From the NCBI RefSeq assembly GCF_037975245.1, contig NC_092580.1:14979001-15043000 (forward strand): 64,000 bases of DNA, read 5' to 3'. The first letter of the stretch is position 1. The number at the start of each line of letters is the position of its first letter. Source of the stretch: Apostichopus japonicus (taxonomy: Eukaryota; Echinodermata; Holothuroidea; Aspidochirotida; Stichopodidae). The notes beneath the pieces were generated by a model. The model saw only the letters and a program-made list of their open reading frames with translations. It was not told the DNA's origin and searched no databases. Shown piece by piece: positions 1 to 64,000 of this stretch. The translations under genes were made by a program, and so were the position numbers.

Positions 1-242
1 TGCCCCTCTCAATGGTCAATGGGATAACAACCACAGACTTGTCACACCTTCTTATCCTTCTACTGCCCCCTACCCACTCCCCTTCCCACTCCACTCCCTA
101 AATAGTATTACCTGTAAAATTATAGGTATACTACCCCGATCCCCATTCTCCCAAAAGCCACACAAAACTGATGTATGTTGGCAGTGTGGTTCTTTAACCA
201 TCAATACATCCTTAGCCTAGATGCAGATACATTAACACTTAC

Positions 243-3200
243 ATGAGAATGTTAGTACACAGGAGGAAAGAGAAGAGTAATTTATCCTTCTCAAACAGAG
301 AGCGGCAGACGTTGCAGTAGAGGTTGTACGTGAAGTGGTCCGACAGGTATCTCAATCGCTTCTCAAGAATCTTGGATTTGTTGCTGAAAAATAAAATTCA
401 AGAAATATTGATAAAGATTCATGGAAGTGAAAATGTAAAGAAATAAGCACATCCTATCAAGTATTAATACCTTCACTTATAGAAGAGTAGAATCTTCTTT
501 TATTGGTCAATACCTAATTGAATTTAAATTGGAAGCAACTCATGGATAGATAGATTATTTGCTTTTAATAAAGGACAACTTAATATATTATTTGTTTAAC
601 ATTAAGAAAATTCATCCCAATTTTTTTTTCCAGAAAAGCTGTATAAACAAAAATAAATACCTTCACTTCTTCCTAAAGTACAATATTATATGCAGTAATT
701 TTTGCAATAAAAGTATAAAGTCAATTGGCAAAAGAAAGAAACCAGATAAAATGACAAAAAGGAGAAATTAACCCAAAACTGGAAAATTCCTTTTCATGTT
801 ATTTCTTAGGTGTGACATATATATTCAAAGACAATTTATTATTCAGATGATAAACTCTTTTCTTATATTATATTATTTTCTTATGTTATATTTATTATTT
901 TTAATAACAACTTTTACAGTAAATTTCCATTTTGCTATTTTAATGTTCGTAAACCGATATAAGCAATTAGCATTAACAAACGCTGTATACCCCAGAAGTG
1001 GTTTGATACTACTTGGGGTCTGAACGTCACCTGCGCTCACGAAATATGCAATTATTAACTATTATTTCACTTTTCCTACCAATAACAAATATCAATAAAA
1101 AATACAAGAAAACTTAAACGTTAAGGGTTTTAACCAAACAATGGCAAAGGACATGAAGATAGAATAGAGAAAAATGAAAATAAAAAATAAGATAAAATAA
1201 TAAGCAAAACTATTGTCTTACCTGTCATGTATGGAGTTGATGAAGAGATTGACATACCAAGTCAATGAATACTGGTACATAGGATCGATGTTAGGCAGGT
1301 CAGAGATAGAGAAGAACAAGACACTGGCATGTTTAGCAATAGGTCGATACCCTGCTCTTGATTCATTCAGTTTCTTCTCCGTCTCTTCAGCCACCTGGGA
1401 CGAGGTTCAAGAACAAATATGAGACGTGAAAAGAAAGGGTCTGGTTAAATTCAAATTGACATATAATTATACACTCAATATCCATGTATATTGATAACCA
1501 ATTGTTGTTTTTTTTCAATTTCAGAGACTTTTGAAAAGACACATAACTTTTGAATTTTTTTCCCTTAAATCTTAATTTCTAAAGTGGTATCATGTTGTCA
1601 TTCTATTGTCTATAATTCTCATGAAGATATTCAAGAAAAATGTCAAAACATATTTAAATATTTTACTTAATGTTTGCATAATTAAGTGCCTTTTTTTTGC
1701 GATTTGAATGTGTAAGGTGTCAAACCAGTTGTTTGTTCTGAGATGTTCTACAGATGGCTGATGCTACTCTAAATTGATCAGCAAAAGTAACTTTATATCA
1801 GCTTTTGTGTACTGACTGATCAAAAAATGCAGGAATGTGTTCTATTTAATAAAGAACGATATAATTGGATAATTTACAGTACCATTTTGATTTCTTTCTA
1901 ACAATTCCGTAGTCTGTTTACTTACCTTCTGTTTCTTAGAAATCTCATCAGAGAGTACTTTTGAAGAGTCCAGTACTTTAATGGCTGTCTCATCTTCCAA
2001 GATGTTCCCTTCTGATGACGATAGGGTCTCCAGGATCTTATCCTCAATCTCCTTCAGCTGTTTCTTGTTAGCAGCACTCTGGAGGATTAAAGCCTGTCGT
2101 TCCTCTTCCAGCTCAGGTCTGAAAGAGAATTAAGGATTAAAACCGTCAATTTTGATCACAGAGAAATCTACAGGGAAAGTGTTTTACAATTCGTTACAAG
2201 TTTCTTTGCAACCTAGCTTTATTTCATTCAAATTAATAACTAATAAACAAAACTGTCACCATGAAAATTTAATGTCATATAAGGAAGGGATGGGTACCTT
2301 TCCTTGGCTACTGTTATTCCAAGCAGCTGATCCTCTAGACCATCGGGTGTGATCATGAAGTTGAGTAGAGAGACCTTGACAGATAATTCTGGTAGGTAGT
2401 GAGGGTTCCTCAGCTTGGTGGTGATGTAAAACCTGAAATCTGGTGAATATTCAATGACTGACTCCCCGAGACGAATACAGTCGACACCACCTGAACAAAG
2501 AGAGAGAGAGGGGAGAAAGAAGAAAGATGATTCATGGATAGGAAATGCAAAATCTAGATTTATTTCATTTAGTATGTATTTAGTTATTTATAACACAAAA
2601 ACTAAAAGTGCAGAAAGAATGTGGGTGAAAATGTGAAATTTAGATCAAGTTTCTTAAATGCATAAGACATTAAATACACAAATATAATAATGGTGAATAC
2701 AGGGTAGGGTAGGTGACAAAAGAGAGAGTTCTTTTTTTCAATTAAGTTGGAAGGAAACAGAAATCAATGACTCTAAGGAATCACTGAAAGCTTATAGGAT
2801 TCTACGTGTCACATTTATTGATGAGGAACGCACAAAAAAGGGGTGAAATTAAGTTCCTTCGTTAATTATGAACTTCTGAACCATTCTCGTATATAAGATG
2901 ATTTATTTAATATTAACATATATTAATATAACACATTAAAAATTTACATCTTCTGCAAACTTTTGAATGGGCAGCTGGATATCGATCCAACGTACTTGTG
3001 TGTTTTCAACCATTCTGCTGGACAGAATTCACACTGTCAGTAAGTAACAAGCATCTCGGTCTGTGTATGATCGTAAAAATGTCTTTTAAAACTGTATGGA
3101 TTAATGGTAGACATATTTCCTGTACATTACTCTTCACTCTGATTGAATCCAAAGGTTGTTACCTTGTTTAAAGACTTGTTTCAGTAGCAGAGGTTCCAAG

Positions 3201-4501
3201 GATGGGTCGAGTTCTTCTGCTACATTCTCCAGCAGGAGAGGTGTACCAAACTGAATGCAATTCTCCAGAGTTCTCATGTAATCACCATCAGTCAGTTTAA
3301 TTACACTCAGTTTGTTATCCTTCTCAGAATTCTTCACCCATTTGTTGGCCTGTCCTTGGGGGTCGATCATGAGAGGCCTGAATCAAAGTATGTACACAAT
3401 CAGAGGTTATAGCCAGTTGAGATTACCAAAAAGGTTAAGATGGGTTGCTAAGGGACTGCTGCCAATCCCATAACCCCCCCCCCCCTCTCACAAATGCTGG
3501 TAGTGAGTTTGTAGTTCCAATGTCTATTAATGGAGATACACCTTTATTAATACATGAAGGTACAAGTCCATTCACTCCCCCCTCCCTTCTCCCCCTCATC
3601 TCCCCAACTGCCATCCCAGACTCAAACTGAACGTTATCAGTCACAAATGACCTCTAAAAACCTGCAATCGATTCAACTTACCATCTTCTGGCATTGTCGA
3701 CTATTACACCATTATCGATTGAGAAGCTGTCAGTTGGAAGACCAGCAATGTTCCAGGCTCTTATCTTGATTGGTTCTCCCAATGTCTTGCTGAGAGAGAA
3801 TTCATCCGAGCAAGGAATGTCCTTTGACTGCAACAAAGATTAATGCAAAATGATGAGAATATGTTTGCAACAAGACAATCCCCATTCCCCCCCCCCCCCA
3901 ATAAAAATATATATCTGTATCAAATATTCAAGGCCTATAGGAAAAATTTAAATGAACTGAGAAATGTGTTCTTGCTAAGAATATATAAGAGCAACATGCT
4001 ATAAAAAGCACTTCTTTCGCTCACTGAAGTGCTTGGATCTAAAAATGTAAAGGGAAGAGGCTTGTGAGAAGGGGAAGGTGTGATCATTGCATGTGGCCTT
4101 CTAAGATGCAAGTTGTGAAACTTTCCCAACCAAAAGAATGGAATTCAATTGCTAACCCTTACCCACTACAACGCTTCCCCTTACTGAACAAAATGCAAGA
4201 CAACTGCTGCCACTTTTCAGAAGTATTAAGACAGTCTGCTTGTGAAATGTACATACTGTACCACTACTGAATGAAATAGGGGTCAGAGGCTGCCATAATG
4301 GGTGAGTAAAGGACAAAAAGTGTAACAAAAATAACAAGATTGGCAAAGGTTACCTGACATATCTGAGTCCAATCACTGGTACAGCTGAGTCTATAAGCCG
4401 ATGTGAAAGCTCCCAAGTATGCGATGACTCCAGATGAAATGAGGACGTCACCGATTAAATTATCGTAGATATTCTGTAGAGATGCTGCTGCCACCGTCCA
4501 C
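243..4501 (-). other. Dynein AAA5 module (incomplete), exons 45-51
   Basis: Exons: 4501-4354, 3827-3682, 3377-3163, 2490-2298, 2118-1926, 1394-1222, 383-243. Typical strings are [57 protein letters not shown] and [14 protein letters not shown]5 is structural and normally lacks a working P-loop; none is seen. The last exon ends in phase 2 with a GTAAGT donor, so the next exon lies left of the window. Bases 1-242 are intron with no feature I recognise. Confidence 0.92.
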
Positions 4502-7500
4502 CTGTAAATGACAAGATGTGTAATAGTAAGACATTACTGACACTGTCAGTCTCAACTTAAACTTCACTGAAAAATATTGTACTGGTTTTCAAGAGACTGA
4601 TTTCTCACCTAACAATGCACGAATGTTACGGTTCATTACCATGAGTCTAAAGACATTTGTAAACATTACCAGAGCCGTTTGCACTGAGGTCGAATTGCTA
4701 TTTAATGCACTCCAAGTTAGCACCCACACTTCATAATGAAACCATCTAAGTAGGGGCAAGATATGTTTTGAAACTTGTTTACATTTATTGCCCACTAATA
4801 TGTCAAATAACTCCCTGCCCTCTCCAAAGGCGGATATTGGCAGGCCTTTTTCCGTCTTCTGAGTGACATTTCTTCCAGATTGCTTTAAATTCAATCTGTG
4901 TCTCTTTACCTGTCCTTCTCTCCACCTAGTCCACCAATCAGCTTCTCAGCTCTGTCCAGTTTCTTGGCGCAGAGGTCAACCTGCTTCTCCAAGAGCTCTT
5001 TCTTGTCGGTCATATCTTTGAACTGTTGCTTCAGGGCAGCTACTCTGTCTTCAACGGCCTTCAGCTCAGCTCTCTTGGCTGTGGGTGTAAACATAAACAA
5101 CAGAACTCTTAAGCATTTAACAATATGCATTCTGTATCTTCTCATGCATATATAGTTATACCTATACCAAAAGATTATAATACATTGTCCAAACTGGAAA
5201 CAACAAACAAAAATAATGAAACTCAGTAAAGAATTTACTCTAGTGTTACCATTATCTTAAGTTGTATTTACATAATCCTTGTCTGTTAATCCCTTCCTCT
5301 CTCTCATAAAGTTTAAAACACAATACCAGATATAATTAGTATTTATTCTCTTTTATAATTAGGTTTCAATTGCTCACACAAACCACGAGAGGAAGATCAT
5401 AAATCCAATTGAAAAATTAATTTTGTTTGGTAGGACTACAGATGCCAGCTTGACTAACATTTCAATCTTTTCAGATATATACATGAAGTCCCAAAAGTGA
5501 CGTAGCTTTTCCCAACATCAATATATCTTTGCCGTTGTAATTAGCATACCATTAAGGATAGCCATTGTCTCAGCTAGCTGTGTTTCAGCTTCCTTTAGTT
5601 TCTCCTTCTTTGGTGCCACCACCTTAGCAACCCTGTCATATGCCTCCATAGCCTTCACCCATTTACACAGGCCCTCGCAGGCAGATGAAGCCTTTGCCAC
5701 TTTCGTCGGGTCAAACTCAGGATTAGAAGAGAACTCGGTACGGATTTTCTTCATGACCGACACCTAATAAAATATATAAAAAAATGATAAAAAAAACAAT
5801 ATATATATAAAAGCACCTCAAATGGTTGTTGAAATTCTGGTTCATTCTGTTGAACACAGCATGATATCAAAACAGCTTTTCGAATTTGGTTAATACTCAC
5901 TATTATGCACTATTATACACTCAAATCCCATTACGATGAAATTCAGTAGCTTGAGTACTAAGTGCATCTTCACTCCGAGTAATGAAAAATATATTAGAAA
6001 GAGCTTGAAAGATTTACAATTTTACCTTTTTTTTATTTTGGTATCAGTTAAGGAAATATGAATAAGTGTCTGGGTGACAAATGCTTTTAGAAAGTGAATG
6101 GAATTTATATACTACTTGTCAATTAGCATTTCCTTGGCAGAAACATCCTGTGGAGTGGCTTAGCATGATTGGTTGCAATCTACTTTCGATGAATGACTGG
6201 ACATATTTCATAATATTGCCAAAAATTGTGAGCAAAATGAAAATCAAAAAGGCGAAAGAGATGCTGATACCTTTTCTTATGTAACTTTAAAAGCATCACA
6301 AGGACAAAAACATGGATGTACCTTAACTTGAGTTAGTGTGACTACTGTACTAGATAAGTTATATTTTGTTTACTACTCACTGGTATGTGATCCCTGTCAT
6401 AAGTCCGTAAGGAGTTGAGGAAAGTCATGTCTCCTATCATCTTCTTAGCTGGTCCCCAGTAATCCAGGATCTTTCCTCCGGTCCCGGCAGGGTCGCTGAT
6501 CTTCTCCGGTTTAATCTCCTTCATGACACAGACAGCGGACATCACTAACTTGACACCGTCTGGTGGGTTCTTCATGGTTTTAACTACCGCGATGTCGGCA
6601 GGCTGTAGGTAGGGTTTAAACGAATGTTACGGATCAATTCCATACAAATATGAATTTACTAATATCTCTTTGAGCACCAAAGATGTATGACATGGGGAAT
6701 ACATTTCATGATCCTACAAGGATGGCAGGAGTGCCCACGACCAGATTGAATACTGGAAAGCTGAACAAATGTTGAAAACTGTCTGACAGTCAGGTTATGA
6801 CACTGTCTACATGAATACTTGTTAGGCTGTATTGTTCTTAAGCATCCTCATTAATTTCTTAATGTAAACAATCTAGGCTATAGTCTTATATTAACTTGCA
6901 AAGAAAAAAAAAACAAAAACAAACAAAAAGCAATGAGAAGAAAAAAGGTGAGAATGTTTGAAAATAAGAAAATTGAACCAACTTATAAAAATACTGAATA
7001 TGATTCAGTCAGTCTCAGTGACTAAATTCTCGCCGTATAATTAGACAGTCAGATTTAATGCAATTTTTCTGACATTGTCCTTGGTGACATACGCCCTCAA
7101 AGGACAACTGACTTCACGCAGTGCCCAATTTAAAACATTTTGAGTTGAAACAGTAATTTGGTATAAAGAACCACACTGCAGCTTAATATTTATTAACCCT
7201 GCTATTTAATCCCTCATGTGGTACGGTTTATCTAATTCCAGCTCATTTTTTGGTTTGGGGTACAAACTATTGAGAGAGTAGATACAAACCTTGAGTGTAT
7301 CAAGGGCAGCAAGGGCTCCTTCTAGAGCAGGAATAGCCTCTGCTAGTTCATTCTCACATTCGTCCTTTAAACTCTGGGCCTCTGCTGCCTGCACATTGGC
7401 GGCTGCCTCGTCCCTCCTGACGTTCTTGCTGGTCGCTTCCACCTCCACCGATTCTTTCTCGATCACCTTAAAGGGGGAGAAGATTTAAGAAATGATTGGG

Positions 7501-10500
7501 AGAAAGCTTTCAACATACTGGGTAAAGTCTTAAAGTGTTTATTGATGTCAAATACTGTGAATTTGAGATACTGATTTAGACAGGAAAGGAAACAAACATA
7601 CTCAAACTAAAGAGAGTGATACATTCAGATATCTGCTTAAAACAGTTTTAATTAGTTTCACATTTTCCTCAGAACCCTATCATGACAGTCCTCTTTTAAG
7701 ATGAGCAGTGTGTCTCCTTTTAACCCATTTTATTCATTATGCCAATAATACCAAAAGATCACTAAAACTCTGAATCTTTCCTCCTTCCATGCTCCTTGCA
7801 GATATGTCCTGCATACTCCCCATGCATTAGATCAACCCTACACGCTTACCTTCATCATTCTCTTCAGATATGTGCTGCAAATTCCCTATGCATAAGATGG
7901 ACCCTACACGCTTACCTTCATCATTTTGTCATTCTCCTCTGCTGCCACCACTAGTTGGGGCTGTAGTTCCTTCAGTTCTACCTGCATCTGTCCGACCTGA
8001 CTCTCGGCGAAGGCTAGTTTCTCCAGACCGACCACATATCTCTTCTTGGCTTTGTAAGTCTCATCACGTTTCTTTGTCAGAAGATTCTTGAACGCTGAGA
8101 TCAATTCTAGGTACGAGGTCGGAGTCACGTAATTATGTCGACTCAGCTCTTCAGAGAACCTGTGCATGAATCGAACCAAAAATGAATTACTTCAAAATGA
8201 TGGTCTCAGAAATTACCACTCAATGTCTGCAGAGTGCTAAATGTGTTTGCTAACTTGCGAATCACTTTACTGAAGAGATTCCTCTTTCATTCTCATGTTT
8301 ACTTTCTATCTGGATTTTCTGACAATTGATACATTTCTGAGTGTTTTGTTAATGTTTGGCAGACGATCCAACAGTTACATTGTAATAATAAACTTGCATT
8401 TTTATAATTGCCTGAAAATGCTCTTTTACTATTACAGAACTGTTTACAAAAATATCAATGTTATCAAGGGCTGCACTTACCTTTCTGAAAGAGCTCTCGC
8501 ACTGGTATGGAAGTGTTTACAGATGTCAACAACATCAACTCTCTCTTTCTCCTCCATCTCAACTGTCTCCAGAAACTTAAACGCAACCCTCTCAAGTGCA
8601 TCTTCTGGCCAAGCCTGAGCAGAGAGAAACATTTTTTTTATTATGTATGGTTACCTTATGGAATAATATTTCATGATAAATGAGCCTTAAGTGTACCTAT
8701 TGCATACATCATGCATATCTTTGAACAGTTGGAAAGGTTTACCTTGAAGATTTTCTGGGTTAACAGGGAGTGTGAGGTTGGGTGGGGAGAAGGGGGGGGG
8801 CTAGGTGGTCATGCTATATGATATACACTCTGATAGATTGATAAATTTTGACCATTTAAACTATTAACAATGGAAAGCTGATGTTTCCATGTACTACTAC
8901 AAACATGATTGAAATATTTTTTAAGGCTAGTTATTCCTGTCGTCATACCAGGTATCAAATCTTATTAATAAACAGTGAAATATTTCAAGAGAAAGTGACT
9001 ACATTTACTTAAATCTGAATAAATTTAAATCTTGTTTTAAGCAGCAAGCTTTGAAATATTACGTTGTATTAAACTTGGATTTTCTATTCTTGAGTCTTGT
9101 GAGTATTGAACACACAATAGAAAAGGTAAAATTCTGCAGTGTTTTTTCTCCAATAGATAGCTGTTTTACCTGGAACCAATCAATGGTACAGCAGTTGATC
9201 AGTGATGGGAATTGACGAAGTCTGTTCCTGAAGGCTTCACCAATCGGTGAGAATGCGATGATCACATGGAGGTTCTCCCTGCAACGGCTCACGAAAAAGG
9301 CAAAGAGTGCCAAGGGACTGAAGTCTGCATTTTTGTCACCAGCTTGGGCCACTGGTCTAACAGCCTGTGCAAAACCAAGAATGAATAGTATTTAAAAACT
9401 TAAGCAGAGCATGAAAGACATGATGTAATAGTTTTTAATATTCACAGAGCAATTAAGGATTTAGATTAAGAATTGCAGATTTTCTTGCCACAGAAAAATG
9501 CTAGAAGGTAATTATCGATAACGTCAAACACGTACTAAGGGATTGCATGGTTCTGGTGATGTAAATAATCTTGTTAATGTGAGATATAGATACTTTCAAA
9601 TTTAAAACAAAGGTACTAATTGTATTAAAAGTATTTCCTTCAAATTAACCAATCAATTTTTACAACTATATAGAGTAAAACAAGTGATTCACCTGTTATT
9701 GATAATCACTGAAGAGGCCACCACTCTGTTACTAAGACAAATATACTTTCAATATGATAAACAATTGTAAGTCTACTGTATGATGGCTTATACCATTTAC
9801 AACACTAACCCTTCTCTGATGATTTTTGAGAAATTTTATATGAGTTTACTTTTGCATGGATACAAAACCACATATTCTGCAGTTATTACAATTGTCTTCA
9901 TATTCTGCAAATTTATGAATCTATTACCTCCATAATTTCTTGTTTCTCATCAACAGCATAGAGGTTGGGAACCTCTCCTGTGTTTAACAGATTATCAATA
10001 TCTTCCAGGAATGATTCCTCCTTTATTTGGGTGTCAGTTATCAGGAACACTGTAGGTTTACCCTCAGCACCTGCAGTCTTCATCAGTTGCTATGGAAACA
10101 ATGAATAAAACATGACATGAATATTCAACTGATCGTTATTGCATGAAACCAAACAGACCAAAATGTTAGAGCTGTAAGCATTGAAGTAAATGATAATGTG
10201 TGTGTGAGTTGAGATATTCCATTAATGTGCTTTTGTTCATAATTATTTTCAGTATATCCTGATCGCACTAGTTTTGATATAAATGACTTGGTATGAATTT
10301 TGACAAACTTTAACACATGTGTACCGTTGTTCATGTCTCACAAACATAAATTAACAAATACATTAACCTATTCCTACATAACTTACACCAAGCTTTAACA
10401 CACTGCCTGGTAGACTTCTCTTAGTGTACAATGTCACTATAACCAACCGGACAGACAAGCCACGTCAGTTCAGCTTCTATGCAGTTAATGTTTCTTACCG

Positions 10501-13500
10501 ATGGAAAGAACTCGAATAACACTTGGGAAGGTAAAAGGGGGTGGGGATGGTGGCAAAAGGGTGTGGTGGTGGGGGGGGGGAAGTGGACTGGAGGAGTAAG
10601 GGAGTTTTTGAAATACACCTCTGTTTTTATCTCACCATGATTCTCTATTTGATCCTTAAACTGACTAACACAACTTTTGTTGCTGTCAAAGTCAGTGTCA
10701 CTTTTGAAACTCATTTTACAAGTGCATTTCTAGTAACATGCTGGGTGTGTGATTGGTTTTATTTGTTGGATATAGACTCCTTGTCCAGTGTTATTAGTCA
10801 AGTCTCAAAGTGACAAAGGTCCTCACCTTCAAATCCTCTCGCCATTCATTCTTTCCGTAGCTCTTTGAGATCTCAGGTTGGAAGAGAGAAAATCCTGACA
10901 TGTGGGTTGCCAGTCTTGTAAGGGACTGTCTACCACTTCCACCGACACCAACCAGCATGGCGTTACCTCCAGGCTGTTTCAGGACACGACTGATCTTGGA
11001 CAGATGCTCCAGGACGTACCTTAGGAAGAGGAACAAAAGCAACATATAACAAGACAATTGGACATTGTTTTGGGAATCAAATGGTTGTAGATAAGTAAAA
11101 CATATTGCAGGTTGTAAAGTAATAAAGGTATCTATCTATTTACATAGGAACTATTTTCCTACAAGATCAACAATATTTATCATGAAATGAAAGCAGTTTC
11201 GGACACATAGAGAATCTTTTTCCTTTTGATCAATATGCAATTCTTTTTTAAAGGAAGAATGAAAATAAATTGACACAAATCCGCACACTCTACCCTTACC
11301 AGGTGTAAGGTAAATTGACACTAACCCCCACACACTACCCTTATCATGACCAGGTTCAATAGAATTTCAATAACCTTCATACACTAAGTAAACCTTATTA
11401 TGACTAGGTTCAAGATGCTTTATCACCAATTTTCACGCGCTCCTTATCATGAGCAGGTTCAAGGTACTTTTTGTTTACCTTCTACATGTACACCTCAACA
11501 TCAAGGGTTAAATTTTTCATTAGTTTAATACGATTGGTTTATGATCTTTACCTATCTGCTCAAACCTAACCGTGATCAGGTTGAAGGCACTCTTATATGT
11601 TTCCTTACCTGAATATGACCAGGTTCATTGCATTCTTATGTGTATTATTGTACTCCTCCAGGCTGCTCTCTACCACAGAGTTGAATTCCTCCACGGATTT
11701 GACCTCTTCGTATATCCGATCATTCTCTTCCAGGTCAGGGTTCATGTAGTCCCCAAACATCAGTGACCTCATATTGTCCTCCATGACAGGTTCACCTGGT
11801 GCAGCTAAATGCTCAAACACCCCATCAAACGTATCTTTGAAAATATCCTTCACCAGAGTCTTGGTCAAGCTGTAGGTAAAACAGAATGAATTTTACTAAA
11901 ACTACTTGATATATATACTAAAGATGCTAAGAAATGAGGGAGATTGCTACACTAGAAATTAAGAAGATCACATTTTATCATGTTTCAATTCAGTATTATA
12001 GTGATCAATAGTTTGAAAGTTTTCTTGTAGTGTGTAAAAGACAATTGTGCAAAGACTGTGATTGAAAAATATAATTTGTAACCACCTCAGCAGCAGCTAA
12101 CTGCCTCATGTACAGTCAGCATAACATCAAAATGTTTGACAATGATAAAAGCAGAAACAGCAGATGATACAACTGTTCACATCATTGACACCACATGGAC
12201 ATTGCATCAAGTCTGACCTGTACCTGTAGAGCCATGCTCAGACAATCTTCCAGTAATTTACATCCTATCACCAAACACCATAGGGACATTGCATCAAGTC
12301 GGACTCTTACCTGTAGAGTCATTCTGTACCTTTTCCATGCCATAGAGAATGTTAGCAAACAAGCACAAAATTATCAGGTTTGATTGGCACTGACCAAACA
12401 GCAATGCCCAAAGAGTTTTGCTAATGATTGCTTTAACTCTGACCCTTACCTGTACAGCCAATCTCTATCTTTATCATCTATGAGCCTGTCATAGAATACC
12501 CTGTAGACCTCATGCACCCACAATCTGGTGATTGTCCTCTTATTCTCAATGGCTGGCTTCGTAATCAGGAGAACGCCGTTGACAACTCTCGCAAAATCCC
12601 TCGTATTGAAGGTGTAATGTGACTTGGCTGGTGTCGGGAGGAGGTTAGCAGTGGCCTGTTTGTAGACCTCTAAGGTACCCTGTACCACCATGGTACCACT
12701 GGAAAAGACATCTGTAGGAAATTCGTTGGCCTGCAAGTAAATTAAAGTCAACAGAAATAACAGTAACAATATATGTAAACAGTAATAACATAATTAATGT
12801 AAACAGTTATAACAGTAACAATTAAAGTAAACACTAAAAACAGTAACAATTAAAGTAAACAGAAATAACAGTAACAATAAATGTAAACAGTAATAACAGT
12901 AACAATTTAAGTAAACAGTTATAACAATAACAATTAAAGTAAACAGTTATAACAGTAACAATAACAGTAAACAGTTATAACAGTAACAATTAAAGTAAAC
13001 AGTAATAACAGTAACAATAACAGTAAACAGTACCAATTAAAGTAAACAGTTATAACAGTAACAATTAAAGTAAACACTAAAAACAGTAACAATTAAAGTC
13101 AACAGAAATAACAGTAACAATAAATGTAAACAGTAATAACAGTAACAATTTAAGTAAACAGTTATAACAATAACAATTAAAGTAAACAGTTATAACAGTA
13201 ACAATAACAGTAAACAGTTATAACAGTAACAATTAAAGTAAACAGTAATAACAGTAACAATAACAGTAAACAGTACCAATTAAAGTAAACAGTTATAACA
13301 GTAACAATTAAAGTAAACAGTAATAACACAGACAGTAACATGGAAATATGACTTCCTTTGGGCCAAGGTCAAGGTCACCACAACTGAATATCAGGAGATT
13401 TGGAACAGTGATCTGATCTTTGGTGCAAAGAATTGATGTCACATAGATTGGTGCAAATTTCAAGAGCTTTTGACACAATTAACTTCTACCAATACGAATC

Positions 13501-16500
13501 AAACTTGCATTCTTTTGTGGAAGGGGGGGGGGGCGAATTGGAGAAGCATTGAAGTAAACTGCATCATATCCTTGAAGAATATTTGCTTAAGTGACCAATT
13601 TACCATTACAGAAATTGACAGATACAAAATAGTTAATGTTATAACCACACAGGGGCTGTCTTACAAATGCAATTAAAAAAAAATAACAAACCAATGAATA
13701 CCCAATTTTTGTAAAATAATTTCCTTTATGATATTACTAATTCCAGTCATCGAAAGAATTTACAACGAAAAGTATCTCACCCTGAAGTAATAGCTGACGA
13801 TTGATGAGAATATCCTCTGCATTGTTTCATCGTTGAACTCTGTAATACCGATCACGTTGAAATGACGAAGGAACCTTGGTGTGATGGGGTTACGGCCGCC
13901 CCCTGGAGGACCCATGGCCGCCAAGAATTGGATATCTACCAAGGATATCTTGGAGGTATCTTTTCTGTCGTACCTGTTAAAGAGGGAGAAATGTGCCTTT
14001 GATGTTATTTTCTTTTCTTAATCTGTAAAGTATCCTTTTAAAGTACTTTTTATTACTTAAGCAAGTTAAAGAGAAAACTTTCAATTTTAAAACTAGTCAA
14101 AACACAAAACTTGATCAGTTTTTCAGTTTATCAATGTCTTTATCATTTTCTTGCAAAATATAAAGAAACTAAAATGAATGAACTTGATTTGATATGACTG
14201 AATTAAATCATCAAATAAAGATTTGCAAACCCATTTTCTCGCTTTTAATTTTGTTCAAAGTAGGAACTTTATGGTGATAGATTCGTTTGAAGATTTTAAG
14301 AGTCCATGGTCACCTTGTATTGGATTTTCACTTAGGAAATGGAACACAAAACCACAACTCCCTCGTATCTGTGTAACATTTGATTCCAAACAAAAAATTG
14401 AGGAGAAAGTACTTGAGGAAACCCCAAATCAGCTATTGTGAGTATTTGAGCAATACTAACATATTGGCTGAACTCCAATGAAATAAGAACCGAAATTCCA
14501 TGGTGACAGAGTGTCTACTAACATTAATTCACATAATGATTACTTTGCTGGGGGTGGCAGTGAGGGGCGGGGGTGGTGAGATACCTACCATATTTCATGA
14601 TCAAAGAACTGTCTCAATAGTTCAATAGGAGGCTGAGCTCCGTAGACTTCTCTTGCCGGCATGTTGAGATCGTCGACAAAGATGACGGATCTCTTGCCCA
14701 TCGGAGGACCAAACACACCTTTACGTCTCTTGTCCAGCTTGGACATGATTATGTCCTGAAAGACCAAAGATTTACGAAAGACACATGAAAACCAACATAG
14801 TATGAATATATCCAATAATAACATAAATATGGATATTATTCAATGATGTATTGTATTTTTATACCATCATGCATTGCTTAATTTTGCTTCAATAAATAAC
14901 CACTATAATCTGCCATATTTGCATGTTATAATGTTACATATCACTGTGTTACGTCATGTTTATTGTTCGTTCCACTTTACCTGAGTTTGGTTGGCACTTG
15001 TCTGGGCTGAGAAATTAACAAAGAGGGGCAGGTAGTCATCTTTGGAGAGATGGTTCATCAATTTATCTTTCACGTAGACGCTCTTGCCGGTACCCGTTGG
15101 TCCAACAAACATGATACCTCTGCAAGAAAAAAACATATAAAAGAATAAACATGATACCTCTGCAAGAAAAAATCATATAAAAGAACAAACATGATACCTC
15201 TGCAAGCAAAAACATATGAGAGAAAATCTTTAGGACCTGTTGGTCCAACAAACATGATACCTCTGCAAGTTAAAAACATTAAAATAACAATCTTTAGGAC
15301 CTGTTGGTCCAACAAATATGATACCTCTGCAAAACAATCTTTAGGACGATGACCAAACTTTGGAAATGTCATCGGCAAGGGTTAAACTCCAGAGCTGTGA
15401 AACAACAACTGGAGGTGATATTTTATAAGATGATAAACAGATAACATTATATATGAAGCTAAATTCTCATAAACCAAAAGGGGAAACAAACAAAATATAA
15501 ACCACTTAGTTTCTGATGATTATAAATTTCCTTGTTTCAGTCAAGTGTCTCATATAATGACATATATATGTCTGTACCTAAGGTGTTATAACATTATAGA
15601 TATACCCTATGTCAATGACTACTTTTCTTATATATTTGAAAATGACCATGAAAGTCAAGTATAAAATTACCATAATAATGTGACTTATATTAAACCTAGC
15701 CAAACACACAAGCATGACATGCTTTACAACACTGGAGTATTACTAAGTTTAGACAATACAAACCTCTTGTGCCTGATGCAGATGTCCATAAGGTATGTAT
15801 ACCGTGCGGTGTCCATGGTTGGTATGATGATCTCCTGAACCTTACGACCTTGACCAATTTCAGCATTTTTAATGGTTTCATTCCAATGAATCCACTTCCC
15901 ACGACCTTTGAACTGGACAAATGACACACAAAATGCAAATGGGATAATATAAATGGTGATCTAGAAACTTCTTCATGGTGGCTGTAACTTAGAGCTCCGC
16001 CTAACTGATGATCAAATCAGGTTTATAGTAGTCTTGCAGTAACTCACTAATTACAATAAAGCACTATCAAAAGCCACAAGCTGAGGGGGCTGCAGCATCA
16101 CTACTGCAGCTATGCTGCAGGAGACAGAATCCTTTTGTGCTCTGCAGTTTCATACAATAGGAGCTTCTCTTATGCAGAGATATTCTTGATTGATACAGCC
16201 CTGTTAGAGGGACTTTATATGCTGTTGAAGCTTTCCTTTTTGACAAGGTAACCTTACAGTGACCACCTTATTAGTCATACAGGAGCCATTTAGTTACTTT
16301 CTAAATGTCCTCAAGTGAAGCTACAGTAGGAATTAGGGAGTAAGCAAAAGAAGCTGATCATCTTACAAAGTAAGCTGCCATGGTCATCACAGACAATGCC
16401 ATGGTCATCACAGACAATGAAGCTAGGGACACCTGTCATCGAGTCAACAAATATATATTATTTTAGGAAATGACAGTGATTCCCCAAAGGTACACCAAAT

Positions 16501-19500
16501 CCACTTATCATTCTTTCATGATGCAAAAATGACTGAATGACTTTTCACAGGTCAAAGTAAGAATTTGGCAGGATGGAGGCAACTTGAAGCCCTAGAATTT
16601 TGTCTCCTTCATGTGAACAAACTATATGTATGTGTTCACAATGTCATTACGTCTACATCACACTCGATTGAGATGTATATCAATGCACTGCAGGATCTTC
16701 CAAGCACAGAAACACAGACACTGTGTCTGAATATAATAATTGAATGAGTGAATCAGGTGAACTTACATCGTACATGTAGTCGTAGACCAAACCCTCCGGT
16801 GGTAGAGGAACGTCTAGCTTATTGCCGACTTGAGCCGGGAACGGATTATCCTCCGATTTATTGTTGAGGACATCCCTCAGGAAGGTGTCAAACTTGACCC
16901 GGCCCTTGTTATCTGTCGTACAACCGACAGACCACACCAAGGAGAATAGGAATGTAGACTGAAATGAAGGAGTAAGGGAGAAAATAATCAATAGATGGGA
17001 ACGGGTGAGGAAGAAATCATCAATAGATGGGAACGTGTGAGGGAGAAATCATGAATTGATGGGAGCGGACGAGGGAGGGATCATGGGATGCTGGGAGTGG
17101 GCCAGGGAGATATTATCAATTATTTGATAGTTTTTTTCTAGAGATGAACAATTCAATATGTTACTTATCTGTCTAGTATTGAAATTTTTTGAAAACATCA
17201 TAAATCCAATCTTTTCATAATTATAGCCATTGAATATGTGTTATTTTGTAAGTATGATCACTTTTCTTTCTTTTTTGGCCTACTTCTTTCATTTTACTAA
17301 CCAAATCACATTCTCTTTAAAAAGAACATACAAAAATTAATACAATAATGTGGAAAATACCTCATAAACATCAAAATGTGAGAGGATCATAAGCATGTCA
17401 CCACTGGGTGAATTCAATCTACCAACTTGGATAAAAGTAAAACAGCAGCAACACAAGGATACCTTTCAAAATATGCACGAGCACCAAATAGAATATTTCC
17501 TTTTCATAAATTAAAATTTGATGAAATTTTTTTTCTTTATTTCAAAGAATGCAAAATAGATATTCAAACAAGTTACTGGTTGAAAAGTTGCATAAAATTA
17601 CTTACAATTATCCAAGTCTTTAGAGTCTTGGCATCAGCTTTATCTAAGTTATCATCCAGGAACATTCGGATAAAAGACATCAGGGATCTGGCCAAGCTGT
17701 TGTTCATGGTAGGAACGTACTCCTGAGTAGAAATATCGGCAGTGAAAGAAGAATTATTTACCAGTACCTTACCCTCTTCTCCCCCCCCCCAAAAAAAAGA
17801 AAAGTTAAAAAGAACACACTTATAAAATCATAGTAGGGCAAGCAGTATTGAGAACAGGTTGTATGAACAAGATATTTCACAAATGACTGTGGTAGACTCT
17901 GTATGTAAGGAAAATAAATTCAAATTAAAGATAGGAAAGGAAATAGCAGGGTTTGTGAAAAAGACATTGCACAAAAGACCAAGCAGAGAGATTTCTGGTT
18001 TGAGGTTTACCTTTAGGTTTTTTCGTAAGTAGACAAGGCATGGTTCCAGGAGCCAATCAAACAGGGCATTGATAAGAGCACTTTCTGCCTTCAACATCTC
18101 TGGTAGGTCGTTAATCCAGGATTTCAAGACTGGTCGCCAGCCGAGGTTAGAAGGTTCCAAGTATATCATTCCACAGCGACTGACGGTAGCAGGCTGTAAA
18201 GGGAAAAACGAAGAGAATTCCACCATTGCGGTCTCAGTATATTGTTCATTTATTCGTCACTTTTATGAAAGGAGATGTCCCATTGTCGGACAGCAATATA
18301 TATATTTTCTACCGGTAACAAAGGTGGAAACATTTCACAAAAAGAATAACCATTTCTCCTCTTCCTCCCAGCTAAGTTCAGAAGAGTTTCAAAATGTTTC
18401 AGATGAGAAGTCAGCAAACCTTGGTATAACAAAATTCATCCCAAGCTTCAGGTAAACAAACATTACTACGAATGATTTCTTGAAAGATAAAGAGAAAACA
18501 GCAGCTTACCGATGCTTGAGACAAGTCCATTGCTTCAAAGATCAGACTCATAGGTGGAGACATCTGTATAATTTCACCGCTCATTAAGCAGAGCTTCTTG
18601 TTATCGTCCAACACTGTGTTCATGCTCTCGATCCAAAGGGTGTCGATGGGTCCGTCGAAGATGACCCACTTCCGATCTGGGGTGTCGGTCGATGCAAACT
18701 CACGGAAGGTATTAGCGACTACACCATCTGTCCACTGCAAGAAAATTAAACAATATTTCCACACAGTTACAGATAGTTGCAGTAGACTTTGGACATATTG
18801 ATATATTGACGGGGACATGGGAGGATGGACCCATACAGTTACCGCATTCATCTCCCATGCACCTTCCTAAATATCGATGTCAAATTTACAAAATCTGCAA
18901 AAACATGTTATAATTTTAAAATCTTTAATACTTCAATATTTCTCGTTATCAGAAGCAAAGTATTTTATCTTTGGGAAAATTCTTTTTGAATTATGACTAA
19001 CTTTGTGGTATAATACCTTATATTGCATCTCACCATTCATCAATAGTGAATAAAGTATGATTTCATAAAAGCTCTAGAAGGACTCCCACTTATATATACC
19101 CAATGAAAAAGTTTTCTAACCCACTTAAGGTATGAAATAGTGCCAAACACCCACAAAAAAAAACTCTATGCTACCTTCATATCATGTACTGACTTCCAAC
19201 TTTAAAAGAAATATAAAACTTACCTCATGGGAGACAGGATCAAACTGACCAAACAACTGCCCCATGGTGACCGACTTGGGATTGATGGTTCTATAAATGA
19301 CCTTTTCCTCCTCGTTGAGTCCCCTTTCGTTTAATAAGGTCAGGACTTCTGCTAAAACATGAAGGACTTCAGTCTTACCAGCAAAAGATTCCCCGACTAA
19401 CATAAACCTGTTAACAAAGGTAACATTATAAAACATGGTAAAGATGCTTGGACAGATTACAACACAAAACCATGTTAAACAATTGCAATATCTAGTTTCT

Positions 19501-22500
19501 AGTACCTATTAATGTGTAACTCATAGACCTTCACAACAGGTGCTTACCTATGCCCAACAACCATCATTCCATAAATAACACATTTTACTAAACCAATGTC
19601 TTACAATAATTATTAAAACTTCCTAGTTAACAACAGGGACTTACCTATGCCTAACAACCATCTGTTCCATAAATAACAAAACATACTAAACCATGCCTTA
19701 CAATCATTATTACAACTTCATTGACCTAACAACAGGTGCTTACCTACACTTAAAAGCCATAATTTCATAGGTAGCAATAAGTAATCCACTTACCCATGCC
19801 TTACAATCATCATCTCATAGGTCTGAATGATTTTCTCTTTGAAGATTTCTACAGTTTGAAGATTCTTCTGTTGACACACTTCCTCGACGGCATCTAAAAA
19901 TATCTTGTAATCTGCTTTCGGGAGGACTACCCCTGGAAACAGATCCGATATGATACCGTTGAAGAGAGGGATGTCATGCGACAAGAACTTGGGCAAGTTG
20001 ACGTCGATGATGGATCGGAGAAGCTGCGGAATAGCAGAGGTAGACGCTCAAATAAAATCAGAATGTGTGAAAGTTTGGTTCTATCATGATGAAAGACCAA
20101 AAGGATGGAACAAATTATGAGGAAGAAAAAGTATCTCTTTTGAAGAATAGTCTAAAAAGCTATATATCAATGGAAATATAATCTGAAAGGCTTTTGCATC
20201 AAAGTAAAAGCACCTTGGCTACTATTTTAGAGAATTTCCTTTCCTTTTTGAATGTTGAACGACCATATCAAATATAAGTGGAAGAAGAATTTTCCGTAGA
20301 GAAACAATGCAACATCACAACCAGGGATGTTCTGGATAATTTGGGTCATTTTCATAAAATGTTTAGAATTCTCCGGTAACTATGGACCATAAGTACTATT
20401 TGTGGCAATTAGCAAAGAGGTGGTAGGAAAAGTATCAATTTATGACTGGTGTTGGTCTGTAAGACTGAGTACAGGTCAATGGCGACCCCAACGAGCATCT
20501 TAGCTGCATCACTGATCAATTCAAATTTATTTCTCTTATGTAATTCAAATTTATTCTCATGCGGTTCAATCAGAAATATCAAAAAAAGAGTACAATGGCA
20601 GTCACTGTGGACCCCTTAGGTCAGGGAAAGGTAGTTGCTATAATCACTTCAACTTTCCTAAACTTGCATTGATGAACAACTAATGCTTAACATAGATATA
20701 GTAAATCTAGCCACTCCCCAGCTTATCCTATAGTATGTTTGGTACTCGCAAATATAGTGTACTCATACGATATTACTAAGCAAATCTTCAACTTACCAAG
20801 ATATCCTCATTCTCATCAGGAAATTTTAGTTTGAGGTTACCAGCTGCCGCCAGGACGGCCTTGACGGCCCTCATCCCGTAATCATAATGAAACTGAGACG
20901 AAAGCTGCTCCGAGCAGAGACGGTAAGTGGTGACAATCTTGACGGAGAGGTTGCGAGCATCGATGAAGCCGTAGGAGTAGAGCATGATCTCACCGATCAT
21001 GGCATAGTCTGGAACCATCATAGCCACAGTACGGAACAGTACCTGGAGATGAGGATGAGGATGAATTTATATAAAACTTAAAGTCAAATATTAGAAGAGT
21101 ACTTCAAAAAAAAAATTAAACTATGAAAGTGACTGTGATTATCAACCACACAAGACACATTAGTCCTGTTATCTCTTGATGACATCTTTTCATTGTTTTA
21201 ACTTTGCAGTTTACTTAATTTGGTTGCTATTAAACACTTTCGAGAACAGGTTGAGCAGTGTTCCTAACGTGGACAAAATTTCTTACCTTTAGGTTGTCCG
21301 GTAGTTCTGAGCGACCAGCATATCCAGGGTTCATGGTGATGGCTACAAAGCAAGATGGTTTCAAGCTTAGCTCTGTCCCTTCAAACATGAATGAATCGAC
21401 CCCTGCTATGACGGCTCGCTGAATACAGAGAATCTAAGTGGAGAGGGAAGGAATGATGATAACCTTGTAACCATGGTGACTACTTCAGTCAATGGCTTGA
21501 GTATCTGAAATACTTCAGTTACATTCTACGGGTTTATGGCATTCTTGGCTTACTTCCATTATTTTATACTGTTTTCTCAGCCAATCAAAGGGAAGAGTAA
21601 AATCTTGACATGAGCAATGATTCCCCACACAGATACTCCGGATCACTGAACTGACAGTCTTATCTATTCAGAATGATCAAATCTGTTCTTTCATTCATTA
21701 ATTTGATTTATCACATGAAGAGTACAGAGAGTTGGTATGAAACATACAAATTATATGAATAGTGAAATTTAATAAACTAAAATCCCCTTGAGGGCTAAAC
21801 ACATAGAATACTCTGTGAACAAAGGACAAAAAAGAAAAAGAAGTGACGAAACTATACACACGTAATAACCACACCAGCAACCTCTCACCTAACCACTCAC
21901 ACACCCTCCCCCCTCCATCCCTCACCCCTCCCCCATCCCTCACCCCTCCCTATTCCCTAACACACAAACACTTTCTGAAAATGAAAATACTTATTTGTGA
22001 TATCTATTATAGACAAACTTTGTTCTCTGTTACAAAAACTACTTCCCAAAAACATTTATAACTCACCTGCTGAGCTACCACAGACAAGACCTCCAGTTCA
22101 ATTCTGTTGAACTCATCGAAACATGCCCAGGCTCCTGACGATGCTAGACCTTTGAAGAATTTTCCCATGGCTATGAAATCAAGGCCATCTGAGCAGTTGA
22201 AGACCACGCACTGGACGGCCAGGGCCTTGGCCAAATCTTTGGTGGTCTCTGTCTTACCAGTTCCGGCGGGGCCCTCTGGGGCACCCCCCAGATTAAGATG
22301 GTATGCTCCAACCAGTGTACGATAACAACGATCAGTCAGTGGAGTGATCACTAACCTGTTACAAAGAAATCAAATTGAAATCATTATTATCCTCCAAAAA
22401 AGGAAAAAGAAAACAATTTTGTGGACAAAACTTGTTCCTAATTTCTTGATATAGCCAGCAAATACTTCAATCTCTTGTAGCCCATTTCGGTGACACATTT

Positions 22501-25500
22501 GTGTACAAATACAATCTGGTATATGACAAGTCGCAGAGAGTAAACTTACCGTCCTGAATTTCCCAGGTATTCGTACGCATACTTGACTGTTGCATTGGTT
22601 ATTCTCACCAGTACATTATTCTGCTCCCAGTAGTATCGTAGTTGAGACAACCAATTGAAATCGTTCTCTGAACTCACACCTGAAGAGAGAATAAAATACA
22701 CCGATGTTAGTTCAAAATCAGAATACATCTTGCGGCTACTTTAGTTTCTAAGTGGAAAGAAAATTTGTTACCATGCACAATTTGGAACATAGAAATAGTT
22801 CAATTAAAGTACCAGGGAAAAGTATTATTTTAATCTTAGTTCAATTCAAATTTGTCAAAAATGATAAGCGTTTATACGTAAAGGGATTTTTGTGGTAACT
22901 ACTGCTGATTAAAAAAGAAACACAATAATAAAGGAAAGTAAACTGACAAGGCCATCAGTTTTGCTAATAAGGCTTCATTGCAATTGTTTGACCTTGCTAC
23001 TGGGTCCTTCTCTGATGGGTTGAAAAAGAAGGTGGAGGGTCTGGGTTACAACAGATGGGAGAATAAGGGGAGTAAAAAGTAGCAAACTTGAAGAGCACAT
23101 CAGTCTTTCTATTGGTTGTTTGCACTGTTGTTACTACAAGTGTGACTTCCAATACAAATAAATACAGACAAGGAACTGAAAAAAAACATATGAGATAATA
23201 GTCTTTTTCATACTTTTATGACAAGTTGCTCTGATCATTGGACAAAAACTCTTTACCTTTATCACACATGTCCAGGACGACATCTCTGGCATGCACATCA
23301 ATGACTACAAGAGCTCCCAGGGTTGTACGAGTCTGTTTGGAGAGCTTGCCGCGCACCAATTTGACGATCTCACTGAGCTGTTCCTGTAGCTTTTCGTGGT
23401 ACTCCTTCAGACCCTGGGGTCCACCTTTGATGGCTTCGTGAACCTCAACGGTCCAATATATTTGAGACACACAGAGCACCACCTGACCAGGCCACTCCTG
23501 CACCCACAGCACCCGCTCTTCAACACCATATGCCTAACAAAACAAAATGAAAGAAAGATGGAAGGATCAAGTGTCTGGAAAACTGAGAAAAAAAACAAGG
23601 AATACATTATTTTCCTCCATACTTGTAATTCTGGAAAGAAGGGATTGACTTTATTCCTCATTGCAATATTAACAATCCCCACCCCCCACCCCCACCAAAA
23701 CAAAATGCAATTTTTAACTCACACAATTGTTTCCTATTAAATGCATTGCGGTGGTCCTATATGAGCCCTTCAAACAAATGCTTCACATATTTAGTGTATC
23801 AATGGTTACAGACAAGTCTTCTACAACATCTAGAACCATCATTGAGTAATCTTACAGAAAGTACTAAAGAGTATGTTTCAAATAGTGTAATAATTCAATA
23901 AGATAAGACGTACATACAGGTCATTCTCAGCGTTACACATAAATTACTAGATATATACTCACAGGTTAGTATGATGCTTTTACCACATACATAACTATAT
24001 ACTTACAGCATACATGACTATATACTTACAGAGTACAATGGTTCTACCACATATGACTATATACTTACAGCATATGATGATTCTACCACATCCCTGACGC
24101 TGAGCAACATGATATCCTGTACTTGTAACAACCATTTCTCCACAGCTCCTCTAGCTTCAGAAGTAGAGATTACCGATGACAACTTGACCTGTCAGACAAT
24201 AAAATAATTTATATAGTTGCTTGAGAACATTTAACAAAAACAAAATCAAATATACCATTTTTCTCCTCTCTGCTATTTTCCCCTTTCAATATTTTTTCTT
24301 CACACCAGTAGGATATGCAGGCACATAGTATTGTGTAATACTTTTGTAGTTAATATGTGACATTTATTGATATCACCTGTTGAAATTCTGTTGAGTGATC
24401 GAACTTGGCTGATTGGTGCGAGTGAAGTGATTCTGACTACTTTGTTTATTTTCTGTCATCATAGTGATCATAAGCAATTAGTCCATTTTTACTCCTTTGT
24501 TTTAGCTTGAATCAAAAGCGGTAACTACAAAAAAAGAAGAAGAAACCTTGGTAAATTGAATGCTTACCCTTTCTCCTTCTGAACTGAGCATGGACAAAAT
24601 ATCCAGGGCATCAGTAAACTCCAATTTAGCGATGCCTTCGAAACATTTCTTGAGGTGAGGTTGTACTCGCAGAGGGTCTTTGGTCTCTGAGAGGATCTCC
24701 AACATTTCATCGTTAGACAAGAAGAAGAATCTGTAATGTAACAAATTATTAATTGGAGAAGCTGTCATCACTTGTCATCAAACCTGTATATACGTGAAGA
24801 TAACTGGCTGTATGTGGGAGGGGGTTGGGAACATATCTTTCAATTAGCTTTGTCGGGGGGGATGCATTTTACTCACTACATTGTTTAAGTGAATTTCTGC
24901 TTTTTACAAGTCTTGCAAGTCAGTGACCTATGTTCTACAAACCATACAGACCATACAAACAATACTGAAGTTTTAACTTGTACAAGTCACACACAAAATA
25001 AAGACTAACTACCATGTAGTGCTAAATTGTAATTGGTTTATTTTATATACAGCTAGCAGAGGCATCCATAAACAATTTCATTTCTACATTCTGATATTTG
25101 ACAATGGGAAAAACTTTTTATGACTATGTACTTACATTGCATTTATAAGCAGACTTGACCAAACCATAACAAGTCAATCATCAATTACAATCATTTTTAC
25201 CTAAGAGACTGGTCAATTATGCAAATAGTTTACTGTTAAATATTGCAGTGTCATCAATGTCACCAGGAGTTTGTAGTCTTATCATGCTAAAAAGCTTCTG
25301 ATAATGTATTCTAACATTATTATATTTAATCATTATTATATTTACTGAATCCAAACATGGCTATAAAATACAGTCCACATGTAAAAAGCAACTGTCTGTC
25401 TGCAGTAAAAGCTTCCAAGCATTAGAACGTAACTTCCTTGCTTAGTTTTGCTTCCAGGTATTAAATAAAATCTCGCAAGCTGAGATACCATGAGCTTTGA

Positions 25501-28500
25501 CCACCATAGTTGCAACCAGTGTAGGTAAACTGCAGTCCTTACATGTTCGTGAACAAAAGTGACAGAGATGAACTACTCACCTTGGAAAGTAAAGACGTTT
25601 CTTCTCAAGGTATGCATTCAATCCTTTGAGAATCTTGTCCAGGAGCTCATTACTGTCCACAAGTTTCTCCAAAATGCCTGACATTGATGTTGCTGCCAAG
25701 ACCTGTAGGTGATGGGAAAGTGCAGGGAATTGGTCAGTTTTTAAACCAAGAATGGTTAATCTAGACAAGGTGAGGATATGAAAATGGCAATCTGTAAACT
25801 CATGATTATCGCACAACTTGTTGTCAAAGGATTGAATAACATAAACTGATCCTTGTACCCAAAAAATATCCTTAATTTTGATTAATTGGTTTTATCATCA
25901 TTCTCAGAAGGTGACGTTGATTAAACAACAGAGTATTGATGACTGTTGCATCCATCAATATGTCGTGAGCTTTCACATGATATCAGAATTTGAATGGTGA
26001 ATTTATTCATAATACAAAATATTGTTTACATGTGTATCATGCGTATTATGTATCACACACAATGTTTCCAGTACATAGTATATGATTGGTAGTAAACTAG
26101 CTGCTTAGAACTCAACAAACATTGCAAGGTTTGTAGCACACAACATGCAATATCAAACAAATTAATTTTGTCCATCAATGTAATTATCACATGAAGTACA
26201 TGCTAACTATCTACAGTATGGTTCCATACACAAAGAACATACAAAAACTCTCACACTTGGGTCTTTAGATGTGTGTTTCATGATTTCTTTCCAATGTTTG
26301 TCTACTGTTTGGAAGAGTCTGCCCTCTTCTGGCATCTGTTGCATAATATCCTCCGAGCTGAAGATAGGTTCCAGGTACAACCACTGGGCTTGCACCTTCA
26401 ACCATTCATCAATGGTTTCTTGAACCTTCAGTAACTTTTCCTCCCAAACCTTAAATAGAGATTAACAAAAGAAAAAAAATGAAATCATTAGAACATGTCT
26501 GTTGAATATCAAACATACAATACACAAGGACACCTTTTGGCATGGTACTGCATTTAAATATCCCTTACCAGACCATTTACAAGAAGGTGGATAGTGAAAA
26601 CTTAGCATTACTGTTTCACCATTTACAGGGATCAAATGTGTGCACTTAATTGCTTCATGAAAACAAAACGAATGGAAAGTACAAGCAATTATACTACTGC
26701 TCATGTTAAAATGAAAACTTTTAAGTTAGATTTGGTGTAGCCAACAAATAATATCTGAGCTGTGTTTTACATTCTAGTGTGTTTATGGCTAATTACATAT
26801 TTCTATATAAGCACTACATGCAAACTGACAAGTTCTGACATTCTGAACTGACCTTGATTTCTTTCTCAAATGGTTTAATGAAAGGAGACCCTCTCATGGT
26901 CTGTGTTTTCACGATTTGATCATCCAGGAGTGTTTGTATCTCATCGACCGATGCCAGGATATTAACACCAGAGTCTCTGTAACCGGTCAATCCAAATTCT
27001 ATTGAGCCCCACTCCTCTAACATACGCTGCATAGCCTTCTCCAGGGAAAATTCCTATGTAAAGAGGGGAAAAGAAAGTTATAATTTAATGTTAGAATGTT
27101 AATAATCTTAACAGACAAGAGTCCTTGATGTTATACCAAAGGTACCAAAAAGGTACCAAAAAAAACGACAACTGACAGTTACTTCTTGGGGTCAATAAGT
27201 GTACCAGTTAATATTTAATTCTTTCATAAAAACTGGTTTTAAGTTTACCTTGGATGCCCCAGCACTGATGCCTTCAAACTGATCCATGTAGGGTCCTAGG
27301 CTTAATTTGAGGACCTTCCTAAGGGTGGTCCCAGAGTCAGGAGTCAGATCAAACCCAGCAATGTTTGACATTTGCTCCCAATGTCTGGTTCGGATACCTT
27401 TGTTGCAGAGGATGGCAACTGTTGGAATGAATTCCTGCAAAAGTAAATTAAAAAAATTAAATGACAAATTTAAACTATTTTGGACATCTGCTCATTACGT
27501 TTGCTCTTGCCTATTGTATCCAAGTTGCTGTTTTTTTGGTCATTATTATAAGCTGATCATATTTCACCAATGCTTAAAATTATCGTTCCATATTTTAGAA
27601 TTATATTATTTTTTTGGCTAATAAATGCTTTTACTCAGTACATTCTTTTCTTATGCCTTTTTTAAAGCTTCTTCCATTTTCATTCCAAATCTTAATATCA
27701 TGAAATGGTCATAACACACAATCTGCCACAGATGTGTCTATGTGGGCATTCCCCATATTAGCCTAACACTCACTGAGCATTGAGAGAAAAACAATTTTCA
27801 TAAAATTCCACCACATTTGAAGCTGAGTATATTAATCTGCTTTACCTATAATTCCCAAACACAATTGACATTAAGTTTCTCCTCCAATTTCTCTTTTGTC
27901 AAGTTGAAGCAGCCCCTCCCTCCCTCCCCTTCCCCTCCCTCTCTCCCCCTTCAGTGACGTACCTTAAATTCTTTAATCTGCTCCGACACCGTGTTGCAGA
28001 CCTTCAGAGACGCCAATTCTTCCTTTTTCTCCTCTGGTTCTTTAACTTCATCATCTCCTTTCTTTTTCTTGGCTGGAGCATTCTTTGCTCTTTCTGCCTC
28101 TTCTTTCTTTTTCTGAGCGTTGAAGGTCTTTGTGATTTTGTAAATTTCCCTCCAGTACTCGTCCGCCTCACCCTCGATAGATTCCGAATCTAGTTCGACA
28201 AAGGAGCCGTCCATCCACCTTTGTCATGAACAAAATGATACATGAACCCTGCATATACCGTCTAGATAAAACAGCTCTACAATACTTTACGCTGCAAAGA
28301 CTTTTTGATTTTTATATTCACTCAAACTTGCTGCATAAACTAAATCACAACTTTTGATATCAGACCAAGATCTTTTGGCGGACAACAGTTGCTAACCAGT
28401 GTCCTCTGGGAAAAATGGTCCCATGCTTTACCAAAGTGACCAAATGTTACACCCGATAAAGCCGTACAGTATTCAAATTTATGTGGCTGAGTTTGCCACC

Positions 28501-31500
28501 CTAAAAGCAGCTAGGACATGGGGTGGTGTGGGATGGGGGGGTGGGAGATGGACAAACTAACAAAAGAATGCTGTCTTTACATATCAGCAAGTAATTTGGA
28601 ATCATTACCTCCTCTCGGCTCTCTGCCACTTTACTACTAATCCAAAGAGCTTCTGATAAGGTTCGATAGCTGTGGTGATCTCGTTCACCTCAGGATAATC
28701 AGTGGCATCCCACTTAAAAAGTTTCTCTTCCTAGAGACAAAAAAAAAACATGAATGGTGGTGTTAAAACAGTTTCTCACATAAGAAACAATTTAATTTTT
28801 TGCATCTGTTTTCATTGGTAGGAATGCTTTTATGTTAGTCTACTGTAGGTAAGATCATTTTAATCATTGCTATGTTTTGTGATGCTAATCTGTACAAAAC
28901 TAACCTGTAAGTGTTATTTTTAAAATACAAGAAAAAAAGACAAGTTTAGTCAATACTGACCTTAAATAACACCACTTCTAGATCATTTCAAAGTTAACAA
29001 ATTTGTTTTAGACCTTCAACAGCTAGGATATATCAGAACCGTGACCAACTTTCATTTTAAAAATTTCAGAAAACCAAAACGGTATTCATGTTAATTGTAC
29101 CAACGAGGATGGACATAATTTAATAGTCCAACCTCTGACTATTGCCTGGTGCATCATAAAAGACATTTATCAGATCAAAATACACTCGAAAGAAGAGGAG
29201 AATCATTTAAGAAACTCTGTACCTTGTTGATATAGTTGATAGCTTCCTGAGCATCCCCTAGTCTCTTCTGTACAGCACGGACATCATTAACATACTGCAC
29301 CATCATGTCCAACTCCCCATACTCGGCAAACTCAGCCGCTCTCTTTCTGATCTTCTCCAATTCAAGCATCACTTTCTCTCTCTTCTCCAGTAGCTCGCTT
29401 TCTCCTTTCCGTTTGGATGTTTCCACAAGCTGTGGTCAGGATATAATAATCATAATGGTAATAATAATAACTGAAAGAGTTATCATTTCTACTCAGTCAA
29501 ATAATTGTATAATAAATCACTTGGTGAGTGAGTCTTTTACAAGAACTAAAGCATCCTTAAATCATGTAATATTGATTATAGCGTTAGGCTCATATCTATT
29601 ACTATCAATGGAAAACTTAACTAACAAAACAATCGTACCTGTAATATTCATTCATTCACATTTTTCTTTCATTTGTTTTATTTTAAAAGAATAAGAAAAG
29701 AATTGCAGCAAATGTTATGAATCACAGAACTTTGACATTGTATTGTTGAGATTTAAGACATACTAAAATCGACGTTGTAGTACAACACAAATCTTAACGG
29801 CGGTCATAAAGAAATCGTTGGCAGTTCATCAACGGCTTACATTACTACACATAATATCAGCCGCTTTGAGAAAACAAGATCACATGAGCCAGAGAACCTG
29901 CTGATACCGTCATAACAATGTTACCACATCCTCTAAAACCTTTCATGGAATCACAACACTGAATTATCAACAGAATAAAAGGTTAACAAACCTCGTCATT
30001 CTGTTCAAACACCGGTGCGATCTTGCCCGGCCAGAGGAGGACGGTACGATTAAGTTCGATGTGTTCCGATGTGAAGAAGTAGACGTCGAGAAGGTAATTC
30101 ATTCTTCGTTTGCTCTCCGAGATGCGATCACCGAGCTTCTGGATGCCTTCGATCCGGGCCTTTTCGACATAACTTATCATATCCATCATCTCTTCAGTAC
30201 CCTCCGGTGATTTTAGTGCTCTCTCCTTCATGTACTCAAAGTCATTACAGATACTGGCAGAAAGTAAAGAAACAAAGGATTTTATACTTAATATCTAAAT
30301 AAAAAACTTCATATTGCTTTCTCTTAAAGATTGTTGAGTTATAAGGTGTTAAATATGTGGCTCTATCATTCGTTTGGTTCGTTTTAGACAGTTGGACAAT
30401 TATGCTATTAAAGACTTTATTCCTTGGAAAATTGGAGGAAGAAGAGTAGGAGGAGGAGGTGGGCTATGTAACCAACATTGTCAAAGTGTAATTTAATTGT
30501 TACCTCATATTCAACATCTTGAAAATATGAACCAACTTATTTTGTTTTCCCCTTGTGAGGGGCAGGGGGGGTGCTGAACTCAGGGATCAGGAAAATGGTG
30601 ACAATGCAGTAGCTAGTTCTAACAAGATTGTTATAGTTTTGCTGCAATACCATGAATAGGCAGATATTTGGGGGGGTTGGGGTATGTCACTTTATACATG
30701 CATTGACATCTCTCGAAAAACCAGCTACAGAGACTTGATACAAAGCTAGATGATGACTAACACATAATTTCAGATGTTTTTCATAAAAAATAATGAAACA
30801 ATTTATAAAACTGGAACTATAAATAGCATGTTTTTGTTGTCAGGTTTAGGAACTAGATATTTTCTTTCTGTGAAGGCTCAGTCTATATGTTGTTGAGACA
30901 TGTATGCATGTATGATATGCATGTATGACATGTATTTCTCGTAGTGGTAAACTCAGTCCACCTAACTTTAGGGATGATTTTTCATCAGATTTGATAATAA
31001 CACACTAAATGAGACATAGATTCAAGTTTTTTGAAGAACTGGATTAATTCAGTTTGTTGATCATGATTAGGAAAGAAATCAAACATCTTCAAACTTCTTT
31101 GAAACTGTTGTTATCTATTTAAAAGTAGACATTTTTTCCTTTTATCAACTAAATGCAAATTAATCCCTATTTATGAGAAAGTAAAAAAAAAACACCAGTC
31201 ACTTATTTGACAGTAATGACTTTAATTAAAGAAAAATATATATATATCAACCATGAGATATGAAGTGACGATGGTTCTTGACGTACCTTTCATTTTCAGC
31301 TCTGTGTTCTTCAGCAACTTTATCAAGCAGCATGTTAGTGTACCCTCTGGTTTTCTCTGCGAGTCCTCGCTTCAAATCTTCGCAATCCAACCAGATCATA
31401 TCGAAATGTATGATGCTGTCTTGACTCAGTATCTCTTGGACCAAGTCGCGAAACTCTCCGATGTACTGACAAGATCAAACAAATAGGTATTGTGAACTGA

Positions 31501-34500
31501 CCAAAGATGGCAGCATAGGTGATGTCAGACTTAGCAATTCATCACTTCATACTATCAGAGGGTATTTCGTGATGATGTAAATTAAAGCAATTGGTTGCAC
31601 TTTGGAAATCAACATCTCCCCTTATGATAATATATGAGTGTAGCGATAAATTATAACAGAAAATAACAAATTTAAAGGGAAAAAAAGGAAAAAAGTGCAT
31701 TACTCCAAAACAAATGTCAACACTTAGGCTACACAGATGATAACATATTTATCAGACAACTACTTCAGCCCAGCCCACTACTAGCTAAGGTGTCAAGTGA
31801 AAAAGAATTTTTTAATATTAAGCAAACTAACAGCAGCAGGGTAGCCTGACACTAACATTGCCATCGTAAGATTACATTTTCATTGAGGGGTACCAAGAAC
31901 ACATTCTGTTGAGGATGAGGGGCCACTAAGGTATTATGAGTCGTTACTTTAATATACTCCTCCCATACATGATGGCTTTTAATAACCATTTCAACCACTG
32001 TTATCAATTGACAGACCATGAAGTACTACTGCATATTTGGTTTATCCCTGTCTCGTTACTTGAAGGCAATGTAATACTTACTTTACAATATTCTTCAAAG
32101 TTATGTTCCTCCTGCAAGAATTGCTTCACTTTCTCTTCTTCCTCTCCATTACATAAGTGCTGGTACTTGTCAACTGTAAATGAGAAACAGACAATCAATC
32201 AATCAATCAATAAATCCATCGATCAATTGCAAACAAGCCCTGCATTGGTCGACGTGTAATGCTTTCTAGCCACCAACCAGCTTTTCGGATTAAATTTACA
32301 TAGAAAATAATAAGTAAGTTGGCCTGACGTTTCGATCCTAGCAGGATCTTCTTCAGAGGCTAAAAATTTTTATTTTTATTTTCATTTTTAGCCTCTGATG
32401 AAGGTCCTGCTAGGATCGAAACGTCAGGCCAACTTACTTTTACACATTCTATTACACAGGCTCTCTAGTGGATAAGCAGTTTGCTAACAGTTTTATTTTA
32501 TTTTGAGAAAATAATAAGATACACAGAAGCAACCGTGCGACAGTATAGCGTTGGCAGCCAGCAGAGAATTAAGTTTGACAGTAAACTCACTATATGACTG
32601 TAGATGAGCTTGTGGCCCTTCAAAGTTGAGCCTGCATGCCTCTTTCAGTTTCCTGTTGCTCTCTTCAATGATGTGTTTGGCAATGGTTACATCTATGTAT
32701 CTCGATTCATTGGTGGACGAAAGCCATGACTGGACGGTAGGCACGCTCTGCATGGTCTTGGTCAACTGCTTGACCATGAATAAAAGGCACTCCTCTAAAT
32801 CGGAATAGTATGGGTAGAATTCCATCTTGTCATTGTCGTAGGTCAGTTCCATTTTGAAAACGGGGAGATACATTTTATCCTCCGGATTAAATAGAGTGAC
32901 CCATGCCTCGATGCTCCTTGTGATGAAGTCCTTCAGCTGTAAATGAATGACAGAATACTTGGGTACTAAAGAATTCAATTATCATTGCTTTTAGTTTTAA
33001 CCGTAGATAAAAATCAGGGTTTGTTATGAAAAAAAAGTCATGTAATAAGAGGGGATGGGTGGGTGCTTAATAGCTGGTTGCGGACAGTCATAAACATTGG
33101 CTTGCTGTTATGAAAGACATAGTGTCTGGTAGAGGGGTTGTGATGGGATAAACTGAAGGTAGAGAAAAAACACAGTGTAATAATCCCCTTCAAATGTACT
33201 TCTATGGGATTTATGACCAAAGCACAACATCAGTTACTACACAGTAACCTAAACTTGACTTCCAGTAAATCCACTAGATGAAGGCAACCTTATACTGTCA
33301 AATGATGTTCTAAGAATCAAAAAGAAGAAAAACTGAAAAAACAGAAGGACACAAAATACATTCATTCTTTGACAAATCTTTAAAAAGGCTAAACACCCTG
33401 TCTTTAAAAGATTCAGAAAGTCACGAGGTTATCTGCATACTTGGTTAGATATCAAGGTCGCCAAACTTCCATAAAACGAGTCCGCTTTATCTGCTCCCAC
33501 AGGTGCACTCTCCTGGAGAATCACGTGCAACACTTCCCGGAACCAACTGTGCATGAGCTTCTCCTCCAACTTTTCGCAGTCCAGTATGACATCGTTCTTC
33601 AGTCGTTCGCAGTCGACCGGACCTTGGGCTCTGAGACCGGAAAGGTCCAACATGAGGAGTGGCATGAGGACCTCTTGACAAATCCCGAGGATCTTCTGGG
33701 TGCACGGATGGGTGATGTGGAGGTTTGATTTGATGTACTCTACACTCTCCAGGTACTCGTTGTGCCAAGGACTGGAGAAATCTAAACCACTGTGAAAATA
33801 AAATCATGATCTCCAGTTTGCATGCAAAATGTGATAAAGCATATGACTATGAGTAAAGGATAAACCACAAATGTAACATAGCTATATGGAATTACCAGCT
33901 ATACAAACTAAATCATTTGGTTGCCGTCTGTTTACAGCGTGAAATGAACAAACTGTTTTACAAATTATGTAACATATTTCAGTTGGTTTAACATTCTTTA
34001 TCATATCATTAAGTCTACATTTACTATTCAAAACTGTCAATAAGGTCCTCTCTTTGCAAATCACCTAAGACACATCCAAAGCCAAAATTCATGAATATTA
34101 CAATAATCTACTCTGGATGACTTAGTAAACAAACAATGACAAACATTTTGTGTATCTTCAACCTTGAACAAATTAAAGTTCTTTTTCAACTCCACTTACG
34201 TAGGTTCCTCAGGGGGTCCTCCAGTTGTATCATTTTCCAATCCTTTGATGCCCTCTGGTTTAACCAGCACATGTTGCACTGCATCGTTGCCAAAAATAAG
34301 AGAAAAACAGAAAAGAAGAGGGTAGGAAAAGTTTACGACCATTGATTACCAATTGAAACTACAACTTGAAGGTATAATTTCCATAATTATTGAACAGGAT
34401 ATGGTACAATTTAAGTGGCATCACAACACTGTGTAACTATAATCCATTGTTTTTCTTTGTTTTCATTATTATTATTGCTACGCATTATTATTATTATGAT

Positions 34501-37109
34501 TATTGTGCTGACTTACCCATTGATTTTTTGATACTTTGATGGTAGTCTCTCTGAACTTCTTCAAATAATTCTTGAATAGTTTCAGCCATTGCTGGGGTGG
34601 ACTGGAGGTGCTCTGGTATCAGATTTAATATGGACTTAAACCACTGCTGCTCATATGACTGAATAGGAGAACTCTCCACACACTGCCTCATGAATAAGTA
34701 ATTTTGCTATCAAGAGTCGAAAAAAAAATGCAAACGTATTACATGACTTTGTTAGAATTTCATGAATATGAAATATAGTTCAAGGAATAAAGTTAATAAT
34801 TCATGTGACTACAGTCTCTAATATGGCATATGACATGGAATTTTACTTATGACTGGCTAAAATAACTCTGTTGTAATACTGAGGTTAAAATCTGGGAGTG
34901 ACTTATATTGCCCATGTGCGCAAACTATTATAAGGGGAGTTAACAAACAGAGACTGGGAAAATATTATCTTAAAGCACCACTTTTAGTTTGGCCCGAGAC
35001 CTTTCAAAACATATACAAGTATTTCTTAAAATAATGTAGCAATTAATTACACTAAGGCATCCTTCTAGATTTATTTCATCTAATGAATAAAATTGAGTGA
35101 GAAGCTAACAAATTTGATTCAATCTTCCATATTGCATCTGCTCCACACTTTTCACAGTAGAATAAAATGCCAAGTAACAGCAGATGTCAAAATTGTTGAC
35201 TTTTGCTTCACTCCTTGAACTCAAACTATAATAAGCAAAACTGAAATTTACTTTGTTTTAGGGATTTTACTATGGACTAAGCATTGACTTATCCAGAAAG
35301 CTGATTTAAGCCTTACAATATATAGTTATAGTATACTGTATGGGCTGGTATAAGAGGCTTCTTCAGTTATTGTACAATGTGAAATGTTTAACATACGGAT
35401 ATGAAAGTTGAGATAGTTGATGTTGGTTATGAATGCTGCAAACAAAGACACTTTTCACATCTGTATTTTTTCTTGTGCAGCCTAGAGCATGATGCATGAT
35501 TAAAGCCACAGCAAAAGCAGACATTTTGATGTTGTTTTCCAAAGAAGAGAGACGACAATGCATAAACCTTGTTTTTACCAACCTTGCAGAGGCAATCAAT
35601 ATTATGACAATGATCCAAACTTTTCAACAAGAAGAAAATACATATAGAATGAAGAGAAAAAAAAATCAGTCAAGCTTCTGGTTCAGATATTATTAAATGA
35701 AGACACCAGCTCACTGGAATGAAAGATGACCAGAAAAGTTAGTACAAGAATAGTACAGCAGGAATGAGTGTATGGATTGTTGAGAAGGAAAAGTGAAGAA
35801 AAATATATATATTTGAAAGGTTAGTTTCCACCACAGATAATCACACATCAAAGACTTACCCTTGCTAATCTATCTTTACTCATCATCTAAAAATGTGATT
35901 CAAGAAAAATTAAATTACATATGAAATGATCACAGAAATCAAGTATTGCATCCCCAGGTGTTTACTGCACAGTTATACTAATTTCAAACATCTTTCATCA
36001 CTTACTGGATACAGTGAGGCAGGAAAATTCTATGAGCCATGTCAAAACCACAGATGACAAACTGAACAAAATTAAATCAATCATAAAAAGGAAAAAAAAA
36101 ACTAAGAAAATAATTCTTAACAATTTTGGACAAGCTGTATTGAGGTTTAGTTTTTTTAGGCTATGTTGGGAAGGTTATCTGTAATCCAATTCTGAGATTT
36201 TGTAACTAAACTACAGCACGACCTTTAATTCAAGAAATTGTGAATTTATCAATTTCAATTTTGTATTTCATTTTTTGCATTTCTCTCCAGGTGCAGTATG
36301 CAAAAAACAGCACTCCACAACATATATTACAGTTTGATTTTGAGAGTCAAATCAGAAAAATATGGATAAGGAATTCACAGTTTGCATCTATAACAATAGC
36401 TTGTCAACTTTTGCATCTTCCAAATAGGCTAGCAAAAAGTTAAAAATGCTTACTCGCAAAATTCACAGTCTATTTTAATGCATTAATTCAAACATCCGTT
36501 ACTTCTTTCTCCAATTTTATTTTAAAAAATGCATTGGGTATTGATTGTGACATTTTGTAAATATTTTTTGTGATTCTTGTTTGTTTTTGTGTTTGTATTT
36601 CTATAATTGTGACAAAAACTCTTTCTTTAAAGATCATCAATAGTCTCCAAATTTAGCAAGCTAAAAGAATTGTCAAATGTTTCCAAACATCTGGAGAGCA
36701 TCTGACCATATAAATTTTCTGATATATAAGTAACCAGTAGTTCCACTTCCTAGCATACTTTGGGACAATATTGATGACCTAAACATTTCTCTATCATTTA
36801 CACTTATATCACTGTGCTTACACTGAGTGGATAGTCTGGATCTTTGGCAGATGGAGGTCTCCTCTTGTTACTTTCTTCGACATCTTCTTTCGTTTTCTGA
36901 GCCTTTTCGCACATGATTTTCTCCATGAGCTTCTGTGTTTCCCTGGCTCTTCTGTGTTTCATTAATTTGCTCTTACTATAGTCTCTGGAGTTAATACTTG
37001 AGAGAACACTGGCTGGTGTATGAATGGGAGGCAAACGAGGTTTAACTGTAAAGGAAGCACCATTTCTGGTGCTCCCATTTGGAGTTGAGCCATTTACTGT
37101 GGCAGACAT
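243..37109 (-). CDS. DNAH12: Axonemal inner-arm dynein heavy chain (DNAH12/DNAH7 type), 5' part, 51 coding exons
   Basis: This is the motor subunit of a single-headed inner-arm dynein; it hydrolyses ATP and walks on doublet microtubules in cilia and flagella. I read 51 exons on the minus strand from the ATG at 37107-37109 to the exon 243-383. All have GT-AG borders and the reading phase carries through every junction except one frameshifted exon (17606-17723). They give about 3,259 residues of a family usually near 4,000, so the end of AAA5, AAA6 and the C-terminal domain lie left of the window. Domains are given in the separate block entries. The start is chosen because residues LPPI and SKLMKHRR near the N-terminus resemble the remembered start of DNAH12; the ATG directly follows an AG acceptor (ttag), so a 5' exon probably exists upstream. 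Assignment to DNAH12 rather than DNAH7 rests on memory of the tail and is uncertain; membership of this subfamily is secure. Introns not listed elsewhere show nothing I recognise. Confidence 0.93.
4910..8159 (-). other. Dynein stalk and microtubule-binding domain, exons 40-44
   Basis: Exons: 8159-7916, 7466-7290, 6602-6381, 5763-5550, 5078-4910. Exons 40 and 41 encode the outgoing coiled coil ([19 protein letters not shown]; many Ala, Glu, Lys). Exon 42, residues about 2656-2729, is the microtubule-binding tip ([38 protein letters not shown]). Exons 43 and 44 return the second helix, ending in [14 protein letters not shown]. Heptad-like spacing and length fit the family. The donor region of exon 40 is duplicated once in its downstream intron. 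Confidence 0.93.
7784..7925 (-). repeat. Tandem copy of exon 40 end plus donor, 66-bp unit
   Basis: The exon 40 border (plus-strand cgcttaccttcatcat at 7909-7924) recurs at 7843-7858, 66 bp away, with the same flanking text (cagatatgt, ctgca, ccctacacgcttacc). The intronic copy keeps an intact GTAAGC donor, so a second 5' splice site of identical local context lies downstream of the real one. Confidence 0.85.
11228..11640 (-). repeat. Degenerate tandem copies of exon 35 end/donor
   Basis: The end of exon 35 reads on the plus strand ccttacctgaatatgaccaggttca from 11604. Similar blocks sit in the downstream intron at 11338-11360, 11393-11415, 11442-11464 and 11566-11588 with consensus ccttatcatgaccaggttca. 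In three of four copies the donor GT has become AT, so they look disabled. A further 47-50 bp duplication lies at 11265-11335. Confidence 0.75.
12190..12470 (-). repeat. Tandem copies of exon 34 end/donor, 87-bp unit
   Basis: The border of exon 34 (plus strand, gacccttacctgtacagcc from 12441) is echoed at about 12214-12233 and 12303-12320. The two intronic copies share gacattgcatcaagtc at 12198 and 12285, a spacing of 87 bp. The nearer copy keeps GTAAGA as a donor; the farther has GTACAG. Confidence 0.75.
12731..13335. repeat. AT-rich minisatellite, about 28-bp unit with 243-bp higher-order repeat
   Basis: The array is built from gtaaacagttataacagtaa plus caattaaa-type units of about 28 bp with small variants. 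A larger period is visible: taccaattaaag occurs at 13031 and 13274 and attaaagtaaacac at 12821 and 13064, both 243 bp apart, so a block of units was duplicated as a whole. The array starts right next to the acceptor of exon 34, leaving the polypyrimidine tract inside repeat sequence. Confidence 0.9.
15104..15335 (-). repeat. Four tandem decoy copies of the exon 31 acceptor and P-loop start
   Basis: Exon 31 begins at 15119 (minus) with the sequence behind a TTGCAG acceptor. The block atgatacctctgcaa (plus) recurs at 15151, 15191, 15254 and 15318, upstream of the real exon on the minus strand. Two of the copies also keep gttggtccaacaaa, which encodes the GPT of the Walker A motif. Units range from 40 to 65 bp. 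Each copy retains an apparently usable CAG acceptor. Confidence 0.88.
16378..16420. repeat. Direct duplication of 21 bp in an intron
   Basis: The string ccatggtcatcacagacaat occurs twice head to tail at about 16378 and 16399. No function is suggested. Confidence 0.85.
16970..17115. repeat. Short tandem repeat of about 35 bp upstream of exon 29
   Basis: Four imperfect units share gggagaaatcat and atagatgggaacg. The array lies in the intron just upstream (minus strand) of the exon 29 acceptor at 16958. Confidence 0.75.
17606..17723 (-). other. Exon 28 of the dynein gene with a 1-nt frameshift
   Basis: Both flanking junctions require an exon length divisible by 3, but acceptor-to-donor length is 118 nt. 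Reading starts as EYVPTMN and continues one frame over as [18 protein letters not shown], which looks like genuine dynein sequence. The shift falls at a run of three A (minus strand; T on the plus strand at about 17700-17702), where two would restore the frame. In the unshifted frame a stop follows within 25 codons. An assembly or sequencing error in a homopolymer, or an allelic variant, is more likely than a dead gene, because the other 50 exons are clean. Confidence 0.8.
17606..19407 (-). other. Dynein AAA2 module, exons 25-28 (regulatory nucleotide site)
   Basis: Exons: 19407-19224, 18734-18510, 18193-18011, 17723-17606. The P-loop-like string is [10 protein letters not shown] near residue 1594, the Walker B region reads [18 protein letters not shown], and [14 protein letters not shown] follows across the exon 26/27 junction. 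AAA2 binds nucleotide without the main catalytic role. Exon 28 does not read through: see the frameshift entry. Confidence 0.92.
19540..19830 (-). repeat. Three tandem copies of exon 24 end/donor, about 98-bp unit
   Basis: The exon 24 border (plus strand: cttacccatgccttacaatcat from 19789) is echoed by cttacctatgcccaacaacc at 19543, cttacctatgcctaacaacc at 19640 and cttacctacacttaaaagcc at 19739. Each keeps a GTAAG donor on the minus strand. Extra exon-end-like strings (atgccttacaatcatta) sit at 19693 and in weaker form at 19596, which suggests a composite unit. Confidence 0.85.
19794..22355 (-). other. Dynein AAA1 module, exons 21-24 (main ATPase site)
   Basis: Exons: 22355-22067, 21433-21287, 21042-20797, 20023-19794. 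The Walker A motif [10 protein letters not shown] lies near residue 1314 in exon 21 and Walker B is [13 protein letters not shown] in the same exon. Exon 22 gives [18 protein letters not shown] (sensor region) and exon 23 gives [20 protein letters not shown]. This is the hydrolytic site that drives motility. All catalytic residues I can check are intact. Exon 24 ([14 protein letters not shown]) leads into AAA2; its end and donor are copied several times in the downstream intron. Confidence 0.95.
22550..27434 (-). other. Dynein linker region, exons 13-20 (residues about 822-1286)
   Basis: Exons: 27434-27249, 27053-26853, 26449-26255, 25702-25581, 24730-24568, 24188-24069, 23533-23257, 22679-22550. 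The segment corresponds to the DHC_N2/linker that swings across the AAA ring in the power stroke. Very conserved family strings are visible: [14 protein letters not shown] in exon 13, [15 protein letters not shown] in exon 14, [17 protein letters not shown] in exon 15, [19 protein letters not shown] in exon 17 and [14 protein letters not shown] in exon 19. All junction phases agree. Donor-like copies of the exon 18 end lie downstream of it (see the repeat entry). Confidence 0.92.
23950..24092 (-). repeat. Three tandem copies of exon 18 end/donor
   Basis: The exon 18 border (plus strand: ctatatacttacagcatatg from 24057, then attctaccacat) recurs at 23995, 24018 and in part at 23951. Two intronic copies keep GTAAGT and one has GTGAGT. 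The copy at 24018 also keeps the exon-derived ggttctaccacata. Units are about 40 bp. Confidence 0.85.
27886..27950. repeat. Polypyrimidine tract near exon 12 donor
   Basis: A CCCT/CTCC-rich run of about 50 nt (polypurine on the coding minus strand) begins about 10 nt past the exon 12 donor. It may form a G-rich structure in the pre-mRNA; this is inference only. Confidence 0.5.
32170..32225. repeat. (CAAT)n simple repeat
   Basis: About six copies of caat or caata follow the acceptor side of exon 7. Confidence 0.8.
32322..32360 (-). ncRNA. Hammerhead-like motif, core mutated (CTGAAGA)
   Basis: This is the inverted partner of the motif at 32391-32429, in sense with the dynein pre-mRNA. Stem I GCCT/AGGC, stem II GATCC-TGCTA-GGATC, GAAAC and GTC are intact, but the invariant CTGATGA reads CTGAAGA. 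Known hammerhead chemistry predicts loss of activity for this copy. Confidence 0.65.
32391..32429 (+). ncRNA. Hammerhead-ribozyme-like motif, intact core
   Basis: In order: stem I strand GCCT (32391-32394), core CTGATGA (32395-32401), stem II GGTCC-TGCTA-GGATC (32403-32417), core GAAAC (32418-32422), cleavage triplet GTC (32423-32425), stem I partner AGGC (32426-32429). Stem III is reduced to the AC/GT minimum with no loop, the form described for Penelope-type hammerheads, which are thought to act as dimers. It is antisense to the dynein transcript. Confidence 0.75.
34707..36821 (-). other. Large 5' introns of the dynein gene, no further feature seen
   Basis: Two introns (34707-35859 and 35887-36821) flank the 27-nt exon 2. 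I see AT-rich sequence without repeats or coding signals that I can support. The same holds for the introns at 30254-31286, 24731-25580 and 20024-20796. Confidence 0.6.
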
Positions 37110-38175
37110 CTAACAAAGAAAGTAAAAGAAGATTAAATTATAACTAACTGCACATCTCCGAAGTTTATAATTGTGCAGCTTGTACTCACTTGTCAAAGGT
37201 ATGATGAAGTTTTTGATATGCAACAAACATTAATAACAAAGAATGACATTGTACAATGAAACAAATTTGCTCAAAATGATTCATCCTTGCTTTTATCATT
37301 GTAAACTCTGTGATGCATGGTTCCCATGCCTTTCAACCATAATCAAATTTCATACTTTTTTCAAAAGTTTTAACTTCAAATTCAAGGTCTTTCATCCTGG
37401 ACAAAATATAGGAAAACTGTAAGAATTGTCAGCTCTGTACATGTGCCGGCTATGTAATGAAAATTAAATGTATGATGTATCTCTTTCAGGCCGTTACTGT
37501 AGTGGTACGCCAGACAGTTTTACTTAATTGTTATTCGCTAGGATACTCTAGCCTAGCCTAATGTAAGCCTGTAGCCAATCACCAATGTAATGTTATCGTC
37601 TGTTCGAGTTATAGCCTTCTTGCGCGAGTTCTTAGTTAAATTATTCTTTAATCATCTCTTACCGTTGGCTTATGGAACAGGAAGCTCAATTTATATTACT
37701 ATATTTTTATGTATGAGTCAAAGCCATACGATATTTTTGCCGTCTTTCAAGTATAAAACCATTTCAATCGTGTAGGTCTAATTCTGTCACCTGTTTCGAG
37801 CTTCCATGGTTGTTAAGGTTACAATTTGTGTTATGAGAGGGCGCTACATCCTTATTGTTATTGACCAAATAAAATTGACTTCTCACGAAGAACAAAACTA
37901 CGGACTCGGTAGTATGACTTTAGTAGACAGGTGAAACCAGAAAAGCTCCGTAAATCAAGATAAGAAGGAACCTGGTAATTGAAAGTTTGTCGGCAGTATT
38001 CTATTGTAATATTGTTAAAGTACACATTATGTATAGTAATTGCCATTCCTTAAAAAGCTTCTAATTTCCATTTATGTATAACTATGACATATGTTGGCCT
38101 GAAAAACTTTGTGAGTCTATGTTTGGCCTACCGTTAACGTAGTCTGCGTATCGTTAGGCTAGGGGCTTAGGACTT

Positions 38176-38188
38176 GTTGCCAAGCAAC
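38176..38188. promoter_or_regulatory. RFX-type X-box, GTTGCCAAGCAAC
   Basis: The 13-mer is a perfect inverted repeat of GTTGC around CAA and matches the paired half-sites bound by RFX factors, which control ciliary genes across animals. It sits 1.07 kb from the dynein ATG and 2.0 kb from the IQUB ATG. About 1.3 kb of the IQUB side is the inverted duplication plus a likely transposon, so the original distance may have been shorter. Confidence 0.65.
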
Positions 38189-38403
38189 TAGCGAACGTCA
38201 ATACACATAGTTAGGACAATTGTACAAATGGCCTAAAGCCAAAGTTAGCAATAAATAATATACCAGGTATTAGTTAAGTGACAATGTGTAATTAAATATG
38301 ATGTATGTGGCAAGGTGGAAGATACTTTCATTCCCCATTGCTCTATTAACCAAGTAAAGAACAAGCATAGGCTAGGCCTAGTTAGTAATTAGGATAGGCT
38401 TAA

Positions 38404-38661
38404 GCTAGCGGTCATACTAATTAGCGTCAACAGGCCCATTTCACGACAACTCAAGACAGCAAGTTTAAAATACCACCAAATAAAATGGTTGTAATCAGAG
38501 TATATCTGGAAACATGTTTAAAACTGACTGAAACCATTGTGCAAACATTTTTCTCACGGGAAAAAAAATCTCTTTCTTAAAAATAGTCAACTTTCTCCGT
38601 CCATAGAATTGGACGACGTGATGCTATTGCGCTTGCGCAATGACTTTGGACCGCCACATTA
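38404..38661 (+). repeat. Inverted duplication, left arm (about 258 bp)
   Basis: The arm matches the reverse complement of 38911-39168 along its length with scattered differences, for example shared catactaattagcgtcaaca, ggttgtaatcagagt and gacgacgtgatgctattg. It contains the palindromic NRF1-like site TTGCGCTTGCGCAA at 38627-38640. Confidence 0.9.
38627..38640. promoter_or_regulatory. NRF1-like palindrome TTGCGCTTGCGCAA
   Basis: One central base differs from the NRF1 consensus YGCGCAYGCGCR. The counterpart in the other arm (38932-38945, tcgcgcaagcacaa) is weaker. GC-rich palindromes of this type mark many metazoan promoters; here it is the only CpG-rich spot in an AT-rich spacer. Confidence 0.45.
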
Positions 38662-38699
38662 TGATATGGGTCGGTTTGTGTTAGGGTTTGGAACGACCT

Positions 38700-38830
38700 T
38701 TCTGTACAATAAATAAAGAAAGAAATAGAGACAGAAAGAAAGAAAGAAGGAAAGAAAGAAAGGACAAAAAAGAATTGAGACAGAAGAAAGTGTTAAAGAA
38801 CGAAAGAAACAAAGAAATAAATGTAAATAA
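38700..38830. repeat. GAAA-rich microsatellite in the loop of the inverted duplication
   Basis: Imperfect gaaa/gaaag units form a purine strand of about 120 nt between the arms. Confidence 0.85.
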
Positions 38831-38910
38831 AACTATTATATGAAGAGTTTCTTACATTGACACGAGTGTGTGGGCACCATCCTCGACTTAAAAATTACTT
38901 ACCTGTAAAG

Positions 38911-39168
38911 TAATGGTTCGGTCTAATGTCATCGCGCAAGCACAATAGCATCACGTCGTCTAATACTACGGACGAAGAAAGTTGACTACGAAAAAACATT
39001 TTTTCCTGTGAAAAATATGTATGCACGATGGTTTCAGTCAGTTTTAAATGTGTTTCCAGATACACTCTGATTACAACCATTGTATTTGATGGTATTTTAA
39101 ACTTGTTGTCTTGTCTTGACTTTCGTGAAATGGGCCTGTTGACGCTAATTAGTATGACCCTAAGCTAG
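38911..39168 (-). repeat. Inverted duplication, right arm
   Basis: This is the reverse-complement partner of 38404-38661. At its inner end, on the minus strand, TTTACAG is followed by GTAAGT, a good splice donor pointing at the dynein gene, so this arm may contain the dynein 5' exon. The left arm lacks that donor. Confidence 0.9.
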
Positions 39169-39173
39169 ACACG

Positions 39174-39997
39174 GGGACAAACTAAAACGAATGACAGCGA
39201 ATGACAATTGACTTTGTACAGGGTTAATTATCATTCGCGAATGACACTGAATGACAACGAAGGATGGTGGTGAGAAGAGATAGAATGATTAACGGAGTGG
39301 AGTAAATGCGGTTATTGGTTTTCTGAGCAAAAATGATTTGAGGAAAATCGCATGTTACGTGGTTGCAGGGTTTTGGTGTAATTTACAGATAGAAACCACA
39401 GGGAAAGTTTTTGTGTGAGAATGCGCTTGAGTGCTTTGCTTTTGACATTTACCTCTGTAGATTTATATAGAAAGATAACTGAAGTAATTGTTAGGTGCTG
39501 GCTAATTGGTATGAATGAAACTGATATATCCACGATTAATTTGGGTGGAAAATGCTATGATATCGTACTATTAAATTATAAAAATTGTAGTAGCAACGAC
39601 TGTTTTCTCAAAAAATTTCTAGGAACGTTTGGCTGCCGTTCAAAAAATCTAATGAGATGAATCATCTCGCAACATATATAGGCCCCTATATATATATCTT
39701 TTTCATGTAGGGAACTTAGGAATGAATACATGGCGTTCGAGCAGTGGCGTGCACAAAGGGGGGGGTGGGGACGGGCCCCACCTTTATGATCAGTCGAGGA
39801 AAAGAACCTCAGTCCGTGTAATGAGAGAATCAATAATTTCACAATTAATTTGAGGAGAACTTGACCTTAAAATTGCTAATAATAAATGTCTGTGCTGTCA
39901 TTCACTGTCATTTGTTTTAGTCAACGCAATTTTTTAGTGTGTGCAACATATTGTCATTCGTTATGTGTAACATATTGTCATTCGTTTTGGTAACACC
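39174..39997. mobile_element. Candidate Mutator-like non-autonomous element with 9-bp TSD
   Basis: The 824-bp block is flanked by perfect direct repeats ctagacacg (39165-39173 and 39998-40006). Its ends are imperfect inverted repeats sharing AAAACGAATGACA, and GAATGACA recurs several times near both ends. A 9-bp target-site duplication is typical of Mutator-like transposons. No transposase is encoded. It inserted at the outer edge of the right inverted-repeat arm, upstream of IQUB. Confidence 0.65.
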
Positions 39998-40205
39998 CTA
40001 GACACGTCCATTTCTCCCTACTCAATGGTAATGTTCTAATCTAATAGGCGCTTGAAAGTTAGCTAACAGTCATAACTAACTTCTATTTGGTCTTAATAGC
40101 ACACTTGGAAAAATGGACCAATAATTAAGAGAAATCATCAAGATCTTACCTTGTAATTGTGTTAACTGTTATTATTTTATAATTTGACTTAGATCAGTGA
40201 ATAAA

Positions 40206-41783
40206 ATGGCAGATGAGGAGACTAAGGATACGCAACAGCAAGATGTTGGAAACGCAACAGATGTGGAAGTTAAAGATTCAGGCCCTACAACAAGTCTTGT
40301 AAATGAAGAACCCGTTGAAAATTCAGTGGAAGCAGCAGAGGCGCCTGAAGACAAAGAAGGTGAAAAGACCACGGAAGAGGAAGTAAAGGATTCAGATCCT
40401 CCATCAAAGGATGAACCTGTTGAAGAAAAAGAAGAGTCAGCGGATAAACCAGAGGTGACCGAAGACAAAGAAGAGAAGAGCAAGGAGGGAGAAGTGAAAA
40501 CTTCAGATGATGTTGAGGAAGTTAGCAAGGAAGATACCGAAAAGGCTAGTGTGGATGTGGATGAGCCAGCACAACACCCGGCAGATGAAAGTCGTGACCA
40601 GATTGCAAATATCGATGCAACTTCAGAGAAACCTGAAAATGAATCAGACGAGAAAACTGTGGAAGAAAATAACAATGTTGAAGAAGCTGTAGAAAAGGGT
40701 GCATCTAGTGAAGTTAAGAAGGAAGCTGAAGAAGTAAAAGTCAATGAGAGTGGAGTTGAACAGGAAGTGCCAACTGAAGAACAGAATCAAGAGAATGATC
40801 AAGCACAGACGGAGGCCAAAGCAGTTGAAGAGAAAGAGGACACCGAACCAGAGCAAGGGGATTCACTGCAGCCTGATATAACAGGAGGTAAGGTTTCATG
40901 TCGGATGGGGAAAATATGTTATTTAGGAGTAACAAGTTGTTTTAATAGTGTTTTATCAGATTTGAAATTAATCTTTAGCCTCTTTATGACTGAAGTAGAT
41001 ATTCCCTACCTCTTGTCACACAGTAAAAAGAGTGTTTGTCTTTATATTTGAAAGTTTATTACAAATCCCCTGCAATGTGATGTACATACAGTAACCCTTA
41101 TTAGATATCAATTTGCATTCTATTCAGAAGGAGGGTTAGGTGGATGGTGGGGTTGGGGGGGGGGGGGGTGGGCATTGCTTAATACATTCTTTAACTGGCC
41201 TTATAACAAGAGGTGAATGGCACAGTTGAATTGTTACTTTCCATTTATTCCTTTTGCATAGTAGGGCAAAACTTGCATTCTGTGGTTCTTTTTCATACAT
41301 TCAAGGAAAATTAGATTTATTTAGCTTTGCATACAGGAGTTTTGTTTGTTTCTTTGAGGTACCTATCTTGATGTTCAGGGGTTTGTAAGAGGTCCAAGTT
41401 TTATTGCTTTCCTGAACGTACTTGGTCGGTTTGGTCAAAGTTCTAATCTGACATAAGTTTTTAACTGCTAAAGCTATGGACAGATTTAAATCAAAATAAT
41501 AATAAAAAGGATGCATTGAAAGAAAGTGTTAATTATCATCAAATCTACATTAATTAGCTAAATTTTCATTTCTTTAACTTGTCTGATTGTATAAATTATT
41601 ATTATTCTTTGTTATTTGCAGTGAGCATTCCTAGTGCTCAAGTTGGTGACATAGAAGAGGTTAACACCACAGAAGGCCAGACAGAGACAGTTGCTATGGA
41701 GACAGAAGCAACTGGAGAACCGCATGAAGAAGTTGATCCTTGCTCTCCGTCTCCAGGAGAGCCATCTGCAGCCACAGCCACAG
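40206..41783 (+). other. IQUB acidic N-terminal extension (exons 1-2)
   Basis: About 280 residues consist largely of Glu, Asp, Lys, Ser, Thr, Pro and Val in repeats like [17 protein letters not shown] and EAVEKG. No globular domain is apparent. The acidic, lysine-bearing composition suggests a disordered arm. The open antisense frame here is a by-product of the composition. Confidence 0.85.
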
Positions 41784-44700
41784 GTATGTGCTAATGCTCA
41801 ATTAATGCATAAATATGCATGGCAAAATGTGTATTGATTGCCATTTGACTGGTAAAGATACTGATTACACAAAACTCTAAATTGACATATATGCCATGTT
41901 CCACTTCTCAGGTCTCACAAGTTTTAATCAAGAGTCCAATGTTCCTTCTTAATGCCATAAAGAGTTCCTTTCTTTCCCGAGAAGGTTTAAAATGTGATAA
42001 TTAGCCATACATTTAAAATGAATGTAACACATTTTGTCTGGATTGTTTATTTAAGTTTAGTTTAATATATTATGGAAGCAGCCAAGCTTAAAACAACTGG
42101 TTTGATTAATGAGGGGTTGTTCTCTCATCAATTTAACTTACAGTACTGTAGCTGATATTGCAAACATGTTGGTTCATGTGTGATTACTCTTGCAGTAGTT
42201 TGTCAAGATTTGTTTACCGTTCGCTTTTTCCATCAGGAAATCTGTCTTGATGAATTGAAATGTATGATGTAATAAATATCCAAGGAAAGTAAATGATATA
42301 GGCATTTAGTTTATTATGTTACAGCCACATAGTAAACTAACCTATATGGATTATATTTTATGCAACGTTAGGTTTTTATGATTTTCTCAATAGTTTTAAT
42401 TACCACTATTGAATTTGTATTTTTTCTTCCAAACAGTCAAGTTTGTTCTGATGCCATCTGCTCATGTTACGACTATGGCCTGCCCTCTAGCTGATCCTAT
42501 GGCACAGTTGAAGGAGATGTTGTCTGGACTTGTACGCATTGCAGCCACACACTTGCTTGTTATGTATAACGGTAATGACATAAATGCATCCTGTCTTCTG
42601 AACTTCTACTATTAAATGTACTACCATACCTGTACATGATTTACTGTACAATACATATACATGTAGTGAGAATGGTTTGGAATAATTCTATTCATTGCTC
42701 ACATGTGTAATATTCATTATGTCTGCTAAAAATTTTGTTACACAAAGTACCGGTTGGGTATAATCAGATTATGAAAAAGATGAATAACGTTTACTCTGTT
42801 AATGTGAAATTGCATTAGATCCTCTGGATAATCTTGTGGTTGTAAAGAAAGTTGCCATTTACATACTTAGGTATAAGTTTAAGTAGGGATAAGTTATCAT
42901 ATAGTCTTCTAGTATGGTACGTTGGTACCTAATATCACCTTAATCTTTCTTCACATGAGTAAATACTAAAGTGAGTATTTCATAGTTTATGTAATGCTAA
43001 ATCACCTTGAGTGCTTGTGCTTTTAATTTTTCCATTTACTTTACCAGGTTCTGCTGTGGAGGACGAGAAGACCCTGGCAGATCTTGGAGTCGTGGCTAAT
43101 GGAGCTGTCCAGTTGGAAGTCTCTTCAACTGATCCCATTAATGTACCCATCAAGCCACCCAAACCCCAACCTGACTACAGTATGCCAGATATCATCACAG
43201 TTACTGTAGAGAATGGTTAGTTTTCCTCTATCATCACCATTGATGCATTATTTTCTTTCATTACGCAGAGCACAAAGGCCAACTTTTTTTGTTTTGTATC
43301 TGCCGCTACATAGATCAAATCGAAGTTAGCTTGCCAGTTCCTTTGAGACATCCAAATGGTTGTAACAAAGAATGTCGTCCATGTTGTATTATGACATATG
43401 TTACCTTTTATTATTACAAGTAGTTATTTAGGATTGCTGCCCTCTATCCTTAAGAACATTATGTTTGTTTGGGTGTGCTGTTAGTGACTGCTAACTTCTA
43501 CTATATTATATTGACATGACAACAACACGAGATAGAAAGCAGAATTACACATTGTATTAAACATCTTTTGTAAGAAGATAAAAGATAATACTTCAGTCCA
43601 TTGTAGCCCTTCGGGATGAGCGATATTAATTCATCTCAGTCCTTGTAATATTCTCTAACTTTCCCTCTGTTTTATTCTGTGGTATCATTCTTTTCAACAG
43701 AGGACGGTTCACCCAAGGAGGTTGTGGTCGAGATAGAAAGATCCACGAGACGTAAGCCTTTCCTAGGCGGCTTCAGACACAAAGTCACTGGAGTGGAGTT
43801 CCATCACGCCTCCTGTCAGACGAGGTCGAAGACCCGTCCTGATAACGGCATACCTAAATTCTGCCGCGACACGCAGACCGTCTCGCAGAGAAACAAAGGA
43901 CAACAAGCCACTAGACACACTGCAACTCAGATGACCAATATTGGATGTTACGTCTCCAACATGCCTGATAAATTGGTCGTCCCTGGGATGTACACAACGG
44001 CTGCTGAATACCACGAGAAGCGTTTGCGAGCTGTAAGTACAGTCGTCAGTGTGATGATTAATACTGCAAGTATCTGATGTTGGTGTGATATTGTATTCAG
44101 TTTTGTATTTAGTTTAAATTTGGTATCCTGTACATATCTGTACCTGTTGTATTCAGTTTACATGCATGGTCTACTTTGCCCTATTTCTACTTGATTCTAC
44201 ATTCCTTTTATTTCCTTTCTTATATCTGTATATATTTTTCAGATCTGGTTATGATGATGATGTGTATCCCTATCATATATAATAACTCCTCCAACCATCA
44301 TGTTAACACAGTAGTTGACAGTTCAAAGATAGCTGTATGTACACTGCTGGACTGAAGAATTATACAGCTTATCTCAACTTTCCTAACCTACCTTTCCATA
44401 GTCGTCATGGCTCATAGTCAACCATCCCAGTACACACTGAATGACTGACTATATTCAATTAAAACAACCTGTGCTTGATTAGGTAATTTGCAAAAATGAT
44501 TCCCCAAAGATTGGTTACGTTTTTCGAAATGGACAGTTCTACTCTTGAACCACTGCACACACTACACCACTATCGATTCGGTTCGTGTTTGCGTCGAAGG
44601 TGCAATTGGTGGCTGCCTTGACATTCAAGCTGTTAAAGACACCCTTATGTATATAGAAGTTGTTTTCCCCTCTTGGTATCAGTATGTATACGGTCATAGA

Positions 44701-47700
44701 AATTCCTTAATGGATTATCAAATAAATCATTGTACTTGAATTATCTCAGACAAAAGTCTCTTTTCGTGAATCTAAACATCCCCGACATTGTGCACGTTCA
44801 TTTTTTTCCTTCTGACACAGGTGATCGTCCTACAGTCATACTTTCGAAGATGGCAAGCTAAGCATCATGTCTTGACACTAAAGGAGGACCTGAAGAAGAG
44901 GAAGGAATGGGAGAGACAGGAGGAGATGAGAAAGATTAGAGAAAAAGAGGAGAGGATAAGGAAGGAGTTTGAGAGGAGGATGAATCCCAGAACTAAAGAA
45001 GACTTTGATCTCCTATACCATGCATTAGAGAGTAAGTCAAACTCAAGAGATATCTGTCTGCCATGGCAGGTTTTCTCCACCATGGATATTTTCTGCCATG
45101 GGATGACTGAACTTAACAGAACTCTAAGAAGGCAAGAAAATGTAAAGTAATCGGTCACTGCACTAGCACGTTTGTTACTTGCAGTAATGGTCCCTAATAA
45201 CTCTGTTAGAAAGTTATATTGAATTGGGGAAGAAATTTTATTTATATATTTTTTTCTTTATTTTTAATTTCAATAGTCATATTTAGACTTGACAAAAGAG
45301 TTTGCTGGTTTTGCTTTGAGGTGCTAAACCAGGTTTTGTTATTTACAGGTACAGAGATTTTTGATATCATATTGTATTTCCTCACATTGCTTGCTGCATG
45401 CTGCAACAAGCCATTCCTTCCCCAAATTTAATGTTTTGAACAAGCATGTGAGTTTCTGGAATTGTCTTGTTAATCATGAAATGCAGTGACTCATTTACTC
45501 GCTTCTGCTGATCTGGGAGATGTTTTGAAAACTTGGAGAAAAAAGTCCATGCTGCTTCATAAACAATATCTTAGTTTCCAGCCATTAAAAAAGCATTTAT
45601 TAAAACGTGTGAGTTACTTGTAACATGATTAAGATTGTTACACATCTCTCTTCTAATCTTCATTTCTCAAAGAATGGCGTAAGGAAGAGTTGGCAGTTAT
45701 TGACTCGACCATGACCGGTGCCACGAGGAAGGCTGCCCTCTGTCATTTGCTGGACCAAGAAACCCAGCTGATAGCTGCGATAGGCCGGCATAAACTTCAA
45801 GCAGACACAGAAAATAAGCAGCGTAGTGTTCAAAACTTTCTGGATAAGGTAATATTACTTAAGTTGGTACTCTCCTGACTTCTGAGTATGTTTATCTAAA
45901 ATTTTATTAATTAGTGGTAACAGGTTTCATTTGTTGTTATTGTAATTTTCTCTGCCATGGCAACAGGAAGCATACCCCTTTTCCTCCAAAGTGTGTTGTC
46001 TCAAACACACCCTCCTTGTTCATGGTCCTAGTTAGGAACAACACAATTATTGTTTATATGTACTCAAAATAGCAAAGATATTTGTTTAGCTTCTGTTTTC
46101 ATAGCCTAGTGTCTCCAATGAACCTAGCCAATTGGTTGTAGTGTTTCATTATCTATAAATTGTGTGTTTCTTACAGGAACATTTGATTTAATTACTAGCA
46201 GTTCATGAATCAGAAATCATTTCAAAGTCATGTATTTGTATAGCACTATTTTTGATTTGCTACCACCCCTACTAGAAGATGGTCTCAGCTGGAATCAAGC
46301 CATCATAATAAGGGCTGTATTCTCTTATTAGGGCAGAAACTTAGTTATCCTGAGGCCATTGGCTTGAACCACATCCGAGCCAATAAATTTCATTCTTTTT
46401 GTTTTTTGGAGAACAAAAATCGTACCAGAGGGCACAGTTAATTCCTGTTGTCTAATCTTTCGTTAAGTCACAAGTTTACTGTGGTACTAATAAGAATAAC
46501 AGGATTTCTTTAGTCAAGAAAATTGCAACTTATAACAGCATTGAAAACTCAGCCCTTTTTTGCATTCTGGTACAGCTTTCTTTCTAGTCAGTTGATATAT
46601 TCTTTGCTGAGTGAACATTTTACATTCAATTTAATCTGCTATGGTTTTACACAGGCCGCAGCTCCGAGACGTTGGAAATCTGCAGATGGCAAGTATATGG
46701 AAATGGACACAGCTTACACTGTGAGGGCTAGAGAACTGAGGGATATCTTTAACAGTTTAAATATGGGCTACCTGACTCAGGATGAGAGATTAGATGCCTT
46801 GCTGACACTTAAACACACTGTGAAGGTAAGAAACTATTGGTAATATTATTTTGTGGAGTACTTGTACACTGAGCATTATTAGATTGTTTATGTTTATCTG
46901 TGATATTATTAGGAAAAGGTGGGCAGGGGGAGGAAGGGGGGAGTTGGGGGAGGGTTTGCTTCAAAACAAGGCATCATTGTTCGATGAAACTACATCTAAC
47001 CATTCCAACTGATTTTACACATTGAGATTCTAGAATGTACCATAATAGCCAGGTGTGTAGAAGAGCTGATAAATATTGCCATTAAATTCTTTCTTATGTT
47101 CCAAACCCTTGTTTTGAATGTAACATAATTTATATGTTGTGATTATTGGAACTGTTTTTTTCTTTTACATTGTCTATTTCCAAAATTTGTTCTGTAATCC
47201 TGTTGAAAGTTGTTAATTACTGTTAATATTTACATTAGGAGCATGACTGTAAGCTGACCCAGGAGATCATAGAACTGATCGATAGAGAGGCAGATTTACT
47301 AATGAGAGGAACCAAGGAAGCTAATCTCGAGGGACTACGTAAGAGGATATCTACTCTCTTCTTGCAGTACATTAAAACGCCAACATTTAATGCTGAAGCA
47401 GCAAGATTACTTAAGGTTAGTTCCCTCTTAAATTCCTTATATTTGTTTTGCACATACCATCACCATATTTCATTACAATAATCAGCTGTCCCCATCAAAT
47501 TTGCCACACAATTCGGCTGCATGTGGTCGTTGTTAACATCAATAGGTGAAAGGTTTGAAGTCACTATATTTACATAACATTACATTTACCTACCAATGTA
47601 CAATTCAAAGCCATACTAAAGGGTGTGAAGACTCGCACACAAAGAAACGTCTCATGCCGGTAATCTGACCTAGTTTCGAATGAGGTATAACAGAAGTCTA

Positions 47701-49491
47701 AGACACCACCATCGATCCCAGAAAATACACACACAGCTTGCTACCGTCGGTAATTAGACACTAGTTTACAGTCAATACATACAGCTACGGTCAATACCCA
47801 CAACACAGTGTACATAGCAGCGTGGACATCTCAGGTCTATATAAAAGATAACAAGGTATCACGTTTCATTACTGTCTGCATATTGTAGCGTCATGAAGAA
47901 AACGTAATTTGTAAGCAATGGAAAGTTAACTTTTTCAGAGCGCGGCACGCGGTTTTGGGCGAGTCTTCAATGCCTTTAACTGTCCTTTGTATTCTTTGTA
48001 ATCGTATTCAGTGAGGATTCATTCTGTTCTTCTCGCTATCGTCACCTCAGGTACCGCAGGATCCCTCAACTTTGCGCCAGAACATCTACTTCTGTCCAAG
48101 CTGCGGTTCATATCTTCCTTCAACCGAGTTCCAACTCTCATCCAATTCCACCGTGGTCGGGAGATGTCGACGCTGTGTCAAGTTGGATAACGAAGGCAGG
48201 GTCCGCGAGGACTTCAGTCATTACCGGTACATGCTCAAAGCGCTGCGGCGTTCAGAGGAAGCTGCACAAGATGGCTCTCGGATTGCCTTTCTCCTGCAGG
48301 TAATGGTTCTCTGCATTAAATGTGTATATAAATATATATAACTATATAACTATATATATATATATTAAATGTATATAAATATATATATATATATATTTGT
48401 ATATTATTGCAGCAAAATAGTATAACATACACAATATTAATAGCTGACATATGATTTTCCAAATCCTCATCTATTGTTTCTGTTGTTTGTTTGTAATTCT
48501 TTTTATCCCTTTGGACCATGAGGTTGTTGGTGCTATGCTTTTCCTCCCACACTTCCAAACTTGGCTAATTCATCATTCAGTGTTGTTACGTTTGTCTTTC
48601 AAGATATACACGATAATTGAATAATCCAGGTTTGTTACTGCATTCCAGACTCCATTGGCAATGGTGAATAGCTTATAGTTGTTTCTTTCAGTGAAATAGA
48701 AGAATTTTAGTAACTTCTGCTTCTTAGGTTATGAGGGGTGAAGTAAAGAAAGTCCATATTCGAATGATTTTGAGACACTAATCATATTCTATATTCAGAA
48801 GTTGAGAATAATTTGTTTATTTTCTTGTCTGTCGTTGCTCGTACAGGAGGCAGATTTACGTTACTTGGTGGAGGACATTTGGAACAGTCAGAGTACCCTT
48901 AGTGCCTGGTCTGACCTGTATGACCTTGTATTGGTCAGATGGGACAGAGATGAAGAATGGGCACCTTGGAACTGCATCCTCCTCACCAAAGATGAAGCTA
49001 CCTCACACTTCCAAGTGGAAAACCTAGAAAAGGTAATTTGATATCACAGAAAGCTTCTTTCATACAATAATACTTAACTGTATAGAGTTACTGAATACTT
49101 TGCTATTGCTATAGTAGAGAAGTACATGTGAGTTGATGTTAAATTGATTTGTTGTTTTATGTTAGTCATTGCATGAACTTCGCTGATCACTTGAAATCAA
49201 GAGTGATCGAAAACTTCAAACAAAATGTGTCAACTTTATGTCGTGTCATTGGTAAGGAATCACTAAGCGTTGTGGTTCACTGTCATCAGCCATCTTCATG
49301 TTGTTTTCTTTTTTTCTTTTGTACAGAACTATGGAAGAGTTTTCTGCCACAAGATTCGAACCAAACATACCTTGGCAAGGAATTATTTCTCCCGTCTTCC
49401 TGGTATGGCCAAAGCAATGAGAGCTAAATCTCACACAGGAGCTACAAACGGAGTCATACCGACAAAACCTACGGCGGCTGTCAGAACCTGA
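40206..49491 (+). CDS. IQUB: IQ motif and ubiquitin-like domain protein, complete, 12 exons
   Basis: Exons: 40206-40887, 41622-41783, 42437-42571, 43048-43215, 43701-44032, 44821-45031, 45673-45848, 46655-46825, 47239-47415, 48051-48299, 48847-49032, 49327-49491 (stop TGA). All borders are GT-AG and all phases agree, giving 937 residues. In order: an acidic low-complexity N-terminus (1 to about 280), a ubiquitin-like fold (about 281-375, exons 3-4), a conserved segment ([15 protein letters not shown]), an IQ motif at about 493-510, a charged coiled coil, and a four-cysteine motif (CPSC and CRRC in exon 10). Mammalian IQUB is an axonemal radial-spoke 1 component that binds calmodulin; the same role is inferred here. 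The vertebrate protein is near 790 residues, the excess being mostly N-terminal. The ATG at 40206 has an A at -3 and G at +4. Confidence 0.95.
42437..43215 (+). other. IQUB ubiquitin-like domain (exons 3-4)
   Basis: [17 protein letters not shown] begins a beta-hairpin, a helix segment follows ([15 protein letters not shown]), then [28 protein letters not shown]. This order (strand, strand, helix, LxYNG, tLxDLgi, ixlev) is the ubiquitin fold. It has no C-terminal Gly-Gly, so it is a structural rather than conjugated domain. Confidence 0.88.
44821..45031 (+). other. IQUB IQ motif and coiled coil (exon 6)
   Basis: The exon opens with [14 protein letters not shown], which fits the calmodulin-binding IQ pattern (hydrophobic-Q-x3-R-x4-K) with Arg in place of the usual Gly. 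A long run of Glu/Arg/Lys ([18 protein letters not shown]) follows and should form a helix. Confidence 0.88.
47617..47982. mobile_element. Small MITE-like element in IQUB intron 9
   Basis: The left end (TAAAGGGTGTGAAGACTCGC) and the reverse complement of the right end (TAAAGGCATTGAAGACTCGC) match at 17 of 20 positions. The element is about 366 bp and non-coding. A TA or TAA target duplication is possible but cannot be told apart from the repeat ends. Confidence 0.7.
48328..48400. repeat. (TA)n microsatellite in IQUB intron 10
   Basis: Alternating TA with atttaaatgtat interruptions. Confidence 0.9.
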
Positions 49492-50035
49492 TTCTGTGAC
49501 AATTCAACAGAATACACTGAATGCTTGTGCAAACCTTATTAAGAATGATGTAGTTTGAGAATACAATAATATGACTTAAGCTTAATATAATTTATTGTTT
49601 AGTGGTGTTTTATTGTAGTTTCACTATTGTTCATTGTTTTCATATTTCATTGCATTCATCAGATGCAATGATTGTTATTATCCAGCCAAAACCAGGAATA
49701 GAACAGCTACCATAGGAATGTAAGAATGATGCTAGCATTTTCATTGTTTTTTAATGTGGGATGATCTTGGTAGGAGATTTCTTATTACAATTCCTTCCCT
49801 TACCCTTTCGCTCCCCCTTCATCTCCCATCCCTCTGACGGTGAGATGGACAGGAAACAAATCAAAATTGTAACCATAGGTCTTTTACTTCAGTTTCAACT
49901 CTTTAACAACTTTTGCTCCCCTCTTATTCCACTAAATTTGTTTATGCCTCTGACTATTCAATGAAGTTTACTACAACCAAAGAAGACGAGCAGATGTTCC
50001 TCTTGCTTTATGTGTATTCATTGAGGTAACATTTA
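49492..50035 (+). other. IQUB 3' flank / probable 3' UTR
   Basis: AT-rich, non-coding. No canonical AATAAA is seen close to the stop codon; aatacaataatat occurs at 49560. Confidence 0.5.
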
Positions 50036-50039
50036 CAAA

Positions 50040-50396
50040 CAAGGGCGTAGGAACTGGGGGGGGCGCCAGCCCCCCCCCCGTGAAAAATATGGAGGGACGG
50101 AAGTGTCATTCCGCCCCCCGCTTCGCAAGTCAGAAAACCCCTTTTTCATTTCCAAATGAGAAAAAAATCTCATTTGGAGCACCAAATTGCATCTAAGGCC
50201 AGGTGAAAATGCAAAATTATTTACAAAATGGAGTGGGTGTTGAAGTGTGCTATATTGCACCAAATTGCATCTGAGGCCACCTGGAAATGCAAAAAAAATA
50301 CAAAGGGGAGTGGGACATCCCCTCCCCTTAGACCCCTCCCCCAGGCCGGCCATCAGTCTTCAACCCCCCACTCAAAAGTACCTTCCTACGCCACTG
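50040..50396. mobile_element. Non-autonomous hAT element, 357 bp
   Basis: Perfect 8-bp direct repeats tttacaaa lie at 50032-50039 and 50397-50404. The ends share GGCGTAGGAA as inverted repeats within CA...TG termini. The inside has long G and C runs and an inner direct repeat (gcaccaaattgcatct at 50179 and 50257). It is downstream of IQUB, possibly inside its 3' UTR. Confidence 0.8.
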
Positions 50397-50721
50397 TTTA
50401 CAAATCATATTTTGTGATAAAGGATTTTGTTTTTATTTGTGACATTTTAATTTGCTGTCACCCTATTTTCATTATAGGTTCATACGACTCCTGCAATGCA
50501 TGTAACTTTATATGGAGATCCTTATCAACATCTAGCACATATATATTTAAGATGGTTCTTATTCCTTCAGTGACCATATGCATCAGTGAAATCATCTCCA
50601 GTTATTGCAAATGAAAAAAAAAAACATATAGCAAGTCATCCACCCACCTTAATGTACAGAAAACTTGATGAATTCTCCTGTTCTATTTTAAATCATTCAA
50701 CCTCTTCATTTGAAATTTGTA

Positions 50722-50727
50722 AATAAA
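50722..50727 (+). terminator. Possible polyadenylation signal AATAAA
   Basis: First canonical AATAAA I notice on the plus strand after the IQUB stop, 1.23 kb away, followed by a T-rich stretch (attttttgtc). Earlier non-canonical signals may be used. Confidence 0.35.
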
Positions 50728-51005
50728 GATATTTTTTGTCAAACTGATCTTTGATTAGTTGCACTTTTTGCAGTCATTTTATTTCCCTCTTTCTCCGGCC
50801 TCTTCACTTGCTTTCACAACCCTGCATATTACATTAAAACATGGGCATCAATCCAGGGGGGGACAAGTCCCCCCACATTTCGATGGGTGGGGGGACACAC
50901 TATCAAATGTCCCCCCCACACACACATTTGGAAAAAGAGTAGTGTCGTGGCTTCTATTGGTTAGGGCTTACACATCTCAAGATTCATATCATCGAATATC
51001 ACTCA

Positions 51006-51422
51006 ATGTTGCTGAATGGAGAATTCCACCCAGATCTCGTGAGTTGGTACCCTGAGCTCTCCAACAATAAGCTTAGTCTGCCTTTCTTTCGAGTCCAGTT
51101 CCAGTCGTCGTCGGTTGAATATAATAGACACATATTCAAGGCGATGAATCCAGCGGTACGGGCTATGTTTGGAGAAGTCGAAGCTCTCTTGCGGTTGCTC
51201 CTCGTCTCCTCCGCCAGTTCGACGGAAGCCGAGAGATCTTTTAGTGCTTTGAGGCGTTTGAAGACATGGCTACAGAGCACCATGACTCAACAGAGGCTGA
51301 ACCATGTGATGGTGTGCCATATTCACCGCGAATGTCTAGCCCAGTTGAAGCCTGAGGAGTTAGCAGAGAAGTTTGTTGGTTCCTCGGATTACAGACGCCG
51401 CATCATCGGGCGATTCCAGTAG
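51006..51422 (+). pseudogene. hAT-family transposase C-terminal fragment (dimerisation domain)
   Basis: An open stretch of 138 codons ends in TGA-free sequence up to TAG at 51420. Residues about 70-110 read SASSTEAERSFSALRRLKTW then a STMTQQRLNHVMVCHIH string, the signature of the hAT C-terminal dimerisation region (S-x-x-x-x-E-R-x-F-S...). The catalytic RNase H-like core and zinc finger are missing, so this is a remnant of a transposase, not a host gene; a domesticated use cannot be excluded. Confidence 0.8.
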
Positions 51423-51647
51423 AAAACTAGTGTGCTCCGTCAATATCATAAGAGACAGCACTTCATAGCTTGAGCCAAAGCTTGTACATAGTTGTTCTTT
51501 AGTTGTAGACGGTGTTTCAAAGACGGTGCCCGTTCGCTAATATTGGGGAAATTAAATAGGGAGCATATTCCTTGGCAGCGCATCCCATGTTACCTTGTTG
51601 TTGAGTGATACCGGAGTTTACTCCACAGTGAGAACACTGGGTACATG

Positions 51648-52578
51648 CAGGGACGTCGCTAGAGGGGGGTGTGGGGGTGTCTTACCCCAAACTTGGTAAA
51701 ACTGACGATAGTTGGAAAATTGGAGTGCGACAGTCGGAATTTCCGACTGTCGCACTCTAGTTTATCTAGGCCTATTCATTTATTCCTGTGATTGTGCATG
51801 ACCTAAAAATTGAAAAATTTTGGTCAAAATTGAACTTTAATCTGTCATATTTACCACGTTTTCCTTGCCACTTTGAGAAATTGTATCTCGCGATTCTTAT
51901 ACTACACCGTAGAAACCTTCGTATGATTTTGAATACTCCCCAAAAAATTGCCTAATAGAACTACCGTCATAGGCGTAGGAGCCCAATTTGATTTGGGGGG
52001 GGGGGGGGTTGTAACGACTTGCCCGAAAAATATAACCAAAATTTTTTCGCGTGCTACGCGCGCGTTCCACATGTTAATGTGCATAGCATATAGACATGCA
52101 TCGGTTTTTACATCGCATGCAAATAACATACAATCATTTTCCGTCTTATTACCTTTCCATATTGGTTAGAATTATTGGGGAAGTCGTTACAATATTACTG
52201 GTAATAATAATATAAGTTTAACCACTGAAAAACACATTGCAAATTATCTTTCTTTCAGTAGGTGCTCGAAAAGTTATCAGCATATTGCCCGAATTTTCCC
52301 AAAAATACTTGGTTGGGGTGGGGGGGGGGATAATAAGTTTGTGAAATGAGTGCCATTGGGTACAAATGTATCGAAAAAAGTTCGGAACAAAAGTGCAGTC
52401 GCGAAAGATTGGGTGTCTGACTGACACTGACCGTATCGTTGACGAGTAGCGCGATGGTGGGGGGGGGGGGATACAAAGCAGCAGTCGGAATTTTCTGGCT
52501 AAACCCATCCAGCTGGATTTTCAGCCACTACACCCCCCTCCCCAATCATCAGGCCTTTGCTACAGGCCTTGCGTCCCT
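51648..52578. mobile_element. hAT-like element, 931 bp
   Basis: Starts CAGGGACG and ends CGTCCCT; flanks ggtacatg and ggtacacg agree at 7 of 8. It contains a copy of the CGCGC-palindrome repeat (family A). No coding capacity is seen. Confidence 0.55.
51968..52260 (+). repeat. Dispersed repeat family A, copy 1
   Basis: It runs from cataggcgtaggagcccaat over a G tract, gtaacgacttgcccgaaaaa, a palindromic GC-rich core (gcgtgctacgcgcgcg), tacatcgcatgc, and ends at aattatctttctttcag. Copy 2 is at 54147-54423 and a partial copy at 55505-55625. Contains no ORF. Confidence 0.8.
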
Positions 52579-53142
52579 GGTACACGGTGGTTACATAGTA
52601 CGCTCCGACCAGATTTCACCCGATTACCAGATGCAGATCCACCTGGCAACCGAGGTAACTTGCGTGATTTATTTTGAGGCCTTCATCACTTTTAGCCACC
52701 ACTCACATGGGACCTATTCTAAGTCTGACGGACGATACATGCGCATGTTCGAGGTCCTGAAAACATAATTAAAGTGGTTTGTCTTGCCATCCCTTGTTTC
52801 AAATTTCATAGAAATGTGTTCTCGTAGACCTAGCAAAACAACTGACACAGTCCCATTGGAAGTGTGTCACGGGTGGCATTACAAGTCATTGGAGGTTTAA
52901 CATGCTGGCGTATGACGACTTTTGGCAAAATCCGCTAAGCTCACCGTATACGAACTCGGATCTGAGCTGTTCCTAAGTAGTTAGTTATTTAAATTATTAA
53001 TAATGGCGTATGAGGAAATGCACAATTTTGTGGTAGCCTATGACTCCAAGAACGGCAAGTCGAGAAACTCACATGCAGTCGCGGCGGATAGCTTCCTTCG
53101 CCTATATGTCCGGGGACATTTTGGGACATCGTTCCGATAGGC

Positions 53143-53501
53143 CAGGGGTGGGCAACCTATGGCCCGCGGGCCACATGCGGCCCGCGAGGGATTTTTTTTG
53201 CGGCCCGTGAGATGTCTCAAGAAAAAGAAAAAATTAAATCTATTTTACATCATCACAAAAAACGAACTAGCTGCTTAGAATTTATCTGCTGTCAGGTAGG
53301 TCTATTATCACCATTAATTATCATATATATATATATCATGTATTGACATTATGTTTTTGTGAATACAGATTAGTACACACACCTTGAACGTCCTCGGAAG
53401 CAAAGGCAACAGCAGGTCGTTGGTTAGGTGCGATCCTGTCAATCTTTCACTCCTAAAATCTGGCCCATTCATCAAAAAAGGTTGCCCAATGCCCACCACT
53501 G
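53143..53501. mobile_element. Non-autonomous hAT element, family C copy 1, 359 bp
   Basis: Ends CAGGGGTGGGCAACC and (inverted) CAGTGGTGGGCATTGGGCAACC; flanks cgataggc and ccataggc agree at 7 of 8. The left end carries the palindrome ggcccgcgggcc. A second copy lies at 61776-62145. Confidence 0.85.
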
Positions 53502-53856
53502 CCATAGGCCTATATCTGAGGCCCTGGGGTCATTCCTTGACCGACTTGGTGAATATAATGTGCCCATTTCGAAGTAAATTTATTCACAGATTGTTAGTTG
53601 TCATGGGTTCGAACAAATGAGGGGTATTCTGTCCTGAAACATAGGGCAAAATGGGGCTGGTGTTCCAGTTCGCCACATCATTTGTCAACTTGCACTGGGT
53701 TCTAATGTTCATGTCAATTGGAATCACTAATAAAAGAAATAATCCACCAAAAAGGAAGGTCGCATGAACTTTCCTGAGTGACGAATTTGTAATTTTTCTC
53801 CCGAAATCACGCAACTAGATGGCTGCTATCCAGCCTGGCAAGTGCCATGCATCTCC

Positions 53857-53940
53857 AGCGATCTGGCAGGTATTGAAATCTGAAATTTTCTTGGTACGCT
53901 GCGCGCCAACTGATGGTGGCGCTCCGCTTAGATAGTACTT
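53857..53940 (+). repeat. Dispersed repeat family B, copy 1
   Basis: Consensus: gcgatctgg, about 20 nt, aaattttcttg, tacgctgcgcgccaac, gatggtggcgctccgcttag, atagt. Four more copies occur at about 55212-55268, 55293-55370, 56013-56092 and 56725-56801. Confidence 0.8.
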
Positions 53941-54146
53941 ACGGCCGGAATACTCGAATCGATTACGTCCCCACCCCCAAGGGCGGCGGAACCGGGGGGC
54001 ACAGGGGGCACGTGCCCCCCACTTTTCATCAGGTTAAAAATGTGCCCTTTTTCTACATAAACATTTCTATATAAAAAAAGAGTTTACAAAGCAAAACCCA
54101 CGTCGAATGAACTATTTCGGAAAGTTTGAAATGTTTACTACCACAG

Positions 54147-54423
54147 GCATAGGAGCCCAATTTGATTTGGGGGCTGTAACGACTTGCCCGAAAAATATTA
54201 CCAAAATTTTTCGCGCGCTACGCGCGCGTTCAACATGTTATTGTGCACATCATATAGGCATGCGTTGGTTATTACATCGCATGCCAATAATGTACAATCA
54301 TTTGCCGTGTTATAAACCCTTCCAAATTGGTTAGAATTATTGGAAAGTCGTTACAATAATGATGATCATAATAATATCAGTTTAACCATTGAAAAACACA
54401 TAGAAAATTATATTTCTTTCAGT
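54147..54423 (+). repeat. Dispersed repeat family A, copy 2
   Basis: Same order as copy 1: gcccaatttgatttggg, gtaacgacttgcccgaaaaa, palindrome gcgcgctacgcgcgcg, ggttattacatcgcatgc, ggttagaattattgg, tttaaccattgaaaaacaca, tttctttcag. Confidence 0.8.
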
Positions 54424-54659
54424 ATTTTCACATATTTCATTTGCTTTCATGCATGTATCGATCACGTGTGCAGGGACTTGGACTTTATAATGATTTCACC
54501 TCATTTTGTCCTTTTCCTTGTTTCCCAATTTGCACATTAGATATTGCAGTGCTAGTATGCATTGTTTCCTTGAGGGGGGGGGGGGGGTGGGGCGTTGATG
54601 GAGTGATGTGTATACGCAAATAAGATAATACAATAAGAGTTATAAAGCAGGTGCGTATC

Positions 54660-54860
54660 CAGGGGGGGGGCGTTGGGGGCGCGCGCCCCCCGGGTAAGAA
54701 AAAGAGGAGAGAAAAAAAAAGGGAAGAAAAAAGGGAAAAAGAGGGGGAAAAAGAAGAGGAGGAGAGGAAGGAAGGGAAAAGAAAAAGAAGAAAGAGAGAA
54801 AAAGGAGAAAAGGAGGGAGTAAAAGAAAAACGCGAAGAGAAAGAGGAACAGTGACATCAT
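54660..54860. repeat. G/C run followed by a purine-only tract
   Basis: A G-run, gcgcgcgcccccc and then about 150 nt of almost pure A and G. The open frames on both strands here come from composition and are not genes. Confidence 0.85.
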
Positions 54861-55211
54861 TACAGCGCTGAAGGGTAGCCAGTGACGGATCAATGATTTC
54901 GTAAAAGTGTGACTCACCCTACCCCTTACACCGACAACTCCATTTTTTGAGATTTCCATTTTCCTCTCTCACTAATGATCTATATATATACTATATATGG
55001 TCTATCATAACGCGTGTGTAGAATTGTGCTATGAAACCAACTGTGGCTGGTCTCGAACTCGACCGTGTCGTCGGGGAACATGACGATTTTTGGGATGGGG
55101 GCGACCGCCCGCCCCCCCCCCATTCAGCATTTTTTTAAATGATATCGCTAAGTAATTTCAAAATAGAAAGTGCTTAGATGCAACTTACAAGGCCTGGGAA
55201 GTGTCATTTCC

Positions 55212-55370
55212 AGCGATCTGGAAGACATTTTCGGCCAAAATTTGCTTGTACGCTTCGCGCTAACAAATGGTCCTGGGTAGTGCCATTTCCAGCGATCTCG
55301 GAGGCATTTTCGGCCAAAATTTTCTTGAACGCTTCGCGCCAACCTATGGTGGCTCTACGCTTATAGATAG
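55212..55370 (+). repeat. Dispersed repeat family B, copies 2 and 3 in tandem
   Basis: Two copies 82 bp apart (gcgatctgg at 55213, gcgatctcgg at 55294), each followed by gcattttcggcc or acattttcggcc and acgcttcgcgc. Confidence 0.75.
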
Positions 55371-55504
55371 TTTGCCTACAGGCTTCGCCCCTCCCTTGGC
55401 AAATTCCTCGCTACGCGCCTGTTCGAATTTGTAACGCAAACAGCAGATATCACATCATATCAGTGAGCATGAAAATGGCGTTCCAGGATGAAAAGCCTCA
55501 AAAC

Positions 55505-55625
55505 TGTCCGACTTGCCTGAAAAAATAACCAAAAATTTTCGCGCGCGAAGCGCGCGTTCAACGTGTTCATGTCAATATCATATAAGCAAGCATCGGTTAT
55601 TACATCGCATGCCATCATGTACCGT
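55505..55625 (+). repeat. Dispersed repeat family A, partial copy 3
   Basis: Shares gacttgcctgaaaaaataac, tttcgcgcgcgaagcgcgcg, ggttattacatcgcatgcc with copies 1 and 2; the 3' half is absent. Confidence 0.75.
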
Positions 55626-55776
55626 ACGGTCCGTTCAAATTGCGCAGTATACCACGGGATGCTAATGTAAACAACGACATGTCTCATGTAGATGTATAAA
55701 AAGCATGGAGGTCCAATTATGTCAAAATTCTCTTTTACATTAGTAATGGCGAATTAGGGGCTGCACCCCCGCCGCG

Positions 55777-56155
55777 CAGTGGCGGAGCGTCCATACGGTC
55801 AGGGGCGGATGCCCCCCCCCCCGACGGACTCAAATGGACTGCTGGAGCCTTTTTCAGCTCTTTACCACTTTTTACTTATTCTAGATTATTGACTTTTTTA
55901 TTGCGCTCTCATCTACTTATTGACATTTCTCACATTTTGTTGGTGTAATTTGGCGATGACACCTTATTCTTCGTTTATCTGCAAATTAGCCAGGCCCGGA
56001 AAGGGTCATTTCCGGCGATCTAGGGAGTATCTTTACTCAAAAATTTTCTCTACGCTACGCGCCAACCGGTGGTGGCGCTCCGCTTAGATAGTGTCGAAAG
56101 CGTCCCTACAGACCATTCTCGCCCCTCCTGACCAATACCCCTAGCTCCGCCACTG
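55777..56155. mobile_element. Non-autonomous hAT element, 379 bp, innermost insertion
   Basis: Perfect 12-bp inverted ends CAGTGGCGGAGC and perfect 8-bp direct repeats ccgccgcg (55769-55776 and 56156-56163). It interrupts the end of another element: joining the flanks gives cgcctcctacgcctatg, the inverted counterpart of the family A start. Contains family B copy 4 at 56013-56092. Confidence 0.85.
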
Positions 56156-56724
56156 CCGCCGCGCCTCCTACGCCTATGTGTGTAGTGTTCGGTTTCGGAT
56201 ATATCTGCTATTTTTTCATTTCCTTCAACCAAGTTTTACAATAGCCGTTATAAGAGGATTTAATATTTCTACACCAATAAATTAACTGTCTGAATTTTAG
56301 AAAATTTCTGACCAACATTCTGCATCACACTTCCCTCTACTCGTGCAATTTTGACCGGTCTGTTAGGGGTTGAAGGAAGTTTTTCTTTATTGGTTGTCCA
56401 TAGATGAAATTTTGTACAACATTATGGGTATGTTTTGAAGTGAGTTTATTCACGAGAAATGTGAAGTTTCAAATTCTGAACAAATATGGGGCTTAAAACC
56501 TTGAAAAGTGGGGCTGACGGGTATCATAGAGGGCCGCGACGTAGAATCACCTACAAAAGCAAAGACCCACAGGATATGCGATCAGGTCGAACATGATGTG
56601 TGCCGGGTTGACAATCTTCAAAAAGGTTATGGATGGAAAAAAAAAACTTTTAGGAAATACTTGGTTCTCAGGCAAAAAGTGTACATCTGGTTGGTCATTT
56701 CAAGCCCGAGAAGTGCCGTTTCCG

Positions 56725-56801
56725 GTGATCTGGGGGGTATCAAAATAAGAAATTTTCTTGTACGCTGCGCGCCAACCGATGGTGGCGCTCCGCTTAGATA
56801 G
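56725..56801 (+). repeat. Dispersed repeat family B, copy 5
   Basis: gtgatctggggggtatc, aattttcttgtacgctgcgc, gccaaccgatggtggcgctc, gcttagatagt, just inside the right end of the 54648-56844 element. Confidence 0.8.
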
Positions 56802-56983
56802 TAATTCGCGCCCCCCGGGTTTGAAAATCCTGGATACGCGCCTGTAAAGGGTACTAAATATCAGGCCGCATCAGTCCAATCGAATTTCTGCAAAGTGCCC
56901 TTCGACGTTGGTGCCCCCCCCAGATTAAAAGTGCTTCCGCCGCCCTTGCCCACCCCCCACGTTTCAAATCGGATTGACGCCCC

Positions 56984-59900
56984 CAGTTTAAAGCTAGCTC
57001 AAACGTTATCTGGTGGCTACAGTGACAGTTGTATCCAATCTGTCAGCCCCAACACCTAAGGACCAGTGGTGTAGGAAGCTTGAGATAAAAAAGTGGGGCA
57101 TATGGTGAGGGGTGGTTGATTTAGGGGGGGATTCTTGTCCAGCTTGGGGCACTTTGCCAGGAGAATTTCACTATTGCAGATGCTACCTGGCAAAGCTGAT
57201 GGGATGTAGAGAATTAGAATATTTTATTTCAAAATATTGGTATTTTTTCTGGAAATTGTAATTCCCAAAATTTAACCTTTTCAGGCAATAGGCCTACTTC
57301 AATTTTCAATCTTCCGTAATCCCAAGTTTTCTTCTATATTTTTGATCATAATACCAATTTTCACTTTTCACCCTCAACATTTTAACTTTTCCTCGATTTC
57401 CGACCCCTTACCCTTCTCCTGTTAATCCCGGAAATTTTCGAATTTTCGAGCACTCTCAAGAGTTAATACCACAAAAAAATGTGTTTACTTCCAGTTAACC
57501 TTCCCCGATGTCTAACCCGAAATTTGGGGCCCTGTCTGTCATACCGATAAGCACCGACAAAAGTTCGCTCATCAAAGGAATGTCAGTACCGTCTTTAGTT
57601 ATTTGGTCAGTACCCAAATTTAGAGCGTGGGTTGCATCATAGTAGAACTTAGTCTACGTGTAGCACTTTGGATTGTATTGACTCATATGAAAAGCTTGAT
57701 GTAAGAGCAGTGTTTGTACATTACAGCTTATTCCTTGCTCAAAGAAACTCTCAGTTGACTTACTGCAGCCAAATCTGATTACATAATATTCATATTTCTG
57801 CGGTTTCAAGCGACATACGTATGAACCGTGTATTTTATACTGAATGTGTGGAGTCAGTCTGAACCGTACGTACTAAGCACACAGTGAGATTAGAGGTCTT
57901 GAAAGTAACATTTGAAAAAATTAACATATTTGTTTGAATAGGTTACAATAGTAGAAGAACGAAGCATTAAGACACGTCCAGTGAACACGAGCACTGTTTC
58001 AACTAGTTTAAGCGGTGTTGCAGTTCGAGAGTAGAACCGTGAGCGTGACAGCAGAGGTAAATATGCTCATTTGCAGATGAAAATCACTCACACTAGTGAC
58101 ATCAAATTTAGAAATCAGTTATCTTCGCTTTTACTATTTGTAGCAAGTACGTGTTCGAACTGAGGCCTAGTAGTAGTACTGTAGTAGAAGGCTGCACGTA
58201 CTCGTAGTATAGTAAAGTTAGGCTAACATAGTATAGGGCCTATTTATGCTTTGTGATATATCACTGCAGGCGCTGCCAACGAATGACACACAGGCTTTAT
58301 TCTAATAAATTCTATATGACATACGTTGGGAGCGCCTGTGTGTGAACTAGAGTAGTTTGGGTCCTTTCTTGTTTCTTGTTGGTGAAATAAGATGCCATGT
58401 AGCCTAGGCCCAAGGCCTATATAAGATGTTCCCATATTCTAACGTAAATTAAGGCTTAACGTTAGGTTTATTCACTAGTGTTGTGCAGATCTAGGCCTAG
58501 GCAATATCGGTTTTAGCCAATATCAGATATTCCAATCCCGATATCGGCCTGATACCGTTATGTTTAAACAGCCAGAATGAAGTTCAAATCGCACGTTAAG
58601 TCATGCATTAATAGGCTAAAGTGTTAAAGTTATAATCGACTAGTCACTCATTAGCGTTTGCACAACTCACAAACAGAAACCATTTGTATAACTCTCGTTA
58701 GTAAATTATTAAGAAAAGTATGTGCATATTCTATAACACTAGTCTTAACCTCATTTAATATGAACGATCATATTCTACACCAAGTTGATATGAAACTAGC
58801 TGTGTGCTGGCATTTTCTTTGTGGAAAGACACAAGCCTATCTTTCCTGTTACCTTCTGTTGTATGATTCGTTGCTCTGTTTGACCAATTAAGTGCAACAC
58901 TTAGGTGCAAGTCTGGTAGCATATCCTGGCTATTAATTTTTACCACCCTTTGTAGTTTGTGCTGACCAGAACCTAAACGAAACATTTTCTTTCTTTTTTA
59001 ATTCCTGTAAAAAATGATAGGACTATTATAAGTCTGCTATAGTAACAACTAAGCCTAATCAAAATTAGCAATATACTTTGTGTTTGAAATATTTTTGTAA
59101 ACCAACCGGGAACAAATTGTTTGATACGCAAACTTGATTCTCAAAATACCATCTTGTCATTAGTTCTTGATGTTTTACCAAACTGCATCCATGGTACTTT
59201 TTGCAGCTTTAAAAAGATTCATAAGATGGAATGATTTAGTAGGGGTTTTCCATGTGTTATAACTTTTATTCTCCACGGAGCCCCCAAAGCACTGTGCAAG
59301 TTAGTGTGATAGGCTAATACGTTCTGTAGTAGCACATAATTTTATCATTTTATGTTTCTCAACATCACATGAGTAACTTCTTACATTGTGTTTGACCGCT
59401 GTCCATTGTCTTGCCACACTATGAATATGTTTGGGCATAGGAACCACTAAACTTTTTCTGGTTTCTTGAACTTGTCAAGATTAGAGGGAATATTCAACTT
59501 GCATTACTTGAACTTTAATCTGAACAATATTTCATTTCACGATCCTGGGCAGATTATAAATGATAATTTTTAAACGGTAATCTAATTGTCCCAGATGACC
59601 AATTTTCTGTTCGGTCAACCAAAATCAGCTTTGGTGGTCGTCGATCGGACAACTAATTTGTTTGTATCAAATTCAGTTTACATTGTACTAAATACCCTCA
59701 AATTGGTCAAATGTTAGATAAATTGGTAACACTTTGAGATACTGATACAGCGGTGGGCCTATGCTCCAAATATTGTGTTCTTTATCACTAAACCTTCACA
59801 TCCGTCCTACAGTGTACTGTATGTATTGGTCATTCGTTGTTATTTTGCTACATTTTTGAAAACATCCAATTTTACTGTTCAGAAAACCAAAAACGTTGTC

Positions 59901-60657
59901 TGAGCGCCAACCAGAATAGTCCTTCTAAATTTGCCCAGCAATCATCCAGCAGGAGAAAGTTTATCAAGCACAAGAAGGCAAATCGTCCCACAAATCAATT
60001 TTTAGCTTCGCTGCATTTTTGTAAATTATACATATAGCTTTGTATGTTAACTATTTTATGACTGTAGAAAGAGGTCACATCTTGCATTGCAATATATTTC
60101 TTTGTAGATACAGAAAAACCTAAGCCTAAGCCTAACATTATTTCCAAAATTCCAGGCTATTTACAGATTCTGATAGAGAAAAAGTACTATATTGCCTCAG
60201 GTGAAAAGAAAGTTACTCAACAATTGGTGTAGCAGGTGTAGTGTACAGCAAATGTTTAGGTAGTGATCCCTCCAGTCCATTGTTAAATTATGTAGGAAAG
60301 AAGACATTGTGTTTGGGGAATGTAAGAATAAGTGGTTGATACTTCACAAGATTCTAATAGGAATTGAAGGCAGAGTCATCTGCTTGAAAAGCCGTCACCA
60401 TTTTTGTGTTTTAGCACTTGCAAAGATAGTTTTGTCAAAGGGAAGGGGGACATCCACCCATCCACACATTGAACCTCTGGGATTGGAGTCCCCACTTCCA
60501 ATGTTTGCTTTGTCATTCTTTCAAGGGTAACTGACCAGTGTGTTCACTGTTTACTATTTTTGTAGGTTTGAAACTGCTATGGTGTTTCATCATTCATGTT
60601 TGTTAAAATATAATATTTATGATCTAATGTATTAATTCTCAATTGCTTCCATCACAG
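56984..60657. other. Intergenic / 5' flank of the BCAP31 gene
   Basis: No coding region is supported. A possible untranslated exon ends at 58056 (CAGAG followed by GTAAAT) and could splice to the acceptor at 60657, but the link is inference. The rest is AT-rich with a small inverted repeat at 58267-58338. Confidence 0.45.
58267..58338. repeat. Short inverted repeat, 15-bp arms
   Basis: caggcgctgccaacg and cgttgggagcgcctg are reverse complements with one mismatch, about 42 nt apart; the stem extends with acacacagg-like sequence. May be a degenerate foldback element. Confidence 0.6.
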
Positions 60658-60703
60658 ATTCTTTGAGCATACAGTATATTTGCTGATAAGACCAAGAGAC
60701 ACC

Positions 60704-63700
60704 ATGAGTCTGCAGTGGAAATTTGTAGCTTCCTTCATGTACATGGAGGTTGTAGCAATTGCTTTGCTAATGCTACCCTTCATAAAGCCCAGAACGTAAG
60801 ATAGAGTCTTTTGCATATCATTATTTTGGATTATTGCAGGGTAAATACGTTAAAAACATTGTTTTAAAACAACATTTTCTGAAATATAGCTTTAAATTCA
60901 GATTGCTATAAAAAAAATATAAAATTTCTGATTCTAAACAGGATTTGCTTTGTACTACACCTTCCTATATATCCATTACAGTACACATGCAAAGCTCCAT
61001 GCTCCCCCCCCCCCAACAGTAAGTTACAAGCATACAAACTGTGAAATATGTTACCTTTGTAAGAGACTGAAAGCAAAATAATTCTTAATTAGGAATAGTT
61101 GTTATTGTAACAGGTAATTACAACAATTACTGTATGCTAATTTAGTTCAAAGTGACCTAGTGTCTGTTTCTGTATGAGCGTATGCGTGTAGGTATGTGTG
61201 CGTGTATGTGTGCATGTATCTATATAAGAACAACATATAGGTTGACACAGCATTCCGTGCCATTATATGCAGTGTAGACCTTCATATACAGTATATTCAT
61301 GCATTTTACTATCAATGAGTCTAACACAACTAGCATTCCATTATTGCTGCAGTGCAAAGCTACATGTTACTCAAAAAAAAAACAAAAGAAAATGGGGCTG
61401 CTCAGGTTTCATACTCAAAACTTTCTATTTTTTGGGTGAAGTGAAGCTGGTAGTATCAAGTTCTTGCAGAATACTTAAAAAACTGCATGTGTATATGAAG
61501 ACTTTTGTATTGTTAAGCCAATATAAATACTGATATATGATAAAGAAAAAATATAATAAAGAAAATATATATATATACTGATATATGAGATTACATTTGT
61601 ATTTTATATTTTTTCAGATGGCAGAAACTTTTCCACTCCAGAGCAATCAGAGCAATGAGTGCATATGGAAACATCTACTTTAATGTCTTTATGGCGATAT
61701 TAATCGTGTTATTCTTAGGTAAGATCAAGAAACTTGGTTAAACTTCATGTTTAATAGTTGTTTTACAGTGTAGAGCTGAGGTGGGCAACCTACGGCCCGC
61801 GGGCCACATGCGACCCGCCAGAGATATATCTGCAGCCCTTGAGATGTCTCAAGAAAAAGAAAAAAATCAATCTATTTTACATCATCACAAAAAACGAGCT
61901 AGCTGCTTAGAATTTATCTGCACTAATGATGCTGTTAGGTAGGCCTATTATCCCCATTAATTATCAACTGTACTGTATTGACATTATGTTTTTGTGAATA
62001 CAGATTAAGTAAACACACCTTTTTGCTTGAAAGTCCTCGGAATTAAAGGTTTGAAAATAACAGCAGGTCGTTGGTAAGGTGTGGCCCAGTCAATTTTTCA
62101 CTCCTTATATCTGGCATATTCATTCAAAAAGGTTATCCACCCCTGGTGTAGAGTATGCATGGGAGTATACATGTTGAAGAGACTTTTAATACTTACAAAT
62201 AGTCATTTATTTTTACTAGTCAATTTGTTGAGCAGAAAGGCTTCTTGATCACGGCTTATTAGTATCTCATGCTATGCACAGCTCCTGTGCACAAGTGAGC
62301 TAAGTTTTTACTTTCTCACATGCTTGGAATTGGAAGAGCTTCTGTTAGAACATAGGAGTAACTGGATTAAACACATACAGCGCACGACATATGTTACAGG
62401 GATGTGCCCACGGTGGGCGGCACTGGGCGGTCCCGCCCAGCACTAAACATTACCGCCCAGCACTGTCTTAAAAATGGTGAATCCCGCCCAGCACTATTTT
62501 CATCTAAATCCCGACATTCCTAACAATATATTCAACATAAATTGGGCCGTGCCTATACCAAAATCATACAGACTAATAATGCATCAATTACGCTTGCGAG
62601 AAACATTTCTTACGGCTCTCAATCGGTCCCTTGTAAAATCTCTTTGAAACAAACTAATAACTTCTACCAGGTATGTAATATATTTCCCTAAAAAAAAAAA
62701 AAATGTAAATAGTTAGCAAAACTAGTACTTGTGTAAGTGCTCCACAAGTGCCAGCATTTGGCATCTGAGCACCTTCAAAAATCGAAAAAAAGCACCCCCT
62801 CCCCCTTAGACCCCTCCCACAGGATGGCGATCAGTATACCCGGCACTCAGGAAATCCTGGGCACATCCCTGTGTAATAAATGTTGCATGAGGTATTTCAA
62901 CGCTACGTTTTAAATTCAAGTAAATAAATAACCAAGAGCTTCTCATGAACAATGGGACAGTATTGGATGTCATTTAGCACCATTTGTCCTTGACAAAGTA
63001 CTACATTGTCATTTTTAAAGCCATAAAAGTCTTATATATTCCTATTGAGTATATTTTTACATCTGGGGAACTAAACCAGTGGTTTTTGTGTTTAAATATG
63101 TATTCCAGCAACTTAAATTAATATTTCAAAAGGGGGTCATTTCTTAAAAAATTAAAAGTGTTACATAGAAATACAACCTGGTCTGATAGTGCTCAGTGTT
63201 CTAAAGGTCTACAACGTATCAAAATTCAGTTTTTGTGCCGAAAGTCAATCCATTAAGAAAGCTGAGAGGATTCATACACTAACAAAAATATGATGTAGAT
63301 ATCAAAGAAATTAAGCGTTAAATGCAAAGCGTTTCACGTCTAACGCTACAACTGTGGACAATCAGCCACAGCAGCTCGTTGTTGATGTGATATTCTTTAT
63401 CTTTGTGGTCGCTTCAAAACTGTTCCATCCAATCCATTGTATTGTCATTGCCAGTGTGGCTGACATGTATTACTGGGGGCCTGAAGCAGACTCAGTGACA
63501 TGCTCCCTTGCTGGTAGTAAAGGAATTAAACCACATCGAGCATGAGTGGCGGAATTCTTTTGCCGTTCTTGCAGATTGAGGGGGTTTTTCATAACCTTTG
63601 AATGATGTGGATATTCTGTCTCTTTCAGACGCGGTCAGAGATGTCCGTAAATACAGCGAAGCAGCAGAGGACGTCGATCTCACGGTTCCTAACGCCGAAG

Positions 63701-63773
63701 CGGTCATGAACATGAAACTGTTTCGTTCCCAACGTAATCTTTACATTGCAGGCTTCGCTGTTTTCCTTTGGAT
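60704..63773 (+). CDS. BCAP31: B-cell receptor-associated protein 31/29-type ER protein, first three coding exons
   Basis: Exons: 60658-60795 (ATG at 60704, 46 nt of 5' UTR), 61618-61718, 63629-63773; borders are GT-AG and phases agree. The 112 residues start MSLQWKFVASFMYMEV and contain PFIKPRTWQKLFHSR, DAVRDVRKYSEAAEDV and MKLFRSQRNLYIAGF, the BAP31 N-terminal pattern. The protein is an ER transmembrane export chaperone/adaptor with three N-terminal membrane helices (about residues 7-27, 43-65 and from 100 on) and a cytosolic coiled coil ending in a KKXX-type signal; the coil lies right of the window. Invertebrates usually have one gene ancestral to BCAP31 and BCAP29, so the symbol stands for both. 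Intron 2 carries two transposons. Confidence 0.93.
61776..62145. mobile_element. Non-autonomous hAT element, family C copy 2, in BCAP31 intron
   Basis: Perfect 8-bp direct repeats gtgtagag (61768-61775 and 62146-62153). Ends read ctgaggtgggcaacct and ggttatccacccctg. The body matches 53143-53501 throughout (gagatgtctcaagaaaaaga, gctagctgcttagaatttat, gacattatgtttttgtgaat). 370 bp. Confidence 0.92.
62397..62871. mobile_element. MITE with perfect 14-bp ends in BCAP31 intron
   Basis: Ends are CAGGGATGTGCCCA and its exact inverse. The 475-bp body is non-coding and begins with a short tandem (gggcggcactgggcgg, cccgcccagcact three times). The adjoining flanks tgtta and tgtaa match at 4 of 5; no 8-bp duplication is seen, so a hAT subgroup with 5-bp duplication is possible. 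Confidence 0.75.
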
Positions 63774-63956
63774 GTAAGTTATTCCTTGTCAGTTGCTCAC
63801 CGGCTGGTTGTTGAAAGCTAATTTGATGAGTACTTCAGATGGCATGTTAGTGTTATTGTCGTAAATTATCAAGCACTGTTTTCAGTTGATACAGTGAGCT
63901 CATGAAACCCAGCCATGTTATTCTACATATTGGTCAAGGTAAAGCATTACCTGTAG

Positions 63957-64000
63957 CCAGCGACGTAGCCAGAAATTTGAAAGGGGGGGAGCACATTTTG
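63957..64000. mobile_element. Possible start of a further transposon at the right edge
   Basis: cagcgacgtagccag followed by a G run resembles the ends of the elements in the 50-57 kb nest (compare cagggacgtcgctagagggg at 51648). The other end is outside the window. Confidence 0.4.

Follow-up and report, generated by a model that had tools for sequence, protein, structure and literature searches.

Tandem copies of exon borders in the introns of an Apostichopus japonicus dynein gene occur at a frequency probably explained by common small duplications and selection

Short local tandem duplications are a known kind of change in noncoding DNA. A different outcome of tandem genomic duplication, the gain of new introns, has been described in two reports (PMC3443670, PMC2891723). 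The choice between duplicated splice sites has been followed in transfected minigenes with introns of 365 nucleotides (nt), where identical 5' sites compete and the winner tends to be the site with the shortest distance across the exon (PMC9225289). Intron definition instead gives the advantage to the splice site closest to its partner on the other side of the intron (Reed and Maniatis, by the account in PMC9225289). Here we describe natural tandem copies of splice borders in a dynein gene of Apostichopus japonicus, most of whose mapped exons lie within a 64,000-nt stretch of genomic DNA (the window). The genome searched comprises 671.6 Mb in 35 contigs.

The gene under study, a DNAH12 orthologue, is read from the minus strand, and among solved structures dynein axonemal heavy chain 12 is the nearest relative. 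Approximately residues 361-3768 (of 3960) of that protein served as the guide for a purpose-written spliced aligner, and the resulting spliced protein alignment contains 56 exons and 3365 residues, with 46 of the 56 exons inside the window. Its span begins at window position 32753 and finishes some 9.8 kb outside the window on the left, both outer ends being no more than the limits of the guide. The count of 51 exons given by an earlier, sequence-only reading of this DNA is compatible with the 46 window exons plus about five unmapped upstream, and exon n here corresponds to exon n+5 of that reading. Exons were placed by homology alone in all seven dynein genes considered in this study, and since the aligner demands GT or GC and AG, the consensus borders are no independent proof of the exon map.

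The sequence-only reading held that blocks spanning the exon end and its splice signal are duplicated in tandem into the adjacent intron at six exons, and it proposed a self-comparison against the exon map as a check. That comparison makes head-to-tail copies across the borders visible directly in the sequence and, together with randomised introns, bears out border copies at every one of the six exons, five of them clear and one (exon 30) diverged; all six cases are real. The division into five donors (exons 13, 19, 29, 30 and 35) and one acceptor (exon 26) also stands, and the number of extra copies per border runs from one (exon 35) up to four or five, in line with the one to four originally given. 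The method was an ungapped diagonal self-comparison of the locus, whose output omits matches of low complexity and those that begin inside the minisatellite at 12740-13330; two randomised sequences treated in the same way gave no matches. It was used in place of BLASTN self-comparison, which linked copies to three of the six borders. TRF reports arrays at four of the six (7799-7925, 15104-15332, 19533-19746 and 23980-24091), the third of which ends short of the exon 19 border, and reports none at the borders of exons 29 and 30. At the five clear borders the copies reach 10-28 nt into the exon.

The six cases, all on the minus strand, can be described in gene order. Exon 13 (18 in the earlier numbering; 24069..24188 in the spliced alignment, with the first intron base at 24068) carries a donor array at 23980..24091, detected by self-comparison with offsets of 39, 23 and 62 and including 23 exonic nt; its decoy GTs, at offsets 39 and 62 within the array and 106 outside it, are all intact. 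The exon 19 (formerly 24) donor array at 19530..19813 (offsets 97, 98, 103 and 196; TRF and self-comparison) takes in 20 exonic nt, the first intron base being 19793. Its similarity is 77 percent by BLAST, and GT is kept in three of four aligned decoys, one of them very poorly scored, the nearest decoy being the one without GT. The acceptor array of exon 26 (formerly 31), at 15092..15332, has offsets of 40, 63, 64, 80, 143, 207 and others; the exon starts at 15119, and the array covers 28 exonic nt coding RGIMFVGPT. Four decoys lie upstream, every one reading TTGCAG/AGG (the stroke marks the splice border), so that the splice context is identical. The donor array of exon 29 (formerly 34), at 12188..12472, consists of three copies with offsets of 87, 139 and 226 in the self-comparison; the first intron base is 12449, the decoys read CTACAG/GTAAGA and CTACAG/GTACAG, and the nearest scores at the 95th percentile. 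The diverged copies of the exon 30 (formerly 35) donor fall within 11250..11648, with the first intron base at 11608. This border was not linked to copies at the threshold of the ungapped self-comparison; the exon end recurs as matches of 20-21 nt at 11461, 11412 and 11358 and twice more in weaker form, and the best copy scores 29.4, a value reached by none of 300 Markov-randomised introns (maximum 27.6). Two of its decoys could be aligned, one without GT and the other at the 3rd percentile of score. Finally, the exon 35 (formerly 40) donor is part of a 66-nt duplication at 7799..7925 (TRF and self-comparison) that includes 10 exonic nt; the first intron base is 7915, and the decoy ATGAAG/GTAAGCGT equals the real site exactly.

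The copied splice signals were scored with matrices derived from the seven dynein genes (278 donors, 280 acceptors). The survey covered 17 borders chosen for copies or an adjoining array (eight in DNAH12 and nine in paralogues), with up to eight decoys listed for each. Among the decoys listed, GT or AG is intact in 43 of the 54 that were aligned, and eight of the 11 that lost the dinucleotide belong to one minisatellite, at exon 22 of the paralogue C23. At the six named borders the figure is 14 of 16 aligned decoys, in agreement with the earlier statement that many copies keep a functional-looking GT or AG. Scores are mixed, several decoys equalling the real site and others being poor. Such equal scores, together with offsets that in some cases are multiples of three, are what one would look for if the copies were functional alternative sites giving regulated isoforms or unproductive transcripts. 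But all 15 of the DNAH12 decoys that were read as if used (of at least 19 listed) run into a stop codon, either within the extension itself or within the exon once the frame has shifted. Stops would be compatible with unproductive splicing; borders carrying copies, on the other hand, are not in excess (see below), and a functional role for the decoys appears quite unlikely.

For comparison, six further dynein genes of the genome (210 kb) were mapped, being six of about fifteen other dynein loci, taken for strong matches; the fetched stretches cover parts of genes. Their exons were mapped with the own protein serving as guide (identity 41-65 percent), predicted exons shorter than 40 nt were dropped as likely alignment artefacts, and low-complexity segments and probes were dropped as well. 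Median lengths here are 590 nt for introns and 164 nt for exons. Tandem arrays are present in all seven genes at 0.27-0.56 per intronic kb, and no array lies wholly within an exon in about 50 kb of exons of these genes. Copies of borders are clear in C23, C19 and C1 and doubtful in C4 and C8, where donor scores are poor; in C20b no array extends into an exon. The two doubtful cases, at exon 32 of C4 and exon 3 of C8, were counted as borders in the placement and probe tests described below and are dropped by the score filter.

Some of these copies occur close together or at equivalent places. The same homologous acceptor and exon start are copied in C19 (21531554-21532540; eight copies of a unit of about 82 nt) and in C1 (505815-506539; at least nine copies of a unit of about 39 nt), with AG intact in all 15 of the decoys listed for the two. 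The unequal units suggest independent events, and DNAH12 and C23 have the same intron position without an array there. In DNAH12, intron 51 (-6568 to -6005 in window numbering, hence outside its left edge) is largely made up of two tandem arrays, one adjoining the exon 51 donor and one the exon 52 acceptor, and intron 6 of C23 also has duplicated blocks at both ends. The two introns with blocks at both ends and the acceptor arrays shared by two paralogues hint at local clustering.

Other arrays in the gene, also on the minus strand, do not span borders. A 28-nt minisatellite at 12740..13328 occupies a large part of intron 28, leaving 9 nt between its end and the acceptor of exon 29; a 32-nt array in intron 23 (16975..17121) stops 16-23 nt short of the exon 24 acceptor, TRF and the scan differing in where it ends; and a 21-nt duplication lies within intron 24 (16376..16419). 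Four 10-kb pieces taken arbitrarily from elsewhere in the genome contain 14 similar arrays in their 40 kb, and the rest of the window is thinner in them (five in 30 kb). Outside the dynein gene, 55190-56802 contains an array with a 79-nt offset, within which TRF reports a 79-nt direct repeat at 55193-55350. An open frame on the plus strand at 50943-51419 has a translation with an apparent likeness to the dimerisation region at the C-terminal end of hAT transposases.

The number of cases in one gene had been taken to suggest a recurring mechanism (slippage or repair at borders) or tolerated selection. On the first reading, a mutational process acting at splice signals would target exon borders and copy them into introns. 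In its favour are the six borders in a single gene, a mild surplus of border arrays in DNAH12 and the clustering seen in two introns and at an acceptor that is homologous in two paralogues. Its expectations can be compared with the frequency of arrays across the seven genes. In a placement test, 86 arrays were placed at random, never containing a whole exon, lying inside one or overlapping exon by more than one unit, and a border array was defined as one that reaches at least 5 nt into an exon. The observed number of border arrays is 13 of 86 against 15.5 expected (13 of 69 against 13.5 with a stricter score cut), and the six paralogues by themselves give 8 of 71 against 12.7. DNAH12 alone, a gene chosen for study because it is striking in appearance, gives 5 against 2.9 expected (P 0.14; with the stricter cut 5 against 2.4, P 0.07).

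A second test points the same way. It took the 40 nt around the midpoint of each border as a probe and looked for a match to it in the neighbouring 250 nt of intron. Copies were found at 13 of 496 borders compared with 177 of 2748 random intronic points, and at none of the 496 when the targets were randomised. Introns shorter than 290 nt were excluded from this test, and those shorter than 510 nt from the matched and score-filtered versions, which resample whole introns because the control points of the probe test are mutually dependent. The matched test (178 introns) gives copies at 9 of 356 borders and 187 of 2454 points, a ratio of 0.33 with a bootstrap interval of 0.14-0.57. The border-to-intron ratio is 0.31 (0.12-0.55) when only well-scored splice sites are used; restricting the count to points that have no more than two extra copies (one or two) gives 0.27 (0.06-0.63). 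The rate of copies falls steadily from intron to border to exon: it is 6-13 percent deep in the intron, about 6 percent at 40 nt into it, 2-3 percent at the border and zero at 60 nt inside the exon. Donors carry copies more often than acceptors, not significantly so (10 of 248 and 4 of 248, P 0.17). DNAH12 by itself displays no depletion in the probe test (copies at 5 of 96 borders and at 32 of 535 points within introns; in the strict version 3 of 69 and 20 of 418, ratio 0.91, interval 0-7.2), and its borders are not significantly richer in copies than those of the six other genes (5 of 96 against 8 of 400, P 0.14).

That copies are not in excess at borders in the seven-gene sample is a firm result. 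The depletion and its size are less certain, since the three best-aligned genes taken alone give a ratio of 0.55 (0.20-1.07). With neither an excess nor a peak at the border across the seven genes, the placement test and the probe test both go against the recurring border mechanism that had been suggested, and a process aimed at exon borders is very unlikely. The companion suggestion, that the copies are tolerated, fares better: duplicates with intact splice signals persist.

The copies might also be traces of intron gain through tandem duplication of a coding AG/GT segment, the published route cited above. The likeness of donor and acceptor within the same intron, however, is no higher than random (three of 279 exceed the 99th percentile of 3000 draws), in a test that could miss old, decayed copies. 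Nor are introns with border copies set apart by their positions: shared positions make up 3 of 11 such introns, with the doubtful C4 and C8 cases not counted as copies, and 72 of 247 others. Overall, positions are mostly not shared among the seven paralogues: of 258 introns, 75 have a counterpart no more than 0.4 residue away in one or more of the other genes. An origin of the copies in intron gain is thus highly improbable. An assembly artefact, to which the copy at C23 exon 6, identical over 44 nt, would lend some colour, is barely credible, as many copies differ by several to more than 20 percent and simple assembly error would not yield that.

The explanation that best accounts for these results, to which we give a probability of about 85 percent, is generic local tandem duplication, purged in exons and partly tolerated at borders. 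Short tandem duplications are frequent in the introns of these dynein genes; selection would remove events within coding exons, leaving intronic ones in place, and events that straddle a border would be kept in part. In the retained cases the original site would remain intact beside the exon and still be chosen, while the extra copies would leave with the intron, and it is for this reason that the kept events would resemble border copying. Selection is probably also behind the gap in arrays over exons.

The decoys are probably largely unused, and exon definition, that is, proximity across the exon, is the likely reason. Homology puts the real site at the exon-proximal copy, which is partly a consequence of the method of exon mapping. 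At the eight affected DNAH12 borders introns measure 386-644 nt and exons 120-281 nt, dimensions at which exon definition would be expected to keep the original site in use. Intron definition, if it operates here, would favour the decoys and so count against generic duplication with tolerance at borders, judging from the account of it in PMC9225289.

The original observation is true and was well read, and its frequency is best put down to small duplications, which are common, together with selection; the tempting claim of border-directed duplication falls away. More tentatively, and at somewhat less than even odds, tandemly duplicated splice sites may be numerous across the genome, as the 13 of 496 borders in the seven-gene sample would imply, and their survival at about one third of the intronic rate would measure how often such a duplicate does no harm. 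In that event nature would have supplied a trial of the rule of proximity across the exon, beyond the systems commonly used in the laboratory. The splice sites described here, each facing between one and at least eight near-identical rivals, form a usable data set, from which the fraction of splice-site duplications that is tolerated can be estimated and rules of splice-site choice can be tested.

Among known systems, introner-like dispersed intronic elements do not fit, as similar copies in many introns were not found for the four of the six arrays that were searched. The arrays of exons 19, 26, 29 and 30 matched only their own locus in the genome, in a search that skipped very common words, and within those limits this argues against dispersed elements. 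The gain of introns described in PMC3443670 and PMC2891723 likewise creates extra splice signals by tandem duplication; it differs in that an exonic segment is duplicated, with an intron as the outcome, whereas the copies described here lie inside an existing intron, and the donor and acceptor junctions of one intron are not copies of each other, so that this system too was rejected. The exact pattern of copied borders did not appear in the titles and abstract openings searched, a body of literature that leaves most subscription journals outside. The splice-site competition experiments (Reed and Maniatis 1986, as described in PMC9225289) also set rivals against each other in a similar context; the rivals here are natural, truncated copies, with 10-28 exonic nt at the five clear borders of the window, and are known from sequence. 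The closest likeness is to short local tandem duplication: the units are adjacent and head to tail, tens to a few hundred nt long and of varied divergence, and their rate at borders is not above the intronic rate in the seven genes. What distinguishes these dynein genes is that some of the units include a splice border.
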